Shown here in pieces: positions 1-64,000 of a stretch of 64,000 nucleotides of DNA. Source of the DNA: Paraburkholderia phenazinium (GTDB lineage: Bacteria > Pseudomonadota > Gammaproteobacteria > Burkholderiales > Burkholderiaceae). The translations under genes and the position numbers were made by a program. The notes beneath the pieces were generated by a model, which did no database searches, was not told where the DNA came from, and saw only the letters and a list, made by a program, of their open reading frames with translations. Numbering within the stretch: position 1 is the stretch's first letter; each line of letters opens with the position of its first letter. The stretch spans positions 124,001 through 188,000 of the forward strand of contig NZ_FSRU01000002.1 of assembly GCF_900142845.1 (NCBI RefSeq), read 5' to 3'.

Positions 1-1
1 G

Positions 2-778
2 ATTCCTGGTCTCGTGCTTAGCGAGGCGCGCTTTTCCGATTTCCGCTTCGAGCGTCACTACCATCTGGACTACCATGTCGCGCTGGTGACCGAGGGTGTC
101 CAGCGACAGGGATTCCATGGCGAAACGCTGCTGCTCACGCCGGGCAGCATCCAGTTGATGCCACCCGGTGAAGTGCATGACGGCATCAGCGCCGGGGACG
201 AGTCTTACACACTCAAGACGTTTCGCCTCTCACCTCAGTTACTGAATGGGCTCGGAGAGGAAATCTCGGGGCAGAATCGCTTCCCTGCACTGGGCGGGGC
301 GGTCCTTCAGGATTCGTCGCTTGCCGGTCATCTGTCCCGATTGCACGATGCACTACGGGCGGCTGCGCCGGGGTCCGAGCCCATGGAAGTACAGTCCGAA
401 TGGCTGACCTTACTTGACCGCTTGTTCGTCCAGACGCGTATGGTCAAGCCGCAGTTTGTCAAAGGCACACTCACGCCAGTACAGTGGCAGCGGGTCAGGG
501 AGTATTGCGACGTCCACCTGGCCGAAAAAATCACCCTCGAAGAGCTTGCCGCCCTTTGCAACCTCGAGCGCTTCCATTTCCTCAAGCTCTTCAAGCAAAC
601 AGTCGGCATGACTCCACATGCCTGGGTCGTACGCCTGAGACTGGAGCGCGCGTGCTCCTTGCTGAGTCACACCGACCGATGTCTGACGCAGGTGGCTCAG
701 GAAGTTGGCTTCTACGATCAGAGCCACTTCAATCGGGCGTTCCGGCAAGCCTTTGGTGTATCCCCGTCGAAGTATTGA
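2..778 (+). CDS. AraC-family transcriptional regulator (5' end probably outside window)
   Basis: This is a DNA-binding regulator with an N-terminal cupin-like sensor and a C-terminal AraC double helix-turn-helix. The sensor part shows HYHLDYHVALV and a LLTPGSIQLMPPGEVHDG segment typical of AraC effector domains. The last ~95 residues carry LEELAALCNLERFHFLKLFK and VAQEVGFYDQSHFNRAFRQA, the two HTH helices. The reading frame stays open to the left edge, and a GTG at 14 would give 254 residues. Relatives normally have some residues before this point, so the true start is probably upstream. It lies on the same strand as the catabolic genes from 1175 to 7396 and is the likely local activator. That role is inferred from position only; no operator was identified. 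Confidence 0.85.
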   Translation: MPGLVLSEARFSDFRFERHYHLDYHVALVTEGVQRQGFHGETLLLTPGSIQLMPPGEVHDGISAGDESYTLKTFRLSPQLLNGLGEEISGQNRFPALGGAVLQDSSLAGHLSRLHDALRAAAPGSEPMEVQSEWLTLLDRLFVQTRMVKPQFVKGTLTPVQWQRVREYCDVHLAEKITLEELAALCNLERFHFLKLFKQTVGMTPHAWVVRLRLERACSLLSHTDRCLTQVAQEVGFYDQSHFNRAFRQAFGVSPSKY

Positions 779-1174
779 CATTCCAGATCGCAGCAGACGA
801 ATGGGTCTGGCGCTTCGCCCTCCAGCACTCCCCAGCACTCCCCAGCACTCCCCAGCACTCCCCCAGCACTCAGACGAAGCTGGATCAACGCGGCATTAGC
901 GGCACGCAGCCATATCCCAGGCAGCTAGACCACGCGCGGCATCTCATCCGCGCCGAGCGCCCCGCCGACGATTGCACCCCACCATTGCAAACCCTCAATT
1001 TTTTACAAGCGGGACGGGCGTACGTCCTTTAACTTGGAGTCATGCGGGAAGTGAGTTGTCTTTCCGCGATTGTCGCGCTGCACGAGTCGCCTTTGGCCAA
1101 CAAGCCGCGTCTCACGTCAAATGCGTTTTGACGAAGCATGACCGCAATGAAGAATATGCATTGAGGAATACGAA
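779..1174. other. Gene-free interval between the regulator and the catabolic operon
   Basis: These 396 bases contain the decamer array and no convincing reading frame. They should hold the promoter of the operon that starts at 1175 and the operator of the AraC protein. I see no clear -35/-10 pair or inverted repeat. Confidence 0.5.
821..871. repeat. Tandem decamer repeat, about five copies
   Basis: The 10-base unit CCCAGCACTC is repeated perfectly from 831 to 860, with a near-copy before (821-830) and another after (862-871, set off by one extra C). It starts 42 bases after the stop of the AraC regulator gene. Such arrays change copy number by slippage. No coding or regulatory role can be read from it. 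Confidence 0.9.
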
Positions 1175-1807
1175 ATGACACAACGGACCTACTACAACAG
1201 CGACGAACTGACGATGCGCACGCTGGTACTCGACTGTTCGCCCGCAGACGACGGCAAGTTCCGTGTGACGCTGGCCGCGACCCTGTTCCACCCGCAAGGC
1301 GGAGGACAGCTCTCCGACCAGGGCAGTATTGCCGGCGTGAAGATCGGGCGCGTGATTCAGGAGGGTGATGAGGTTATTCACATCGCCGATCAGGAAGTCG
1401 CCGTCGGCGATGCGCTGATTGAAGTATCGCCCGGGATCCGCATGCTGCACGCACGACTCCACTCCGCCGGTCACCTAATTTCCGGAGTCGTGGAGCAGAT
1501 GGGTTGGTACGCGAGCAAAGGTCACCATTGGCCTGGTGAGGGACGAGTGGTTTTCGAGCCACGCGGTAACCCACAGCCGCTGACCGCCGAAGGCGTGGAG
1601 CAAACAGTAAATCAGCTCATTGCAGATGATGTGCCGCGCCATCTGGCCGAAAACGATGGCATGAGATCCGTATGCTTCGGTGACCTGCCGATGCATAGCT
1701 GTGGCGGCACTCACGTCAAGTCCGCTGGACAGGTCGGACGTATCAAGATCCTGAAGCTCAAAGAGAAGAAAGGCCAACTCTCGATCCAGTACGACCTCGA
1801 ATCCTGA
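1175..1807 (+). CDS. AlaX-type alanyl-tRNA editing hydrolase
   Basis: This 210-residue stand-alone editing-domain protein is homologous to the editing and C-Ala-proximal part of alanyl-tRNA synthetase. It is expected to deacylate wrongly charged tRNA, classically Ser- or Gly-tRNA(Ala), in the cytoplasm. Both metal-binding motifs are visible: HxxxH (His96 and His100) and CxxxH (Cys176 and His180). The glycine-rich FHPQGGGQLSDQG segment near residue 38 is also typical. The length fits AlaX rather than a full synthetase. It is the first gene of a catabolic operon and precedes a RidA protein and a PLP dehydratase. This suggests protection against an amino-acid substrate or intermediate that could be mischarged; that link is inference. 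Confidence 0.88.
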   Translation: MTQRTYYNSDELTMRTLVLDCSPADDGKFRVTLAATLFHPQGGGQLSDQGSIAGVKIGRVIQEGDEVIHIADQEVAVGDALIEVSPGIRMLHARLHSAGHLISGVVEQMGWYASKGHHWPGEGRVVFEPRGNPQPLTAEGVEQTVNQLIADDVPRHLAENDGMRSVCFGDLPMHSCGGTHVKSAGQVGRIKILKLKEKKGQLSIQYDLES

Positions 1808-1889
1808 ATGTTCCGTTTTCACTCGTGCCATGTGCCCGTGTACGTCGGGCGTCGTGCGTCGGCACGTACTTCACCCTTAAGGAGATTTC

Positions 1890-2357
1890 ATGAACCGCAT
1901 TGAACTGGATGCTCGTCTCGCAGAACTTGGCATCGAACTGCAACCGCCGAAGGCGGCGATCGCCAACTACGTACCCACCGTTCTGGCAGGTGGCTTTTTG
2001 CACATTTCTGGACAAGTCGCCTTCAAGGACGGCAAGCCGTTTGCGCTCGGCCAGGTCGGCCAGGAAATAAGTATCGAGCAAGCGAAGGAAGCAGCGCGGC
2101 TGAGCGGCATGGCGATTTTGTCGCAACTTCGTTCGCAACTGACGGACGACCTGAGCGTGATCCGCGTCTGCTCCGTGACAGGCTACGTGCACGCAGCCAC
2201 GGAATTCACGGAGCACCCGGAAGTCATCAACGGTGCCTCGGAGGTCCTCGTTGCAGTGCTGGGCGATAAGGGAAGGCACAGCCGCGCCGCAGTAGGCGTA
2301 TCGAGCCTGCCGTTTCGTTGCCCGGTTGAGGTCTCCGCTGTCATCCAGCTTGGCTAA
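1890..2357 (+). CDS. RidA/YjgF/YER057c-family enamine/imine deaminase
   Basis: This 155-residue protein belongs to the longer RidA subgroup, which hydrolyses reactive enamines/imines such as 2-aminoacrylate to ketoacids plus ammonia. Related members act as 2-aminomuconate deaminases in aminophenol pathways. Visible signatures are GFLHISGQVAF near residue 35, a VCSVTGYVHAATEF stretch, and the C-terminal RAAVGVSSLPFRCPVEV with the conserved Arg. An AAGGAG ribosome site at 1879-1884 sets the start. The stop overlaps the ATG of a small open frame at 2357. Its place before a PLP dehydratase fits a partner that clears the enamine product. The real substrate is unknown. Confidence 0.9.
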   Translation: MNRIELDARLAELGIELQPPKAAIANYVPTVLAGGFLHISGQVAFKDGKPFALGQVGQEISIEQAKEAARLSGMAILSQLRSQLTDDLSVIRVCSVTGYVHAATEFTEHPEVINGASEVLVAVLGDKGRHSRAAVGVSSLPFRCPVEVSAVIQLG

Positions 2358-2575
2358 TGTCATTCGCTCATAAGGCAAACGATCTAAACGCAAGCCTCGG
2401 GCTATCCGCCCGTTGGCTAGCGAATGGGTCTCCTTTTTCGATGAAAACCAACATCGCCCGGATGAACGACGACATGCGCAGATGCATTGGTGACGCCATG
2501 ACGTTGGAGCTGGGACCGATGTCGAGGTGTTTGTATCAAATGCCAACGCCTTTCACAGATGAAGTCCTGCTATGA
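2357..2575 (+). other. 72-codon open frame tiling the RidA-dehydratase gap (doubtful gene)
   Basis: The frame begins in a TAATG overlap with the RidA stop and ends in an ATGA overlap with the next start, exactly as a translationally coupled small gene would. Its third codon positions are far less G/C-rich than in neighbouring genes. The protein has no recognisable motif and starts MSFAHKANDLNASLGLSARW. It may be a coupled small protein, a leader that couples translation, or a decayed remnant. I cannot tell which from sequence alone. Confidence 0.3.
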
Positions 2576-3558
2576 CATTGCATATCGAAACACCGCTAAT
2601 CAACTCCCGAGCTCTCTCACTCAGGACGGGCAGAACAGTTCTCCTGAAACTTGAAGGCCTGCAACCGGGTGGCTCATTCAAGCTGCGGGGCGTTGGTTTC
2701 GCCTGCGAAGAACATAAGCACCGGGGAGCGCGGCGCTTCGTCACCGCGTCAGGAGGAAACGCCGGGTACGCGGTGGCCTACGCGGGCCGAGAGCTTGGAA
2801 TTCCGGTGACGGTCGTCGTGCCGCAGACGACATCTGAGCGAGCCCGTGCCCTCATTCGGGGCGAAGAAGCAGAGGTCATAGTTCACGGAGCGTCGTTCGG
2901 TGAATCCAATGACCACGCACTCTCGATTCTGCGCGATGGTGACGCGTACCTCCATGCGTTCGACGACCCTCTACTGTGGGAAGGTCACGCGACGATGGTC
3001 GAGGAGATCGCGCGGCAAACCGAACGCCCTGACCTGCTTGTTTGCTCGGTCGGCGGTGGCGGCCTGCTTGCAGGCGTCATTGAAGGACTGCGGCGAGTCG
3101 GCTGGAGCGATATCCCGGTATTGGCAGTCGAGACCGCTGGCGCCAATTCGTACGACCAGGCACTCAAGGCTGGGGAGCCGGTCACTCTCCCGAAAATCCA
3201 ATCCGTGGCCACGTCCCTTGGTGCCAACAAGGTAACTGCCCGCATCGTGACGCTTGCCAAGGAACATCAGATCCGAAACTGCCTGGTGACTGACGCTGAA
3301 GCGATTCAAGGCAGCGTGACCCTGCTCGAAGAGCATCGCCTTCTGAGCGAGCCGGCCTGCGGTGCATCGGTAGCGGCACTCGCCCGGGTTCCGGAGTATT
3401 TCCCTGACGCTCAGCGCATCGTAGTCATTGCTTGCGGTGGTGTAGGCACAACGAGTCAGCAGTTGCTGGAGTGGTCCGATTTCTACCGGCTGGAATGCGA
3501 CCCGCTCACCGCCAGTCATTCCGATGAAGTGAACTCGCTCGAGAGTCAGCAATCATGA
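2572..3558 (+). CDS. PLP-dependent serine/threonine dehydratase-like enzyme (fold type II)
   Basis: This 328-residue cytoplasmic enzyme belongs to the tryptophan-synthase-beta/threonine-dehydratase family. It is expected to eliminate the beta-hydroxyl (or another beta leaving group) from an amino acid, giving an enamine that tautomerises and hydrolyses to a 2-ketoacid. The PLP lysine is Lys37 in QPGGSFKLRG. The phosphate-binding glycine loop is VGGGGLLAG near residue 163, and the substrate-side ASGGNAGYA is near residue 62. No ACT regulatory domain follows, so this is the catabolic short form. It starts 4 bases inside the preceding small frame and overlaps the hydratase gene by 4 bases. With RidA and the meta-pathway trio, it may generate a five-carbon dienamine; the true substrate is not shown. 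Confidence 0.87.
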   Translation: MTLHIETPLINSRALSLRTGRTVLLKLEGLQPGGSFKLRGVGFACEEHKHRGARRFVTASGGNAGYAVAYAGRELGIPVTVVVPQTTSERARALIRGEEAEVIVHGASFGESNDHALSILRDGDAYLHAFDDPLLWEGHATMVEEIARQTERPDLLVCSVGGGGLLAGVIEGLRRVGWSDIPVLAVETAGANSYDQALKAGEPVTLPKIQSVATSLGANKVTARIVTLAKEHQIRNCLVTDAEAIQGSVTLLEEHRLLSEPACGASVAALARVPEYFPDAQRIVVIACGGVGTTSQQLLEWSDFYRLECDPLTASHSDEVNSLESQQS

Positions 3559-4337
3559 ACGACATTCTTATCAGTTCGCTTGGCGACGAGCTGTACGCCG
3601 CAGTTAAAGACTGTCGCGTGCTCGACCCGCTCACCAGTCGCTACGCCGATCTGACGATCGAAGACGCGTACCGCATCCAGCAACGCCTGAACGCCCGCCG
3701 CATCGAAGCGGGAGAACGCGTCATCGGCAAGAAGATCGGTGTGACGTCGCAGGTCGTGATGAACATGCTCGGGGTTTATCAGCCTGATTTCGGCATGCTC
3801 ACCGACGTGATGCTTTATGAGGAGGGCGACTCGATTCCGGCCGCCTCCCTGATCCAGCCCAAGGCAGAGGGAGAAATCGCCTTTGTGCTCAAGCACGATC
3901 TGCAGGGACCCGGCGTGACTGCAGAGGATGTCCTCGCCGCAACCGGTGGCGTGATGGCCTGCTTTGAGATCGTCGACTCGCGCATCCGCGACTGGAAAAT
4001 CCGCATCGAAGACACGGTGGCCGACAACGCATCGTGCGGCGTGTTCGTGCTTGGCCAACGCGTTGTCGATCCGCGCGAGGTCGACCTGGTCGGATGCGCG
4101 ATGAAACTGGAGAAGAATGGCGAGGTGGTGACCACCGGCTCAGGCGCTGCTGCGCTTGGGAACCCGCTCGAAGCGGTTGCGTGGTTGGCCAACACGTTGG
4201 GCCAACTGAACGAGTCATTGAAGGCAGGTGAAGTGGTGCTGTCTGGCTCATTGGCGGCGATGGTTCCAGTCGCAGCCGGCGACAACCTCAATGTTTCTAT
4301 TGACGGCATCGGCAGTTGCTCGGTGCGGTTCATTTGA
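3555..4337 (+). CDS. mhpD: 2-keto-4-pentenoate (2-hydroxypenta-2,4-dienoate) hydratase
   Basis: This 260-residue member of the MhpD/DmpE/BphH family adds water to 2-hydroxypenta-2,4-dienoate, giving 4-hydroxy-2-oxovalerate. Characteristic segments are GKKIGVTSQVVMNMLGVYQP (residues 58-77), LIQPKAEGEIAF with metal-binding acids, FEIVDSRIRDWKI, and AWLANTLG near residue 216. AWLANTLG argues for hydratase over the homologous 4-oxalocrotonate decarboxylase. The start overlaps the dehydratase stop by four bases (ATGA), so the two are translationally coupled. It directly precedes the acetaldehyde dehydrogenase and aldolase genes, the canonical order. Confidence 0.92.
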   Translation: MNDILISSLGDELYAAVKDCRVLDPLTSRYADLTIEDAYRIQQRLNARRIEAGERVIGKKIGVTSQVVMNMLGVYQPDFGMLTDVMLYEEGDSIPAASLIQPKAEGEIAFVLKHDLQGPGVTAEDVLAATGGVMACFEIVDSRIRDWKIRIEDTVADNASCGVFVLGQRVVDPREVDLVGCAMKLEKNGEVVTTGSGAAALGNPLEAVAWLANTLGQLNESLKAGEVVLSGSLAAMVPVAAGDNLNVSIDGIGSCSVRFI

Positions 4338-4365
4338 TCGATTCGTTTGATCCAAAGGAGGAGAC

Positions 4366-5283
4366 ATGGCAAAGAACAAGGTGAAGTGCGCATTGATCGG
4401 ACCGGGCAACATCGGCACGGACCTGTTGGCAAAGCTGCAACGCAGTGAAGTGCTGGAACCCGTGTGGATGGTAGGTATCGACCCCGAGTCTGACGGCCTT
4501 AAGAAGGCGCGGGAGCTGGGACTGAAGACCACGTCCGAAGGCGTAGACGGCTTGCTGCCGCACGTGAAAGCCGACGGCATCCAGATCGCCTTCGATGCGA
4601 CTAGCGCGTACGTGCATGCGGAAAACTCGCGCAAGCTCAATGAACTGGGTGTGATGATGATTGATCTCACGCCGGCGGCGATCGGCCCGTACTGCGTGCC
4701 GCCCGTGAACCTGAAGCAACACGTCGGCAAAGGTGAGATGAATGTCAACATGGTCACTTGCGGCGGCCAGGCAACGATCCCCATGGTGTATGCAGTGTCG
4801 CGAGTGCAGCCCGTACGGTATGCCGAAATCGTCGCAACGGTGTCCAGCCGATCGGCCGGCCCAGGAACGCGCAAGAACATCGACGAATTCACGCGCACGA
4901 CAGCCGGAGCAATCTCGAAGGTCGGAGGAGCGAAGGAAGGTAAGGCGATCATCATCATCAACCCCGCCGATCCGCCACTCATGATGCGCGACACCGTGCA
5001 TTGTTTGTTAGAAAGCACGCCCGATGCCGCCGCGATCGAGAAGTCGGTACACGAAATGATCGAGCAGGTACGCAAGTACGTGCCCGGCTACAGACTCGTC
5101 AATGGCCCAGTGTTCGACGGTGATCGGGTCTCGATCTACCTGGAGGTCGAAGGCCTCGGCGACTATCTGCCTAAGTATGCCGGCAACCTGGACATCATGA
5201 CGGCGGCCGCCGCACGCACCGCCGAGATGTTCGCCGAGGAAATTCTGAGCGGCTCGCTCAAGCTCGAACCCGTCGCTCACTAG
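4366..5283 (+). CDS. mhpF: Acetaldehyde dehydrogenase (acylating)
   Basis: This 305-residue enzyme oxidises acetaldehyde with CoA and NAD+ to acetyl-CoA. In this family (DmpF, BphJ, MhpF) it forms a channelling complex with the aldolase encoded next. The NAD-binding GPGNIGTDL sits at residues 12-20. The catalytic Cys is Cys132 in [11 protein letters not shown], the expected position. The length is normal. A strong AAAGGAGGAG ribosome site lies upstream of the ATG. Only 13 bases separate it from the aldolase gene, consistent with stoichiometric expression. Confidence 0.95.
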
Positions 5284-5296
5284 GGAGGAATCAGAC

Positions 5297-6352
5297 ATGA
5301 ACTTCAAAGGCAAGACGATCGTCGTGCATGACATGACGCTGCGCGACGGAATGCACCCGAAACGTCATCAGATGACACTGGACCAGATGAAGGTGATTGC
5401 ACAGGGTCTGGACGAAGCAGGCGTGCCGCTGATCGAAGTCACGCACGGCGATGGACTGGGCGGCAGTTCCGTGAACTATGGCTTTCCCGCTCACACGGAC
5501 GAGGAATACCTCTCCACCGTCATCCCTCTCATGAAGCAGGCGCGCGTCTCGGCGCTGCTGATTCCGGGCATTGGCACGGTGGACCATCTGAAAATGGCAC
5601 ACGAGCTTGGCGTGAACACGATCCGCGTGGCCACACACTGCACGGAGGCCGACGTCTCGGAACAGCACATCACGCTCGCGCGCAAGCTCGATATGGATGC
5701 CGCCGGCTTTCTGATGATGGCGCACATGAATACGCCCGAAGGTCTCGTGAAGCAGGCCAGGCTGATGGAAAGCTACGGTGCGAACTGTGTCTACGTGACT
5801 GACTCCGCCGGGTACATGCTTCCCGAGGACGTACGGGCCCGTCTCTCCGCTGTCCGTGCGGCACTGAAACCGGAGACCGAACTTGGTTTTCATGGTCACC
5901 ACAACCTAGCAATGGGGGTCGCGAACTCCATCGGTGCCATCGAGGTTGGCGCGACCCGGGTCGATGCAGCCGCCGCGGGTTTGGGCGCCGGTGCCGGTAA
6001 CACGCCGATGGAAGTGCTCGTCGCGGTGTGTGATCGCATGGGCATTCAGACGGGCGTCGATGTCTGGAAGATTCAGGACGTGGCCGAGGACCTGGTCGTA
6101 CCGATTATGGATTTCCCGATCCGCGTTGATCGCGATGCGCTCACACTCGGTTACGCAGGCGTGTACGGTTCCTTCCTCCTTTTTGCAAAGCGCGCAGGAC
6201 AAAAGTACGGCGTACCGGCTCGTGACATCCTGGTCGAACTGGGGCGCCGTGGCATGGTGGGCGGCCAGGAGGACATGATCGAGGACACCGCTCTCACCCT
6301 GGCCAAGGCGCGAAATCTGGAACCGGCCGCTGCGGACCCGCGTGCGGCGTGA
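5297..6352 (+). CDS. mhpE: 4-hydroxy-2-oxovalerate aldolase
   Basis: This 351-residue DRE-TIM aldolase (DmpG/BphI/MhpE) splits 4-hydroxy-2-oxovalerate into pyruvate and acetaldehyde. The acetaldehyde is passed to the partner dehydrogenase. The catalytic TLRDG places Arg16 and Asp17, with His20 close by. The divalent-metal histidines are in [11 protein letters not shown] near residue 200. The C-terminal tunnel/communication domain is present. The carbon ends in pyruvate plus acetyl-CoA, so the operon feeds central metabolism. An AGGGAGGA site precedes the start. Confidence 0.95.
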
Positions 6353-6475
6353 GTTCAGCTTCTAGGGCGATCGCGGTCTTCACTGCGCACGTTTGTTTCG
6401 GTGGGTGGACACGGTATTTGCCAGACGCGGCCTTCGACAGCACGTCGCTTTGTTGGGCTTGGAGGAAGAGATTCG

Positions 6476-7396
6476 ATGTGTTTGAGCAGATGTTTGGATA
6501 TCCACCCGGAAGTCGCTGCGGCATTAGGCGCAGGGCGACCCGTTGTGGCACTGGAGTCGTCGATCATCTCGCATGGCGCCTCCTGGCCGGGGAACGCTGA
6601 AACAGCGCTTGCGCTCGAAGCCGAAGTCCGCGCCCACGGCGCGATACCCGCCACCTGCGCGATTCTGGACGGCCGTATCAAGGTCGGGCTGACGCGTGAC
6701 GAGATTGAGCGCCTCGGTCGCAGCGGCCACGATGCGGCTAAGGTCAGCCGGCGCGATATTCCGATTCTTGTTGCATGTGGCGGCGATGGCGCAACGACGA
6801 TCTCGGCGACGATGATCATCGCAGACCTAGTGAAGATTCGTGTGTTTGCTGCCGGCGGTCTCGGCGGTGTGCATCGGGGCGCGCAGGAGAGCTTCGACAT
6901 CTCGGCTGATCTGCAGGAACTCGCCCGCACGCCGGTGGCATTGGTGTGCGCCGGCATCAAGTCGATCCTCGACACTCAGTTAACCTTAGAATACCTGGAG
7001 ACGCACGGCGTACCAGTGATCGGCTACTGCACCGACAGCCTACCCGGATTCTTTACTCTCGATAGCGGGTTCGGTGTCGATGTGCGCCTCGACGATCCTC
7101 ACCGGATAGCTCGTGTCATGAAAGCCAACTGGGACCTAGGCCTGAACAACGGCCTTGTTGTTGCCAATCCGATTCCCCAGCCATTCGCGTTGCCACGTGA
7201 GGTCATTGATCTCGCGATTGAACAAGCACTGGCGGAAGCGGATGCGGAAGGTATGGTCGGCAAAGGCGTGACACCGTTCCTTATTTCCCGTGTGAATGCA
7301 TTGACTGGCGGGGCGAGCGCGGGAGGCAGTGTTCAGATCGGTCTCAACAACGCCAGGCTTGCAGCCGCGATAGCGGTCGCTTATGCGTCGCTTTAG
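6476..7396 (+). CDS. psuG: Pseudouridine-5'-phosphate glycosidase family protein
   Basis: This 306-residue PsuG-family C-glycosidase would reversibly cleave the C-C bond of pseudouridine 5'-phosphate to uracil and ribose 5-phosphate. All three residues known to matter in E. coli PsuG can be placed: Glu27 in VALESSIISHG, Asp in DISADLQEL, and the Schiff-base Lys in CAGIKSILD. NGLVVANPIPQP and GVTPFLISRVN are also family hallmarks. I chose the ATG at 6476 because GGAGGAAG lies at 6461-6468; an in-frame GTG at 6401 has no such site. No PsuK kinase gene lies next to it, although the two are usually adjacent. Its role in this operon is unexplained. Confidence 0.88.
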   Translation: MCLSRCLDIHPEVAAALGAGRPVVALESSIISHGASWPGNAETALALEAEVRAHGAIPATCAILDGRIKVGLTRDEIERLGRSGHDAAKVSRRDIPILVACGGDGATTISATMIIADLVKIRVFAAGGLGGVHRGAQESFDISADLQELARTPVALVCAGIKSILDTQLTLEYLETHGVPVIGYCTDSLPGFFTLDSGFGVDVRLDDPHRIARVMKANWDLGLNNGLVVANPIPQPFALPREVIDLAIEQALAEADAEGMVGKGVTPFLISRVNALTGGASAGGSVQIGLNNARLAAAIAVAYASL

Positions 7397-7640
7397 AGCC
7401 GGTACCGACCCAGACATGGCTCACGCGCCCCATAGACGCACGGCACCGAGCAAGGGACGGGGCATGGCGGCGATCTATGAATGCTGACCAAATGCCAAAT
7501 CGCTTATCGACCGGTGGCCATGTCAAGAATCCGCCAAAAGGAACGACCGGTCCAACCCGCTCCGCCAGCGAATGGATCGTCCTTGCATATTGAGCGTCCG
7601 TACCGAGTTCGCTTCCGGTCGTTCCGAGCGCTCGCCGGGG

Positions 7641-8240
7641 CTATGCGCGACTGCCCGGACGGTCTTCGTACTGTATGAGCCAGCTATGTACCGTTTGCCA
7701 TGGGTCGCCTTTCGCCCGAAAGGTCAGGAAATAAGGCCTATGCCGAGTGAGCCAAAGGAAAAACAGGAACATCGGTTGTCCAGTCGTTTTATCGCCAGCC
7801 CATAGCGCCCACGCCCGCTGAATTTCAGCCTTCGCGTCATCCTTCCTGATTCGCTTCTTTGGCTTGGTCTCATAGCAGTCCAGCCACGCGTCAAGGGGGT
7901 CGTCCGGCAAACCACCTTCGGTCATCCGACCCGGACTCGGACGTTCGATATACGTCGTGCCGCTTGGCGTTTGCCGGATAGCAGCGCACCACGAACACCA
8001 CCTTTCCCCATTAATGCAAACGGGCTCCGCACCATCGGGGCGCGGCTCATCTGTGCGTCCGCAAGAGGGGCAATAAGGTTCGGATCTGGGTTGCATCTTG
8101 AGTCCGTCGTGGCAATGTTCGCAGGCATTGTAGCGACCCGCGCGGACGGCGCGGCGGGCCGGGATTCGAGCCAGCCCACCCATCCGCTTGTCGGCGGGGG
8201 GTGATGAGGGCTGTCCGCATTTTTTCAGGAGTAGCGGCAC
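7641..8240 (-). CDS. Cys-rich zinc-ribbon hypothetical protein
   Basis: This reading frame (up to 199 residues) has real protein character. Its N-terminal half has a CxxCH pair (ACEHCHDG), then CPSCG and two more Cys clusters (VCINGERWCSWC), which together could hold one or two zinc ions. The C-terminal half has a basic KPKKRIRKDDAKAE stretch and an aromatic LFFLWLTRHRPYFLTFRAKG segment. The start is uncertain: GTG at 8240, or ATG at 8183, neither with a clear ribosome site. It points against the flanking genes and sits in a patch of lower GC, as small accessory or phage-derived genes often do. I do not recognise the family. Confidence 0.5.
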   Translation of the reverse strand: MPLLLKKCGQPSSPPADKRMGGLARIPARRAVRAGRYNACEHCHDGLKMQPRSEPYCPSCGRTDEPRPDGAEPVCINGERWCSWCAAIRQTPSGTTYIERPSPGRMTEGGLPDDPLDAWLDCYETKPKKRIRKDDAKAEIQRAWALWAGDKTTGQPMFLFFLWLTRHRPYFLTFRAKGDPWQTVHSWLIQYEDRPGSRA

Positions 8241-8280
8241 GGTTGAGGGAGTTTTTCACTTTCAGCGTCGTAGTTGGAGA

Positions 8281-8323
8281 TGTTGAATGTCACTTTTAGT
8301 GAAAAATCGCCTGAAATTCAACA
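8281..8323. promoter_or_regulatory. Nested inverted repeat upstream of the zinc-ribbon gene
   Basis: An outer perfect 8-base inverted repeat (TGTTGAAT at 8281-8288, ATTCAACA at 8316-8323) encloses a second one (TCACT at 8290-8294, AGTGA at 8298-8302). The surroundings are AT-rich compared with the window. It lies just upstream of the minus-strand hypothetical gene and about 130 bases before the LprI-domain gene. It could be an operator for either, or a structured transcript. Confidence 0.4.
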
Positions 8324-8453
8324 ACGCATTTTTCATGAATGGTGACACCCGACAGCGGTCTCAGATCGGTACGGCCAGGTGCGCATCACATGGCGCGGCG
8401 CGGTTGGCTAAACTTGCCTACCTCGGAGAACAACACGCCAAAGGAACGCCATC

Positions 8454-9908
8454 GTGACACGCACTACCCGCAAGCGTCTGCCTTGCCTTGCATCGCTCAT
8501 GCTATTGACCGCCGCGCCGCATGTCTGGGCGGCGGGCCTGGACTGCAGCCGCGCCGAAGGCGACACGCAGACCGCAATCTGCGCCCATCCCGACCTGCAA
8601 CGCCTCGACCTCAGACTGTCGGCGGCGTACGGCAGACTGATTGGCGCGCAGTCGCAGCAGCGCGCGTCGATTCGCGAGGCGCAACTCGCCTGGCTGAAAC
8701 TTCGCGATCAATGCGGCGCCCAGACGGACTGCCTCAAGGACAAGTATCAGGAGCGCCTCGGTGCGTTGCAAAACCAGTTGCGCGAGGTGGACGCATACAA
8801 GCCGGATAGCGTGGACCTGCAGGCGCTGCAGGATTTGCGCGCCGCCGTCGAGGCGATGCGCAGGACCGATCCGCAGTTTCCGCTCGAGAAGGTCCTCGCC
8901 GGTCTGGCGATCAAGACGGGGCAGACGACGTTCTCGAATGTCGGGGATAGCGCGAGCGACGACGGTGCGCATTTTCCCACTGTGCGGCCGGTCGGCGTGA
9001 CGGCCGACGAGTGGAACGCCTTGCTCGCCTCGCGGATCGACGGAGGCGGCGAGAACGGCACCGCGTCCTATACGCTGCTCCATATCGACGGCAACCCGCA
9101 GCGCGATCTGGTGATCGACTCGTACAGCGGCGGGACCGGTCTGTTCACCCTCACGAGCGTCCTGCGCCGTAAAGGCGGCAAATTCGTAGGCGCGTACTTG
9201 CCCGCCAGTCAGCGTATCGACGCGAATGCGCAGGCAAGCGATGCCGACACGGCCGCCACCGATGCCGCCGCCGATCTCGCCGACGGCCAGACGGCGTTGT
9301 ACTCGCAAAGCGACCGTGGCGCGAATCAGGACGCTGTCTGGATCAGCTTGCGCGGACGCGTCTACGCGGCGTATCGCAACGGCTCGTACGGCCAGGACGA
9401 TGTCTATCTGCTCAGGCCGTTGACGATCGTCGGCGCGGTGCCGAAGCTGACGGTTCACTACCGCTACAACCTGTTGCTGCCGAAGGTCCAGAAGAACGAG
9501 GACAAAGGCACGGTGACGACGCTCGACGACCCGCTGTACGCGGCGTTGACGCACGCAGTGGCTCAGTTGAACGCGGAGCCGGTCAAGAGCAGTGGGGACG
9601 AGACGAAGCCGCTTTGTCCGGTCCCGCCCAACGTCACCGGCGACGAGCGTCTCGAGTATGAGAGCTACGGTCCGGGTCACTACAGCTACGATATCGTCGG
9701 CGACGTCCCGGTGTGGCTGGGACATCAATGCTATCTGGGGCGCGTGGTCGACTGGTTCGGCCGCTATTCCGCAGACGGCGTCGAGGCGCAGCTCTGGATG
9801 CGCAAGCCGGGTGACGTCGAGAACACCCGCACCTTTACGATGCATGGCGTGCGGACTACAAGCGGCGTCGATACATCGGTTGGGAAGGTTGAGGCGGACA
9901 ACGGCTAG
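8454..9908 (+). CDS. Secreted protein with N-terminal LprI (DUF1311) domain
   Basis: This is a 484-residue exported protein. Residues 1-26 form a signal peptide with a basic start and a LASLMLLTAAPHVWA hydrophobic core. Residues 29-105 match the LprI/DUF1311 fold: LDCSRAEGDTQTAICAHPDL, then REAQLAWLKLRDQCG with paired cysteines. The founding member LprI is a lysozyme inhibitor. The remaining ~380 residues are much longer than a bare LprI protein. They contain beta-rich, Asp/Gly-rich stretches such as DLVIDSYSGGTGLFTL that I cannot assign. The translation start is GTG. Inhibitor activity is only a family-based guess. Confidence 0.8.
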   Translation: MTRTTRKRLPCLASLMLLTAAPHVWAAGLDCSRAEGDTQTAICAHPDLQRLDLRLSAAYGRLIGAQSQQRASIREAQLAWLKLRDQCGAQTDCLKDKYQERLGALQNQLREVDAYKPDSVDLQALQDLRAAVEAMRRTDPQFPLEKVLAGLAIKTGQTTFSNVGDSASDDGAHFPTVRPVGVTADEWNALLASRIDGGGENGTASYTLLHIDGNPQRDLVIDSYSGGTGLFTLTSVLRRKGGKFVGAYLPASQRIDANAQASDADTAATDAAADLADGQTALYSQSDRGANQDAVWISLRGRVYAAYRNGSYGQDDVYLLRPLTIVGAVPKLTVHYRYNLLLPKVQKNEDKGTVTTLDDPLYAALTHAVAQLNAEPVKSSGDETKPLCPVPPNVTGDERLEYESYGPGHYSYDIVGDVPVWLGHQCYLGRVVDWFGRYSADGVEAQLWMRKPGDVENTRTFTMHGVRTTSGVDTSVGKVEADNG

Positions 9909-10030
9909 TCACGCTTGCGTGACGCCGAATGCATCCATGCCGCTACCGGTCAGGCGCAGCGTCTTTGACAGGGGCAGGGCAGGGGGAGCGGAAAGACGGA
10001 GGGCGTTGAGAACGCTTATTGAGAACGCTT

Positions 10031-10056
10031 AATGAGGCGGCAGGCGCCGCCTCATT
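10031..10056. terminator. Perfect 11-bp hairpin between convergent genes
   Basis: AATGAGGCGGC and GCCGCCTCATT pair perfectly around an AGGC loop. The hairpin sits between the plus-strand LprI-domain gene and the minus-strand TPR gene, so it can end both transcripts. Neither side has a long T run, so efficiency is uncertain. Confidence 0.65.
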
Positions 10057-10065
10057 CACAACAAT

Positions 10066-11265
10066 TTACTTCGACGCTACCAGAATCCACAAACGGGCAA
10101 GGTCAGCCGATCCATCGTCGCCCTTGACCGCCTTGAACGCCTGAATCGCCTTGGCCTTCTGTCCGGCGATGAAATACGCTTCGCCCAGATGCAGTTGCGC
10201 CTGATCCGGATGTTCGAGGCCGCCCTTGGCAATCAAGGCTTCCATCGTCGCCAGACCCTGCTGCGCCTGACCCGCGAACACCTGATTGAAGGCCGCATCG
10301 AACGGCGGAATCGGCACGCCGTTGCTGTCCACCGTGCTGGTCGCACGCTTGGCCGCCAGCGCCTGCAGACGCTTCTCGCGATCCGCACCGGCGTCGTGAC
10401 CCAGCACGCCGGACGAGAAGCCCTGATCGATCACCTGCTTGCCTTCGGCCGTTGTGCCCGCAACGATCGCCAGCTGCGTCATCTGCATGTAGTCGTCAGC
10501 CGTCGTCAGCGAACCGGTAGCACGGCGCAGACGATAGGTGTCGATATCCAGACCCGACGAGTACCCCGGCTTGCTGCGAATCGCCGAGAACAGGTCATCC
10601 CAGTACGATTGCTTCGGGTGGAACGCCACCAGCTTTTCGAGCGCACCGCGATAGGTGGCCGAATCGTTGGACTTCTGTGCGCACGTACCCAGCAACTGCA
10701 GTTGCGACTCGTCCGGTGCATGACCGGCGCGCGCCTGTGCATCCACGGTAGGCTTGAGCAGGCTCACCACGTTTGCGCAGTCGCCCGACAGGTAGTACGA
10801 CTGGATCAGCAGGACGCGCATGTCCGGGTCCGTGCCGCCTGCCTTCAGGTAGCGCTGCGCGGTCCTGATAGCCTGCGGATAGCTCTTTTCCTGAAAGTAG
10901 ATGCCGGCGAGCGCCGCCGTGGTGCGCTGTTCGTCCGCGCCCGTCAGCTTGCCCGATGCCAGCAGCGTTTCGTAGGCCTTGGCCGCGGTGCCGGAGTCGC
11001 CGGCCGCGGCGGCAGCCGCACCGCGCATCTCTTCGACCATATAGCTTTCATACGGCGTCTTGTTCGGCACGGCGTCCGCCTGGGCGATCTTCGCCAGCGC
11101 GTCCTGGTACTTGTGAGCCCGGTACGAATCCTGCGCCGCGTTGAGCGGCTTGGCCACTTCGGGGCGCAGCGTGTCGGCGGCATGTGCGCCCGGCAGCACG
11201 ACGAGGGCAGACAGCCCCCCGAAAGCGGCCGCGATCACGGCACGCTTGAACCGTTGATGGATCAT
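10066..11265 (-). CDS. Periplasmic tetratricopeptide-repeat protein of the TonB operon
   Basis: This ~399-residue protein has a signal peptide (AFGGLSALVVLPGAHA ending near residue 30) followed by TPR-like helical pairs such as AAQDSYRAHKYQDALAKIAQ and AALAGIYFQEKSYPQAIRTA. The ATG at 11265 is preferred because GGGAG lies just upstream; a GTG at 11277 is also possible. It follows two ExbD genes by 16 bases, so it is the last gene of the tonB operon. Related TPR proteins accompany TonB systems in other proteobacteria and probably help energise or organise outer-membrane transport. The partner is unknown. Confidence 0.8.
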   Translation of the reverse strand: MIHQRFKRAVIAAAFGGLSALVVLPGAHAADTLRPEVAKPLNAAQDSYRAHKYQDALAKIAQADAVPNKTPYESYMVEEMRGAAAAAAGDSGTAAKAYETLLASGKLTGADEQRTTAALAGIYFQEKSYPQAIRTAQRYLKAGGTDPDMRVLLIQSYYLSGDCANVVSLLKPTVDAQARAGHAPDESQLQLLGTCAQKSNDSATYRGALEKLVAFHPKQSYWDDLFSAIRSKPGYSSGLDIDTYRLRRATGSLTTADDYMQMTQLAIVAGTTAEGKQVIDQGFSSGVLGHDAGADREKRLQALAAKRATSTVDSNGVPIPPFDAAFNQVFAGQAQQGLATMEALIAKGGLEHPDQAQLHLGEAYFIAGQKAKAIQAFKAVKGDDGSADLARLWILVASK

Positions 11266-11281
11266 TAGCTCTCCCACTTCC

Positions 11282-11710
11282 TTATTGCATGTACTGCTCG
11301 TTGCCGATCAAACCGATCTTGGTGGCGCCGACACGTTGCGCCGCAGCCAGCACGGCAGCGACGTCCTTGTACGGCACCAGCTTGTTCGGCAGCAGATGGA
11401 TCTCAGCCTGCACCGGCTCAGCAGCAACCTGAGACAGCTTGGAGTTGAGCGTGGCCTGGTCCGGGATCACCGTGCCGTTCCACATCATCGTGCCGTCGAA
11501 GTCGATATCGATCTGCACCACCTCCGGCTGCACGAGCGGCGGGGGAGGGTTGCCGACCGGCAGGTTCATCTTGATGGCGTGCGTCTGGATCGGAATCGTG
11601 ATGATCAGCATGATCAGCAGCACCAGCATCACGTCGATCAGCGGCGTGGTGTTGATGTCGACCATCACATCCGGTTCGCTACCGCCGCCCGAAGATACGT
11701 TCATTCCCAT
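11282..11710 (-). CDS. exbD: ExbD/TolR-family biopolymer transport protein (second copy)
   Basis: This 142-residue inner-membrane protein has one N-terminal transmembrane helix and a periplasmic domain. The conserved proton-channel Asp is in DINTTPLIDVMLVLLIMLI. The ATG at 11710 has a strong AAGGAG site; a longer frame to 11770 lacks one. It differs from the first ExbD in its linker (LPVGNPPPPLVQPEV) and C terminus. Two ExbD copies in one tonB operon are also known from Xanthomonas, where only one is needed for iron uptake. Confidence 0.93.
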   Translation of the reverse strand: MGMNVSSGGGSEPDVMVDINTTPLIDVMLVLLIMLIITIPIQTHAIKMNLPVGNPPPPLVQPEVVQIDIDFDGTMMWNGTVIPDQATLNSKLSQVAAEPVQAEIHLLPNKLVPYKDVAAVLAAAQRVGATKIGLIGNEQYMQ

Positions 11711-11773
11711 AATCAGCTCCTTCCTGTCGATCGGACCGGGCGCTTGAGCGCCGGGTCCGATCCCATGCAACGC

Positions 11774-12199
11774 TTAACCTCCGCGCGGCGGCGGCTCAGT
11801 AATAAACGACACCTTGGCGATGCCAGCACGCTCGCAGGCGGTGATCACGCGGCCGATAAACTCGTAACGCGTGTTCTGGTCGCCGCGCACGTTGACTTCC
11901 GGCTGCGGTTGCATCACAGACACGGTCTTCAACTGCGTGAGCAGCGTCGCTGCATCCACATGCTTCTCGTTCCAGAAGAAATCGCCATCGCGGTTGACCG
12001 CGATCACGATACTTTTGGGCGTGGTCTGCAGCGGCTGGACTGCCTCATTCGGCAACTTCACCGGCACCGTGTGCGTAACAACAGGAATCGTGATCAGGAA
12101 GATGATCAGCAAAACCAGCATCACATCGACTAGCGGCGTGGTGTTGATGTTGGAGATGACTTCGTCGTCATCCCCATCTTGCCCAACGCTCATAGCCAT
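11774..12199 (-). CDS. exbD: ExbD/TolR-family biopolymer transport protein (first copy)
   Basis: This 141-residue protein has an acidic cytoplasmic N terminus (GQDGDDDEVISN) and then the helix TTPLVDVMLVLLIIFLITI carrying the essential Asp. The periplasmic part contains VNVRGDQNTRYEFIGRVITA, a typical ExbD dimer-domain motif. It lies 3 bases after exbB, as expected for subunits of one proton channel that powers TonB. Confidence 0.94.
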   Translation of the reverse strand: MAMSVGQDGDDDEVISNINTTPLVDVMLVLLIIFLITIPVVTHTVPVKLPNEAVQPLQTTPKSIVIAVNRDGDFFWNEKHVDAATLLTQLKTVSVMQPQPEVNVRGDQNTRYEFIGRVITACERAGIAKVSFITEPPPRGG

Positions 12200-12202
12200 G
12201 AC

Positions 12203-13126
12203 TTACCCCGCTTGTTCGACCAGCGTAGCCTTCTGACCTGCGACGCCGCGCTTCGAGCGACGGCTGCCGGCCAGCAGGACGGTGTGCAGTTGTGCGCCGA
12301 AGGCACGGACACGTTCCATCACCGACTTGTTGCGGCGAACCAGGAAGTTGTAGCCGAGCACAGCCGGAACCGCGACGGCCAGACCGATTGCCGTCATGAT
12401 CAGCGCTTCACCGACCGGACCTGCAACCTTGTCGATCGATGCCTGACCGGCGATACCGATGGCCGTCAGCGCGTGATAAATACCCCAGACCGTACCGAAC
12501 AGGCCGACGAACGGCGCCGTGGAGCCGACCGTACCGAGGAAGGCGAGGCCGTCCTGCAGGCGGTTCGACACGTTGGTGATGGCGCGCTCGACCGACACGT
12601 CGATCCAGGTGTTGCGGTCGACGGCTTCGAGCAGCGCTTCGTCGTGGTGTTCGCCGGCTTCGATCGCGGTTTCGGCGATGAAGCGGAACGGCGACGATTC
12701 GTCGAGCAGCTTCGCGCCTTCGGCGAGCGACGGAGCGGTCCACAGCTGTTCGTCGGCGCTCTTGGCGCGACGGTTGGCGCGGTATTGCTCGAAGAACTTC
12801 GTGATCATGATGTACCAGCTACCCATCGACATGATCACCAGCAGGATCAGCACGAAGCGGGCAACGAAGTCGCCGTTTTTCCACAGGGCGCCGAGGCCGT
12901 ACGGGTTGTTGACGGTTTCGGAGGTGGCCGGTGCCGGCGGCGGCACAGCCTGGTCCGCGGGCGCTGCTGCGGGTGCAGCCGTCGGTGCGGCGTCGGTTGC
13001 CGATGCTGCTGCTACGGTTGCGTCGCTAGCTTGCGCGTAGGCAATTTGCGGTGCGACAAAGGTCGTCGCCGTGGTTACGGCGAACACCATGCTTGCCGCC
13101 ACTGCGGCGAGAGAACGCTTCTTCAT
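12203..13126 (-). CDS. exbB: ExbB/TolQ/MotA proton-channel protein with N-terminal extension
   Basis: This 307-residue protein forms the pentameric proton channel with ExbD. It has a signal-peptide-like start (SLAAVAASMVFAVTTA), then ~60 Ala/Pro-rich residues, then the usual three transmembrane helices. The conserved channel segments are FLGTVGSTAPFVGLFGTVWG and GPVGEALIMTAIGLAVAVPA. The extension makes it longer than E. coli ExbB (244 residues) and should sit in the periplasm. It follows tonB by 75 bases. Confidence 0.94.
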   Translation of the reverse strand: MKKRSLAAVAASMVFAVTTATTFVAPQIAYAQASDATVAAASATDAAPTAAPAAAPADQAVPPPAPATSETVNNPYGLGALWKNGDFVARFVLILLVIMSMGSWYIMITKFFEQYRANRRAKSADEQLWTAPSLAEGAKLLDESSPFRFIAETAIEAGEHHDEALLEAVDRNTWIDVSVERAITNVSNRLQDGLAFLGTVGSTAPFVGLFGTVWGIYHALTAIGIAGQASIDKVAGPVGEALIMTAIGLAVAVPAVLGYNFLVRRNKSVMERVRAFGAQLHTVLLAGSRRSKRGVAGQKATLVEQAG

Positions 13127-13201
13127 GTCTGCTCCAGTTCATGCGTTGAACTTGTACAACGTGACTAATAAATCGCTACCGGTACCGCTCGGTTCGTGGG
13201 T

Positions 13202-13909
13202 TCAGTTCAGGTTAAACGAGAACGGAACCTGGACACGGACAGGTTGGCCTTGGGAAACGCAACTAAACTTCTTTACAGCATTGAACGCCGCGCGATCGAG
13301 TGAAGAGTCTTCCGACGACTTCGCGACATGCTCATCCGTAATATGGCCCTGCGGATCGACTACGAATTCGATGAGTACGTCACCCGTGACGTTGTTTTCC
13401 TGAGCTTCCTTCGGATAGACCACGGATGAGCGGACCTGATCGGAGTTCGGGCATGCCACGTCAACCTGAGCGCTCACCGGCTTGGACGGTGCGACCGGTG
13501 CGGGCGGGGCAGGCGGCGGCGCGGGCTGGGCCACGACCGGTGCGGCCTGGTGCGTAATGGTGGGCTGCGGCGGCGTCGGCACGTTCACTTCCGGCGGCGG
13601 CACGAACGGCGGCGGCGGCGGTGCGAACTTCGGCGGCGGCAACTGCACGACAGGCAACGGCGGCGGCGGAGGCGGCTTCACCGGCTCGATGATCTTGGTT
13701 TCAATCGGATGTTGAATGACCTGCACCACCTTGGTGGCGAGGCCGTTGAGCAGTGCATAAATCAGCACCACGTGGAGGAGAAGAACGGCGGCAATACCGC
13801 CAAAGCGGCGCACGGGGTTCTGCTGCTTTTTCCCGAACTCGCGCGGGCGCCCAGTTCTCTGAACCGGGGACGTGCCCGCCGGAAACTGCCCTTCAACTTT
13901 CATAACCAC
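13202..13909 (-). CDS. tonB: TonB energy transducer
   Basis: This 235-residue protein has a short basic cytoplasmic tail and one transmembrane helix (IAAVLLLHVVLIYALL, residues 39-54). A rigid periplasmic proline-rich stretch of about 70 residues (PPPPPPLPVV onward) follows, then a C-terminal TonB domain with VVYPKEAQENNVTGDVLIEF. It transmits proton-motive force to outer-membrane receptors. GTG at 13909 has a GGAGG site 7 bases away; the ATG at 13903 is the alternative. As first gene of the operon it likely carries the main promoter in the region to its right. I found no convincing Fur box there. Confidence 0.95.
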   Translation of the reverse strand: MVMKVEGQFPAGTSPVQRTGRPREFGKKQQNPVRRFGGIAAVLLLHVVLIYALLNGLATKVVQVIQHPIETKIIEPVKPPPPPPLPVVQLPPPKFAPPPPPFVPPPEVNVPTPPQPTITHQAAPVVAQPAPPPAPPAPVAPSKPVSAQVDVACPNSDQVRSSVVYPKEAQENNVTGDVLIEFVVDPQGHITDEHVAKSSEDSSLDRAAFNAVKKFSCVSQGQPVRVQVPFSFNLN

Positions 13910-14861
13910 CTTCGTTCCTCCCGGCGTGAACCGCCCATTTCCGTGACTGCAGCGTTCTTGCTACGTCGAAACATTGTTTACTTCAGCCCCAATGCGGGCG
14001 CGCAACATTCTTTTGGACTCCAGATGGGGTGTCGCCGTACCACTCGCCCCGGGCTCCAAGGCCTCAGCCTTCGCTTCCTATCCCGGGTGCAACGGCATCA
14101 CGCCGTCTGTGTGCAAGGCGTGTGCCCGCTTCGGACAGATTCTGAGCGGTCCGCGGGGATGAGCGGAAACAGCCAGTAATCTATCTGCGTAGAAGTACTA
14201 ATAGACGGTATTTGATACATCCCCTTCGGTTTGGCACAGGCTGCGACGAACGAAAAGAAGCTCGAACGTCACACGTTTTTCACAGGCCAGCGCTACTTGG
14301 CTGTGATTCCTGCGACGGAACGATATCAGTTCAAAATCGCGCGTCAAACTTTTTTTGATAGGGGCATACTGTGTTTAGAGGGTGCGCTCTAATCGTGAGC
14401 GGGCTGTTGCGCCAGTTTGCTTACAATCACGGACGATCCGGCCAGAAAATCCGTTTGCGCTCAACGATATGCCGAATGATGTTGTAAGGTTGTGAAGGCT
14501 CGCGTTAATACTGATTTACGGCACGCTGGAAAACAGCATTAAGAATAGGCGCTGCGCGGGTCGATTCTAAAGCAGGCGAGCGGTTGACTGCACGAGGAAA
14601 AAAACGTATTGCGGCCCGAGCAGGCGGTGCAGACGAAGCGGGTGCAGTTGGCGTTGCGCGGTTCGCGCGTGGCGAGGGCGGCGCTTGCGCACTATGAGAG
14701 TCGCAGTGGCGTCGCAAGCGCGATGAATGCGCTTCGAGAGGGGCGCGGCAGAGATGAAAATCTCTGCCGCCAACATGAAGAATTTTTCAGGGCGGGCGTT
14801 TGCCCGATTCACGTTGCACGATGGGCTTCCGAGCGACGCTCGATTGGCGCCCGATTGACAA
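13910..14861. other. Gene-free interval upstream of tonB
   Basis: About 950 bases without a believable gene. Codon-like frames here lack ribosome sites and protein character. The part next to tonB should hold its promoter. Positions 14170-14370 are AT-richer than the rest. The right end holds the hairpin at 14745-14770. Confidence 0.55.
14745..14770 (-). terminator. Hairpin downstream of the DUF4148 gene
   Basis: GCGGCAGAGA and TCTCTGCCGC form a perfect 10-bp stem with a TGAAAA loop, about 90 bases beyond the stop of the minus-strand DUF4148 gene. It is a probable terminator, though it lacks a strong T tract. Confidence 0.6.
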
Positions 14862-15179
14862 TTAGCTGGCCGGATTGGCGACGCCCTGCGCATTCGTCGC
14901 GGATGCGGCCGGCATGCAGTCGGCGCGATATTCAGCCTGCAGTTTCTGTTCGGCCGCCTGGATGTCGGCGGGGTAGATGTTTTCGTTGGCGGTCGGGTCA
15001 TAACCCACGGCTTCCAGTTCTCCGAGTTCGCGCATCAGTTGCTTGTGCGTGACCTCGCCCTTCGTGTGCGTGAACGGATACGAGTTGCACTGCTTCGGCG
15101 TGAGTCCCGGCGCAGCCATGGCAGACGCGCTGCCTGCGAGCAGAAGGGTCATCAAGACGGTACGGGTGGCGAGTTTCAT
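14862..15179 (-). CDS. DUF4148-family small secreted protein
   Basis: This ~105-residue protein has a cleavable signal peptide (RTVLMTLLLAGSASAMAA). A short mature part follows with the family pattern: KGEVTHKQLMRELGELEAVG, a YDP/NENIYPADIQAAEQKL helix and a Cys near the C terminus. The ATG at 15179 is chosen because GGAGGA lies 8 bases upstream. DUF4148 proteins are abundant in Burkholderia relatives and respond to various stresses, but their function is unknown. Confidence 0.85.
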   Translation of the reverse strand: MKLATRTVLMTLLLAGSASAMAAPGLTPKQCNSYPFTHTKGEVTHKQLMRELGELEAVGYDPTANENIYPADIQAAEQKLQAEYRADCMPAASATNAQGVANPAS

Positions 15180-15583
15180 GTTTGCATCCTCCATGGATCA
15201 GGTGGTCAAGGGCAGCGGCAAGGGGCCGTTGCATGCAAACAGGCTAGTGGATGGGCGATACCGTTTCGCCCTCGCAACCATGAAAGATCCTTCATCTCCA
15301 GGCCGCGGCCGCGCAGGCCGCCAAACCGGGCGTCGCCCGCTCACCCCCGCCGGTGCTGGCGCCCTTCGCGAACTTAAATGTTTTTTAATGAAACCGATGC
15401 GTGACGGTTACTTGCGCGCGCGTAGCCTGTGCACATCGCTGTCACCCCTACGCCACGGTGCTTTGCGTGCCGTCCGACTCGAATTCAACCCGCTAGCCGA
15501 ATATGGCATCATGTCCTTCTACCGATAACCCGTCGCGCACGCCGCTCAAGTTGGCCGAGTTTGTCGCTGCGCGTGAAATCATC
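15180..15583. other. Divergent intergenic region (DUF4148 / response regulator)
   Basis: About 400 bases separate the divergent DUF4148 and OmpR-type genes and should contain both promoters. A GC-rich GGCCGCGGCCGC tract lies near 15301-15312. No further feature can be supported. Confidence 0.5.
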
Positions 15584-16261
15584 ATGTCGCGAGTGCTGAC
15601 CATCGAAGATGACGAGATCACCGCCAACGAAATTGTCGGTGAGCTGAAGAGCCGCGGCTTTACCGTGGACTGGGTGGCGAACGGCCGCGACGGCATGGCG
15701 CGCGCCATGAGCGACGAGTACGACGTGATCACGCTCGACCGCATGCTGCCGGGCGTCGACGGGCTGACCATCCTCACCACCATGCGCAGCATCGGCATCC
15801 AGACGCCGGTTCTGATGCTGAGCGCGCTGGGCGACGTGGACGAACGCGTGCGCGGCTTGCGGGCCGGCGGCGACGACTACCTGACCAAACCCTTCGACCC
15901 CGAAGAGATGACCGCGCGCCTCGAAGTCCTGTTGCGCCGCAGTCAAACTCCGACCACGCCGTTCGAAACGACGCTGCGCGTCGGGCCCCTCGAACTCGAT
16001 CTGATTTCGCGCAAGGTTCAGCGCGACGGCGAAGAGATCGTGCTGCTGCCCACCGAATACCGCGTGCTCGAATTCATGATGCGCCACGCCGGCCAGACCA
16101 TTACCCGCACCATGCTGTTCGAAGCGGTGTGGGGCTACCACTTCGATCCGGGCACCAACCTGATCGACGTGCACATGGGCCGCCTGCGCAAGAAGATCGA
16201 TCCACCGGGCGTCAAACAGATGATCCAGACCGTGCGGGGCTCGGGTTATATCCTCGCGTGA
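15584..16261 (+). CDS. OmpR/PhoB-family response regulator
   Basis: This 225-residue regulator has a complete receiver (acidic pocket IEDDE at residues 7-11, phospho-acceptor Asp52 in ITLDRMLPG, Lys in DYLTKPFD). It also has a winged-helix DNA-binding domain ending in IQTVRGSGYILA. The ATG at 15584 matches the family start; a longer frame from 15503 adds 27 unrelated residues. The kinase gene starts 10 bases downstream, so the two form a two-component pair. It is strikingly similar to the orphan regulator at 25310-25984. The signal is unknown; metal-responsive CopR/IrlR-type regulators have this form. Confidence 0.93.
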   Translation: MSRVLTIEDDEITANEIVGELKSRGFTVDWVANGRDGMARAMSDEYDVITLDRMLPGVDGLTILTTMRSIGIQTPVLMLSALGDVDERVRGLRAGGDDYLTKPFDPEEMTARLEVLLRRSQTPTTPFETTLRVGPLELDLISRKVQRDGEEIVLLPTEYRVLEFMMRHAGQTITRTMLFEAVWGYHFDPGTNLIDVHMGRLRKKIDPPGVKQMIQTVRGSGYILA

Positions 16262-16271
16262 GCAGACTATC

Positions 16272-17672
16272 TTGACGGACCACTCTTTCCCCGCGCAATC
16301 CGCACTGGGGCGCCGCTGGCATTCCACGACCTTTCGCCTGATTGCGGTCTATGCCGTCATCTTCTCCCTTTCGGTGATGTCGCTGCTGGCGTTTATCGGC
16401 TGCGCGGTGACGGGCGACATGGAGCGCGAAACCGACGTCGTGATGGAATGGCAGCTCATCTATTTCGACTCGATGCCGCATGGCGAACTGGCCGCTGCCA
16501 TTCATCGCCGGCTCGAGCACGAGCGGATGCATGCTAACTACTACGGGTTGTTCTCCGCCGACGGCCAGCTGATCGCCGGCGACGTGCTCAAGCTGCCCCC
16601 CGATCTGCAGGCCGACCGGCACGGCATGACACTCCACCACACCTTGCAGGTCACGGGCGGCGAGCCGGCCCCGGTGGTGCGGGCGATGGCCGAGCGCCGC
16701 CACGACGGCGAAACGCTCGTGCTGGCGCGCGACCTCACGCACATCCTGCGGATTCGCGAGACCATCATCAACGCCTTGATCGGCGGCGGCGTGCTTTGCC
16801 TCGTGGCGGGCGTGGTGGGCGGCCTCGCTCTCAGCGTGCGGCAGATGCGCCGCCTGAAGGCGATCCGCCGCGTGACCCTGCGCATCGCTCAGGGCGATCT
16901 CGGCCAGCGTTTGCCGATTGGCGGCCGCGATGAAATCGACATGCTGGCGCATCTGGTCAATCACATGCTGGCGGAAGTCGAACGCCTGATGAACGAAGTG
17001 AAGGGCGCCTGCGACGGCATCGCCCACGATCTGCGCACGCCGCTTGCGCATGTGCGCACCTTGCTGGGACACATCGCCGAGCGCTCGGACGCGCTCGAAG
17101 ACGGAGCCTTGACGACGCTGGTGGAACGCGCCCGCGGCGAGACCGACGCGTTGCTCGACCGCTTTCGCGCCATGCTGCGCATCTCCGAGATCGGCACCCT
17201 GCAACGGCGCGGCGGCTTTGCCGAGGTGGAACTGCAGGCGCTGGTCGAAGAGGTCGCCGAACTGTACGAGCCGCTCGCCGAGCTTCGCTCGCTCAGCTTT
17301 GCGGTCGAAGCCGAGAGCGTGCAAGCCATTCACGGCGACCGGGCGCTCCTGTTCGAAGCGTTCAGCAACCTGCTCGACAATGCCTTCAAGTTCACGCCCG
17401 CAGGCGGGGCGGTGCGCATGGTGCTGAGCCGGACGCCTGCGGGGCCGCTGGTGGAGATCGTCGACAACGGCCCGGGCATCCCGCTGGATGAGCGCGACGC
17501 CGTGCTGCAACGCTTCTACCGCGGCGAGCGCACGCGTCACCTGGCCGGTTCGGGCCTCGGTCTCAGCATCGTCTCGGCGGTGATCCGCGTGCATGACTTC
17601 ACGATGCGCATCGGTAACGCGGAACCTGGCGCACGCGTGAGTATCGAATGTTGGTCGAGGACATTGGCATGA
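16272..17672 (+). CDS. Membrane sensor histidine kinase
   Basis: This 466-residue inner-membrane kinase is paired with the preceding regulator. Transmembrane helices lie near residues 21-43 and 163-185, flanking a ~120-residue periplasmic sensor. They are followed by HAMP and a HisKA domain with His252 in IAHDLRTPL. The HATPase part has N (FSNLLDNAFKFTPAGG), G1 (VDNGPGI) and G2 (GSGLGLSIV) boxes. The likely start is TTG at 16272, because the next in-frame ATG lies beyond the first membrane helix. The periplasmic sensor has His-rich patches (HGMTLHHTL, HERMHANYYG) that might bind metal; this is only a suggestion. Confidence 0.92.
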   Translation: MTDHSFPAQSALGRRWHSTTFRLIAVYAVIFSLSVMSLLAFIGCAVTGDMERETDVVMEWQLIYFDSMPHGELAAAIHRRLEHERMHANYYGLFSADGQLIAGDVLKLPPDLQADRHGMTLHHTLQVTGGEPAPVVRAMAERRHDGETLVLARDLTHILRIRETIINALIGGGVLCLVAGVVGGLALSVRQMRRLKAIRRVTLRIAQGDLGQRLPIGGRDEIDMLAHLVNHMLAEVERLMNEVKGACDGIAHDLRTPLAHVRTLLGHIAERSDALEDGALTTLVERARGETDALLDRFRAMLRISEIGTLQRRGGFAEVELQALVEEVAELYEPLAELRSLSFAVEAESVQAIHGDRALLFEAFSNLLDNAFKFTPAGGAVRMVLSRTPAGPLVEIVDNGPGIPLDERDAVLQRFYRGERTRHLAGSGLGLSIVSAVIRVHDFTMRIGNAEPGARVSIECWSRTLA

Positions 17673-17734
17673 CCGGTTCCGCTCGCCCTCGCGTGTCCGG
17701 TTTCCTTTCCCATCCCGCTTTGACAGGTGGCTGA

Positions 17735-18436
17735 ATGCGCATCCTGTTCGTCGCCGCACCGCATCCCGAATCGTCATGGCTGTATAAGGCCTTGCAGGAG
17801 AGTGCCCACAGCCTGCAGCGCGCGGAGGACCTGCGCGACGGCGCGTTTCTCGCGACTCAGGAGGCGTTCGATACGATTGTCGTGATGTCGCTCGACCCGC
17901 CGTCGTATGCGGGCTTGCTGGCGGCGCTGCCGCAGTTTGTCGAGGCCGGCGCGGGCGCCGCGCTGATCGTCGTGCTGGGCCAGTCCGGTGCGCAGGATCG
18001 CACCCGCGCACTGCGGGCCGGCGCCGACGCCTGTTTCGGGCAACCGTATTCGTTCATCGAAATGCATGAACGGATGCAGGCGCTGCGGCGCACGGCGGTC
18101 TCGCGCGCCGCGCACGATCAACCGGCGAGCGCGGCCGCCGCGAGCACCACGCTGGCGCTCAATCCGCTCACGCACGAACTGGTGGACGGCGAGCACCGGC
18201 TGGTGGTGACGCGGCGCGAATACCTGCTGCTCGAGTGCCTGCTGCGCCAGTTGAACGCGCCCGTGCCGCGCGAGCAACTGATTCGCTATGCGTGGCCGGA
18301 AAAGGACGACGTCGATCCGTCGAGCGTCAATCTGGTGGTCTCGCGCCTGCGGCGCAAACTCGCGCAGCATCTGCCGGGCGTCCACATTGAGACGGTCAGC
18401 CGTTACGGCTATCAGATTGCGACGGGATCGTCCTAG
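17735..18436 (+). CDS. OmpR-like regulator with degenerate (pseudo-)receiver
   Basis: This 233-residue protein has a receiver-like N-terminal half and a clear OmpR winged helix at the C terminus (TRREYLLLECLLRQL and VNLVVSRLRRKLAQHLPGV). The receiver lacks the residues needed for phosphorylation. The acidic pocket is replaced by AAPHPE, the phospho-acceptor position is Met51 in IVVMSLDPP, and the conserved Lys is Gln in FGQPYSF. It starts 62 bases after the kinase gene on the same strand, so it may be part of the same circuit, working without phosphorylation or by dimer exchange. Confidence 0.85.
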   Translation: MRILFVAAPHPESSWLYKALQESAHSLQRAEDLRDGAFLATQEAFDTIVVMSLDPPSYAGLLAALPQFVEAGAGAALIVVLGQSGAQDRTRALRAGADACFGQPYSFIEMHERMQALRRTAVSRAAHDQPASAAAASTTLALNPLTHELVDGEHRLVVTRREYLLLECLLRQLNAPVPREQLIRYAWPEKDDVDPSSVNLVVSRLRRKLAQHLPGVHIETVSRYGYQIATGSS

Positions 18437-18499
18437 CGCCTGGTTCCTGGTCCTTAGCGTCTGGCATGGCGCCTCCAGGAGGCGCGGAGAATAATGAAA

Positions 18500-18530
18500 C
18501 GAGCGCGCTCACCCATCCGGGGAGCGCGCT
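18500..18530. terminator. Bidirectional terminator hairpin
   Basis: GAGCGCGCTC occurs at 18500-18509 and again at 18521-18530. The unit is self-complementary, so the two copies form a perfect 10-bp stem with an 11-base loop, followed by TTT on the plus strand. It sits between the convergent pseudo-receiver regulator gene and the DUF4148 gene and can end both. Confidence 0.75.
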
Positions 18531-18592
18531 CTTTACATTGGCGAAGCGCAACGAGGCTGGCAGAAGCGGGACAGTCCCATGCCGTGCCGGTT

Positions 18593-18865
18593 TTAGTGCG
18601 AGTAGATCGTCGAGTTGAGGTAGTTGAGCTCGCCGTCCTTTTCGGATTGCACCAGTTCCTGGTAGACCTGCGCGCGCGTCTTGGCGCCGTTGGCTTCGGC
18701 CGTCGGCGGGACCCATTGGCCGGCCTGGCCGACCGACGGGGTCGCGTTCGACGCGACCTGGGTGGCTGCCACCGGTTGCTGGGCCGCCGCCGGAGCGGAC
18801 TGTGCGAAAGCCGAAGCGGTAGCCGTGGCGCCGACGAATGCGATAGCGATCATGAAAGTCTTCAT
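18593..18865 (-). CDS. DUF4148-family small secreted protein
   Basis: This 90-residue precursor has a signal peptide (FMIAIAFVGATATASAFA), an Ala/Gln/Val-rich linker, and the family C terminus AKTRAQVYQELVQSEKDGEL followed by NYLNSTIYSH. The ATG at 18865 has an AAGGAG site; an in-frame extension upstream to 19144 is not protein-like. It is shorter than the copy at 14862-15179. Function is unknown. Confidence 0.85.
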   Translation of the reverse strand: MKTFMIAIAFVGATATASAFAQSAPAAAQQPVAATQVASNATPSVGQAGQWVPPTAEANGAKTRAQVYQELVQSEKDGELNYLNSTIYSH

Positions 18866-19044
18866 GTTGGTTCTCCTTACTATATTCAGGTTGTCTTGTT
18901 TCGGGTTGGTCAGCCCAGGCTGCAAGCGATTCGCTGTCTGGTTGATGAACAGGATAGTCAACGCGGTATAGCGGATTGACGGTGTGAAGGTGAAAAGAAA
19001 TTCATACTGCGAAGGCGCTGCGCGCCCTCGCGTCGAGCGCACGC

Positions 19045-20550
19045 TCAACCGGCATCCGCCAGCTTGCTCACCGCAACCGGCTGGGCCTGCGCCTGCACCG
19101 GCTTCGCAGGCGCTGCGGCCACCGCAGACTGATCGGCCGACCATCCGCCACCCAACGCCTCGATCAACCCCACCGAAGCCAGCAGACGCCGCGTATTCAC
19201 GTTTAACGCGAGGATCTGCGTATTGAGCTCGGTGGTCTGCGCGGTCACCACGTCCAGATAACTGACCACCCCGTCGCGATAGCGCGACATCGAGAGATTC
19301 AGGGTGCGCTGCGCGTCGGTGAGCGCTTCGTTTTCCTGCGTGGCTTCGTCACCCAGATGATGCAGTTGCGCCAGATTGTCTTCGACCTGCTGGAACGCCA
19401 GCAATACGGTGGCCTTGTATTTGGCGCCGTTCTCCGCCAGCGTGGCGCGTGCTTCCTGGGTGATGGCTTCGCGGCGTCCGCCGTCGAACAGCGTCATCAC
19501 GAGACTCGGACCGATCGACCAGATTTCATTGGGCGCCATGATCCATGGCGACAGCGTGTCGCTCTGGAAGCCGCCGTCGAGTCCGAGCGAGACATCCGGG
19601 AAGAACGCCGCCTTGGCGACGCCGATCTTCGCGTTCGCTTCCGCCACGCGCCGTTCGGCCGCCGCGATGTCGGGCCGCCGCTGCAGCAGCGCGGCCGGCA
19701 CGCCGGTGGGAAGCGACGGCAGATAGGCCAGTCCGATCGACGGTGCCAGCGAGAACGACGAGGCCGGTACGCCGGTGAGCGACGCGATGGCATGCTCATA
19801 CAACGCGCGGCTGGCCTTGACGTCCTCGGCGGAGGCGCGCGCCGAAGCGAGCTGGGTCTGCGCGCGCGATACATCGAGGTCCGAAGCAATGCCGCCGGCG
19901 TGCCGGCTCATGGTCAGCTTCAAGGCACGCTCGTAGGTGCTGATCGTGTCCGCGAGAAGCTGCTGCTGCTCATCGAGTCCGCGCAGATTGAAATAGGCGT
20001 CGGCGAGACTCGCCTGCAGGCTCAGACGTACCGAGGCGAGATCGGCGTCGGCGGCCTGGGCGGCCGCGCGGCCCGCGCTGACTTCGTTGCGCACCTTGCC
20101 CCACAGATCGAGGTCGTAGTCGATGCCGACGTCGACGGTATTCGATCCATACACCGACGGTTGATCCGTGCCGCGCAACGGCCGGTTGTCCGATTGCCGG
20201 TTGGTCGACACATTGGCGCCCGCGCCGATGGTCGGGAACAGGCCCGAGCGCGCCTGCGCCAGATAGTCGACGGCCTCGTCATGCCGTGCGACGGCGGCGG
20301 CCACGTCGGGATTGGCCGCGGCCACCAGCACCTCGAGCCTGTCGAGCACCGGGTCGTGATACACCTGCCACCATGCGTCGCGCGGCACCTGATCGGCGGG
20401 CTTCGCCAGTTGCCACGCGCCGCCCTCCTTGAAGGCCGTCGGGATCGCCGTAGGCGGCACCTGATAGGTCGGCGCAAACGAGCAACCGCTGAACAGCGCG
20501 CTGACCGCCAGCGCGACACAGAGGCTGCGCTTGAACGTGAACTCAACCAT
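19045..20550 (-). CDS. RND efflux outer-membrane lipoprotein (NodT/OprM family)
   Basis: This ~501-residue outer-membrane channel belongs to a tripartite pump. The signal peptide ends in the lipobox LFSGC, so the mature N terminus is lipidated. Two internal OEP repeats contain long coiled-coil helices, e.g. AAQAADADLASVRLSLQASL and RRVAEANAKIGVAKAAFFPD. The start at 20550 overlaps the adaptor gene by 8 bases (ATGGTTGA), showing translational coupling. A Pro/Arg-rich extension to 20619 is not likely to be translated. The C terminus has an Ala/Gln-rich tail. Confidence 0.93.
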   Translation of the reverse strand: MVEFTFKRSLCVALAVSALFSGCSFAPTYQVPPTAIPTAFKEGGAWQLAKPADQVPRDAWWQVYHDPVLDRLEVLVAAANPDVAAAVARHDEAVDYLAQARSGLFPTIGAGANVSTNRQSDNRPLRGTDQPSVYGSNTVDVGIDYDLDLWGKVRNEVSAGRAAAQAADADLASVRLSLQASLADAYFNLRGLDEQQQLLADTISTYERALKLTMSRHAGGIASDLDVSRAQTQLASARASAEDVKASRALYEHAIASLTGVPASSFSLAPSIGLAYLPSLPTGVPAALLQRRPDIAAAERRVAEANAKIGVAKAAFFPDVSLGLDGGFQSDTLSPWIMAPNEIWSIGPSLVMTLFDGGRREAITQEARATLAENGAKYKATVLLAFQQVEDNLAQLHHLGDEATQENEALTDAQRTLNLSMSRYRDGVVSYLDVVTAQTTELNTQILALNVNTRRLLASVGLIEALGGGWSADQSAVAAAPAKPVQAQAQPVAVSKLADAG

Positions 20551-21760
20551 GAGCGCGCTCCGCGTCGCGACGGTCGGCGAGCGAGGTGGCGGGCGCGTTG
20601 GACGCGTGGGTGGCAGCAACCCGCACTGCGTCGCCCGTGGCGATCGAATCGGGCGGGTTGTCGATCACGCGGTCGCCGGCGTCGAGGCCCGAACCGATCT
20701 CGACCTGGGTGCCCAGATCGGTGGCGATCGTGACGGGCTTGAGGATCGCGTGATTGTCCTTGCCGACCACCGCCACCTGCAAACCGCTTTGCCGGAAAAT
20801 CAGCGAGCTGGCCGGGATCAGCAGCGAGTGCGGATCGGTCGGCATGGCGAAGTGCACTTCGGTGTATTCGCCCGGAATCAGCAGACCGTTCTGATTGTCG
20901 ACCGCCAGCTGCACGAGCAGGGTGCCCGAGGACGGCGTGATCGAATCGTCGGTGTCGACCAGCTTCGCGTCGAACTTCATGCCGGGGCGTTCGGGCACGG
21001 TCAGCGTCGCGGTCATGCCCGGCTTGATGGCGGCGGCGTCGCTTTGCGGCACGCTCACATAGACTCGCAACTGACGCGCGTCGGACACCGTGAAGAGTTC
21101 ATGACCGTCGCCGCCGCCCGCGTCGATCAGGTCGCCGATGTCGGTCTTGCGCGCGGTCACGATGCCGTCGAACGGCGCGGTGATGCGCTTGAACGACTCC
21201 AGCGCTTCGAGGCGGTTCACGTTCGCCTGGGCCGCCGCGACGCTGGCCAGCTTGGCGGTGAGGTCGCTGGTCTTTTCATCGGTGTCCTGCTGCGAGACCG
21301 AATCCTGCTTGAGCATTTCGGTCCAGCGTTTGGCGGTGGACGCCGCCAGCTTTTCGTTCGCCTGCGCATTGTCCAGATCGGCTTTGGCCTGCAGCAACTG
21401 CTGGTCGAGATCGGGCGTGTCGATCACGCCGAGCAGTTGTCCGGCCTTCACATGCGTGCCGATATCCGCATACCAGGCATGTAGATAACCGGGCACCCGC
21501 GCATAGATCGGCGCGTCGACGAAGGCCGATAAATGGCCCGGCAGGATCAGCGATTGGGTGGCGCCCTGGCGGCTCGGCGTGTAAGCGGCCACGGTCGGAA
21601 TGGCCTGCTCGGCGGACCAGGTGGTCATTTCCTGTTTGGCGTGCACGCGGGTGAAGATGCCGGTCGTCACGACCCCTGCGGCGGCGAGCAGCACCACGAT
21701 GCCGACCAGCTTCAGATGACGCAACCGCTTCGGCGAATTGATTTCGATATCAGTGGACAT
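20543..21760 (-). CDS. RND efflux periplasmic adaptor (HlyD/AcrA family)
   Basis: This ~405-residue membrane-fusion protein is anchored by one N-terminal helix (HLKLVGIVVLLAAAGVVTTG). It contains the lipoyl/biotinyl halves (AGQLLGVIDTPDLDQQLLQA and FKRITAPFDGIVTARKTDIG) around a coiled-coil hairpin, then beta-barrel and membrane-proximal domains. The ATG at 21760 lies inside the end of the pump gene (11-base overlap). Substrate cannot be read from sequence; the family exports drugs, solvents and aromatic acids. Confidence 0.94.
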   Translation of the reverse strand: MSTDIEINSPKRLRHLKLVGIVVLLAAAGVVTTGIFTRVHAKQEMTTWSAEQAIPTVAAYTPSRQGATQSLILPGHLSAFVDAPIYARVPGYLHAWYADIGTHVKAGQLLGVIDTPDLDQQLLQAKADLDNAQANEKLAASTAKRWTEMLKQDSVSQQDTDEKTSDLTAKLASVAAAQANVNRLEALESFKRITAPFDGIVTARKTDIGDLIDAGGGDGHELFTVSDARQLRVYVSVPQSDAAAIKPGMTATLTVPERPGMKFDAKLVDTDDSITPSSGTLLVQLAVDNQNGLLIPGEYTEVHFAMPTDPHSLLIPASSLIFRQSGLQVAVVGKDNHAILKPVTIATDLGTQVEIGSGLDAGDRVIDNPPDSIATGDAVRVAATHASNAPATSLADRRDAERAHG

Positions 21761-24700
21761 GGACGACTCCGGTGTCGGAAGTAGGGTGATCTTTATCTTT
21801 GGCAGGAGGATGCTTCGCCGCATCGCGGCGGTGCACGAGGCTAAACACAACCGGGACGAACAGCAGCGTGGCGAAGGTGGCGCAGATCAGGCCGCCGATC
21901 ACGGCCCGGCCGAGCGGCGCGTTCTGTTCGCCGCCGTCGCCGAGGCCGAGCGCCATCGGCGCCATGCCGATGATCATGGCGAGCGCGGTCATCAACACCG
22001 GACGGAAGCGCGTGAAGCCGGCTTCCATTGCGGCGACCAGCGCGTTGCCGGTCGCCGCGAGACGCTCGCGGGCGAAGCTCACCACCAGAATGCTGTTGGC
22101 GGTCGCGACGCCCATGCAGAGAATCGCCCCGGTCAACGCCGGCACCGAGAGCGGCGTATGGCTGGTGAACAGCATCCAGACGATGCCGGCGAGCGCCGCG
22201 GGCAAGGCGGTGACGATCACGAACGCGTCGGCCCACGAGTGGAAGTTCACGACGATCAGCATGTAGATCAGCACGATCGCGCCGACGAGACCGAGCGAGA
22301 GTCCGAGGAACGCGCTGTTCATGGTCTGCACCTGGCCGCGCAAGGTGACCACCGAACCCTTCGGCACGTCCTTGGCGGTGGCATGCAGGATTTGCTGGAT
22401 GTCCGAGGCCACCGCGCCGAGATCGCGGCCTTGCGTCGTCGCGTAGACGTCGTAGAGCGGCTCGATGTTGTAGTGCGAGACGACCGCATCGCCGACGCCG
22501 CGCTCGATGCTGGCGATACCGCCCAGGATCTGCGACTGGCCGTCCTTGCCCGTGATGGGCAGATTGGTCAGCGCCGAAAGCGACTCCATGCGGTATTGCG
22601 GCGTCTGCGCCACGATCGGATACGACACCCCGTTGTTGGGATTCAGCCAGTACGTCGGCGACACCTGGCTCGTGCCGGAGAGGCTCGCCACCACGGAGTT
22701 GGTGACGTCCTGCTCGGTGATGCCCAGTTGATCGGCGCGCGAACGGTCCACCGAGACCGTGAACTGCGGGTAGGTCGAGTCCTGCTGGATGCGCGTATCG
22801 GCAATGCCCGGAATCAGGCGCATCTTGCGCATCACTTCGGTGGCATAGCGCTGGTTGCCGTCCTGGTTCGGGCCGGCCACCTGCAGGTCGATCGGTGCGG
22901 GCGCACCGAAATTCAGAATCTGACTGACGATATCGGCCGGCAGGAACGAGAAGGTGGTGCCGGGAAACTCCTGCGGCAGCAGCTCGCGCAGTTTCTTCAC
23001 GTAGTCCGCGGTCGGTGCATGATTTTCGTTCAGCGAAATCATGATGTCGCCGTCTTCCGGACCGGTCGTGCCGCTATTGTTATAGGTCAGGTTGATACCG
23101 CTGTTGGGCAGGCCGATATTGTCGATGATGCTGGCGAGTTGATCCGGTGGGATCAGACGGCGCACGGCGTTTTCGATGTGATCGAACTCGTCGGCCGTGT
23201 CTTCGATGCGCGTGCCGATCGGCGCGCGCACGTGCAGGGTGATTTCGCCCGAATCGATGCTCGGAAAGAAATTGCGGCCGAGCCACGGCGCGAGCAGGAA
23301 CGAGGCGCCCACCACGATCAGGAAGCCGACCACGAAACGCTTGCGGTTCGTGAGCGCGAGGCCGAGCACGATGCGGTAGACGCCACGCACCCGTTCGAAG
23401 CGATGCTCGAAGCCGCGCTGAAAGCGCACCAGCGGATTGCGCGAAAGGGGGGCGTGGTGCGGGCCGCTGTGCGAGTCCATCACGGCTGCCAGTTCGCCGG
23501 AGGCATGACCGCCGGAGGCGTGCGGGCGCAGCAGGTATTGCGCGAGCATCGGCACGAACGTACGCGACAGCACGAACGAGGCGACCATCGCGAAGATCAC
23601 CGCTTCGGCCATCGGCACGAACAGGTAGCGGGCGATGCCGTTCAGCAGCAGCATCGGCACGAACACGATACAGATACACAGCAGCGAGACGAATGCAGGG
23701 CCGACGATCTGCGCCGCGCCGTCCATGATCGCGGTTCGGACGTCCTTGCCTTGCTCGAGGTGCCAGTTGATGTTTTCGATCGTCACCGTGGCGTCGTCGA
23801 CCAGAATCCCCACCGCGAGCGCGAGACCGCCGAGCGTCATCACGTTGAGCGTTTCGCCCATCGCCGAGAGACCGGCGATGGCGGCCAGCACGGCGAGCGG
23901 AATCGACGCCGCGATGATCAGCGTGGAGCGCCAGCTACCGAGGAACAGCAGGATCATCAACGAGGTCAGGGCGGCGGCGATGACGCCTTCGCGCGCGACG
24001 CCGCTGACGGCGCCTTTCACGAAGGTCGACTGGTCGCCCATCGTGACGAGCTTGAGGCCGGGCGGCAGCGTCTCTTCGATGAGCGGCAGTTTGGCCTTGA
24101 CGCCCGCGATGATGTCGAGCGTCGAAGCCGAACCGTTCTTCAGGATGCTCATCAGCACCGCACGGTGGCCGTCGACGCGCACGATGTTGGTCTGCGGCGG
24201 ATAGCCGTCGCGCACGTGGGCGACGTCGCGAATGTAGATGGTTGCGCCGTCCACCGTCTTGATCGGCAGCGCGTTCAGTTCCTGCAGCGCGAGCGGACTG
24301 TTATTCAGTTTGATGTTGTATTCGAAGCGGCCGATTTTCTGCGTGCCGGCCGGAATGATCTGGTTCTGCTGCGCGAGCGCGTTCGCTACGTCCTGGGCCG
24401 AGAGCTTTTTCTCCTGCAGCGCCTGCGGGTCGAGGTCGATCTGCACTTCGCGCGTTTTGCCGCCGTAGGCGGTCGGAATCGCCACGCCGGGCACGCTCAG
24501 CAGTTGCGGGCGAATGAAGTTGGTCGCGTAGTCGGCGAGCTTCTGTTCGTCGAGCGTATTGCTGGTCAGCGCCAGTTGCAGCACCGGCACGGTCGACGCG
24601 CTGTAGTTCAGGATCTGCGGCGGCGTCGTGCCCGGCGGCATCTGTTTCAACACCGTTTGCGAAACCGAGGTGACCTGGGCGGTCGCGGTGCGAATGTCGA

Positions 24701-25001
24701 CGCTCGGCTGAAAGAAGATCTTGACGATGCCGTAACCGCGGAACGATTGCGATTCGATGTGCTGGACGTCGTTGACGGTGGTGCCGAGCGTACGCTCATA
24801 GTAGGTGACGATGCGTCCGGCCATGTCGTCCGGTTGCAGGCCCGCGTAGTTCCACACGACGCTGATCACGGGGATGCGGATATCGGGGAAGATATCGGTC
24901 GGCGTGCGCAGTGCGGACAGCGGGCCGATCACGAGGATCAGCAACGCAAGCACGATGAACGTGTAAGGCCGCGTTAAGGCTAGCCGGACAATTTTTAACA
25001 T
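21750..25001 (-). CDS. RND inner-membrane efflux pump subunit
   Basis: This 1083-residue proton-driven transporter has 12 expected transmembrane helices and two large periplasmic loops. It begins IVRLALTRPYTFIVLALLIL and includes PTDIFPDIRIPVISV. The TM4 proton-relay pair appears in LAVGILVDDATVTIENI, an Asp-Asp motif typical of HAE-type multidrug pumps rather than heavy-metal pumps. It is the first gene of the operon pump-adaptor-outer membrane channel. The intergenic region to its right separates it from an orphan response regulator on the same strand. That regulator could control the operon. Confidence 0.95.
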   Translation of the reverse strand: MLKIVRLALTRPYTFIVLALLILVIGPLSALRTPTDIFPDIRIPVISVVWNYAGLQPDDMAGRIVTYYERTLGTTVNDVQHIESQSFRGYGIVKIFFQPSVDIRTATAQVTSVSQTVLKQMPPGTTPPQILNYSASTVPVLQLALTSNTLDEQKLADYATNFIRPQLLSVPGVAIPTAYGGKTREVQIDLDPQALQEKKLSAQDVANALAQQNQIIPAGTQKIGRFEYNIKLNNSPLALQELNALPIKTVDGATIYIRDVAHVRDGYPPQTNIVRVDGHRAVLMSILKNGSASTLDIIAGVKAKLPLIEETLPPGLKLVTMGDQSTFVKGAVSGVAREGVIAAALTSLMILLFLGSWRSTLIIAASIPLAVLAAIAGLSAMGETLNVMTLGGLALAVGILVDDATVTIENINWHLEQGKDVRTAIMDGAAQIVGPAFVSLLCICIVFVPMLLLNGIARYLFVPMAEAVIFAMVASFVLSRTFVPMLAQYLLRPHASGGHASGELAAVMDSHSGPHHAPLSRNPLVRFQRGFEHRFERVRGVYRIVLGLALTNRKRFVVGFLIVVGASFLLAPWLGRNFFPSIDSGEITLHVRAPIGTRIEDTADEFDHIENAVRRLIPPDQLASIIDNIGLPNSGINLTYNNSGTTGPEDGDIMISLNENHAPTADYVKKLRELLPQEFPGTTFSFLPADIVSQILNFGAPAPIDLQVAGPNQDGNQRYATEVMRKMRLIPGIADTRIQQDSTYPQFTVSVDRSRADQLGITEQDVTNSVVASLSGTSQVSPTYWLNPNNGVSYPIVAQTPQYRMESLSALTNLPITGKDGQSQILGGIASIERGVGDAVVSHYNIEPLYDVYATTQGRDLGAVASDIQQILHATAKDVPKGSVVTLRGQVQTMNSAFLGLSLGLVGAIVLIYMLIVVNFHSWADAFVIVTALPAALAGIVWMLFTSHTPLSVPALTGAILCMGVATANSILVVSFARERLAATGNALVAAMEAGFTRFRPVLMTALAMIIGMAPMALGLGDGGEQNAPLGRAVIGGLICATFATLLFVPVVFSLVHRRDAAKHPPAKDKDHPTSDTGVVHVH

Positions 25002-25123
25002 CGAAAGCTGCTCCGTTTAGATACATACGCGCAATGCTCCGCGTGCGTCAGTCGTTTAGGGCAAGTACGAATGGTGGATTACCCGATGACGGTATTCTGG
25101 AGAGCAGGCCCTAACAGGCGGTG

Positions 25124-25149
25124 CCTAAAAAAATGAAACAAGTTTTAGG
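25124..25149. promoter_or_regulatory. Inverted repeat upstream of the RND operon
   Basis: CCTAAAA (25124-25130) and TTTTAGG (25143-25149) form a dyad about 120 bases upstream of the pump start in an AT-rich patch. It is a reasonable operator or promoter element for the efflux operon, but no regulator can be assigned. The region 25002-25309 otherwise holds only this and the terminator at 25241-25274. Confidence 0.4.
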
Positions 25150-25240
25150 TGTCCGGCATAACGGTCACCCCGTCGCCGCGGCGGCGGCGCAGCACCTTGC
25201 CGCGAGACGTGGACATGCAGGAACGCCGGCTCCAGCGCCG

Positions 25241-25274
25241 CAAGCGCCCGTGCTGCATGGAGCACGGGCGCTTG
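25241..25274. terminator. Strong 14-bp hairpin downstream of orphan response regulator
   Basis: CAAGCGCCCGTGCT pairs perfectly with AGCACGGGCGCTTG around a GCATGG loop. It lies 36 bases past the stop of the minus-strand regulator gene and should isolate that gene from the RND operon downstream. No T run follows. Confidence 0.75.
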
Positions 25275-25309
25275 CCCGGAGGGGGGACGATAGACGTGAC
25301 GCCGACGTG

Positions 25310-25984
25310 TCAGCCGAACAGATAGCCCGAGCCGCGAATGGTGCGGATCAGCGGTCGTTCGCCGGGCACGTCCACTTTCTTGCGCAGACGTCCCACATGC
25401 ACGTCGATGAGGTTGGTGCCCGGATCGAACCGGCAGCCCCAGACCGCTTCGAAAATCATCGTGCGTGTCAGCACCTGGCCCGCGTGACGCATCATGAATT
25501 CGAGTACGCGGAATTCGGTGGGCTGCAGTTCGAGTTCGCGCTTGCCGTGCGTCACCCGGCGCCGCACGAGGTCGAGTTCCAGCGCGCCGGTGCGCAGCAG
25601 GGTCTCGGCTTTCGCATTGCGTGGACGGCGGCGCAGCAGCACTTCGACGCGCGCAAACATCTCGTCGGGCGAGAACGGCTTGGTCAGATAGTCGTCGCCG
25701 CCGGCGCGCAGTCCCTGAATGCGATGATCCACATCGGACATCGCGCTCATCACCAGCACCGGGGTTTCCATGCCGACACCGCGCATGGTGGCGACGATGG
25801 TCAGGCCGTCGAGATCGGGCAGCATGCGGTCCAGCGTGACGACGTCGTATTCGCCCGCCATCACCTTGGCCATGCCTTCGCGGCCGGTGCGCGCCACGTC
25901 CACAGAGAAGCCGCTTGAAGTCAGGGTGCGCACGATGTCGTCGGCGATCAGTTCGTCGTCTTCGATCGTCAATATCTTAGGCAT
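25310..25984 (-). CDS. Orphan OmpR-family response regulator
   Basis: This 224-residue regulator has an intact receiver (IEDDE pocket, Asp52 in VTLDRMLPD, Lys in DYLTKPFSPDEM) and a winged helix ending in IRTIRGSGYLFG. No kinase gene is adjacent. It aligns without gaps through most of its length with the regulator at 15584-16261, including the GLRAGGDDYLTKPF block. It is therefore a paralogue and could receive phosphate from the kinase at 16272-17672. A strong hairpin follows. It lies upstream of the RND operon and is a candidate controller of it. Confidence 0.92.
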   Translation of the reverse strand: MPKILTIEDDELIADDIVRTLTSSGFSVDVARTGREGMAKVMAGEYDVVTLDRMLPDLDGLTIVATMRGVGMETPVLVMSAMSDVDHRIQGLRAGGDDYLTKPFSPDEMFARVEVLLRRRPRNAKAETLLRTGALELDLVRRRVTHGKRELELQPTEFRVLEFMMRHAGQVLTRTMIFEAVWGCRFDPGTNLIDVHVGRLRKKVDVPGERPLIRTIRGSGYLFG

Positions 25985-26012
25985 GGTTCGCGATTGCCTT
26001 TATGCTGGTCCA

Positions 26013-26936
26013 TCAAGCCACCACCCGCAGCGCGACCGGCTTGTCCGGGGCGCGGTACTGGCTCACTGCATAGTCGATGAAGCTGCGCACCTTCATCGAA
26101 AGATAGTTGCGGCCGGAATAGAGGATCGACACCTGACGCGGACCACCGTTGACCTCGTAGTCTTCGAGCACCGGCACGAGCCTGCCCTGCGCGAGATCTT
26201 CGCTGACGGAAGGCAGCGGCAGCAGCGCGATGCCCATATGGTTGAGCGCGGCCACCCGCACCATGGCGCTGCTGGTGGCCGTCAAGGCGCTGCCGGTGTT
26301 GACGCGGTACACGCCATTGGTGTCCGCGAATTCCCAGGTGCGCGAGGTGCCGTCCGATACCGTCAGGAGACCGTGGCGATTCAGGCCGGCCGGGTCGCGT
26401 GGCGTGCCGTGGCGCGCCAGATAGGCGGGCGAAGCCACCGTGACTTCCTCCATGCTGGTGAGCGTGCGGCTTACCAGCGTCGAACTGGCGAGACGCCGGT
26501 CGTCGGAGAAGCACACGTCGAAGCCGCCTTCGACCATGTCGATATGCGTGTCGTAAGTGGTGACGTCGAAATCCACCCGCGGGTGCAGCGTCCGATACGA
26601 CGCGAGCAAGGTACCGAGTCCGGAAGTGGCGAAGGTCATCGGCGTGGCGATACGCAGCGTGCCGCGTGGATCGCGCGTGGTCTGCACGAGGTTCGATTCC
26701 ATTTCATCGAGCTTCTCGATGATCGTGCGGCAGCCGTCCAGATACTCTTTGCCGACTTCGGTGAGCGACAGGCTGCGCGTCGTGCGGTTGAGCAGGCGCA
26801 TGTTCAGGTGTGCTTCGAGCATGCTGACACTGCGCGTGACGGCGGCAGCCGACATGCCCAGTTGTCGCGCGGCGAGATTGAAACTGGCGAGATCGACTAC
26901 GCGTGTGAAGACACGCATCGCTTGGAGCTGGTTCAT
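26013..26936 (-). CDS. LysR-family transcriptional regulator
   Basis: This 307-residue LysR protein has an N-terminal winged HTH (FTRVVDLASFNLAARQLGMS, residues 10-29) and a periplasmic-binding-like effector domain. It belongs to the large group with RLLNRTTRSLSLTEVG after the HTH, common in Burkholderia genomes. It starts about 30 bases after the orphan response regulator on the same strand when read in the transcription direction, so the two may be cotranscribed. No divergently oriented target gene lies next to its start. Target and effector are unknown. Confidence 0.9.
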   Translation of the reverse strand: MNQLQAMRVFTRVVDLASFNLAARQLGMSAAAVTRSVSMLEAHLNMRLLNRTTRSLSLTEVGKEYLDGCRTIIEKLDEMESNLVQTTRDPRGTLRIATPMTFATSGLGTLLASYRTLHPRVDFDVTTYDTHIDMVEGGFDVCFSDDRRLASSTLVSRTLTSMEEVTVASPAYLARHGTPRDPAGLNRHGLLTVSDGTSRTWEFADTNGVYRVNTGSALTATSSAMVRVAALNHMGIALLPLPSVSEDLAQGRLVPVLEDYEVNGGPRQVSILYSGRNYLSMKVRSFIDYAVSQYRAPDKPVALRVVA

Positions 26937-27107
26937 GATCTGTCACGAGGAAAGGACAATGCATGCATCATGGGCGTTCGCGGGTAAATCGGAACAGCCA
27001 GCTTGATTAAGTCTTTTTTAATTTTGTGCAATGTTCGTGAACTGCGCGGATACATTGCGCGCCTCGGCGGCGCAGTGCGCGAGCCGGCTTGCAAAAGCGA
27101 CAGGCAA

Positions 27108-27133
27108 AAAAAGAGCGCGGCCGGAGCCGCGCT
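27108..27133 (-). terminator. Rho-independent terminator (minus strand)
   Basis: Read on the minus strand, AGCGCGGC and GCCGCGCT form an 8-bp stem with a short loop, followed by a run of seven T. This is a textbook intrinsic terminator for the gene at 27372-27746. The rest of the 26937-27371 interval shows no gene; small frames crossing it are not credible. Confidence 0.85.
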
Positions 27134-27371
27134 GCTAAGGAGATCTTGAAAAAGACCGCAGTGATGCGGACAACCCAGTATAGGGTGTCGCGTGCGAGCG
27201 GTGGGGGCAAACTCTGAAAGACATTGCTGCGCAAAACGGAACAACGCGCGGCATCGGCGTGGCGACTCACGATTGACCATTCATGCCAACGATGCGCAAA
27301 TCGCGAATCGCGAAAGAGTCCATTGCGCGATACCGCGTGAATCGTTCAGGCGCGCAGGCCCACCGTGCAGC

Positions 27372-27746
27372 CTAATTCATCAACGCGTGCGCTTCTTCCA
27401 GTTCCAGCGTTTGCAGATGCTGCGACAATGCTTCGTTCAACTTGGCGAGACTCGGCGTGGGCAGTGCGAATCCCGCCCAGCCCAGACCCGTATGCCGCAT
27501 GAATAGCACCGCGCCGTCATAGAGCGGATGCTTTTCGGTGTGCCAGCACGGGTCCATCTCGATCACATACTGGTGCGTGCGTGAGGGCTCCTTCGGCACT
27601 TCGGGGCGCATCGCCGCGCGGATCAGACTCAGGCGCTCGATCACGGCATCGATTTCATGCGCCTCCAGCAAAACCGACGCGTCGTCCACAGCGACCCGCA
27701 CTGAATGGGTGCCGTACTCGTTCATCATCTCGATGGTCATCGCCAT
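27372..27746 (-). CDS. Conserved hypothetical protein, ~124 residues
   Basis: This small cytoplasmic-looking protein has a balanced composition: VRVAVDDASVLLEAHEIDAV, then an alpha helix (ERLSLIRAAMRPEVP), then PCWHTEKHPLYDGAVLFMRH and a C-terminal helical LAKLNEALSQHLQTLELEEA. No signal peptide or membrane helix is present. The ATG at 27746 is chosen for the GAGGAG site 7 bases before it. I do not recognise the family. A clear terminator follows. The gene is divergent from galU. Confidence 0.7.
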   Translation of the reverse strand: MAMTIEMMNEYGTHSVRVAVDDASVLLEAHEIDAVIERLSLIRAAMRPEVPKEPSRTHQYVIEMDPCWHTEKHPLYDGAVLFMRHTGLGWAGFALPTPSLAKLNEALSQHLQTLELEEAHALMN

Positions 27747-28013
27747 GTCCTGACTCCTCATACCTATCACGATGGGGAAATTATGGAGCGACTGTACGGG
27801 GCGCAGGCTGAAAGAGAGCAATCGTTTGATGAAACTTTATTTAATGAGCGCGGCAACCCGATCCTTGCGGCGATCCGGCGGGAAAGGGCGAACTGTTGGC
27901 AGACGGCTTCGAGGTCTGACGAATAGGCTCGAAGTCATCTGGTGGGATGACCGAGGCTCGCACCCCGGCAGGAATCAGGTGGAACGCGAGTGAAACTGGC
28001 AAGGGGCAAAAAT

Positions 28014-28907
28014 ATGCGCAACGTACACAAGGCAGTCTTTCCCGTTGGCGGACTCGGAACGCACTTCCTGCCGGCCACCAAGGCGAGTCCCAAAGAGATG
28101 CTGCCGGTGGTCGACAAGCCCCTGATTCAATATGCCGTCGAGGAGGCGATCGCCGCAGGCATGACGGAACTGGTCTTCGTCACGGGCCGCGGCAAGCGCG
28201 CCATTGAGGATCATTTCGACAAGTCGTACGAGATCGAAGCCGAACTGATCGCACGCGGCAAGCAGGACCTGCTCGACCTGGTGCGCGGCATCAAGCCGAG
28301 CCACGTCGATTGCTTCTACGTGCGGCAAGCGGAGCCGCGTGGGCTCGGTCATGCGGTGCTATGCGCGGAGAAGCTGATCGGCGACGAGGCGTTTGCCGTG
28401 ATACTCGCGGACGATCTGATCGACGGCCATCCACCGGTTCTCGCGCAGATGATCGACGTGTTCGACCATTACCACTGCTCGGTGCTCGGCGTGGAAGAGA
28501 TCGAAGCGCAGGATACGCGCTCCCATGGCGTGATAGAAGGCAAGGCCTGGGACGAGCGGATCTTCCGCATCTCGGGCGTGGTCGAGAAGCCGGAACCGGC
28601 GCAGGCGCCGTCGAATCTCGGTGTGGTGGGACGTTACGTGTTGACGCCGGGCATCTTCGATCAGTTGCGCAAGACGCGGCCGGGTGCCGGCGGCGAGATC
28701 CAGTTGACCGATGCGATCCAGTCGCTGCTCGCCGACGAACAGGTGCTCGCCTACCGGTACCACGGCCGGCGTTTCGATTGCGGCACCAAGATCGGCTATC
28801 TGAAGGCGACGGTGGAGTTTGCGCTCAGGCATCCCGAGGTGAAGGCGGGCTTCGAGGCTTATCTGCATGCGAAGCTCGCGGCGGACTATCCGGAGATGAC
28901 CGTCTGA
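28014..28907 (+). CDS. galU: UTP-glucose-1-phosphate uridylyltransferase
   Basis: This 297-residue nucleotidyltransferase makes UDP-glucose from UTP and glucose 1-phosphate, a precursor for exopolysaccharide. It has the family segments [20 protein letters not shown] (residues 23-42), [16 protein letters not shown] and [20 protein letters not shown]. The signature loop reads GGLGTHFLP where GalU proteins have GLGTRFLP, so the usual Arg is His17. The ATG at 28014 follows an AAGGGG site. It lies at the left edge of the polysaccharide locus, like the galU-type bceT gene of the cepacian clusters. Whether the substitution affects activity is unknown. Confidence 0.92.
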
Positions 28908-28924
28908 GTGGATGCGGCTGTGTC

Positions 28925-29389
28925 TCAGCGGAAATACGCCTTGGTGTTCTCATGCACGTCGGCGCACGCCAGCAGTTCCGACGGCGCCATCCAGACATAG
29001 TCGCTGTGCTGCTCGAAGCGGCCGATCGGCGCCGCGTCGCGCAACAGCAGCATATAGCCGAGCACGACGTAGTGCGTCGAGATATCGGCAGCGCCGGCGA
29101 AATTGTCGTCGTAGTGATGTTCGAACACGCCGCGAAAGCACGCCGTATTCTGCGAGATATTTTCCAGCCCAAGTTCCTCGCGCACGACGCGGCTGAACGC
29201 GCCGTTCAACGACTCGTCCTTGCGGATCCGCCCACCGGGCACGAACCACGTGCCGCGCGCCGGACGATTGACGCGGCGCCCGAGCAGCACGCGGCCGCGA
29301 TCGTCGACCACAATCAGGTCGATCGAGATGAGCGGGGTGAGGCGGACGACGTCGAGAAATTCAGGTCGGGCAAGCATGGTCTCATTCAT
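28925..29389 (-). CDS. gmm: GDP-mannose mannosyl hydrolase (Nudix)
   Basis: This 154-residue Nudix enzyme of the Gmm/NudD/WcaH type hydrolyses GDP-mannose (or GDP-glucose) to GDP and sugar, tuning the GDP-mannose pool. The Nudix box is the variant found in this subfamily: GGRIRKDESLNGAFSRVVRE followed by ELG, with the canonical second Glu replaced by Val. An FVPGGR segment precedes it. It sits on the strand opposite the main polysaccharide genes, between galU and the glycosidase. Its start overlaps the stop of a 46-codon membrane-protein gene. Confidence 0.9.
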   Translation of the reverse strand: MNETMLARPEFLDVVRLTPLISIDLIVVDDRGRVLLGRRVNRPARGTWFVPGGRIRKDESLNGAFSRVVREELGLENISQNTACFRGVFEHHYDDNFAGAADISTHYVVLGYMLLLRDAAPIGRFEQHSDYVWMAPSELLACADVHENTKAYFR

Positions 29390-29522
29390 CTCGCTCTACG
29401 CGTGCAATTCGGGACGATACGCCCCATAGCAGCCACGCCAGTCCCGCCGCGATCAACAGCAGCATGACGAGCGAGCCGAGCATTCCGCCAAGCAAGAGCC
29501 AGTACCATGGCAAGTCATGCAT
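29382..29522 (-). CDS. Single-pass small membrane protein (46 residues)
   Basis: The protein starts MHDLPWYWLLLGGMLGSLVM, continues as one long hydrophobic helix to about residue 34 and ends in a charged SSRIARVERDE tail, probably cytoplasmic. A GGAGA ribosome site lies upstream of the ATG at 29522. Its stop overlaps the start of the gmm gene by 8 bases, so the two are coupled. Too short for most gene finders. Function is unknown; the context suggests a membrane partner in polysaccharide synthesis or a leader peptide for gmm. Confidence 0.6.
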   Translation of the reverse strand: MHDLPWYWLLLGGMLGSLVMLLLIAAGLAWLLWGVSSRIARVERDE

Positions 29523-29758
29523 GACGTCTCCGCAAGCAGGGATCGTACGGTACTGCAAATGGAAGGGTGGGGCCGCCGATGGCGGGTGGCATTCGCGCGG
29601 CCATGAGGCCAGGGGCCAACGGCTGGTCCGTTGACGGCGAGTCAACGGTCAGTTCGTGTCCACAATGCCGCGGTGCTTTCAGTCTAGCGCCTGGTTCCAC
29701 CGCGCCGGGTCCGGCATCCCTGCCAAATGCGCCGAACTCTCTGCACATCAGGACAAAC

Positions 29759-32359
29759 CTACTGTGCGACGTAGCCGGCGGGTGTCGTGACGTTGGCCCG
29801 CGCGAGCGCGGCGTTGGTCGAGATCACATAGATAGGCGTTTCGCTGAGCGTGAGCGCCGCGATGCCGTTGCGGTAGGCGAGGCTCGACGGGTTGCCCATC
29901 ATGTCGAGCACCGTCACCTGGCCGGAGCTGCCCGGTGCGTCGACCTGCAGGTTATAAGGTACCTGGTAGGTCGAACTGAAACCCTTGCTGGCGTCCCAGA
30001 CCGCATTGTTGTGGGTCCACAGCGCCGTGATCACCGCGCCGCCGTTCAGTTGCTGGAACGCATACGCATAGACGCCGGGCGGCAGGCCGTTGAGCGGCCC
30101 GAGCGTATTGGTGCCGTCGACGATGCGTGTCATGGCGGCGGTGGCCATTGCCGCGGGCTTGGGGCTGATCGCCGACGGCCCGAAGCCGCCTTGCGGATCG
30201 GCGAGATCGAAGAACAGTCCAAAGCCGATCTGGTGTGGAAAGTCCGTCGCGTAGAACAGAAACGTCACGTCGGCGCCTTCGCCGAGCAGGATCAGGTGCG
30301 TGCGCGCGACCACCGCGCCCTGCGCGAACAGCACGTTCGGCGCCGGATAGTTGGGGCCGTATTGCGCGCCGAGATCGTAGCTGATGCCGGTTTCGGTGAC
30401 GAACAGCCGCGCGCCGGGCTTGAGCGTGGTGGCGATCTGCTGGCGTAGCGCGCGCATCATCGCCGGCAGCGCTTGCGCCGCCTGTGCCGGATCGCTGGCG
30501 CCGACGAGCCGCTCGGGTGGATGCGAGGGCGAGCTGCCGATGTCGTAGTAGCCGTGAATCGAGACGCCGTCGAGATAGCGCCCGATGCCGAGCGGCGCGA
30601 GCCGTTGCAGCCAGGCGGTATTGGTGCCGACCGAGGCGTTGGTGGTGCCCATGATCACCGCGTCGGGATCGGTCGCGTGGATGCCCTCCCAGGTGGCCTG
30701 ATACAGTGCCACCAGGTTGGCGTCCGTGTCGCGCCACGGCAGGCCGCTGTTGTAATCCGGCTCCCAGGTCACCTGATAGTAGTTGCGCGATTGCCGCGGG
30801 AATCGTTGCGTGCGCACCTGGTTCGACTCCTGGCCGACCCGGTTCATGAAGCTCTGGTACGCAGGCAGCGAAACCGGCACATAGCTGTGCGTGGCGACGT
30901 GCGTGGGGCTCGCCCATGCCGGAATGCCGTCGAGCTGGATCAGCCGCATCAGATCGCCGGCCTTGAAAAACGGCGCCAGCGGATACGTGTTTGCATTGAA
31001 AGTGTTGGGACCGTTCGGCTCCAACTGGTACCAGTTGCGGTTGTCGTTGGTCCAGCGCAGTCCGAGGACGGGATAGAGCGGGCGGTAGCCGTCGCCGGAA
31101 CAGCAACTCTGGCCCGGCGTGACATAGGCCGCGCCCTGGCCGCCGAAACGGTGCAGGTCCTCGCGCGCATAGCTGGGCGCGCTCAGCACGCCGGACAGTT
31201 CGGGCAGCACGCCGAAGGTCGCCATGCCGGCCGGCCGCGTGCCGCGCGTGGGCAGTCCCGTGCCGGCCGAACTCAAGCTGGCGGAGATCGCGAAGTAACC
31301 GGCGAGGGTCGACACGCAGCTTAGCGAGACGACCTGCGGGCCGCTCGCCACGTTGAACTGCCCGGAGGCGCGCACGTTGGCCCACGCGTCGACGATCTGC
31401 CAGTCGAGCGTATCGGCCTGGCGCGCGCGGGTGGTGAGCGTCACGGCGAACGGCTGGCCGTTCGGGAAGATCCGTGTGCCGTCGCTGCCGGGCGTGTCGG
31501 CTTCGATCGCGGCGCCGGTCGGTGTCGCATTGGCGGGTTCGGACGGCGCGCTGCACGTCAGCGTACTCATACCGGGCGTGGCGATGATCGACGGCGCGCT
31601 GGGCGCGGGTGCCATGCCGCTGTCGTACCAGCAGCGCTTCTGCGTGCCGGGCGCGGGGTCGCCGAACACGGAGTTGTTGCACGGCGTGCCGCCGGTAAAG
31701 GTCAGGATCACGTATTGCGTATCGCTGCCGTACTTGACGTCGTGCTTGCCGGAGAACGCGCACATACCGCGCTCGCCGGCACACGCGGTCCACGTGATGG
31801 CGGGGCGGTGTATGGCGGTGGCGGCGCCGGGCGGCGTTTCGGGTGCGCGCGCACTCGGCCGGTCTGCGGGAGGCGGGGCCGCCGGCGCCGCGCTCGACAG
31901 AGTGGGATGGACGATCCAGCAGCTCTTGAGCGCGCCGGGTGCGGGGTCGCCGAACACCGTGTTATCGCAGGGCGTGCCGCCGTTGAGCGTCAGCATCACG
32001 TAACGGCTTGGCGTGCCGTAGCGAACCTGTTGCGTGCCTGTGAAGTGACAGACGTCGCGTTCGGTTGCGCAGAGGGTGGTGGTCGTTGCGCCTGCAACCT
32101 GATTCGATGTCGCCGGTGCGGCCGGTGCAGCCGCGGCGGCTTGCGGGGCACGGTCTGCGCCTGCGTTGGCCGTTGCATTCGCCGCTGCGTTCGCGGACGC
32201 GCTTGCGGGCGCAGTGGCGGCGCCGTCGCGCTGGCTGCAGGCGGCGAGGGTGAGCATCACCAGCACACGAAGCACGGCCTTCGCCAGCGGCAATCCCGTG
32301 CGCCGGCGACGGAGTACCGGTTTTGCAGCGTCAAGCTCCGAAGCCGGTGGGTGTCTCAT
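29759..32359 (-). CDS. Secreted lipoprotein glycoside hydrolase (PslG/GH39-like) with duplicated Cys module
   Basis: This ~866-residue lipoprotein has a basic n-region (KPVLRRRRTGLPLAKAV), a hydrophobic core and the lipobox LTLAAC (Cys41). After an Ala-rich linker come two 52-residue repeats, about residues 97-148 and 193-244. Each has four Cys and the shared core GGTPCxNxVFGDPAPG. The C-terminal half looks like a TIM-barrel glycosidase of the GH39/clan-A type. YYQVTWEPDYNSG offers acid/base Glu533, and LFVTETGISYD offers nucleophile Glu656. This resembles PslG, which cuts Psl polysaccharide in Pseudomonas. It likely trims or degrades the polymer made by this locus. The start is uncertain (32359, 32377 or 32389). 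Confidence 0.78.
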   Translation of the reverse strand: MRHPPASELDAAKPVLRRRRTGLPLAKAVLRVLVMLTLAACSQRDGAATAPASASANAAANATANAGADRAPQAAAAAPAAPATSNQVAGATTTTLCATERDVCHFTGTQQVRYGTPSRYVMLTLNGGTPCDNTVFGDPAPGALKSCWIVHPTLSSAAPAAPPPADRPSARAPETPPGAATAIHRPAITWTACAGERGMCAFSGKHDVKYGSDTQYVILTFTGGTPCNNSVFGDPAPGTQKRCWYDSGMAPAPSAPSIIATPGMSTLTCSAPSEPANATPTGAAIEADTPGSDGTRIFPNGQPFAVTLTTRARQADTLDWQIVDAWANVRASGQFNVASGPQVVSLSCVSTLAGYFAISASLSSAGTGLPTRGTRPAGMATFGVLPELSGVLSAPSYAREDLHRFGGQGAAYVTPGQSCCSGDGYRPLYPVLGLRWTNDNRNWYQLEPNGPNTFNANTYPLAPFFKAGDLMRLIQLDGIPAWASPTHVATHSYVPVSLPAYQSFMNRVGQESNQVRTQRFPRQSRNYYQVTWEPDYNSGLPWRDTDANLVALYQATWEGIHATDPDAVIMGTTNASVGTNTAWLQRLAPLGIGRYLDGVSIHGYYDIGSSPSHPPERLVGASDPAQAAQALPAMMRALRQQIATTLKPGARLFVTETGISYDLGAQYGPNYPAPNVLFAQGAVVARTHLILLGEGADVTFLFYATDFPHQIGFGLFFDLADPQGGFGPSAISPKPAAMATAAMTRIVDGTNTLGPLNGLPPGVYAYAFQQLNGGAVITALWTHNNAVWDASKGFSSTYQVPYNLQVDAPGSSGQVTVLDMMGNPSSLAYRNGIAALTLSETPIYVISTNAALARANVTTPAGYVAQ

Positions 32360-33554
32360 GATGCCTGGAATAATCATGGAAGACAGCATCAGGCCGGCGC
32401 CGTGAAGATAGCGCAGGCAATATTCACATCCTTCACGCGTGCGCAGTGAAGCCCCGTCCTGTGCGCGACGCCACGCCACGGACCGTGCGCCTGCTTTGCC
32501 GTTGCGTCAATGTGGTGCAGCGTGTCCCCCACATCGTCGGCGTGTCGGCGGACGCCGCACACGACGTCAACGCCAAGCATAGTCGATGCCTACCTGGCTC
32601 GCCACGACAAAGCCCAGGTCATGAGAGCACTCGAGGTCGCGCGTCGTGCAAGCCGGACCCCCCGGCTGACAAATCATGCAATGGTGCGATCGTACGAGGT
32701 TTGCCGGCGCGAAGCGGTAAATTCGATTCACCATAGATAATACGAAGTCCGAACTATCTTCCTGCAATTGCGGATGCTGGCCGAAACCGCCCCGGACGAT
32801 GCTGCGCGGACATAAGAGGACGCATATGAGCCGCATGCTGAAAATGCGGCATGACGAATAGATCGGATGCTTTAAAACAGTCTTCTGTTTCAATACTGAA
32901 ACATTTTCTGAAGCTGATTTTTCTGTATGGTTTTGATACAAATTCGCTAGTGGGTTGTAAATACGGCATTTGGAAGATTTCTAGAAAATAAATAATCCCG
33001 CTGTGCTTCACGGCGTCATCTTCGGCCGTCCCGGTCGCTCTCGCGAATATCATGTTTGAAACGTTTTTTAACGTTCGAGCCGGTGGCGAACCGGGCCGCC
33101 TCGCGCAATCCCAATGCCATCAAGACTGGTACGGCACGTGCTTGTTGCGATGCATCAAAAAGTTTCAGATCAGGCCATCGTACGAGGATTCCTCCACAGG
33201 ACTCCTGTCCCACGCAGCGCAACATCGCCGTCTCCCGGCGATTTCGCCTGTCGTACCGGTTTGCGCTCGTCCAGTCGACCGTTGATTCATCATATGTTTG
33301 CCGCACCCGCTATTCCGGGGCGTTATCACGTATGAAACGGGTCAATGTCGCGATAAGCCAAGCTGTTGTACATTCGCATCAAATTGCCAATTTGCGAATT
33401 TATATATAGCGACGCAATCCGCCAACATCGCGCGCATTTCGGTCACTGTCATCAACGGCGTTTTTCGGCGTGGATATGATGCGGTGCAATGATATTAAAA
33501 AGCGAGAAAATCAGAAGACTCGGCCCACAACGTATGACATGGTAGGGGAAGATC
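32360..33554. other. 1.2-kb gene-free, AT-richer region before the polysaccharide regulator
   Basis: No reading frame here has a ribosome site and protein-like composition. The stretch 32700-33480 is clearly AT-richer than its neighbours. Small dyads occur, for example GTTTCA/TGAAAC at 32889-32904 and GCCGCAT/ATGCGGC at 32830-32850. It separates the glycosidase and GlxA-type regulator, which diverge, and must carry both promoters. The unusual length suggests complex control or an untranslated RNA, but neither can be shown. Confidence 0.55.
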
Positions 33555-34553
33555 ATGCCGCATATGTCCGTTGATACTGCGAGGATTACCTGGCTGCACA
33601 CACCCAACGTGAACGTGCGTTGTGCAGCTCGCCGCGTCGGCATCCTGCTGTTCGATCGATTCGGTCTGCTGGGCGCAGGCATCGTCGCCGAGATGTTCCA
33701 CACGGCCAACGAAATCGCCACCGCTCACGGCGGCGACGACCCCCCTTACGAAGTACAGTTTCTCTCGATGGAAGGCGGCAGCGTAGCCAGTTCGTCGTCG
33801 GCGCGGATGTGGACGGATGGCGTCGATGCACGCTATAGCATCGGTTTCGATGTGCTGTTCGTGGCGGGCGGATACGGCGCCAACGCAGCGGCACGCGACG
33901 AGCGTCTGCTCGGCTGGCTGCGCTCGGTGCGCTCGCGAACCCGAACCATCGAACCCATCGCCGAAGGCCGTCTGGTTCTCGCGGCCGCGGGTCTCGCCGA
34001 ACACGACGACATTCGCCCCACCAGCCCGTATCTGACCCACGTCGCACACGACAGCTCGCCAGGCGAGGTCAACGACCGTCACGACTCGAGCAAGAGCGCC
34101 TTGATGCTCATCAAGCGCGACCTCGGTCTCGACGTGGCGCGCGGCGTCGCCGACCGGGTGATGCCGGGCATGGGCGCGGCGCTGATGCCGCGGCTGGCCG
34201 AGGGCGGCACCATGAGCGTCGGCGAGAAGATCCGCGCGGCGGCCCGCTGGATGGAGGCCAATTGCGATCGTCCGGTGTCGGTGGCCGACGCGGCGCACGT
34301 GGCGGCCATGAGCGAGCGCAATTTCCTGCGCCGCTTCAAGCACGAGATGCACGTGACACCATCGGATTACCTGCTGCAGGTTCGCTTGCGCATTGCCTGC
34401 AATTTCCTCACGGAAACCGAACTGCCCGTAGACAAGATTGCACGGCGCAGCGGCACCGGCAACGGCGACCGGCTGGCCAAGATCTTCCGCAAACGCATGG
34501 CGCTCTCACCGACGGAATATCGCGCACGCAGCCGTACCTCGTCTCACGAATAA
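33555..34553 (+). CDS. GlxA-type AraC-family regulator
   Basis: This 332-residue protein has an N-terminal DJ-1/PfpI-like domain (RVGILLFDRFGLLGAGIVAE, then DVLFVAGGYGANAAARDERL) and a C-terminal AraC DNA-binding domain. The two HTH helices are VADAAHVAAMSERNFLRRFK and VDKIARRSGTGNGDRLAKIF. The catalytic Cys of active PfpI enzymes is absent, so the domain is probably a sensor. Its stop is 66 bases before manC on the same strand. It is the likely regulator of the polysaccharide genes that follow. Confidence 0.88.
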   Translation: MPHMSVDTARITWLHTPNVNVRCAARRVGILLFDRFGLLGAGIVAEMFHTANEIATAHGGDDPPYEVQFLSMEGGSVASSSSARMWTDGVDARYSIGFDVLFVAGGYGANAAARDERLLGWLRSVRSRTRTIEPIAEGRLVLAAAGLAEHDDIRPTSPYLTHVAHDSSPGEVNDRHDSSKSALMLIKRDLGLDVARGVADRVMPGMGAALMPRLAEGGTMSVGEKIRAAARWMEANCDRPVSVADAAHVAAMSERNFLRRFKHEMHVTPSDYLLQVRLRIACNFLTETELPVDKIARRSGTGNGDRLAKIFRKRMALSPTEYRARSRTSSHE

Positions 34554-34594
34554 CGCTCTCAAACCGTGTTTCGACCCTGCAGGTAAAAGAACGT

Positions 34595-34609
34595 CCTATT
34601 AGTAATAGG
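34595..34609 (+). promoter_or_regulatory. Hairpin overlapping the manC ribosome-binding site
   Basis: CCTATT and AATAGG pair around an AGT loop, and the second arm overlaps the AATAGGAG Shine-Dalgarno sequence of manC. Folding would mask the ribosome site, and opening it would allow translation. The stem is weak (6 bp, AT-rich), which could make it temperature- or protein-sensitive. This is read from sequence only. Confidence 0.35.
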
Positions 34610-34619
34610 AGTACTAAAA

Positions 34620-36164
34620 ATGGTAAATGCGTACCGGGATGAAGCCGAGCAGGACGGCAGTACCGGCGACGGCGCCGACAGGCTGGCACAGGCTGTTGCG
34701 CCGGCCGCTTGTCTGAGCATTGCCCCTGTGATTCTCGCCGGCGGCTCGGGAACCCGGCTTTGGCCGCTGTCGCGCGAGCATTACCCCAAGCAGTTGATCG
34801 ACGTCATCGGCACGCATTCGCTGTTGCAGGACACGGTCCGGCGCATGGAAGGCTTTCCCGTGCAATGGACGGTGCGGCCCGCACCGATCATCGTATGCGG
34901 CGACGAACACCGTTTCGTCACGGCCGAGCAGTTGCGCGAAAGCGGCGTGACGGCCCACCTCGTGGTCGAACCGGCGCGTCGCGACACGGCCCCTGCATTG
35001 ACGCTCGCTGCGGCACTGGCGGTGCTGGACGGCGAAGACGCCATCCTGGTGGCGATGCCGGCCGATCACGCGATGCTCGACACGGCCGCCTTTCAGCAAG
35101 CTGTTGCACGCGCCGCAGTGCATGCGCAACGCGGCGCGATGGCGACGCTGGGCGTGCCGCCGACGCGGCCCGATACCGCGTTCGGCTATATCCGGCTCGG
35201 CGCTGAAATCGACGAGGGCGCTTATCGCATCGACCGCTTCGTCGAAAAGCCCGCGCTCGAGCTGGCGGCGCAGTACGTGGCGTCCGGTGCGTACTGGTGG
35301 AATAGCGGCATCTTCGTGGTGCGCGCGTCAGTGTGGCTCGCGCTCGTTGAACGTCTGCAGCCGGCGATGGCCGAGGCCTGCCGCGCAGCGGTGGCGGACG
35401 GCAAGGCCGATGGCCCGTTCTTCCGGCCGCAGCCTGAGGCCTTCGGCCGCGCACCGTCCGATTCGATCGACTACGCGGTGATGGAACGGCTCGGCATCGC
35501 CGGTCCCGCAGGCGAGCCGTTCGAGGGCGTCGTCGTGCCGCTGGTAGCGGGCTGGTCCGATCTGGGCTCATGGGATGCCGTGTGGGATGCGCTCGACAAG
35601 GACGCGGCCGGCAATGTCGCCCGCGGCCGGGTGCTGTTCGAAGGCGCGACCTCCTCGTATGCGCACTCGGAAGGGCGCCTCGTGGCCTGCGTGGGCACCA
35701 GCAATATCGTGGTCGTCGAGACGGCCGACGCCGTGCTGGTCGCCGACCGTGCGCACGTGCAGGACGTCAAGGGACTGGTGGCGCGCATCAAGGCACAGCA
35801 TTCGCCCGAAGCGGATGAGCACCGCAAGGTGCGCCGCCCGTGGGGCTTTTACGACTCGATCGACCACGGCGACCGCTTTCAGGTGAAGCGCATCGTGGTC
35901 GATCCCGGTTGCCGGCTTTCCTTGCAGCTGCACCACCATCGCGCCGAGCACTGGGTGGTCGTGCGCGGCACCGCGATGGTCACGCGCGGCGAGGAGCGCT
36001 TTCTTCTGAGCGAAAACGAATCGACCTTCATTCCCTTAGGGGTGCGGCACCGGCTCGAAAACCCCGGCAAGGTGCCCCTCGAGATCATCGAAGTCCAATC
36101 AGGATCGTATCTCGGCGAGGACGATATCGTGCGGTTCGACGATACGTACGGCCGTTGCAATTGA
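34620..36164 (+). CDS. manC: Mannose-1-phosphate guanylyltransferase / mannose-6-phosphate isomerase
   Basis: This 514-residue bifunctional enzyme makes GDP-mannose. The N-terminal nucleotidyltransferase has VILAGGSGTRLWPLSREHYP at residues 37-56 and FVEKPALELAAQYV. The C-terminal cupin isomerase domain has RRPWGFYDSIDHGDRFQVKR and LQLHHHRAEHWVVV, with the metal-binding His residues. GDP-mannose feeds gmd-fcl downstream (GDP-fucose) and mannosyl transfer. It corresponds to bceA of cepacian loci. An unusual ~30-residue N-terminal extension precedes the catalytic core. Confidence 0.96.
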   Translation: MVNAYRDEAEQDGSTGDGADRLAQAVAPAACLSIAPVILAGGSGTRLWPLSREHYPKQLIDVIGTHSLLQDTVRRMEGFPVQWTVRPAPIIVCGDEHRFVTAEQLRESGVTAHLVVEPARRDTAPALTLAAALAVLDGEDAILVAMPADHAMLDTAAFQQAVARAAVHAQRGAMATLGVPPTRPDTAFGYIRLGAEIDEGAYRIDRFVEKPALELAAQYVASGAYWWNSGIFVVRASVWLALVERLQPAMAEACRAAVADGKADGPFFRPQPEAFGRAPSDSIDYAVMERLGIAGPAGEPFEGVVVPLVAGWSDLGSWDAVWDALDKDAAGNVARGRVLFEGATSSYAHSEGRLVACVGTSNIVVVETADAVLVADRAHVQDVKGLVARIKAQHSPEADEHRKVRRPWGFYDSIDHGDRFQVKRIVVDPGCRLSLQLHHHRAEHWVVVRGTAMVTRGEERFLLSENESTFIPLGVRHRLENPGKVPLEIIEVQSGSYLGEDDIVRFDDTYGRCN

Positions 36165-36215
36165 GTTTGGCGCAGGTGGCAAAACCGTTTCAATGCAGGT
36201 GGTGGGGAGAGAAAA

Positions 36216-37616
36216 ATGATCAAGCCGGAAGCATTGGCCGCGCGTCTCGTGGACGTCGTGCTGGTCGTTTCGGGCGCGGCTATCGCGTCCCAGATCCGCT
36301 TTGACGACATCGGTCAGCGCAATATCTATTACGCCTTCGTCGCGTTCTCGGCGGCGTTCGCCCTCGCGTTGTTCCCGGCCTTCGGCGTCTATCAGTCATG
36401 GCGCGGCCGCTCGAAGATGGGCCTGATCGGCCAGGTGTCGCTCGCCTGGCTGACCGTGCAGACCTGTGCGCTGGTTCTGATGTTCACCTTGCACCGCAGC
36501 GACTTCGTGTCGCGTCTGTGGTTCGCCTACTGGACCGGCACCACGGGCGCGCTGATGATCGTTTCGCGCGTGCTGGTGCATCGCGTGCTGGCCCGCGTGC
36601 GGCATGCCGGGATGAATCTGCGCCAGGTGGCGGTGGTGGGGCGCGGCGCCCATGCGGCGCAACTGGTCCGCAAGATCGACGGCTGCACGGCGGCCGGTTT
36701 TCGCACGGCGGCGGTGCTGGACGTGGCGCATGACGGGCCGCCGCTAAGCGGCGTCATCAACGGTGTGATGCCTGCCGTGCCGGCCTTCGACGACCTGCAT
36801 GCCTTCGCCGACTATATCCGTGCGCAGGACGTGCACGAGTTGTGGCTGGCCTTGCCGCTCTCCGAAGAGCACACCATCCACGCGTGCGTGAAAGAACTGC
36901 GCGACGACCTCGTCAATATTCGCTTCATGCCCGATCTGCGCAGCGTCGCGATGTTCGAGAGCACCATGATCGATCTGCTCGGCGTGCCGGCGATCAACCT
37001 GGTGGCTTCGCCGCTCTCGCAGACCTCGCAGTTGCAAAAGGAAATGTTCGACCGCCTGTTTGCAGCGGTGGCGCTGCTGTCCCTCGCGCCGCTGCTGGTG
37101 GCGATCGCAATTGCGATCAAGCTGTCCTCGCGCGGACCGGTGCTGTTCAAGCAGAAGCGCAAGGGCGCCGACGGCCGCGTCTTCACCATCTACAAGTTTC
37201 GTTCGATGCGCCCGCATATCGAGAAGGCGGGCGCGCTCAGCCAGGCAACCCGACACGATGCGCGCATCACGCGAGTCGGCGCGTTTCTGCGCCGCACCAG
37301 TCTCGACGAGCTGCCGCAGTTTTTCAACGTGCTACGCGGCGATATGTCGGTCGTCGGACCGCGCCCGCACGCCCTCGAGCATGACGATCTGTATCAGAAG
37401 GTGGTGGCCGGCTACATCCAGCGCTACCGGATCAAACCGGGCATCACCGGTTGGGCGCAGATCAACGGCTTCCGCGGTGAGACCGACCGGATCGAAAAAA
37501 TGGAGCGGCGTGTTGAGCATGACCTGTACTACCTCGGTAACTGGTCCTTCGGATTGGACATGCGCATCATCGCAGCAACAATCGTCAAGGGCCTGGTGAA
37601 TAACAATGCTTATTGA
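36216..37616 (+). CDS. wcaJ: Undecaprenyl-phosphate glucose phosphotransferase
   Basis: This 466-residue polyisoprenyl-phosphate hexose-1-phosphate transferase starts the lipid-linked repeat unit in the inner membrane. The N-terminal half has four hydrophobic helices and a nucleotide-binding-like domain (LRQVAVVGRGAHAAQLVRKI). The C-terminal sugar-transferase domain begins with the re-entrant helix LFAAVALLSLAPLLVAIAIA. It then has FTIYKFRSM, SLDELPQFFNVLRGDMSVVG and PRPHA, all conserved in WcaJ and BceB. UDP-glucose from GalU would be the donor. Confidence 0.95.
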   Translation: MIKPEALAARLVDVVLVVSGAAIASQIRFDDIGQRNIYYAFVAFSAAFALALFPAFGVYQSWRGRSKMGLIGQVSLAWLTVQTCALVLMFTLHRSDFVSRLWFAYWTGTTGALMIVSRVLVHRVLARVRHAGMNLRQVAVVGRGAHAAQLVRKIDGCTAAGFRTAAVLDVAHDGPPLSGVINGVMPAVPAFDDLHAFADYIRAQDVHELWLALPLSEEHTIHACVKELRDDLVNIRFMPDLRSVAMFESTMIDLLGVPAINLVASPLSQTSQLQKEMFDRLFAAVALLSLAPLLVAIAIAIKLSSRGPVLFKQKRKGADGRVFTIYKFRSMRPHIEKAGALSQATRHDARITRVGAFLRRTSLDELPQFFNVLRGDMSVVGPRPHALEHDDLYQKVVAGYIQRYRIKPGITGWAQINGFRGETDRIEKMERRVEHDLYYLGNWSFGLDMRIIAATIVKGLVNNNAY

Positions 37617-37635
37617 CGCGGTGAGGGAGACAAAC

Positions 37636-38808
37636 ATGTGTCAAATAAAAGCGGCAACGTATAGGGTTGGCGTCGTGCACTCAACGGCGCATCGTATGCG
37701 GGTGCTCGGCATGATGGTGACGGTGACGATGCTGTCGGCCTGTTCGATCGCGCCGGGCATGCGCATGATCCAACCGCCTACGCTACCCGTCAGTAATACT
37801 GACGATGGCAAGGCCACCGGTGAGGAGCAGATCCCGATCACCGACATCACGCTGGCATCGGTGCAGCAGCAACGCACGATGCAGGCACAGCCGGGCGCAA
37901 GCGGCGCCGCGCCGCTGTATGGCCAGCCCGGTCCGTACAAGATCGGCCCGGGAGACGTGTTGCAGATCACGGTCTGGGATCACCCGGAACTGGCTGCCGC
38001 GGTGGGTCAGCCGAATGCGCCGAACCGGCCGTCGGATGCGGCCGCGGGCTTCATCGTCGACCACGAGGGCAACCTGCAGTTTCCGTATGTCGGATCGCTG
38101 CACGTGGCGGGCGACAGCGCCGAACAGGTGCAGCGCAAGGTGGTCGCCGATCTCAGCAAGGTTATGGTCAAGCCGCAGGTGACCGTGCGCGTCGCGTCGT
38201 TCCGCGCCGAGCAGATTTACATCGACGGCGAAGTGCGCTCGCCGGGCGCGCAGTCCATCAACGACATTCCGATGACCCTCACCGAAGCGATCAACCGCGC
38301 CGGCGGCTTCAGCCCGAATGCCGATCAGAGCCACGTCGTGATCGTGCGCGACGACAAGACGTACGAGATCAATGTCGCGCAGATGCTCAAGAACGGCGAG
38401 AACCCGTCGCGGGTGATCCTGCAGAACGGCGACCTGCTGCGCATTGAGGGCCGCGACGAATACGCCGTCTATGTGATGGGCGAAGTGGGCAAGCCGGCCA
38501 CGGTGACGCCGATGAAGGACGGCAAGCTGACGCTGGGCGAGGCGATCTCGCAGGCCGGCAGCGTGAATCCGGGCACGTCCGATCCGAAGGAGCTCTATGT
38601 GATTCGCGGCGAGCCGAACGGCAAGCCGCAGATCTATCACCTCGATGCGCGCTCCCCGGTGGCCATGCTGCTCGCGAACCAGTTCGACCTGAAGCCGAAG
38701 GACGTGGTGTACGTCGACGCCAGTGGCCTCGTGCGCTTTAGCCGGGTGCTGGATCTGCTGTTGCCGCTGGTCAATGCAGGCGTGACGGGAGCGGTCGTGG
38801 CGAAGTGA
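37636..38808 (+). CDS. wza: Outer-membrane polysaccharide export lipoprotein
   Basis: This ~390-residue OPX protein forms the export channel together with the tyrosine autokinase. The signal peptide ends in the lipobox MLSAC. A polysaccharide-export domain follows (YKIGPGDVLQITVWDHPELA near residue 104), then SLBB repeats, e.g. IYIDGEVRSPGAQSINDIPM and VYVMGEVGKPATVTPMKDGK. The ATG at 37636 has a GAGGGAG site; an in-frame ATG at 37606 inside wcaJ is less likely. It is equivalent to bceE and Wza. Confidence 0.94.
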   Translation: MCQIKAATYRVGVVHSTAHRMRVLGMMVTVTMLSACSIAPGMRMIQPPTLPVSNTDDGKATGEEQIPITDITLASVQQQRTMQAQPGASGAAPLYGQPGPYKIGPGDVLQITVWDHPELAAAVGQPNAPNRPSDAAAGFIVDHEGNLQFPYVGSLHVAGDSAEQVQRKVVADLSKVMVKPQVTVRVASFRAEQIYIDGEVRSPGAQSINDIPMTLTEAINRAGGFSPNADQSHVVIVRDDKTYEINVAQMLKNGENPSRVILQNGDLLRIEGRDEYAVYVMGEVGKPATVTPMKDGKLTLGEAISQAGSVNPGTSDPKELYVIRGEPNGKPQIYHLDARSPVAMLLANQFDLKPKDVVYVDASGLVRFSRVLDLLLPLVNAGVTGAVVAK

Positions 38809-38920
38809 GTGTGAGCGGGGCAAGCAGTGCGGGCGGTGCCGGCAGGACAGGCGCTTGACAGATCGGGACCCGGCGCGGCGCGCCGACCCAACGCAATCGT
38901 TGTGCAGGACTCGAGACACC

Positions 38921-41149
38921 ATGGCTACCAATTTCGAAAATCGTTACGTCGATATCCAGAGTGCGGACGAACTGCATCTGTCGGATTACCTGTCCGTCGT
39001 GGCGCAGCATTGGCGCATGATTCTCACGGTCACGGTGGTGGCGCTGCTGATCGGCGCCACGGTGGCGTTCGTGCAGACGCCGGTGTACAAGGCCGACGCG
39101 ATGATCCAGGTGGAAGACACCGCCGGGGCCGAGGGCAATGCCAACGGCAACAAGGATCCGTTGACAACCATGGCGTCGATCTTCGACACGAAGGCGGTGA
39201 CCTCGGCGCAGATCGAACTGATCCGTTCGCGCCTCGTGATCGACGAGACAGTGCGCAAGCTGCATCTGGACATCGCGGCGGCGCCGCGCATGCTGCCGGT
39301 GATCGGTCCGCTGCTGGCCCGTTTGCGCGGCGCCGATGGTCTTGCCGCGCCGCTGTTCGACATGCCTCAGTATGGATGGGGCGGCGAGCAGATCGCCGTG
39401 ACGCTGTTCGATACGCCCAAGGAGATGTATGGCAAGCCGTTTGTCCTGACCGTGCAGCCGGACGACTCCTATGTCGTGACCGATGAGGCCGGCGCCGAAG
39501 TGTTGCGGGCGCGCGTGGGGCAGATGGCGGTGGGCGTCACGACTCACGGGCCGGTGCGTCTGCAGGTCGATCAGCTTACGGCGCGCCCCGGCACGCAGTT
39601 CGATCTGAAGCGCGCGTCGACGTTGGATACGGTCAACAAGCTGCAGAAAGCGCTCAACGTGGTGGAGACCAGTGTGCAGTCGGGCATCATCGCGGTGACC
39701 CTCGAGGGCGCCAATAGCGAGTTGACGGCGGCCATCGTCAATAGCATTGCACGGCAGTACGTCCAGCAGGACATCGACCGCAAGTCCGCCGAGGCCGAGC
39801 ATACGCTCGCGTTTCTCGACCAGCAGTTGCCGCAGTTGCGCTCGGAACTCGATCAGGCCGAGCAGCGCTACAACACCTTCCGTAACCGCCAGGGCACGGT
39901 CGACCTGAGCGAGGAAAGCCGCCTGCTGCTGCAGCAGATCGTCGAGAACAAGACCAAGCTGGTGGACCTGCAGCAACAACGCGCCGAAATGGCGACGCGG
40001 TTTACCGCGGCCCATCCGGCGGTCGCGGCACTCGATGCGCAGATCGCCGCGCTGCAAAGCGTGCAGGGCCAACTGACGCATAACGTGTCGACCCTGCCCG
40101 ATACCGAGCAGACCGCGCTGCGTCTGTTGCGCGACGTGCGCGTCGATACCGAGCTGTATACGAACCTGCTCAACAGCGCGCAGCAGTTGCGCATCATCAA
40201 GGCGGGGCAGGTGGGCAGCGTGCGCGTGGTCGATTATGCGGAACCCGCCGACGACCATGTGCGTCCGCAACGAGCCCTGATCATCGGCATCGCTGGCGGA
40301 CTCGGTCTGGTGCTGGGAATCTGCGCCGCGTTCACGCGCCGCACGCTCTACGGCGGCGTGCAGAAAACGACGGAGATCGAAGCGTTGCTCGGCGTGCCGG
40401 TCTGCGCGGTGGTGCCGCGCAGCAGCCTGCAACTGCGCGTGCAACGCAATGTGGGTTTGCGGCGGGCCGGCGTGCATGTGCTCGCGGCTCAGGCGCCGGA
40501 CGACGTCGCGGTCGAAGGGGTGCGCAGCCTGCGCACCACGCTGCAGTACGCGCTCACCTCGGCCCGCAACAACGTGGTGATGCTGACGGGGTCGCGGCCC
40601 GATGCGGGCAAGTCGTTCATGTCGGTGAATCTGTCGGCGCTGGTGGCGTCGGCGCATAAGCGCGTGCTGCTGATCGACGGCGACATGCGGCGCGGCGACA
40701 TCCACAAGCATTTCGGCCTGCCGCATACCCCGGGTCTTGCCGACGTGCTGAACGGCGCGGAAATCCAGGAGTGCGTGCTGCGCGACGTCTTGCCGGGGCT
40801 CGACGTGCTCACCAAGGGTGGCTTGCCCGGCAATCCGTCGGAACTGCTGATGAGCGAGCGCTTTCGCACCTTGCTCGAACACTTCGCCAAAGTCTATGAC
40901 CTCGTGATCGTCGATACGCCGCCGGTGCTCGCGGTGACCGATGCCGCGCTGATCGGCAAGCATGCGGGCACCACGCTGATGGTGGTGCGGCATGGACGGC
41001 ACCCGGCCATGGAAATCTCCGAGGCGCTCAAGCGCCTGCTCAATGCAGGGGTGGCGCTGCATGGCGTGCTGCTGACCGACGTGCCGCCGCCGAAGCTCAA
41101 CCTGGGCGGCTACACCGGCTACTACGGATACGAGAGCCGCGCGGACTGA
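38921..41149 (+). CDS. wzc: Polysaccharide co-polymerase / bacterial tyrosine autokinase
   Basis: This ~742-residue inner-membrane protein controls chain length and export. It has a Wzz domain between two transmembrane helices (MILTVTVVALLIGATVAFV and ALIIGIAGGLGLVLGICAAF), with long periplasmic coiled coils. The cytoplasmic BY-kinase has Walker A TGSRPDAGKS (Lys564), Walker A' VLLIDGDMRRG and a Walker B LVIVDTPP. The C-terminal tail YTGYYGYE supplies the tyrosine cluster for autophosphorylation. The matching phosphatase gene (wzb/bceD type) is not in this window. Confidence 0.95.
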   Translation: MATNFENRYVDIQSADELHLSDYLSVVAQHWRMILTVTVVALLIGATVAFVQTPVYKADAMIQVEDTAGAEGNANGNKDPLTTMASIFDTKAVTSAQIELIRSRLVIDETVRKLHLDIAAAPRMLPVIGPLLARLRGADGLAAPLFDMPQYGWGGEQIAVTLFDTPKEMYGKPFVLTVQPDDSYVVTDEAGAEVLRARVGQMAVGVTTHGPVRLQVDQLTARPGTQFDLKRASTLDTVNKLQKALNVVETSVQSGIIAVTLEGANSELTAAIVNSIARQYVQQDIDRKSAEAEHTLAFLDQQLPQLRSELDQAEQRYNTFRNRQGTVDLSEESRLLLQQIVENKTKLVDLQQQRAEMATRFTAAHPAVAALDAQIAALQSVQGQLTHNVSTLPDTEQTALRLLRDVRVDTELYTNLLNSAQQLRIIKAGQVGSVRVVDYAEPADDHVRPQRALIIGIAGGLGLVLGICAAFTRRTLYGGVQKTTEIEALLGVPVCAVVPRSSLQLRVQRNVGLRRAGVHVLAAQAPDDVAVEGVRSLRTTLQYALTSARNNVVMLTGSRPDAGKSFMSVNLSALVASAHKRVLLIDGDMRRGDIHKHFGLPHTPGLADVLNGAEIQECVLRDVLPGLDVLTKGGLPGNPSELLMSERFRTLLEHFAKVYDLVIVDTPPVLAVTDAALIGKHAGTTLMVVRHGRHPAMEISEALKRLLNAGVALHGVLLTDVPPPKLNLGGYTGYYGYESRAD

Positions 41150-41269
41150 CGCCGCCCGCGCGGCTCGCGCTGCATGAACCGAGGTTCGCTTTTTCCCGCT
41201 TTCTCAAGTGCGTCCGGTGGACCGTCGGACGCACGGCACTGCAGTCAAACGCTTGACGAGGGGAACACA

Positions 41270-42388
41270 ATGAATCGGAAGGTTGCTTTGATCACCGGCA
41301 TAACAGGGCAGGACGGCTCATACCTGGCGGACTTGCTGCTGTCCAAGGGCTACGACGTGCACGGCATCAAACGGCGCACCTCGCTGTTCAACACCGATCG
41401 GATCGATCATCTGTGTTGCGATCCGCACGTGGCCGACCGGCATTTCTTCCTGCATCACGGGGATCTGACCGATTCCTCCAGCATCGTGCGCATCATCCAG
41501 CGCGTGCAGCCCGACGAGATCTACAACCTCGCCGCGCAGAGCCACGTGGCCGTGTCGTTCGAGGAGCCCGAATACACCGCGAATGCGGACGGCCTCGGCA
41601 CGCTGCGGATTCTCGAGGCGATGCGCATTCTCGGACTCGAGAAGAAAACCCGCTTCTATCAGGCCTCGACCTCCGAGCTCTACGGACTCGTGCAGGAAGT
41701 GCCGCAGAAGGAAACCACGCCGTTCTATCCGCGCAGCCCGTATGCGGTGGCAAAGCTGTACGCGTACTGGATCACCGTCAATTATCGCGAAGCGTACGGC
41801 ATGTATGCGTGCAACGGGATTCTCTTCAACCACGAATCGCCGGTGCGCGGCGAGACCTTCGTGACGCGCAAGATCACGCGCGCCATTGCCCGCATTGCGG
41901 TAGGGCTGCAGGACGACATGTACCTCGGCAATCTGTCCGCGCTGCGCGACTGGGGTCACGCGCGCGATTACGTCGAGATGCAATGGATGATGCTGCAACA
42001 GGACACGCCGGAAGATTTCGTGATCGCCACCGGGCAGCAGTACAGCGTGCGCGAGTTCATCCAGGCAGCCGCGGGCGAACTGGGCGTGACGGTGCGCTTC
42101 GAGGGCGAAGGCGTCGACGAGGTGGGGGTGGTCGACAAGGTGGAAGGCAAGGAGACGCGCCTGTCGCCGGGCGATGTGATCGTGCGGGTCGATCCGCGCT
42201 ACTTCCGGCCGACCGAAGTGCAAACGCTGCTGGGCGATCCGTCCAAGGCGCATGCACGACTGGGCTGGCGACCGTCGACGTCGTTCCAGACGCTCGTCAA
42301 GGAAATGGTGCGCTCGGACTTCCAGATTGCGCGCCGCGACGCGCTCGTCACGCTGGCCGGCTTCAAGGCCCTTGAACATCACGAGTAA
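41270..42388 (+). CDS. gmd: GDP-mannose 4,6-dehydratase
   Basis: This 372-residue short-chain dehydrogenase converts GDP-mannose to GDP-4-keto-6-deoxymannose. The NADP site is [20 protein letters not shown]. Catalytic residues are visible in QASTSELYG and in the YxxxK motif of [14 protein letters not shown]. The ATG at 41270 has a GAGGGGAA site and starts at the usual position. Fcl is encoded 5 bases downstream, so the pair gives GDP-L-fucose. Confidence 0.96.
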
Positions 42389-42393
42389 CGGCC

Positions 42394-43350
42394 ATGGACA
42401 AGAGCGCGCGCATTTTCGTGGCAGGCCATCGCGGCATGGTCGGCTCGGCCCTCGTACGCCGTCTGCGAACCGACGGCTACAGCGCAATCCTGACGAGGAC
42501 CCACGCCGAGCTCGACCTGCTCGATCAGGCGGCGGTGCGCCGTTTCTTCGCCGCCGAAGCGGTGGACGTGGTGTTGCTGGCGGCCGCGCGAGTGGGCGGC
42601 ATTCTCGCCAATTCGACGCAGCCGGCCGACTTCATCTATCAGAACCTGGCGATCGAAACCAATGTGATCCATGCCGCGTATCAGGCGGGCGTGACGCAAC
42701 TGGTGTTCTTCGGCTCGTCGTGCATTTACCCCAAGGCGTGTGCGCAGCCTATCGAAGAAGCGTATCTGCTGAGTTCGGCGCTCGAGTCCACCAACGAGCC
42801 GTACGCGATTGCCAAGATCGCCGGCCTGAAGCTGTGCGAGGCCTATAACCGCCAGTACGGCACGAAGTACATCGCCTTGATGCCGACCAACCTCTACGGC
42901 CCGAACGACAACTACGACCTGCACAACAGCCATGTGCTGCCGGCCCTGATCCGCAAGGCCCATGAGGCCAAGCTGCGCGGCGACGCGACGCTGACGGTGT
43001 GGGGCACCGGCACGCCGCGGCGCGAGTTCCTGCATGTCGACGACCTCGCCGCGGCCACCGCGTTCGTGCTGGAGCAAGGCGTTCCCGATGGTCTCCTGAA
43101 CGTCGGCGTGGGCGAAGACCTGTCGATTCGCGAGCTGGCGCAGCGAGTGGCGCAAGCGGTTGGCTTTCACGGCGAGATCGTGTTCGACACCTCGAAGCCG
43201 GACGGCACGCCGCGCAAGCTGCTCGACGTCTCGCGCCTCGCACGCCTCGGCTGGCGGGCCCGCATCGGTCTGATGGAAGGGATCGAAGCCACCTATCTGG
43301 ACTTTGTCGAACGCTTCGGCGCAAGCATGCTCTCCGAAGGGACGGTCTGA
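42394..43350 (+). CDS. fcl: GDP-L-fucose synthase (epimerase/reductase)
   Basis: This 318-residue SDR enzyme (WcaG) turns GDP-4-keto-6-deoxymannose into GDP-L-fucose. It has a VAGHRGMVGSALVRRL nucleotide site, VFFGSSCIYPKAC with the catalytic Ser and Cys, and the YxxxK motif in EPYAIAKIAGLKLCEAY. The length is normal. Its presence predicts fucose in the polymer, as in colanic acid. Confidence 0.96.
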   Translation: MDKSARIFVAGHRGMVGSALVRRLRTDGYSAILTRTHAELDLLDQAAVRRFFAAEAVDVVLLAAARVGGILANSTQPADFIYQNLAIETNVIHAAYQAGVTQLVFFGSSCIYPKACAQPIEEAYLLSSALESTNEPYAIAKIAGLKLCEAYNRQYGTKYIALMPTNLYGPNDNYDLHNSHVLPALIRKAHEAKLRGDATLTVWGTGTPRREFLHVDDLAAATAFVLEQGVPDGLLNVGVGEDLSIRELAQRVAQAVGFHGEIVFDTSKPDGTPRKLLDVSRLARLGWRARIGLMEGIEATYLDFVERFGASMLSEGTV

Positions 43351-43351
43351 T

Positions 43352-44497
43352 ATGGTGGCGAATTCCGTGACGATTTTCCATAACGTGGTCTGGTCGCGTC
43401 ACAAGGGCGTGGTGTTTTCGGCCCTGTACTCGATCTCGGCGGCGAGCTCGATCAAATATTCTATCGTACAGATTTCGGATACCGAAACGTTTCGGATCGG
43501 TTTCTCCGATGTGGATTATTCCTACCACCGCTATCCGATGCGCAAGCTGTTCGACGGCTGCTACGAGGATGTGCCGCACTGGCGCATGATGTGGCGCCTC
43601 ACGCTCGAAGTCCTGAAGACCCGCGCTGACCTCGTCGTGCTGCCCGGCTATCACCGGCCGGAGTATTGGGCCATGCTGCTCGCCTGCATCGTCACAGGCA
43701 AGCGGCGCGCCGTGTTCTGCGATTCGACCGGGCGCGATCGTCCGCGCCGCATGCTGACCTCGGTTCCGAAGCGGGTGTTTTTCTCGCTGTGCGACGGCTA
43801 TTTCGGCTTCGGCGAGCGCAGCCGCGAATACCTGATGTCGCTCGGCGCCAAGCGCGAACGCATCTTCGTACCTTGCCAGGCGGCGGCGCTGCCGTGGTCG
43901 TTCGTGCCCGAGCGTGCGGTCGCCGACCGCGTCGCCGCGCGGGCCGGCGAGCGTCCGGTGTTTCTGTTCGTCGGCCGCCTGTCGCAGGAAAAGGGCATCG
44001 ACGCGCTGCTCGAAGCGTTCGCGGACGTGAAGCAACAGATACCGGCGGCGAAACTGCGCATCGTCGGCACCGGGCCGCTCGCCGATCCGTTGCAACAGAA
44101 GGTGACCGAAGCCCGCTTGAGGGATGGGGTGTGCTTCCTCGGCAGCCTGCAGGACGAAGCCCTGTCGCGCGAGTATTTCGCCGCCGCCTGCCTCGTGTTG
44201 CCGAGCCTCAGCGAACCGTGGGGGCTGGTCGTGAACGAGGCGCTGAACCACGGTTGCCCAGCGGTCGTCAGCGACAACTGCGGTTGCGTGCCGGAACTCG
44301 TGATCGACGGCGTCACCGGTTATGCGTTCAGGTCGGGCGATGTTGCGTCGCTGCGCCGTTCCATGCTGAGGGCGCTCGAAGCCTTCGCCGATGCAGGCGA
44401 GACCGCGACGCAATGCATGAAGGTCATCCAGCGCTTCGATCCGCCGAGCGCGGCCGCCAACATTGCACGGGGCTGCGCCACCATGCTGACCCGCTAG
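43352..44497 (+). CDS. GT4-family glycosyltransferase
   Basis: This ~381-residue GT-B retaining transferase has the nucleotide-sugar domain at the C-terminal half: VFLFVGRLSQEKGIDALLEA and the EX7E region LPSLSEPWGLVVNEALNHGC. The ATG at 43352 follows the fcl stop by one base. Donor and acceptor cannot be read from sequence. It should add one sugar to the lipid-linked repeat on the cytoplasmic face. Confidence 0.9.
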   Translation: MVANSVTIFHNVVWSRHKGVVFSALYSISAASSIKYSIVQISDTETFRIGFSDVDYSYHRYPMRKLFDGCYEDVPHWRMMWRLTLEVLKTRADLVVLPGYHRPEYWAMLLACIVTGKRRAVFCDSTGRDRPRRMLTSVPKRVFFSLCDGYFGFGERSREYLMSLGAKRERIFVPCQAAALPWSFVPERAVADRVAARAGERPVFLFVGRLSQEKGIDALLEAFADVKQQIPAAKLRIVGTGPLADPLQQKVTEARLRDGVCFLGSLQDEALSREYFAAACLVLPSLSEPWGLVVNEALNHGCPAVVSDNCGCVPELVIDGVTGYAFRSGDVASLRRSMLRALEAFADAGETATQCMKVIQRFDPPSAAANIARGCATMLTR

Positions 44498-44588
44498 ACA
44501 GGCAGGTGTCGTACCGCAGTTGAGCGTTTGCGCCGCTGCAACGCGCCGTTGGGCGCGTGGCGGGGTGGACGCCGAAGGGGGATCTTGT

Positions 44589-46019
44589 ATGAGGCTTCTG
44601 ATCGTAGGGCTTAACTATGCCCCCGAGCTGACGGGAACCGGCAAATATACCGCCGAGATGGCGGAGGCGCTGGTCGCCCAGGGGCATGAGGTGCGCGTGA
44701 TTTGCGGCCAACCCTATTATCCGCAGTGGCAGGTCGCGGACGGCTATCGCGCGTGGCGCTATCGCTCCGAACAGAGGCTCGGCGTGCGGGTGCTGCGTGT
44801 GCCGTTATGGGTGCCGCGCGTTCCCACGGGCGTGAAGCGCCTGCTGCACCTGGCGAGCTTTGCGCTCGCCGCCTTGCCGGTTCTGGCCGCGCAACTGCGG
44901 TGGCGTCCGCACGTGGTGATGAGCATTGCGCCGAGCCTGATGAGTGCGCCGGGTGCGTTGTTGCTGGCGCGCGCGAGCGGCGCCAAAACATGGCTGCATA
45001 TTCAGGACTACGAGGTTGACGCCGCGTTCGAACTGGGCGTGATTCATGGTACTCGAGCACGACGCTTCGCACTCGCGATCGAACGCACGCTGCTGGCCCG
45101 TTTCGACGTCGTCTCGAGTCTCTCCGAAAAGATGGTGGAGCGGGCCGTCCTGAAGGGCGTGGATCCGCTCAAGACGTGCGGTCTTATCAACTGGGTCGAT
45201 ACGCGCGTGATCGCGCCGCTGCCGCATGTGAGTTCGTACCGGCAATTGCTTGGGCTCGATCTGCCGGTTCGGCAAACCGTCGTGCTGTATGCGGGGAATA
45301 TGGGCGCGAAGCAGGGCCTCGACATTCTCGCCGAGGCGGCGCAGGCGCTCGCGCGGCGTCACGATATCCATTTTGTGTTTTGCGGCAATGGGCCTGCGCA
45401 GGCGCAACTCGAACAGCGTTGTGCGGGTGCGCCCAACTGTCACTTCATGCCGCTGCAACCGGCGCAGCGTCTGAACGAACTGCTGAATCTCGCCGACATC
45501 CACGTGTTGCCGCAGCGCGGCGGCGCGGCGGATCTGGTGATGCCGTCCAAGCTCGGCGGCATGCTCGCGAGCGGCCGCGCGATCGTGGCGATGGCCTGCC
45601 CCGGCACGGAACTGTTCGACGTGGTCGCGCCGCGCGGCGTGGTGGTGCCGCCGGAGGACGTGACGGCGCTGGTTGCCGCGATCGAGGCGCTGGCCGCCGA
45701 TCCCGCACGACGGATCGCACTCGGTCTCGCGGCACGCGACTATGCCGAGCGCACCTTGTCGAGCGCGCGGGTGTTGGGCGGCTTGAATGCGCGGCTGCGC
45801 GCGCTCGCCGGGCAGGACGAGGTGACGGTGGGCAGCGTGGATCTGTCTAACTCCACCGCCGTGGATGGCGTGCCGGGCGGCATCGCCGGCAGCCTCACAG
45901 CGGGCCTGGCGAGCGGTTTGACAGGCGCGGTATCGGGCGGCGTATCGGCCAATGCGTCAGGCGATGCCGCGGAAGAGCAAGTGGGTGCGGGACGGCTTGA
46001 GCCAACCCAGGTCGAGTGA
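44589..46019 (+). CDS. wcaI: WcaI-like GT4 glycosyltransferase with low-complexity tail
   Basis: This ~476-residue GT-B transferase starts MRLLIVGLNYAPELTGTGKY, the WcaI/WbuB pattern, and has LYAGNMGAKQGLDILAEAAQ near residue 236. WcaI adds fucose in the colanic acid pathway, which fits gmd-fcl upstream. The last ~55 residues form a Gly/Ser/Ala/Val-rich tail, unlike the family, which usually ends around 400-410. A long upstream in-frame extension from 44520 is not needed. Confidence 0.82.
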   Translation: MRLLIVGLNYAPELTGTGKYTAEMAEALVAQGHEVRVICGQPYYPQWQVADGYRAWRYRSEQRLGVRVLRVPLWVPRVPTGVKRLLHLASFALAALPVLAAQLRWRPHVVMSIAPSLMSAPGALLLARASGAKTWLHIQDYEVDAAFELGVIHGTRARRFALAIERTLLARFDVVSSLSEKMVERAVLKGVDPLKTCGLINWVDTRVIAPLPHVSSYRQLLGLDLPVRQTVVLYAGNMGAKQGLDILAEAAQALARRHDIHFVFCGNGPAQAQLEQRCAGAPNCHFMPLQPAQRLNELLNLADIHVLPQRGGAADLVMPSKLGGMLASGRAIVAMACPGTELFDVVAPRGVVVPPEDVTALVAAIEALAADPARRIALGLAARDYAERTLSSARVLGGLNARLRALAGQDEVTVGSVDLSNSTAVDGVPGGIAGSLTAGLASGLTGAVSGGVSANASGDAAEEQVGAGRLEPTQVE

Positions 46020-46062
46020 ATCGAGCGGGCCTTGTATAGCCCGCGTCAGCAGAGCGCGCGAT

Positions 46063-46473
46063 CTAGTAGGGCAGCTTGTAGACCGGGCGTGTCCCGGCGC
46101 CAAGGCCATAAGGTTGCGGCCCGGCGCCGCCCAGCGCGTAGGGATCGCCGGGCGCGGCCTTCGCCTTGCGCGCAGCCGGCGCGGCAATCCCGCCGCCGGC
46201 CTGCGGCATGCCGGGCGCCGCGAGCATGTGCTCTTCCGGCGTGGCGGCCTGGCCTCCCGGCATGCCGGGCGTCGTGCCCGGCTGCACGACGCCGGCCGTC
46301 TGCGACTGGTAGATATCGTCATACGCTTGCGGGCCGCCCCTCAGTTGCGCTTCGTTCGCATCGTAGGGCGTCACGGCGGCGGCGCCATCGGCGCGTGCGG
46401 CCTGGGTCGGAAAAAGCGCGCACGTCAGTGCAAAGGATGCGGTGAGTGCAGTGCGTCGAACGATGTCGATCAT
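46063..46473 (-). CDS. Small secreted Pro/Gly/Ala-rich protein
   Basis: This 136-residue precursor has a signal peptide (RRTALTASFALTCALFPTQA ending ARA) and a low-complexity mature part (GTTPGMPGGQAATPEEHMLA and similar). The ATG at 46473 has an AAGGA site; further upstream in-frame Met codons are not preferred. It is transcribed against the flanking polysaccharide genes. Family unknown; it could be a periplasmic or surface accessory protein of the locus. Confidence 0.6.
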   Translation of the reverse strand: MIDIVRRTALTASFALTCALFPTQAARADGAAAVTPYDANEAQLRGGPQAYDDIYQSQTAGVVQPGTTPGMPGGQAATPEEHMLAAPGMPQAGGGIAAPAARKAKAAPGDPYALGGAGPQPYGLGAGTRPVYKLPY

Positions 46474-46753
46474 GTCGGTTCCTTCGCTCGTTGCCATGCC
46501 TGTTATGGGGCGCGATATCGCTATGGTAGTGGCTATCGCGACACGCTTTGAACGCGATGCTAGTGCAAAGACGACAAAGCCCGTGCAGATGGAGCCAATC
46601 GCCTGGAGCGGAAATCCAACTCGCAGCGGCATGTGCAAAATTTCCTACTTATCACCGTTCCTTACGCGACGCGGCGGTCTGCCCGCGCGACGCACCGGTG
46701 ACCAACGTGCCCTCCGTATGCGGGTGAGCGACGGCATTCCACTGAAGCGGGGT

Positions 46754-47377
46754 ATGCGGATGAAGCGTGACGAGCTCGACGGCCCGCTGGAGTGGGACCC
46801 GGACAGCGTTGGGACGCCGTTGGCCCCGCCACGCGTGATCGACCTGAGCCTTGCCGGCAAGGGTAATTACGTGCGCCGCAAGAGCCGGCTGGTGGAGGCG
46901 GTCTGGTTCGTGGTCGAGGCGTGCGTGATCAACAACCGGCTGGTGCCGTTTTCCGCGCTGCGGGTCGCGCTATTGCGCGCGTTCGGCGCGCAGATCGGCA
47001 GCGGTTGCCGTTTCGTGCATCCGCTACGCGTGAAGGCGCCCTGGAATCTCGAGGTGGGCGCGAATTGCTGGTTCGGCGTGGACTCGTGGATCTATAACCA
47101 GGCGCCGATCCGGATCGGCAGCAACGTGTGCATCTCGCAAGGGGTCTTTCTCACCTCGGGGTCGCATGACGCGGCCGGCAATATGGATTTGCAGGTCGCG
47201 CCCATCGTGATCGAGGACGGCGTGTGGATCAGTTCGAAGTGCGTGGTTCAGAAGGGCGTGACGATCGGACGTTCCGCGGTCGTGACGCCGCTTTCGGTGG
47301 TGCACCGTTCACTGCCGGCGGCGGGCATCTACGGCGGTAATCCTTGCCGTTTCATTCGCCAGCGATTCAGTTCCTGA
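46754..47377 (+). CDS. wcaF: Hexapeptide-repeat acetyltransferase (WcaF-like)
   Basis: This ~207-residue left-handed beta-helix acyltransferase contains LLRAFGAQIGSGCRFVHPLR, then SWIYNQAPIRIGSNVCISQG, LTSGSHDAAG with the catalytic His, and SLPAAGIYGGNPCRFI. WcaF acetylates fucose in colanic acid synthesis, in line with the GDP-fucose genes here. The start is uncertain: 46754 or the ATG at 46760. Acetyl-CoA is the usual donor. Confidence 0.82.
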   Translation: MRMKRDELDGPLEWDPDSVGTPLAPPRVIDLSLAGKGNYVRRKSRLVEAVWFVVEACVINNRLVPFSALRVALLRAFGAQIGSGCRFVHPLRVKAPWNLEVGANCWFGVDSWIYNQAPIRIGSNVCISQGVFLTSGSHDAAGNMDLQVAPIVIEDGVWISSKCVVQKGVTIGRSAVVTPLSVVHRSLPAAGIYGGNPCRFIRQRFSS

Positions 47378-47498
47378 GGAACGGCGGCACGGCCTGGCGG
47401 GCCGCGCTGCGTTCTTGTCGTGCCGCATCTTGTAGCGTGACCGATGATAGATGAGCGTCGGTGAATGAGCAGTAGTACTAAAACGGGGAGGTTACGGG

Positions 47499-49247
47499 AT
47501 GTTTATCGATACCCGTAGTGTCGAGGAAGGAACGTGCGTAGGGACCACGGTCTGCATCATCGGTGCGGGCGCCGCGGGGATTACGCTGGCGCTCGAAATG
47601 GAACGGCTCGGCATCGATACCTGCGTGCTCGAAAGCGGCGGCTTCAAGCCCGATGAACAGACACGCGATCTGTACCGCGGCGAAAACGCCGGGCTGCCCT
47701 ATCAGTTCGCCGACGGCAGCCGCAGCCGCTATCTGGGCGGCAGCAGCAATTGCTGGGGCGGCTGGTGCCGCCCGCTCGACCCGCTGGATTTCGAAAAGCG
47801 CGACTGGGTCGCGCATAGCGGCTGGCCGTTCGGTCTCGACGAACTCATGCCGTTCTATGCGCGCACGCACGCCGTGCTCAAACTCGGCCCGAACAATTTC
47901 GACCCGCAGTTCTGGGAAACGGCGATCGGCCGGCCCGACGTGCGCCGTTTGCCGCTCGTAACCGGCAACGTCCGCGATACGGTGTCGCAATTCAGCCCGC
48001 CGGCGCGCTTCGGCAGGCTGTACCGCAAGGAACTGGAGAGCTCGCGGCGCATCAGCGTGTACCTGTATGCCAATGTGCTCAATATCGACACCGATAGCGC
48101 GGCGCGTACCGTAACGAAGGTCGACGTCGCGACGCTAAGCGGACGTCACATCAGCGTGCGCGCGAAACTGTTCGTGTTGGCAACCGGCGGCATCGAGAAC
48201 GCGCGCCTGCTGCTCGCCTCGAACCGGATCCGCCCGGCCGGCCTCGGCAACGGTCATGACCTCGTCGGCCGCTTCTATATGGATCATCCGCGGCTGATGT
48301 CGGCGGAGATCCAGTTTAGCCGCGCGTGGTCGCGCAACAAGCTCTACGACATCAAGTACCACTACCAGAATGCTGCCGTATCGGCGCACGGCACCCGCAT
48401 TGCCTCGCAGTTCGCGCTGACCGCGGAGCTGCTGCAGCGCGAGCGCTTGCTGAACGCGCGCGTGTGGTTCTTCTCGAGGTTCGCCGGCGAAGGCAGCAAG
48501 GCGGCCGAAGCGCTGATCCGCTGCAAGCAGGGGTTGTTGCACAAGGACCAGCCAGGCTGGAAGCTGGGGCGCGATCTCGTCACCATGGCCTCGCACCCAA
48601 CCGATACGGCGGGCTTTGCGCTGACGCGCATCCTGCATCCGCGCGCATTGATCAGGAGTGTCAAGTTGCAGGCCATCGTCGAAGCGGAGCCGAATCCCGA
48701 TAGCCGTGTGACGCTTTCGGAGCAGAAGGATCAGTTGGGCATGAACCGGGTGCGCGTCGCCTGGCAACTGACCTCGAACGTGCAGCGGACGTTCGACCGC
48801 ACCTTCGCGCTGATCGCGGAAGAGTTGCAGCGCAGCGGCGTGGCCGCAGTGAAGCTCGATGCGCCGATCGAGGGGCAACTCTGGCCCGTCGGCCTGGAGG
48901 GCACCTGGCATCATATGGGCACCACACGCATGCACGATTCGCCGGGCGAAGGGGTGGTGGACCGAAACTGCAAGGTGCATGGCATGACCAATCTGTTCAT
49001 TGCCGGCAGCTCGGTGTTTCCGACGGTGGGCGCCAATTTTCCGACCATTACCATCGTCGCGTTGACGCTGCGCCTGGCAGGCCACATCGCCGTCGAACTG
49101 AGTACGCCGCAAGCGATGCTCGTGAGCCAGCCCGGCCTCGACGATCCCCCCAGCGAGGTGGCCGCGCCTGCTCCGAGCGAACTGGCGTGGGCCGCCTCGA
49201 TCGCGCCTGCGCCGGGGAATGGTCTGCTATCACTCGGCAAGCAATGA
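47499..49247 (+). CDS. GMC-family FAD oxidoreductase
   Basis: This 582-residue flavoprotein has the FAD dinucleotide fold CIIGAGAAGITLALEMERLG near residue 13 and SRYLGGSSNCWGGWCRPLDP. The C-terminal GMC part has TWHHMGTTRMHDSP and NLFIAGSSVFPTVGANFPTI. Such enzymes oxidise sugar or alcohol hydroxyls; no signal peptide is seen. Its ribosome site (GGGGAGG) is strong, and the downstream glycosyltransferase overlaps it by 4 bases, so it is part of the polysaccharide operon. A role in modifying a sugar donor or lipid-linked sugar is inferred. Confidence 0.88.
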   Translation: MFIDTRSVEEGTCVGTTVCIIGAGAAGITLALEMERLGIDTCVLESGGFKPDEQTRDLYRGENAGLPYQFADGSRSRYLGGSSNCWGGWCRPLDPLDFEKRDWVAHSGWPFGLDELMPFYARTHAVLKLGPNNFDPQFWETAIGRPDVRRLPLVTGNVRDTVSQFSPPARFGRLYRKELESSRRISVYLYANVLNIDTDSAARTVTKVDVATLSGRHISVRAKLFVLATGGIENARLLLASNRIRPAGLGNGHDLVGRFYMDHPRLMSAEIQFSRAWSRNKLYDIKYHYQNAAVSAHGTRIASQFALTAELLQRERLLNARVWFFSRFAGEGSKAAEALIRCKQGLLHKDQPGWKLGRDLVTMASHPTDTAGFALTRILHPRALIRSVKLQAIVEAEPNPDSRVTLSEQKDQLGMNRVRVAWQLTSNVQRTFDRTFALIAEELQRSGVAAVKLDAPIEGQLWPVGLEGTWHHMGTTRMHDSPGEGVVDRNCKVHGMTNLFIAGSSVFPTVGANFPTITIVALTLRLAGHIAVELSTPQAMLVSQPGLDDPPSEVAAPAPSELAWAASIAPAPGNGLLSLGKQ

Positions 49248-50449
49248 CGGCAATGAAAATTCTTCATTTACTTGCTTCGCTCGATCCGCGCGCCGGCGGC
49301 CCCGCGGAAGGCGTGCGGCAGGGCGGCGCGATGTTGCGGGCCATGGGGCATCAGGTCGAGGTGCTGACGTTGGACGGCGCCGACGCGCCGTTCCTGCAGG
49401 ACTTTCCATTGCCGTTGCATGTGTTGGGGCCGACGCGCAGCACGTACGCCTATTCTGCGCAACTCGTGCCCTGGCTGCGGCAGCACGCGCCGGAGTTCGA
49501 CGCGGTGATCGTCAACGGACTCTGGCAGTACCACAGCTTCGGCACCTGGCGCGCGCTGCGCAATCTCGAGGTGCCGTACTACGTGTACGTGCACGGCATG
49601 CTCGACCCGTGGTTCAAACGGACCTATGCGTTGAAGCATCTGAAGAAATGGCTGTACTGGCCGTGGGCGGACTATCGCGTGCTGCGCGATGCCCGCGCCG
49701 TGCTGTACACCACCGAGGACGAACGTCTCGCGGCGCATGAGTCGTTCTGGCTCTACCGCGCGACCGAAGCCGTCTCGACATATGGCACGAGTGCGCCGCC
49801 GCGCAACGACGACGAACTGCGTGAAGCATTTCTGTCGGCGTACCCGCACTTGCGCGGCAAGCGCGTGATCCTGTTTCTCGGCCGGGTCCACGAAAAGAAG
49901 GGCTGCGATCTGCTGATCCGGGCCTTTGCGAAGGTCGCGGCGCTCGACGCCGAGGTTCATCTCGTCATGGCCGGCCCCGACAGCAACGGTTGGCTTGCGG
50001 CCTTGCGCGAGCAAACGGAACAACTGGGTCTGGCCGCGCGCGTCACCTGGACCGGCATGCTGCAGGGACCGCTCAAGTGGGGCGCCTTCTATGCGAGCGA
50101 GGCTTTCGCGCTGCCGTCGCATCAGGAGAATTTCGGCGTTGCGGTGGCCGAGGCGCTGGCGTGCGGCGTGCCCGCGCTGATCTCGGACAAGGTGAACATC
50201 TGGCGCGAGATCGCCGCCGACGGCGCCGGCTTCGTGGCGCCGGATACGGTCGAAGGCACCGAGCAGAATTTGCGGCGCTGGCTTGCGCTCGATGCCGGCG
50301 CGCGGGCCCACATGGGCGCGCGGGCGCGGGCGCTGTTCAAGGCGCGCTTCACCGTCGAAGCCATGGCGCGCGATCTGTTGAACGTGCTGGAAGGCGAAGC
50401 CTTCGCGCTGCCAGCAGGGCTCGACACTTCCGCTGCGCGCCGGGCGTAA
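49244..50449 (+). CDS. GT4-family glycosyltransferase
   Basis: This ~401-residue GT-B transferase has N-terminal ILHLLASLDPRAGGPAEGVR, a VHGMLDPWF segment, LFLGRVHEKKGCDLLIRAFA in the donor domain and LPSHQENFGVAVAEALACGV with the EX7E motif. It starts by ATGA overlap with the GMC oxidoreductase gene, so the two are translated together. Sugar specificity is unknown. Confidence 0.9.
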   Translation: MTAMKILHLLASLDPRAGGPAEGVRQGGAMLRAMGHQVEVLTLDGADAPFLQDFPLPLHVLGPTRSTYAYSAQLVPWLRQHAPEFDAVIVNGLWQYHSFGTWRALRNLEVPYYVYVHGMLDPWFKRTYALKHLKKWLYWPWADYRVLRDARAVLYTTEDERLAAHESFWLYRATEAVSTYGTSAPPRNDDELREAFLSAYPHLRGKRVILFLGRVHEKKGCDLLIRAFAKVAALDAEVHLVMAGPDSNGWLAALREQTEQLGLAARVTWTGMLQGPLKWGAFYASEAFALPSHQENFGVAVAEALACGVPALISDKVNIWREIAADGAGFVAPDTVEGTEQNLRRWLALDAGARAHMGARARALFKARFTVEAMARDLLNVLEGEAFALPAGLDTSAARRA

Positions 50450-50512
50450 CGATGAGCAACGGGACACGAGGCACCGCATGAACCACACGTTCCATCGGCC
50501 GGGGCTGCAGGC

Positions 50513-51658
50513 ATGAGATCGACCTCACGCGAGCCGCGCAGCGCCTTACCCGCGCTCACCAGCATCCGCTTTTTCGCGGCGTTGTGGGTGGTGGTGTCGC
50601 ATCTGGCGGTGATGGGCTACGTGAATTTCTCGGCGCCGGTGCGCTGGGTGGCGGGCGACAGCCGCCCGGCGGTGACGTTCTTCTTCGTGCTGTCGGGCTT
50701 CATCCTCGCGCACAACTACGGCGACGGCCTCGATGGCGAGGGGATGCGGCGCTTTTACGTGGCGCGCTTCGCGCGGATCTATCCGATGCTGGTGTTCTCG
50801 CTGTTGCTGGCGGCGCCGGTGACCGCCATCCTGCTGATCTCGGACGACCACGCGCACCTGTTCGAATGGTACGGGCTGCCTGGCAATCCTGCTCTGCCGC
50901 TGATTGCCAGCCTGCTGGCGCAACTGCTTTGCCTGACCGCCTGGCTGCCGTTTGCCGCGCTCAATCAGCCCTGGGATGGGCCGACCTGGAGCATTTCGTG
51001 CGAGGCCTTTTTCTACCTGGCGTTTCCGCTGCTGGTGGCCTTCGTCAAACGGATCACGCCGGCTCAACGCGGCCTGCTGCTGCTTGCCGGGTTCTGCGCC
51101 CAAGGGTTGTGGATCGCCGCGCTGCCGCATTTGCTGCCGCCTTCGCGCAGCGGCTTTCTGACCTCGCAGTTTCCGCCTACTCATCTGTTCGAGTTCGTAC
51201 TGGGTATTGCCGCGCAGTGCTATTGCCGCGAGTTGCAGCGTGGTGGGCGGCGGTACGATCGCGAGGCGCTGCGGGCGTCGCTGCTGGCGGTGCTGGGGAT
51301 CGGCGTACTGTCGGTGTGGCGTCCGCTCGCGCCGGCCTACTATCTGCTGTCGCCGTGTTTTGCGCTGCTGGTGGGCGGCATTGCCATGCAGAAACGGCCC
51401 GCCTGGGGGCTGCTGGGCCTGCGGCCGATGGTCGTGCTGGGCGAGGCGAGTTTCTCGCTTTACCTCATCCACGTCCCGCTGATTCATCTGGCCGAACTCG
51501 CCGGCATCGGCCCGCGCGGCGCGCTTGCACTGCTGGCCGGCATGGTGGGCTTGAGCGTGATTCTCTTCTTCGCCATCGAGCGGCCCATGCGGACGGCGAT
51601 CCTGCGGCGTTACGGGCAACGCGCGAGCGCCGCGCCCAGTCCGGCTATTACCGCATGA
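50513..51658 (+). CDS. Acyltransferase-3 family membrane protein
   Basis: This ~381-residue integral membrane O-acyltransferase has about ten hydrophobic helices. The N terminus has LTSIRFFAALWVVVSHLAVM with the conserved His and the family RFFxALxVxxxH pattern. FFFVLSGFILAHNYG and the C-terminal FSLYLIHVPLIHLAELAGIG also fit. It would acetylate or otherwise acylate sugars of the polymer, using donor on the cytoplasmic side. First of three such genes in the locus. Confidence 0.88.
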   Translation: MRSTSREPRSALPALTSIRFFAALWVVVSHLAVMGYVNFSAPVRWVAGDSRPAVTFFFVLSGFILAHNYGDGLDGEGMRRFYVARFARIYPMLVFSLLLAAPVTAILLISDDHAHLFEWYGLPGNPALPLIASLLAQLLCLTAWLPFAALNQPWDGPTWSISCEAFFYLAFPLLVAFVKRITPAQRGLLLLAGFCAQGLWIAALPHLLPPSRSGFLTSQFPPTHLFEFVLGIAAQCYCRELQRGGRRYDREALRASLLAVLGIGVLSVWRPLAPAYYLLSPCFALLVGGIAMQKRPAWGLLGLRPMVVLGEASFSLYLIHVPLIHLAELAGIGPRGALALLAGMVGLSVILFFAIERPMRTAILRRYGQRASAAPSPAITA

Positions 51659-51750
51659 TTACGGCGTTTGCGGCCGGCTGACGGACCGCTTTGCGGGCCG
51701 GGCCCACGGCCATGCAGCCATGCAGCCCCACACCCACACACCCGCACGCA

Positions 51751-52443
51751 CTACGGCAGCGCACGCCGCTGGCAGATCATGAAGTACTGCGAACTCATCC
51801 ACCAGGGCAACCAGTCAAGCGGGCTGCGAAACACCTGCTCGACCATGAACTGTGTGCTGACGAGCGAGCGCAACTCCCGGAAATCGAAGCCCTTGTGCGT
51901 GATGCGGGGATTCTCGGGCCGTGAGATCCTGAGCCCTGCCACGGAGCGCAATACTTCACCCGCCGAATAGCCGACGCGAATGTCCCGGCCGCGGATCGCC
52001 CAGTTCACGAGCTTCGGAATGACCGAGGCGCCGTACATGATCGGCACGGAGATGATCAGCACGCCGTCTTCGTGGAGGATCTGCGCGGCGTTATTCAGCA
52101 GCGTGTCGAGTTCGTTCGGGTAAAGGTGCTCGCAGACTTCCAGCACCGTCAGGATGTCGACGGAGCCCGGCGCCAGGTCCTCGAGGCGTACCTCGTAGCG
52201 AATCTCGGGATAGGCCGGCTGCATATATGGATCGAGGCCGATCAGGCGCAGGTCCGGGCGAATCTGCCCCAACGTATGCAGGAAGAGTCCGGGACCCGAG
52301 CCGAAATCGACCACGGTCGCATCGGGAGCGCAAAAGCGTTCGACCAGTTTCAAGGCGAGGGCGATGCGGGCCCGGTGTGCGTAGCGTGCCAGCGGGTTGG
52401 CCGATTCGACGGTCTGGCTGGCATAAGAGATATTTCTCATCAT
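51751..52443 (-). CDS. SAM-dependent class I methyltransferase
   Basis: This 230-residue methyltransferase has the SAM motif I VVDFGSGPGLFLHTLG near residue 44, then LIGLDPY, DILTVLEVCEHLYPNELDTL and GVLIISVPIMYG. It is of the UbiE/Methyltransf_11-like sugar or lipid type. It lies on the strand opposite the preceding acyltransferase. The 90 bases between them contain a C/A-rich low-complexity stretch near 51712-51755. Substrate unknown; methylation of a sugar or of the growing unit is possible. Confidence 0.85.
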   Translation of the reverse strand: MMRNISYASQTVESANPLARYAHRARIALALKLVERFCAPDATVVDFGSGPGLFLHTLGQIRPDLRLIGLDPYMQPAYPEIRYEVRLEDLAPGSVDILTVLEVCEHLYPNELDTLLNNAAQILHEDGVLIISVPIMYGASVIPKLVNWAIRGRDIRVGYSAGEVLRSVAGLRISRPENPRITHKGFDFRELRSLVSTQFMVEQVFRSPLDWLPWWMSSQYFMICQRRALP

Positions 52444-52505
52444 GATCTCCCGATTGTTCTCTGTTCTGGTTTGGTTATTGGGGCGGCGGCGGACGTTTTA
52501 GGTGC

Positions 52506-53717
52506 TTAGTACTCCGTCGCTGACTGCGCCCGGTGGCTCGCGGCTGCCGGTGGAGGGGAGACGGGAAGAGAAGCGGGAAGAGGGCGTGCGGCTTGCCGGC
52601 GCCCGATCAGCCGCCGCCGTGCCCAGCGCGAAACGGGCTGCTCGATTTCGCGCGCCGTGACGAGCGCGGCCGCATGCGCGAGCAGCAGGACGACGACCGC
52701 ACCGAGCGCAAACGTGGCGACCGGGTAGTGTCGCGCGACATCCGACAACGGCGTCTTCAACGCCATGCGCACGGCAAAGATCGCCAGAAAGTGCCAGATG
52801 TAGATGCCATAGCTGTTCTGGCCGATACGCAGCACGACGGGCGCCAGCAGCATGCGGGCCGGCACGCCGCACAGGGCGACCAGCAACGCGGCGGACGCGA
52901 ACGCCACAAGCACCGGCACGGCGGCAAACGCCTCCATGCCGATGGCGGCGACCAGCAGCGCACCGAAGCCGGCGAGGGCGGCTGCCGCCGCGACGGTTGT
53001 CAGGCGCGACGCCCGTTGAGCCCCCGACAGCAGCGGCTTGTAAAGATGCCAGAGCCAGAAGCCGACGATGAAGCACGGCAACTGGGTGGGCGGCCAGTAG
53101 TAGAGAAAGGTATTGTTCGGCACTGTGCAGCCCGCGTGGCCGAGACACGCTCCGGCGTAGAGGAAGACGCTACAGAGGAGCGCCGTGCCGACAGTGATGG
53201 CCCACAATCCTGAGCGTGTTTTCGCGGCGAAGAACAGCAGCGGCGCGAGCGCATAGAAGAACATTTCGATGCCGATCGACCAGCCGCCCGGCACGACGCT
53301 GTTGACGGCGGACGGCACCCACGCATGGATGAACAGCAGGTTCGCCACGACATCCGTCAGGTGATGAGGGGCGAGCACCTGGGCGTGAGCGAAGCGCGTC
53401 CCCAGCAGGTCGAGGATGCCGTACACGGCGACGCCGATGTAGTAGAGCGGCGCAATGCGAAAGAAACGCTTGATGTAAAACATGCGCACGGCTTCGCGCG
53501 TGCTGGCCGTCTGCTGCCCGGCATCTTCGAGCGTCTTGCAGATCGTGATCGCGCTGATGACGAAGAACAGTTGCACGCCGTATTGGCCGTACTCCGTTAC
53601 GTGTTGCAGCGTGACAGGCAGGTTCGGCAGGAACAACGCCAGATGTATTGCGATGACGCCGGTAATGGCCAAAGCGCGACCCACGTCGAGGATCGCAAAT
53701 CGCTGACTGGCGCTCAT
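52506..53717 (-). CDS. Acyltransferase-3 family membrane protein
   Basis: This ~403-residue membrane O-acyltransferase contains ILDVGRALAITGVIAIHLAL (conserved Arg and His), QLFFVISAITICKTLED, FYIKRFFRIAPLYYIGV and IGQNSYGIYIWHFLAIFAVR. The ATG at 53717 has a GGAGGGA site. Same strand as the methyltransferase gene, which follows it by 62 bases. Probably another modification enzyme of the polymer. Confidence 0.87.
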   Translation of the reverse strand: MSASQRFAILDVGRALAITGVIAIHLALFLPNLPVTLQHVTEYGQYGVQLFFVISAITICKTLEDAGQQTASTREAVRMFYIKRFFRIAPLYYIGVAVYGILDLLGTRFAHAQVLAPHHLTDVVANLLFIHAWVPSAVNSVVPGGWSIGIEMFFYALAPLLFFAAKTRSGLWAITVGTALLCSVFLYAGACLGHAGCTVPNNTFLYYWPPTQLPCFIVGFWLWHLYKPLLSGAQRASRLTTVAAAAALAGFGALLVAAIGMEAFAAVPVLVAFASAALLVALCGVPARMLLAPVVLRIGQNSYGIYIWHFLAIFAVRMALKTPLSDVARHYPVATFALGAVVVLLLAHAAALVTAREIEQPVSRWARRRLIGRRQAARPLPASLPVSPPPAAASHRAQSATEY

Positions 53718-54003
53718 CGACTCCCTCCAGAGAACTGCTTTTTTGGGGCACTCCGCGCTGGGACGCCAGCATCTGGCTGCGAAGCAGCTTGCCGCCCCTA
53801 ACGCCTGCTGTCGGTCCACCCGGAACCCTTGGCTCCACAGTACCCGCGCCCTTTATTGCTTTTCCGCCATAGCGGCACGTTTTTCCGACAGATTGCTTGC
53901 AGAAGGCTCAGTTTCTTACCGACGAACACTAGGCTGTACACGCCGCGTACGAACCCCATTGAAATGCAGCCGGTACTATCGGTCCATACGAACAGGGGGC
54001 GCT

Positions 54004-55137
54004 GTGAAAACCAACTACGCCGAATTGCATTCGCTCCGCGGCATCGCCGCGCTGATCGTTGTCAGCACCCATTTCCTGATCATCCTGCCGCAGTTCTATA
54101 GCGGCGTCACCTTGCACAGCGGCTGGCTTTCGGTACTCCTGAAATACACGCCGTTCCACTTCCTGCTCGGCGGACACGGCTCCGTGGTCCTGTTCTTCGC
54201 GTTGAGCGGATTTGTCCTCGCGCAGGCGTTTCTGGGCGGTAAGAAGGTGTCCTACGGGACCTATCTGATCCGGCGCGTCCTGCGCATCATGCCGGCCTAC
54301 TGGATTGCGATCCTCGCGGCATGCGCGCTCGCGAGCATCGTGCCGGGCTATAGCGACGCCAGACTGAGCGACTGGTATCGCGGCGTCGCGAATCAGCCGC
54401 TGCCCACACTCGACGTCGTGCTGGGCCACCTGTTATTGATCGGACAGTTCGACACCGAACGGGTCAATCCGGTGGTCTGGTCGCTGGTGCACGAGATGCG
54501 CATCTCCATCATCTTCCCGTTTCTGGCGATGTTCGCGGCGCGCCGTCCACCGAAATTCGTGCTGCTCGTGACGGCGCTGGCCGTGCCGCTGTCGATCGCG
54601 CTGCAGTTCCTGTCGGCGAGCTTCGGGGCGACGCTCGAATACGTCCCGGTGTTCATGTTCGGCATTCTGCTGGCGATGCATCTGCCGGCCTGTTCCGCAT
54701 GGTTTCTCGCGAAGTCCGGCCTGTTCAGGATCGGCTCCGCGGTGGCCGCCTTCCTGCTCATCTACTACGTGCGCACCAACGAAGCGACGCCGATGTGGAT
54801 CAGCAGCATCCTCGAGTACTTCCAGGGGGCTGCCGCCACGCTGCTGATGCTGGTCGCGATCAGCTCGGCGCGCACCGGCCGCGTGCTCAAACACAGTGTG
54901 GCGCGCTTCTTCGGCGATATCTCGTACAGCCTGTATCTGTGGCACGTGCCGGTCCTGATCGCCACCATCAAGCTGCTGGGAGCGTCGTCGTTGCCGCTCG
55001 CCGTCGTGATGCTGATCGGCCTGAGCCTCGCGGTGCTGGTGTCGCTGCTGAGCTTCCGTCTGATCGAACGGCCCTTCATGGCGCTCGGCAAGGCGCTCAC
55101 TTCAAAGCGCAGCAAGCTCGTTGTGTCGTCTACCTGA
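54004..55137 (+). CDS. Acyltransferase-3 family membrane protein
   Basis: This ~377-residue protein has ELHSLRGIAALIVVSTHFLI, VLFFALSGFVLAQAFLGGKK, the RRVLRIMPAYWIAIL motif, VVWSLVHEMRISIIFPFLAM and ISYSLYLWHVPVLIATIKLL, all standard for the family. The GTG at 54004 has a GGGGG site; upstream in-frame codons to 53743 are not protein-like. It is divergent from the acyltransferase on its left, with 286 bases between them that must hold both promoters. Confidence 0.87.
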   Translation: MKTNYAELHSLRGIAALIVVSTHFLIILPQFYSGVTLHSGWLSVLLKYTPFHFLLGGHGSVVLFFALSGFVLAQAFLGGKKVSYGTYLIRRVLRIMPAYWIAILAACALASIVPGYSDARLSDWYRGVANQPLPTLDVVLGHLLLIGQFDTERVNPVVWSLVHEMRISIIFPFLAMFAARRPPKFVLLVTALAVPLSIALQFLSASFGATLEYVPVFMFGILLAMHLPACSAWFLAKSGLFRIGSAVAAFLLIYYVRTNEATPMWISSILEYFQGAAATLLMLVAISSARTGRVLKHSVARFFGDISYSLYLWHVPVLIATIKLLGASSLPLAVVMLIGLSLAVLVSLLSFRLIERPFMALGKALTSKRSKLVVSST

Positions 55138-55234
55138 TGGCGGGCACTTCGTCGCGCATGCGTCAGGCACGGCGTTTGGGTCTACTTATTTTTGCGTGGG
55201 ATGGTTAGCCGGAACCAGGCGTGCACTCCGCAAG

Positions 55235-56446
55235 CTAGGAGATCGCAAGCTGCAGCGTTTTCTTGAACTGGCTGAGCGTGTTTTGCGCCAGCATATGACC
55301 GGCGGGCGCGCCCGGCAACGCGTGCACGGTGGCGCCCTGGGCGCCGTCCGGGAACAGTTGATCGAGCGCCGCGTTGATGGCGGTAGCCGACAGCTCGTCG
55401 AGCACCGGACCCAGTTCGCCGTTGCGGCAGAACCAGCCGATCAGGCCATCCGAAGTCGCAATGACCGGCTTGTTGAAGCGGTAAGCCTGCACCAGCACAC
55501 CGCTCATGCCGTAGTGTCCCTTGTAGCCGAGCCATACCGCGTCGCAGGCGGAAAACAGGTCGCGTTCGAGATCGTCGGGAATGAAGCGGTCCAGAATCAC
55601 GGGAGGTTGCGTCAACGCGCTTGTGACGCTGTGCAGGTAGGCGCGCGTGTCGGCGTCCTGCTCGCCGGCAATGAGGAGGCGCACCGGGTCCTGCCGTTCG
55701 GTCAGCGCGTCGATCAGTTCGTGAATCCCTTTGCGTCCGGTGATGGCGCCATACACCAGCAGATAGCGGCCGCTTTCGAGCTGCAGGCGCCGGCGCGCTT
55801 CGGCGGGGTCGCTCGCGAGGGTGTCGGGAAACGGATCGGCGAGATACAGCACGGCCGCGCCGCCGAGCGCCGCGCCACGCTGCTCCGCGGCGCCGGTGTA
55901 CCAGTCGCGCAAGGTCGGGTCGATGGACAGCAGCGTCTTCATGCCGGAGGCGCGCAGCGCGCGGCGAAACAGGGCCGCCTTGAGCGTATTGACGAGCGGC
56001 CGGCGCGGAGCGCGCACGCCGACCTGGCTGTGATGAAACGACGCCCGCATGGTGATGCCGATCCACGGGGTCGCGCCGAACGGCGAGCCGAAAAAGGGCA
56101 GCGCGTAGAAGAAGTAATCGACGTAGGGGACGATCACGAGCGCTACGCCGTACTCGCGGCTGACGCTGCGGTACAGGTGCTGGAAATCGCGCAGAAAGCG
56201 CACGTAGCTCACCGAGCCGAGGCGGCCATGACTCGCCTGCGCGGGCGGATCGACAAAGGCGATCCGCAGGCTGGCGTCGTCGGCCGCGGCGAGCCGTTGC
56301 GCTAGCGGGTGCGTCGCATTCGCCGAGGCGGTCACGATCACGCAGCGGTAGCCGGCTTCGATGCACGCAGCCGCGGCCCATTCGGCGTAGCGCCAGCGAT
56401 GTCCGGAGAACTCGGGTTCGATAACCAGGACGGTGTCGTTTGTCAT
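55235..56446 (-). CDS. GT4-like glycosyltransferase
   Basis: This 403-residue GT-B transferase begins with VLVIEPEFSGHRWRYAEWAA, a pattern seen in polysaccharide GTs. The donor domain has LLVYGAITGRKGIHELIDAL and an acceptor-side WLGYKGHYGMSGVLVQAYRF. It is on the minus strand and convergent with the acyltransferase at 54004. Sugar specificity is unknown. Confidence 0.85.
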   Translation of the reverse strand: MTNDTVLVIEPEFSGHRWRYAEWAAAACIEAGYRCVIVTASANATHPLAQRLAAADDASLRIAFVDPPAQASHGRLGSVSYVRFLRDFQHLYRSVSREYGVALVIVPYVDYFFYALPFFGSPFGATPWIGITMRASFHHSQVGVRAPRRPLVNTLKAALFRRALRASGMKTLLSIDPTLRDWYTGAAEQRGAALGGAAVLYLADPFPDTLASDPAEARRRLQLESGRYLLVYGAITGRKGIHELIDALTERQDPVRLLIAGEQDADTRAYLHSVTSALTQPPVILDRFIPDDLERDLFSACDAVWLGYKGHYGMSGVLVQAYRFNKPVIATSDGLIGWFCRNGELGPVLDELSATAINAALDQLFPDGAQGATVHALPGAPAGHMLAQNTLSQFKKTLQLAIS

Positions 56447-56580
56447 CTCCCCACGGTAGCGAAAAACATGGCCGCGGGCCCGCGCGGGGCCGATATCGGC
56501 TATGAGATGGCGGTCCCCGCATAAACAGCCGCGTTACCGTGTCAGGCAATGGTTGGCTCATGCAAGCAGGGGAGGCTTCA

Positions 56581-57828
56581 GTGCGATCGATAAGGGTTCC
56601 GCTTGTCTCGATGAGGCCTGCCTTCGGCGGCAGTGCGGCGACCTGGGTCCTGATCCAGCAGGTGCTCGTGCGCGGCCTGGTGGCGCTGAAATTCCTTGCG
56701 ATCGGCCGCATGCTCGGGCCGGCGGCTATCGGCAGCGTGAGCGTTGCGCTGCTCTCGGTGGCGATTGCCGAATCGTTGAGCGATACCGGGCTCGCGCAGG
56801 CGGTGGTGCAGGCAAAGACCACGCCTACGCGCACCGAACTCGGTGCGGTTTGGACCACGCTCACCACACGGGGCGCGCTGATCGCGCTGCTGCTCATCGC
56901 GCTGGCGCCTTTGATGAACGCGCAATTCCATCTGGGCGGCTCGCTCGCGCTGCTGCAACTGGCAGCGGCATTGCCGTTGCTGCGCGGTCTGGCTTCGCCC
57001 GCCTATTACGTGGTGCAGCGCGAGCGGCGTTTCCAGCAACTGGCCGGCGTCGAAATCTCGGCGGCGTTCGCCGATTGCGCCATTGGACTCGCCTGCGCAT
57101 GGGGCGGCGCGGGTGCGTATGCGGTATTGCTCGGCATGATGGTCGGCGAGAGCCTGAAGACCGGACTCACCTGGACCACCATGACGCCGCGGCCGCCGGT
57201 GCGTCTTGCGTGGCACGGCATCGGCCATTACGTGAATTTCAGCCGCTGGATCTGGGCGGGCAGCGTCGTCAATCTGCTGCTGAACCAGTTCGACAAGGTG
57301 CTGGTGGCGAAACTGCTGGGACCGGTGGCGCTCGGTGCCTATCAGATGTCGTCGAAGCTCGCGCAGATGCTGCTCGCGGATGCGGCGATCGCGCTGGGAC
57401 AGTATCTGTTTCCGACCTTCTCCGCGCACTACCGGCGCGAAGACGGCTCGGCGGCGAGGCTCTTTATACGCTGCCTCGCGCTGATCACGGTCGGGCTGGT
57501 GGCGATCGTGCTGGTGCTGAGGATGACCGCCGGGCCGCTCTTCATGTTCGTGCTGGGGCCGGCGTGGATGTCGGCGGTGCCGCTGTTCCGGATCTTCGTC
57601 ATCAACATGGCGATCGGCGCGGTGATCGCGATTCTGGTGGCGTACCTGCGGGCCATAGGCGCGCCCAAGGCGGCCACCCAGGCTTCGGTGCTGCAGGTGA
57701 TCATGCTGGTCGCGATCGTGCCGCCGGCGACGCACTGGTGGGGTGTCACGGGCGTGGCGTGGGCCATGACCGCCGGTCTCGCGGCGAGTGCGGGCTGGAT
57801 GCTGTACCGAACCGTGAAGAGGCCGTGA
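56581..57828 (+). CDS. wzx: Wzx-type polysaccharide flippase
   Basis: This ~415-residue multi-pass protein of the MATE/MOP superfamily (PST family) moves the lipid-linked repeat across the inner membrane. It has long hydrophobic helices (RGALIALLLIALAPLMNAQF, LGMMVGESLKTGLTWT, IAILVAYLRAIGAPKAATQA) and the typical NFSRWIWAGSVVNLLLNQFD linker. GTG at 56581 is preferred because GGGGAGG lies 5 bases upstream; a GTG at 56539 has no such site. It is the only flippase candidate in the locus. Confidence 0.85.
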   Translation: MRSIRVPLVSMRPAFGGSAATWVLIQQVLVRGLVALKFLAIGRMLGPAAIGSVSVALLSVAIAESLSDTGLAQAVVQAKTTPTRTELGAVWTTLTTRGALIALLLIALAPLMNAQFHLGGSLALLQLAAALPLLRGLASPAYYVVQRERRFQQLAGVEISAAFADCAIGLACAWGGAGAYAVLLGMMVGESLKTGLTWTTMTPRPPVRLAWHGIGHYVNFSRWIWAGSVVNLLLNQFDKVLVAKLLGPVALGAYQMSSKLAQMLLADAAIALGQYLFPTFSAHYRREDGSAARLFIRCLALITVGLVAIVLVLRMTAGPLFMFVLGPAWMSAVPLFRIFVINMAIGAVIAILVAYLRAIGAPKAATQASVLQVIMLVAIVPPATHWWGVTGVAWAMTAGLAASAGWMLYRTVKRP

Positions 57829-58024
57829 TGCAAACTGTTCATCGGACGCAGCGCTTGCCGGAGGGCGCGCGTGCCATCGCTCGCGTGGCGACATGAGCGC
57901 ACGCTGTCTTCATGCGGGCAGGACGGGCGCAGTGCATGCCGCGAGGCGTGGCTGCGAACGGCTGGCCCATCGGGGCGCGAGCCTGGGTTACGACACGGTA
58001 GCACCTCTTCATGGATCGAGCGGT

Positions 58025-58576
58025 ATGGGTATCAAGGTGATACGGACGGCATTGCCGGAGGTCGTGATCGTCGAGTCGGACGTCTGTTACGACGAACTGG
58101 GCAGCGCGTTCGAAACCTTCAACGCCGACGAGTTCGCGAGCCGCGTCGCGGCGGACGTCGAGTTCGTGCAGGACGATCATTCCCGCTCGCGGCGCGGCGT
58201 GCTGCGCGGGCTGCACTATCAGATCCAGCATCCGCAGGGCAAACTCGTGCGGGTAGTGGCGGGGGACGTGTTCGATGTCGCCGTGGACATCCGCCTCAGC
58301 TCGCATAACTTCGGCAAGTGGATCGGCGTGCATCTGAGCTCGGCCAACCGCCGGCAGATGTGGGTGCCGCCCGGCTTCGCGCACGGCTTCGTGGTGATGT
58401 CGGATATGGCCGAGTGCCTGTGCAAGGCGACGGACTACTGGTTTCCCGAACACGAGCGCAGTCTGTTGTGGAGCGATCCGGATATCGGCGTCGACTGGCC
58501 CATCGAGTTTGCGCCGATCCTCGCCGCGAAGGACGAAGCGGGTAAGCGGTTGTATGAGGCGGAGTATTACGCTTAG
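58025..58576 (+). CDS. rfbC: dTDP-4-dehydrorhamnose 3,5-epimerase-like protein
   Basis: This 183-residue cupin epimerase (RmlC) has the substrate/catalytic motif RRGVLRGLHYQIQHPQGKLV with the active His, the VFDVAVDIRLSS segment, and WVPPGFAHGFVV. The length is normal. No RmlA, RmlB or RmlD gene is nearby, so it either uses intermediates made elsewhere or has another NDP-4-keto-sugar as substrate. It closes the polysaccharide locus. The 30 bases after its stop hold short imperfect CCGCTTGGAGA repeats. Confidence 0.9.
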   Translation: MGIKVIRTALPEVVIVESDVCYDELGSAFETFNADEFASRVAADVEFVQDDHSRSRRGVLRGLHYQIQHPQGKLVRVVAGDVFDVAVDIRLSSHNFGKWIGVHLSSANRRQMWVPPGFAHGFVVMSDMAECLCKATDYWFPEHERSLLWSDPDIGVDWPIEFAPILAAKDEAGKRLYEAEYYA

Positions 58577-58628
58577 AGACGCCGCTTGGAGACTCCGCCT
58601 GAAGGCTCCGCTTGGAGAGCGTGCGTTT

Positions 58629-59525
58629 TCATAACCCCGTGGCCCGCAGCCGCTCCCCGACGAATTCGATAAAGGTGCGCAGCTTCGCCGACAGCCGGTG
58701 CCGCTCCAGATACACCGCGTAGATGTCGGCGTTCGGCAGCGCCCAGTCTTCGAGCAGCGGCACCAGCTTGCCGCGCTTCAGATACTCGCCGATCTCCCAC
58801 TGCGAACGCACCACGATGCCGCGGCCGTCGAGCGCCCAGTTCAGCACCGTGCTGCCGTCGTTGCTGCTCAACGGACCGCTCACCTTCACCGTCTCGTCCT
58901 TCTTGCCGCGCGAGAAATGCCACGTGCCGTAGGCCGATTCGTTCTCCCGCAGCACGATGCAGTCGTGCTGGGTCAGGTCGTGCGGCGCGAGCGGCACGGT
59001 GCGCCGCTTCAGATACGCCGGCGAGGCGCACACGAGGCGCCGGTTTTTCAGCAACAGCCGCGCGTTGATGCGCGCGTCCGGCACCTCGCCGAAGCGGATC
59101 CCCAGGTCGAAGCCCTGGTCCTGCAGGCTCACCGGCCGGTCCGTCAGATGTAGCTGAATCTCCATCCCCGGATAGCGTTCGATGAACGCCGAGATTGCCG
59201 GCGAGATCTGCGCGCGTCCGAAACCGAACGAGGCGTTCACGCGCAACAGGCCGGTCGGCTCGGCGCGGCTCTTGGTGACGAGCTGCTCGAGCTCGGCCAG
59301 CTCCGAGAGAATGCGCGAGCCGTTGCCCAGATACAGTTCGCCCTCGCTCGTCAGGCTCACGCGCCGGGTAGTGCGGTTCAGGAGCCGCACGCCGAGACGC
59401 CGCTCGACCTGAGCAAGCCGTTTGCTCACCGACGGCGTGGTCACGCCGAGTTCGCGCGCGGCCGCCGTGAGGCTCTGCTGGCGCGCCACCAGCGCAAAAA
59501 AGCCGAGGTCGGAAAGGCTGTCCAT
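58629..59525 (-). CDS. LysR-family regulator
   Basis: This 298-residue regulator has HTH ALVARQQSLTAAARELGVTT and RLGVRLLNRTTRRVSLTSEG. It resembles the DmlR/YeaT group, which controls D-malate use together with dctA. It diverges from the dehalogenase-leuCD-dctA genes with only 90 bases between, so it is the likely controller. An inverted repeat lies in the gap. The start is the ATG at 59525; an upstream frame to 59585 is not supported. Confidence 0.9.
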   Translation of the reverse strand: MDSLSDLGFFALVARQQSLTAAARELGVTTPSVSKRLAQVERRLGVRLLNRTTRRVSLTSEGELYLGNGSRILSELAELEQLVTKSRAEPTGLLRVNASFGFGRAQISPAISAFIERYPGMEIQLHLTDRPVSLQDQGFDLGIRFGEVPDARINARLLLKNRRLVCASPAYLKRRTVPLAPHDLTQHDCIVLRENESAYGTWHFSRGKKDETVKVSGPLSSNDGSTVLNWALDGRGIVVRSQWEIGEYLKRGKLVPLLEDWALPNADIYAVYLERHRLSAKLRTFIEFVGERLRATGL

Positions 59526-59548
59526 TGTTGCCTCACAGTTAAGGATAG

Positions 59549-59586
59549 ATTGCTTTGGTCGACACCCTATCGCACCAAGCAGCAAT
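59549..59586. promoter_or_regulatory. Imperfect inverted repeat in divergent promoter region
   Basis: ATTGCTTTGGT (59549-59559) and ACCAAGCAGCAAT (59574-59586) form an imperfect dyad centred between the LysR gene and the dehalogenase gene. LysR operators are typically such interrupted dyads near -65. It is the best candidate binding site in the 90-base gap. Confidence 0.5.
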
Positions 59587-59615
59587 TAAACTACCTGAAA
59601 TCACAGGAGATTGCG

Positions 59616-60494
59616 ATGTTTGAGGATTTCAGCGATGTGAGCACGGTCATCGACGGCGTGAAGATTCATGCGCTCCGCGGCGGCGCCGGACCCGCGCTGC
59701 TGCTGTTGCACGGCCATCCGCAGACCTCCGCGATCTGGCACAAGGTGGCGCCGGTGCTGGCGCAACACTTCACGGTGATCGCGGCGGACCTGCGCGGCTA
59801 TGGCGACAGCGGCAAGCCGGCGGGCAGTGCGGACCACAGCAACTATTCGAAGCGGCGCATGGCGCTCGATCAGGTGGAGTTGATGCATTCGCTCGGCTTC
59901 ACGCAGTTCGCGGTGCTGGCGCACGATCGCGGCGGCCGCGTCGCCGCACGCATGGCGCTCGATCATCCGGCTGTGGTGACGCGGCTCGTCACGCTCGACG
60001 TGGCGCCGACGCTGGCCATGTACGAGAACACCTCGTTCGAGTTTGCGCGTGCCTACTGGCACTGGTTCTTTCTGGTGCGGCCCGCGCCGTTTCCGGAGAC
60101 ATTGATTCGCGCCGACCCGGATCTGTATCTGAAGCAGACCATCGGCGCGCGCAGTGCCGGGCTCAAGCCGTTCACGCCGGAGGCCTACGCGGAGTACCTG
60201 CGCTGCCTGAGCGACCCGGCGACGGCGCACGGCATCTGCGAGGACTACCGTGCGAGCGTGACGATCGACCTCGAACACGATCGCGAGGACCTCGCCGCGG
60301 GTCGCAAGATCGCCTGCGAGTTTCTTGCCTTGTGGGGTGCCGAGGGCGTGATCGAGAAGTGCTTCGACGCGCTAGCCGAGTGGCGCCCGTGGGCGCCGCA
60401 GGTGCAGGGCGGGGCCTTGCCGTGCGGCCACTATATCGCGGAGGAGGCGCCCGAGTTACTGCTCGCGCAAGCCTTGCCGTTTCTGCGCGCCTGA
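59616..60494 (+). CDS. Fluoroacetate/haloacetate dehalogenase-type alpha/beta hydrolase
   Basis: This 292-residue alpha/beta hydrolase replaces a halogen on a 2-haloacid with hydroxyl. The residues I recall for the Burkholderia FA1 fluoroacetate dehalogenase are present at the same or nearly the same positions. They are nucleophile Asp104 with Arg105 and Arg108 in AHDRGGR, His149 and Trp150 in YWHWFF, and His272 in CGHYIAEE. The oxyanion HGHPQTSAIWH and Asp128 are also seen. CAGGAG precedes the ATG at 59616. It starts an operon with leuC, leuD and dctA. Activity on fluoro- versus chloroacetate cannot be predicted. Confidence 0.86.
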   Translation: MFEDFSDVSTVIDGVKIHALRGGAGPALLLLHGHPQTSAIWHKVAPVLAQHFTVIAADLRGYGDSGKPAGSADHSNYSKRRMALDQVELMHSLGFTQFAVLAHDRGGRVAARMALDHPAVVTRLVTLDVAPTLAMYENTSFEFARAYWHWFFLVRPAPFPETLIRADPDLYLKQTIGARSAGLKPFTPEAYAEYLRCLSDPATAHGICEDYRASVTIDLEHDREDLAAGRKIACEFLALWGAEGVIEKCFDALAEWRPWAPQVQGGALPCGHYIAEEAPELLLAQALPFLRA

Positions 60495-60538
60495 TCGCAG
60501 CGCCAACCGTTCGAGAAGCCCAATCCACTCATTCCATC

Positions 60539-61957
60539 ATGTCGAACCGAACGCTTTACCAGAAACTGGTTGATTCGCATACCGTAACGTCCATCGACGA
60601 ACAGAACGTGCTGCTGTACGCCGACCTGCATCTGATGAACGAGTACACCAGCCCGCAGGCCTTTGCCGCGCTCGAAGCGAAGCGCCGTGCAGTGCGCCGG
60701 CCACGCCAGCAACTCGCGGTGGTGAGCCATATCATCCCGACCCACGCGGAGACGCCGCGGGTGATTCGCGATGTCGCGTCGCTGCTGCAGGCCAATAACC
60801 TGGCGCGCAACTGCGAACGGGAAGGGATCCGGCTGCTGGCGGCCAACGATCCGTTGCAGGGCATCGAGCATATCGTTGCGCCCGAGCTCGGCCTGATTCG
60901 CCCCGGCATGGTGGTGCTGTGCGGCGATAGCCACACCACCACCTATGGCGCGTTGGGCGCATTGGGCTTTGGTATCGGCACCTCGGAAGTGGAGCATGTG
61001 CTGGCGACGCAGACGCTGGTCTACCGCCTGGCGCGCACGATGCGCATCGTGGTCGACGGGGTCTTGCCTTATGGCACGGCCTCGAAAGACCTGATTCTGT
61101 GGATCATCAGCCGCATCGGTGCGCAAGGCGCGCGCGGCTATGCGGTCGAGTTCGCCGGCTCGGGCATCGGCGCGCTGTCGGCCGAAGCGCGCATGACCCT
61201 GTGCAACATGACCGTCGAAGCGGGCGCGCGCGCCGCGTTGATCGCGCCGGACGCCACGACGTTCGAGTACGTGCGCCGGCATGCGCTATTCCTTGACGAG
61301 ACGGCTTGGCGCAACGCGCTGGTTGACTGGCGCGAGTTGATCTCCGACGAAGGCGCCGTGTTCGACGCCGAATTCCGCTTTGACGCGCACGAGGTCGCCC
61401 CGTTCGTCACCTGGGGCACGAGCCCCGATCAGGCGATGGCGGTCGACGCCCAGGTGCCCGACGAGGCCGGGCAGGCAACACCCGAAGCGGCTGCGGCGCT
61501 GCGCCGTGCGCTCGGCTACATGGGTCTCTCGGCGCATCAGCCCATCGCGGGGACGCCGATCGACCGGGTCTTCATCGGCTCGTGCACCAATGGCCGCATC
61601 GAAGATCTGCGCATCGTGGCGGGGCTCGTGCGTGGCCATCACGTCGCCCCGCAAGTGCGGGCGATGGTGGTGCCCGGGTCCGGCAGCGTGCGTCGCCAGG
61701 CCGAAGCCGAAGGACTCGCAGCGATCCTGACCGAGGCCGGCTTCGAATGGCGCGAACCGGGCTGCTCGATGTGTCTTGCGATGAACGACGACGTGCTGTC
61801 GGACGGCGAGCGCTGCGCTTCGACCACCAATCGCAATTTCGAAGGCCGCCAGGGTCGAGGCGGACGCACGCATCTGATGAGTCCCGCGATGGCCGCCGCC
61901 GCCGCACTGACCGGCTGCATTACCGATGTCCGCACTCTGGAACCGCACCATGACTAA
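60539..61957 (+). CDS. LeuC-like hydro-lyase large subunit (aconitase family), divergent
   Basis: This 472-residue large subunit has the 4Fe-4S ligands Cys349 (GSCTNGRIEDL), Cys409 and Cys412 (GCSMC). It also has GDSHTTTYGALGALGFGIG and TNRNFEGRQGRGGRTHL as in LeuC. The early active-site block is altered: LHLMNEYTSPQAF replaces the LeuC RHLVHE, and VVSHIIPTH replaces the DHN-type motif, so the usual Asp is Ser63. It may use another hydroxydiacid, such as (R)-citramalate, maleate/D-malate or a halo-derivative. It overlaps leuD by 8 bases. Confidence 0.87.
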   Translation: MSNRTLYQKLVDSHTVTSIDEQNVLLYADLHLMNEYTSPQAFAALEAKRRAVRRPRQQLAVVSHIIPTHAETPRVIRDVASLLQANNLARNCEREGIRLLAANDPLQGIEHIVAPELGLIRPGMVVLCGDSHTTTYGALGALGFGIGTSEVEHVLATQTLVYRLARTMRIVVDGVLPYGTASKDLILWIISRIGAQGARGYAVEFAGSGIGALSAEARMTLCNMTVEAGARAALIAPDATTFEYVRRHALFLDETAWRNALVDWRELISDEGAVFDAEFRFDAHEVAPFVTWGTSPDQAMAVDAQVPDEAGQATPEAAAALRRALGYMGLSAHQPIAGTPIDRVFIGSCTNGRIEDLRIVAGLVRGHHVAPQVRAMVVPGSGSVRRQAEAEGLAAILTEAGFEWREPGCSMCLAMNDDVLSDGERCASTTNRNFEGRQGRGGRTHLMSPAMAAAAALTGCITDVRTLEPHHD

Positions 61958-62570
61958 GCTCACCCTGATCGAAGGCCGCGCCGCGCCGCTGCCGATCGAA
62001 AATCTCGACACCGACCAGATCATGCCGAAGCAGTTTCTGCGCATCATCGACAAGGCCGGTTTGAGCGACGGCTTGCTGTACGACCTGCGTTTCGATGCCA
62101 ACGGCGCGCCGCGCGACGATTGCGTGCTCAACCAGTCGCGTTACCGCGGCGCGAGCGTGCTGATCGGCGGCGCGAATTTCGGCTGCGGCTCGAGCCGCGA
62201 GCATGCGGTGTGGGGGCTGCAGCAGTACGGTTTCGCCGCAGTGATCGCGCCAAGTTTTGCGGAGATCTTCTATTCCAACGCGATGAACAACCGCTTGCTG
62301 CTGGTGCAGCTCGAGCGCAGCGAGGTCAACGAACTGCTGTCGTTGAGCGAAGCGCCGGAGCGCGCCGACGCGTGGCTGCGTATCGACGTCGAACAGCAGA
62401 AGGTGACCACCGCGGCCGGCCGTGCGTTTTCGTTTCCGCTCGGGGCGCGCCACAAGCGCATGGTGATGGACGGCATGGATACGATCGACCTGACGCTCGC
62501 GTCCTTGCCGGAGATCGAAGCATTCGAGCGGACGCATTTCAGCCGCCATCCGTGGGCGGCCGTGATGTAA
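61950..62570 (+). CDS. LeuD-like hydro-lyase small subunit
   Basis: This 206-residue swivelling small subunit has LPIENLDTDQIMPKQFLRII and the substrate-binding loop GGANFGCGSSREHAVWGLQQ. It continues with VIAPSFAEIFYSNAMNN, as in LeuD. The ATG at 61950 lies inside the leuC-like gene, so the subunits are coupled. LeuC/LeuD pairs also form maleate hydratase and citraconase, so leucine synthesis is not implied. Confidence 0.9.
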   Translation: MTKLTLIEGRAAPLPIENLDTDQIMPKQFLRIIDKAGLSDGLLYDLRFDANGAPRDDCVLNQSRYRGASVLIGGANFGCGSSREHAVWGLQQYGFAAVIAPSFAEIFYSNAMNNRLLLVQLERSEVNELLSLSEAPERADAWLRIDVEQQKVTTAAGRAFSFPLGARHKRMVMDGMDTIDLTLASLPEIEAFERTHFSRHPWAAVM

Positions 62571-62609
62571 GCGCCGCGGCTTGCGCGGCGCCGTCAGCGC
62601 CCGCGCAAG
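62571..62609. other. Overlapping GC-rich hairpins in the leuD-dctA gap
   Basis: Two alternative stems share bases. GCGCCGC (62571-62577) pairs with GCGGCGC (62585-62591), and CTTGCGCGG (62580-62588) pairs with CCGCGCAAG (62601-62609). They could act as a partial terminator or RNA processing site that sets the dctA level relative to the genes before it. Confidence 0.4.
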
Positions 62610-62710
62610 TCACGCCCCCTCGTCGTACCTCAACGCCGCATTGCCCCACTACCGCCTAGGTATTCCCCTGAGCGGGAAGGGCGCAGCTTTGCCCAAAAAA
62701 CGGAGGAGAC

Positions 62711-64000
62711 ATGAAACGCAAGCCGTTCTACAAGATTCTTTATGTGCAGGTACTCGTTGCGATCGGCGCCGGCATTCTCGCCGGACATCTGGCGCCCGCC
62801 GACGCCATCGCGCTGAAGCCGCTCGGCGATATCTTCATCAAGCTGATTCGCATGATCATCGGGCCGGTGATCTTCTGCACCGTGGTTACGGGCATTGCCA
62901 GCATGCGCGACATGAAGAAGGTCGGCCGGGTGGGCGGCAAGGCTCTGCTGTATTTCGAACTGGTGTCGACTTTCGCGCTCTTCATCGGTCTGCTGGCGGC
63001 GCATGTGCTCGCGCCCGGCAAAGGTTTCAACGTCGACCCGGCCACGCTCGACGGCAGCATGGTGTCGGGCTACGTGAGCCAGGCGGCGCATGGCGAGGGC
63101 GTCGCAGGTTTCCTGATGCATATCGTTCCCGAGACTTTCGTCGGCGCCTTCGTGCAGGGCGATATCCTGCCGGTGCTGCTGATCGCCATGCTGTTCGGCG
63201 CGGCGTTGGCGTTGCTGGGCGAGGCAGGCAAGCCGGTGGCCGAGCTGATCGAAGCGCTGTCGAAAACTTTCTTCCGGATCGTGCATCTGATCACCCGTCT
63301 GGCGCCGCTCGGCGCATTCGGCGCGATGGCGTTCACTATTGGCCGATACGGCATCGCCTCGCTGTTGCCGATGATGAAGCTGATCGGCGCGTTCTATCTG
63401 ACGGCGTTCGTCTTCGTGATCGGCGTGCTTGGCGTCGTGACGCGTCTATGCGGCTTTAGCATCTGGCGTTTTCTCGGCTTCATCAAGGACGAACTGCTGA
63501 TCGTGCTGGGCACGTCCACTTCAGAAGCGGCGCTGCCGCAGTTGATGGAAAAGCTCGAGCGGCTCGGCTGCCCGCGGGCGATTGTCGGGCTCGTCGTGCC
63601 CACCGGCTATTCGTTCAATCTCGACGGCACCAATCTCTACATGACGCTGGCGGTGCTGTTTCTCGCCCAGGCAACGAATACGCACTTGAGCATGACCCAG
63701 GAAGCGACCTTGCTGGCCGTGACGATGCTGACCTCGAAGGGCTCGACGGGCGTCACCGGGGCCGGCTTCATCACGCTGGCGGCGAGCCTCTCCGTGGTGC
63801 CCACCGTGCCGATGACGGCGATGGTGCTGATTCTCGGCATCGACCGATTTATGTCGGAATGCCGGGCATTGACCAATATCATCGGCAACGGCGTGGCGGC
63901 GATCGTGGTCGCTGCGTGGGAACACGAGCTCGATCGCGAGCGGTTGCGCCTGGCGTTGGGGAGCAGACGCCTGCGAGCGGGCAGCGGCGACAGCGCGGAT
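62711..64000 (+). CDS. dctA: C4-dicarboxylate/proton or sodium symporter (3' end beyond window)
   Basis: At least 430 codons are present with no stop before the right edge. DctA/DAACS features are [20 protein letters not shown], [25 protein letters not shown] helices, [20 protein letters not shown] (the re-entrant loop), [20 protein letters not shown] and [14 protein letters not shown]. It transports succinate, malate, fumarate or similar diacids. The ribosome site CGGAGGAG is strong. Its place in the operon with the LysR regulator supports uptake of the substrate of the leuCD-like enzyme. Confidence 0.95.

Follow-up and report, generated by a model that had tools for sequence, protein, structure and literature searches.

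A conserved operon of some soil bacteria with an apparent role in breaking down an unusual relative of threonine or serine

Why should a 2-oxopent-4-enoate hydratase, an acetaldehyde dehydrogenase and an aldolase be encoded together with a tRNA-editing protein, an enamine deaminase and an amino acid dehydratase? The question is raised by a locus of Paraburkholderia phenazinium (assembly GCF_900142845.1, contig NZ_FSRU01000002.1, positions 124,001-188,000 of the forward strand), the 64,000-nt stretch that was analysed and is referred to here as the window; coordinates are those of the window unless another locus is named. From the gene content and its recurrence, this conserved gene set appears to serve some soil bacteria in the breakdown of an unusual, probably toxic relative of threonine or serine. 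In the proposed reading, enzymes that normally belong to aromatic-ring breakdown would be reused for an amino acid analogue.

Gene content and conservation

The operon is real. The seven genes that the earlier note had placed in the order AlaX, RidA, dehydratase, MhpD, MhpF, MhpE and PsuG are all open and co-directional by ORF and family reading (Pfam and NCBIfam, with PDB sequence matches for 5 of the 7 proteins). The 4-base overlap of the dehydratase gene and dmpE (3555 versus 3558) was seen here as well and is present in the loci in which the ORFs were read (L009, L014, L129 and L130). The gaps described as short need amending for alaX/rid (82 bases) and rid/dehydratase (214 bases), and the unit reaches upstream past the window edge, to an AraC regulator, a DMT exporter and an MDR reductase. 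The order AraC–(AlaX)–Rid–dehydratase–DmpE–DmpF–DmpG–PsuG is kept in 7 genomes, with AlaX being the inconstant member (5 of 7), and every operon gene is under purifying selection (dN/dS of 0.03-0.25 across the 7 genomes; in the two most distant loci, dS is close to 1 or higher); because of this recurrence under selection, the order is more than chance. Decayed remnants of the cluster are all that genome G043 holds.

The first gene of the series (1175-1807, + strand) encodes an AlaX-type trans-editing protein of 210 aa that scores above the cut-off of Pfam PF07973 (tRNA_SAD) and contains the metal-site motifs HxxxH and CxxxH, as read in the sequence and in an alignment to 2e1b. It is a divergent member of the family, with 71 bits against the NCBIfam AlaXM cut-off of 300. 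AlaX is missing in 2 of the 7 operons, which rules it out as the defining part, and L129 has a reductase gene that seems to be frameshifted, so that neither is indispensable. Six plasmid records, incompletely annotated, show neither a dehydratase nor a Rid gene within 6 kb of AlaX in their annotation.

The next gene (1890-2357, + strand) encodes an imine/enamine deaminase that belongs to the Rid family by Pfam, as claimed previously, with Rid1 proteins rather than the archetypal RidA as the nearest characterised relatives. Its HSRAAVG motif aligns with HARAAVG of PA0814 and 3d01, and the aligned Arg, which by our own reading would be the equivalent of Arg-105 of RidA, is present. Enamine deamination is described for Rid1 proteins in PMC5619798. 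The dehydratase (2572-3558, + strand) is a PLP serine/threonine dehydratase of the animal SDS type by Pfam and NCBIfam, with serine dehydratase 1pwe as the best match (E=1.6e-74). Its SFK and VGGGGL motifs, which we take to be the PLP lysine and the glycine-rich phosphate loop, respectively, are aligned with those of serine dehydratase. One relative with 88% identity is recorded as a phenylserine dehydratase; the larger family was dropped as a guide, given that relatives with 50-63% identity have varied neighbours.

DmpE, the 2-oxopent-4-enoate hydratase (3555-4337; TIGR03220, 441 bits versus 408.8; also aligned with MhpD), DmpF, the acylating acetaldehyde dehydrogenase (4366-5283; TIGR03215, 479 versus 282), and DmpG, the 4-hydroxy-2-oxovalerate aldolase (5297-6352; TIGR03217, 564 versus 286), are all on the + strand and above the NCBIfam equivalog cut-offs, that is, a bona fide trio.

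The last gene, present in 7/7 operons, encodes a PsuG-type C-glycosidase (6476-7396, + strand, within a long ORF from 6401; Indigoidine_A, 397 bits; 4gij, E=8e-110). The likely, though tentative, start is the ATG at 6476, after a purine-rich stretch; in 5 of the 6 relatives homology sets in at residues 18-22 of the long ORF, and L013 already aligns from residue 6. The Lys of AGIKSILD, presumably the catalytic one, is retained. The 33 lineage-specific changes, which keep the residues that we take to be catalytic, were not informative on the substrate, and no kinase was recognised by eye beside psuG in the ORF lists.

Regulator, operator and regulon

The AraC-family regulator, with a cupin sensor and an HTH domain (Pfam AraC_binding and HTH_18), occupies 1..778 on the + strand, with a likely ATG 35 bases ahead of the first base of the window. 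It is present in 7/7 operon loci, and in the AraC tree the operon copies form a separate clade of their own. Upstream, outside the window, lies the gene of an MDR reductase (quinone/enone-type); a DMT exporter gene is present in 2 of the 7 loci. The motif TCAATTTTTTACAAG precedes both alaX (995..1009, + strand) and the reductase gene (L009:7549-7563, outside the window, 111 bases ahead of the ATG at which this gene likely begins), and we infer that it is the AraC site, at 995..1009 the putative operator of the alaX-rid-dehydratase-dmpEFG-psuG unit. It is contained in a conserved block (994..1069, + strand) in the alignment of the 7 intergenic regions, and its 14-base core occurs at 2 places only in the 8.5-Mb genome, both in the operon cluster. 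A pair of CAWGCGGGA motifs spaced by 35 bases occurs in the operon lineage only, with imperfect versions in the remnant and in the plasmid copy, and a sigma-70 scan of 779-1180 returned a single weak promoter-like site.

Among 144 related genomes, 39 contain the exact core, at 42 sites altogether, compared with 2 sites for the reversed core pattern in the same genomes. These sites lie ahead of threonine-aldolase-type genes (25/42), SDS-type dehydratases of the operon's family (6/42) and alaX (1/42), or in the operon cluster or its remnants (9/42), the family having been checked for one member each of the aldolase-type and dehydratase-type genes. A longer common operator was discarded, the aldolase loci sharing only the TTTTTACAAG core and the preceding CAAT. 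Because of the genes at the 42 sites, the regulator family seems to govern the breakdown of beta-hydroxy amino acids. That the operon shares its operator with genes whose products act on beta-hydroxy-alpha-amino acids by cleavage or dehydration lends independent support to the substrate class that had been suggested from the operon alone. The predicted operator offers a sharp, testable regulon for the search for the inducer.

Several observations count against the favoured explanation set out below: AlaX and the reductase are dispensable, genome G043 has kept mere remnants of the cluster, one site (L250/L268) lacks such a gene beside it, and the operator is missing in three gamma-proteobacterial dehydratase-module loci, which encode a PAS regulator with Rid, dehydratase and AlaX (L065), with dehydratase, DMT and AlaX (L035), or, in a like module that lacks AlaX, with Rid, dehydratase and DMT (L010). 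Other alaX relatives are found in the arrangements AraC-AlaX-permease-DMT-dehydratase (L204) and AraC-aldolase-AlaX (L206 and L207); some of the partner families at the alaX-relative loci were assigned by eye. The recurrence of these kinds of partners around alaX relatives, in L065 and L035 as well, and in the L010 module, speaks for the favoured explanation.

A putative route and its alternatives

We lean, with moderate confidence, towards an AraC-controlled route by which a beta-hydroxy-alpha-amino acid with an unsaturated C5 skeleton, a threonine/serine analogue, is both detoxified and catabolised via 2-hydroxypenta-2,4-dienoate. The regulator would sense the analogue or a relative and switch on the reductase(-exporter)-araC and alaX-rid-dehydratase-dmpEFG-psuG units. 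The PLP dehydratase would take off the beta-hydroxyl, and the resulting reactive enamine/imine would be hydrolysed by the Rid protein, giving the 2-oxo acid. A vinyl side chain would directly yield 2-oxopent-4-enoate/2-hydroxypenta-2,4-dienoate; an ethynyl side chain would yield an allenyl or alkynyl oxo acid that the MDR enzyme would then reduce to the same compound. DmpE would hydrate the product to 4-hydroxy-2-oxopentanoate, DmpG would cleave the latter to pyruvate and acetaldehyde, and DmpF would convert acetaldehyde to acetyl-CoA. Rid and DmpEFG chemistry fits this route, as the earlier note had argued; the lack of a role for PsuG counts against the scheme.

Misincorporation could be limited by AlaX and, in the loci that have it, by the DMT exporter. 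For AlaX, protection against mischarging with the analogue is only plausible, given its absence from 2 of the 7 operons and the fact that the substrates of published AlaX enzymes are Ser- and Gly-tRNA(Ala), whereas it is threonyl-tRNA synthetase that charges threonine analogues such as 4-fluorothreonine and beta-hydroxynorvaline.

Vinylserine would fit this route directly; a literature search did not find it as a natural product. Beta-ethynylserine, its acetylenic C5 analogue and a documented natural toxin, would fit if the reductase takes part. A more specific version, which we consider rather unlikely, is resistance by digestion of an acetylenic threonine antimetabolite from soil fungi or streptomycetes (beta-ethynylserine or a close homologue): the allenyl/alkynyl oxo acid made by the dehydratase and Rid would be converted to 2-hydroxypenta-2,4-dienoate by the co-regulated MDR reductase and then by DmpEFG to pyruvate and acetyl-CoA, AlaX would clear mischarged tRNA, and PsuG might undo a C-riboside of a reactive intermediate. 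If the wider reading of the operon holds, soil bacteria could feed on a translation-directed toxin, and the operon would join three rarely connected fields, namely aromatics breakdown, tRNA quality control and the enamine chemistry of PLP and Rid enzymes.

The most serious competitor, unlikely as it seems, is ordinary threonine or serine catabolism, in which the dehydratase and Rid would turn threonine into 2-oxobutyrate and dmpEFG-psuG would be co-transcribed for unrelated reasons. In its favour, the dehydratase belongs to the general SDS type, and at 31 of the 42 operator sites a plain gene of the threonine-aldolase or dehydratase type comes next; such simple partners could mean a plain threonine or serine inducer, a point against the unsaturated C5 substrate; yet dmpEFG and psuG are kept in 7/7 operons under purifying selection, and both DmpE and DmpG would be needless for threonine or serine breakdown.

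We find it improbable that DmpEFG form an orphan lower meta-pathway whose substrate comes from a dioxygenase encoded elsewhere in the genome, with the dehydratase part serving a separate function. PF00903 and PF02900 matches do occur elsewhere in all six operon genomes, and in the source genome a LigB-family match lies about 2.3 kb away from another DmpE-like hydratase. However, all ten of the best-matching DmpE places outside the operon lie within 6 kb of a match to PF00903 (extradiol-dioxygenase family), versus none within 70 kb of the six operons among the PF02900 matches listed and the stronger of the 205 PF00903 matches; among these matches, then, a hidden nearby dioxygenase was not found, in agreement with the original observation that the trio has none. 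The 4-base overlap of the dehydratase gene and dmpE in four loci also argues against a separate function. Equally doubtful is a saturated substrate, 2-amino-3,4-dihydroxypentanoate, dehydrated straight to the DmpG substrate 4-hydroxy-2-oxopentanoate with DmpE acting on a side product, which would require only unchanged enzymes and established family chemistry but would give neither the conserved DmpE nor the reductase a principal role.

Comparison with known systems

The operon has in common with the meta-cleavage lower pathway (mhpDFE/dmpEFG, xylJQK) the three enzymes and the order hydratase-dehydrogenase-aldolase, but has no extradiol dioxygenase nearby among the matches listed, and its upstream part consists of the AraC regulator, AlaX, Rid and the PLP dehydratase. 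SDS-type serine/threonine and phenylserine dehydratases with RidA likewise combine dehydration to an enamine with Rid hydrolysis, whereas the operon appears to pass the oxo acid to the hydratase-aldolase-dehydrogenase trio. With pseudouridine-5'-phosphate glycosidase PsuG, the operon protein shares sequence and the presumed active-site Lys, and it forms a lineage separate from the other PsuG of the genus (~55% identity).

FthB and FthC, which protect the 4-fluorothreonine producer Streptomyces cattleya (McMurry and Chang 2017, as cited in PMC7162832 and PMC11295145), similarly pair a free-standing aminoacyl-tRNA deacylase with an amino acid exporter against a toxic beta-hydroxy amino acid. According to PMC11295145, FthB is related to ProXp-ST1, whereas the operon deacylase is of the AlaX type, and FthB/FthC belong to the producer, whereas the operon looks catabolic. 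An AlaX-like gene of S. cattleya was considered as FthB and set aside, because none of the ORFs within 8 kb could be recognised as a transaldolase or a DMT exporter; a LysE-type-exporter-like ORF lies about 1.6 kb upstream of this gene.

The closest parallels in regulation are the AraC-threonine aldolase and AraC-dehydratase pairs found here in the same genus, in which the regulator family and the operator core are alike; the targets of these regulators are single enzymes, whereas at the P. phenazinium locus the target is a full operon.

Gene content and conservation of the operon

The operon runs from alaX (1175-1807) to the psuG ORF (6401-7396), and its seven ORFs were recovered where the earlier note had placed them, throughout on the + strand. 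According to Pfam and NCBIfam, the first three encode an AlaX-type tRNA_SAD protein, a Rid-family protein and a PLP dehydratase, followed by the trio of DmpE (2-oxopent-4-enoate hydratase), DmpF (acylating acetaldehyde dehydrogenase) and DmpG (4-hydroxy-2-oxovalerate aldolase); the seventh, named from Pfam alone, encodes a PsuG/indigoidine-synthase-A-type protein. The dehydratase belongs to the serine-dehydratase type known from animals (match to 1pwe, E=1.6e-74), and a relative with 88% identity carries the record name phenylserine dehydratase. The PDB matches of the Rid protein are 3d01, PA0814, 2otm and ACIAD3089; according to PMC5619798, PA0814 and ACIAD3089 are Rid1 proteins and show deaminase activity. 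The AraC regulator gene is cut by the window edge, and upstream of it, on the same strand, lie genes for a DMT-type exporter and an MDR-type reductase, both beyond the window and therefore invisible to the earlier note. The reductase combines ADH_N and ADH_zinc_N domains, and its best NCBIfam model is PIG3 quinone reductase, with a score below the cut-off.

A dehydratase match at E<=1e-100 is present in 31 of the 144 genus genomes (the window's own counted), and one with >80% identity in only 6, the window's own among them, in all of which orthologous DmpE and PsuG adjoin the dehydratase. Two of the 80 loci returned in a wider search keep the gene order, namely, a Caballeronia locus (L013), which together with the 6 genus genomes makes up 7 operon loci, and a Paraburkholderia sediminicola locus (L014) from the same genome as one of the six, counted once. 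The gene order is conserved in all 7 loci as AraC-(AlaX)-Rid-dehydratase-DmpE-DmpF-DmpG-PsuG, except that AlaX is missing from 2. The reductase gene lies upstream of the operon in all 7 loci and the exporter gene was found in 2; in locus L129, the reductase match is split into two pieces that lie in different frames, which points to a probable frameshift. Compared pairwise with the window copy, all genes have dN/dS values of 0.03-0.25, where dS approaches or exceeds 1 for both L129 and L130, and the value for the L129 reductase was computed from one of its two pieces. PsuG, identified from sequence, is encoded in all 7 loci; in both L014 and L129, dmpG and the longest psuG ORF overlap. A second PsuG (55-56% identity) is found in genomes G009, G018 and G081, and no dmp gene was seen within 1.5 kb of five such copies in other genomes.

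An eighth genome carries a decayed remnant of the operon (L208, G043:C24:86000-100635), with rid open, dehydratase and dmpE shortened and a psuG fragment; no intact dmpF, dmpG or alaX was seen there. On a Cupriavidus oxalaticus plasmid of conjugative type (L212), AraC-AlaX-Rid is followed by a transposase gene, and the AlaX is 88% identical to that of the operon; this is an operon fragment on a mobile plasmid. In agreement with the earlier note, which knew of no described pathway with this gene set, no published description of the combination was found in the literature searched, from which most subscription papers were absent.

Putative operator and predicted regulon

When the intergenic regions between AraC and the gene that follows it are aligned across the 7 loci, a conserved block emerges. 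Two copies of the putative operator core, TTTTTACAAG, are present on the operon strand in each of 9 loci; besides the 7 intact loci, these are the remnant L208 and the plasmid L212. In the intact loci, one copy precedes the reductase gene and the other alaX or rid. Loci L205, L206, L207 and L067 each contain a single copy, L204 has a variant with two mismatches, and the core was not found in L035, L065 or L010. Altogether, 17 loci (331 kb) contain 22 exact copies, compared to 0.15 expected from base composition. Across the 144 genus genomes, the 14-mer CAATTTTTTACAAG yields 42 sites in 39 genomes (one in 36, two in the remaining 3), compared to 2 for the backwards pattern; the window's own genome contributes exactly 2 of the sites, and these fall within the operon cluster. 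Between araC and the operator (window 820-875), there are tandem CCCCAGCACTC-like repeats that are fewer or absent in relatives.

The surroundings of all 42 sites were examined. Eight belong to the operon or its G043 remnant, and 25 precede threonine-aldolase-type genes, of which 15 represent a first type and 10 a second. Six sites precede dehydratases of the same family as the operon dehydratase, one alaX and one a reductase-gene fragment (G120); behind the site in G074, no recognisable gene was found. These assignments were made mostly by tblastn, with the operon proteins and one aldolase (L206) as queries, the second aldolase type being only 31-34% identical to the latter. The family was checked on one gene per type (L234 for the first, L232 for the second); each gives a PF01212 match and scores under the aldolase cut-offs of NCBIfam. 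In addition, L234 matches L-threonine aldolase structures, the top match being 1v72, a phenylserine aldolase. An AraC homologue is present in 33 of 38 regulon loci and in the 4 other site-bearing stretches. In a tree of 39 AraC sequences (rows with <=200 aligned residues and duplicate loci left out), the regulators group by target type and the operon copies form a clade (support 0.89), with several deeper nodes weakly supported.

These sites delineate a small predicted AraC regulon, with CAATTTTTTACAAG in front of threonine aldolases of two types, SDS-type dehydratases or AlaX; L231, L232, L234 and L249 are example loci. From these targets, aldolases and dehydratases, we infer that the regulator family controls how beta-hydroxy-alpha-amino acids are broken down, and that the operon substrate would belong to this class. 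The regulon is the main new evidence on the substrate class and is independent of the argument in the earlier note. No described AraC-threonine aldolase regulon in Burkholderia was found in the same literature, again short of most subscription papers.

Proposed chemistry and origin of the trio

Beta-dehydration of 2-amino-3-hydroxypent-4-enoate (vinylserine) gives 2-aminopenta-2,4-dienoate, and hydrolysis of the latter yields 2-oxopent-4-enoate, the DmpE substrate. Given this established family chemistry, the dehydratase-Rid-hydratase route put forward in the earlier note is chemically sound. In the literature searched, vinylserine was not found as a natural product, and only the name of its alkyne counterpart turned up; this acetylenic C5 analogue, beta-ethynylserine, is a documented toxin of natural origin. 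Because the reductase gene shares the operator, an ethynyl route was considered as well: beta-ethynylserine would be dehydrated and hydrolysed to an alkynyl/allenyl oxo acid that could then be converted to 2-hydroxypenta-2,4-dienoate by conjugate reduction, a reaction of the sort performed by some MDR enzymes. The vinyl and ethynyl routes are alike candidates.

Outside the operon, the ten DmpE places that match best in the genus (66-70% identity, spread over 8 genomes and counted without the G043 remnant) all have a PF00903 match at a distance of 0.8-5.1 kb. The matches sit in open frames of 305-441 aa, the arrangement expected for meta-cleavage operons; by size and place, these members of a broad family are likely extradiol dioxygenases. 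The earlier note had described a trio devoid of a ring-cleavage dioxygenase. In the 6 operon genomes, among the matches listed, which for PF00903 are part of 205, no PF00903 or PF02900 match occurs within 70 kb. The nearest listed ones are 77 kb (G009), 84 kb (G081) and 107 kb (G018) away, in small frames of 129-141 aa, and in the other three genomes they are farther off or on other contigs. With a likely dioxygenase beside each of the ten other DmpE places and none listed near the operon, the trio was apparently taken over from ring-cleavage pathways and now receives its substrate from another source. A further DmpE-like hydratase of the window's genome (45% identity) is encoded about 2.3 kb away from a LigB-family match (G000:C1:121939-125860, in L131), in what resembles a standard ring-cleavage locus.

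AlaX and exporters outside the operon

AlaX relatives of the operon type are rare, occurring in 8 of 144 genus genomes (E<=1e-30) and, at 1e-40, in 3 of 399 genomes sampled from the order and 2 of 369 from the class, the window's genome included in each. Four of the 8 genus copies are in the operon, one accompanies a permease, a DMT exporter and a dehydratase, two lie behind a threonine aldolase, and one is found with AraC and the operator. In six plasmid records, the incomplete annotation shows neither a dehydratase nor a Rid gene up to 6 kb from AlaX. In the gamma-proteobacterial loci L010, L035 and L065, AraC is replaced by a PAS regulator of the YheO-like kind, confirmed by profile for L065, beside Rid/dehydratase/DMT/AlaX combinations. 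An Acinetobacter johnsonii plasmid (L219, 3420-5710) encodes a LysR regulator, AlaX and a LysE-type exporter, another deacylase-exporter pair. The Streptomyces cattleya megaplasmid pSCAT (L220) carries an AlaX-like gene (31% identity) with a LysE-like ORF about 1.6 kb upstream, and no fluorothreonine transaldolase was recognised within 8 kb.

The closest described deacylase-exporter pairing that deals with a toxic beta-hydroxy amino acid is FthB/FthC of S. cattleya (PMC7162832). FthB belongs to a different family from AlaX (PMC11295145).
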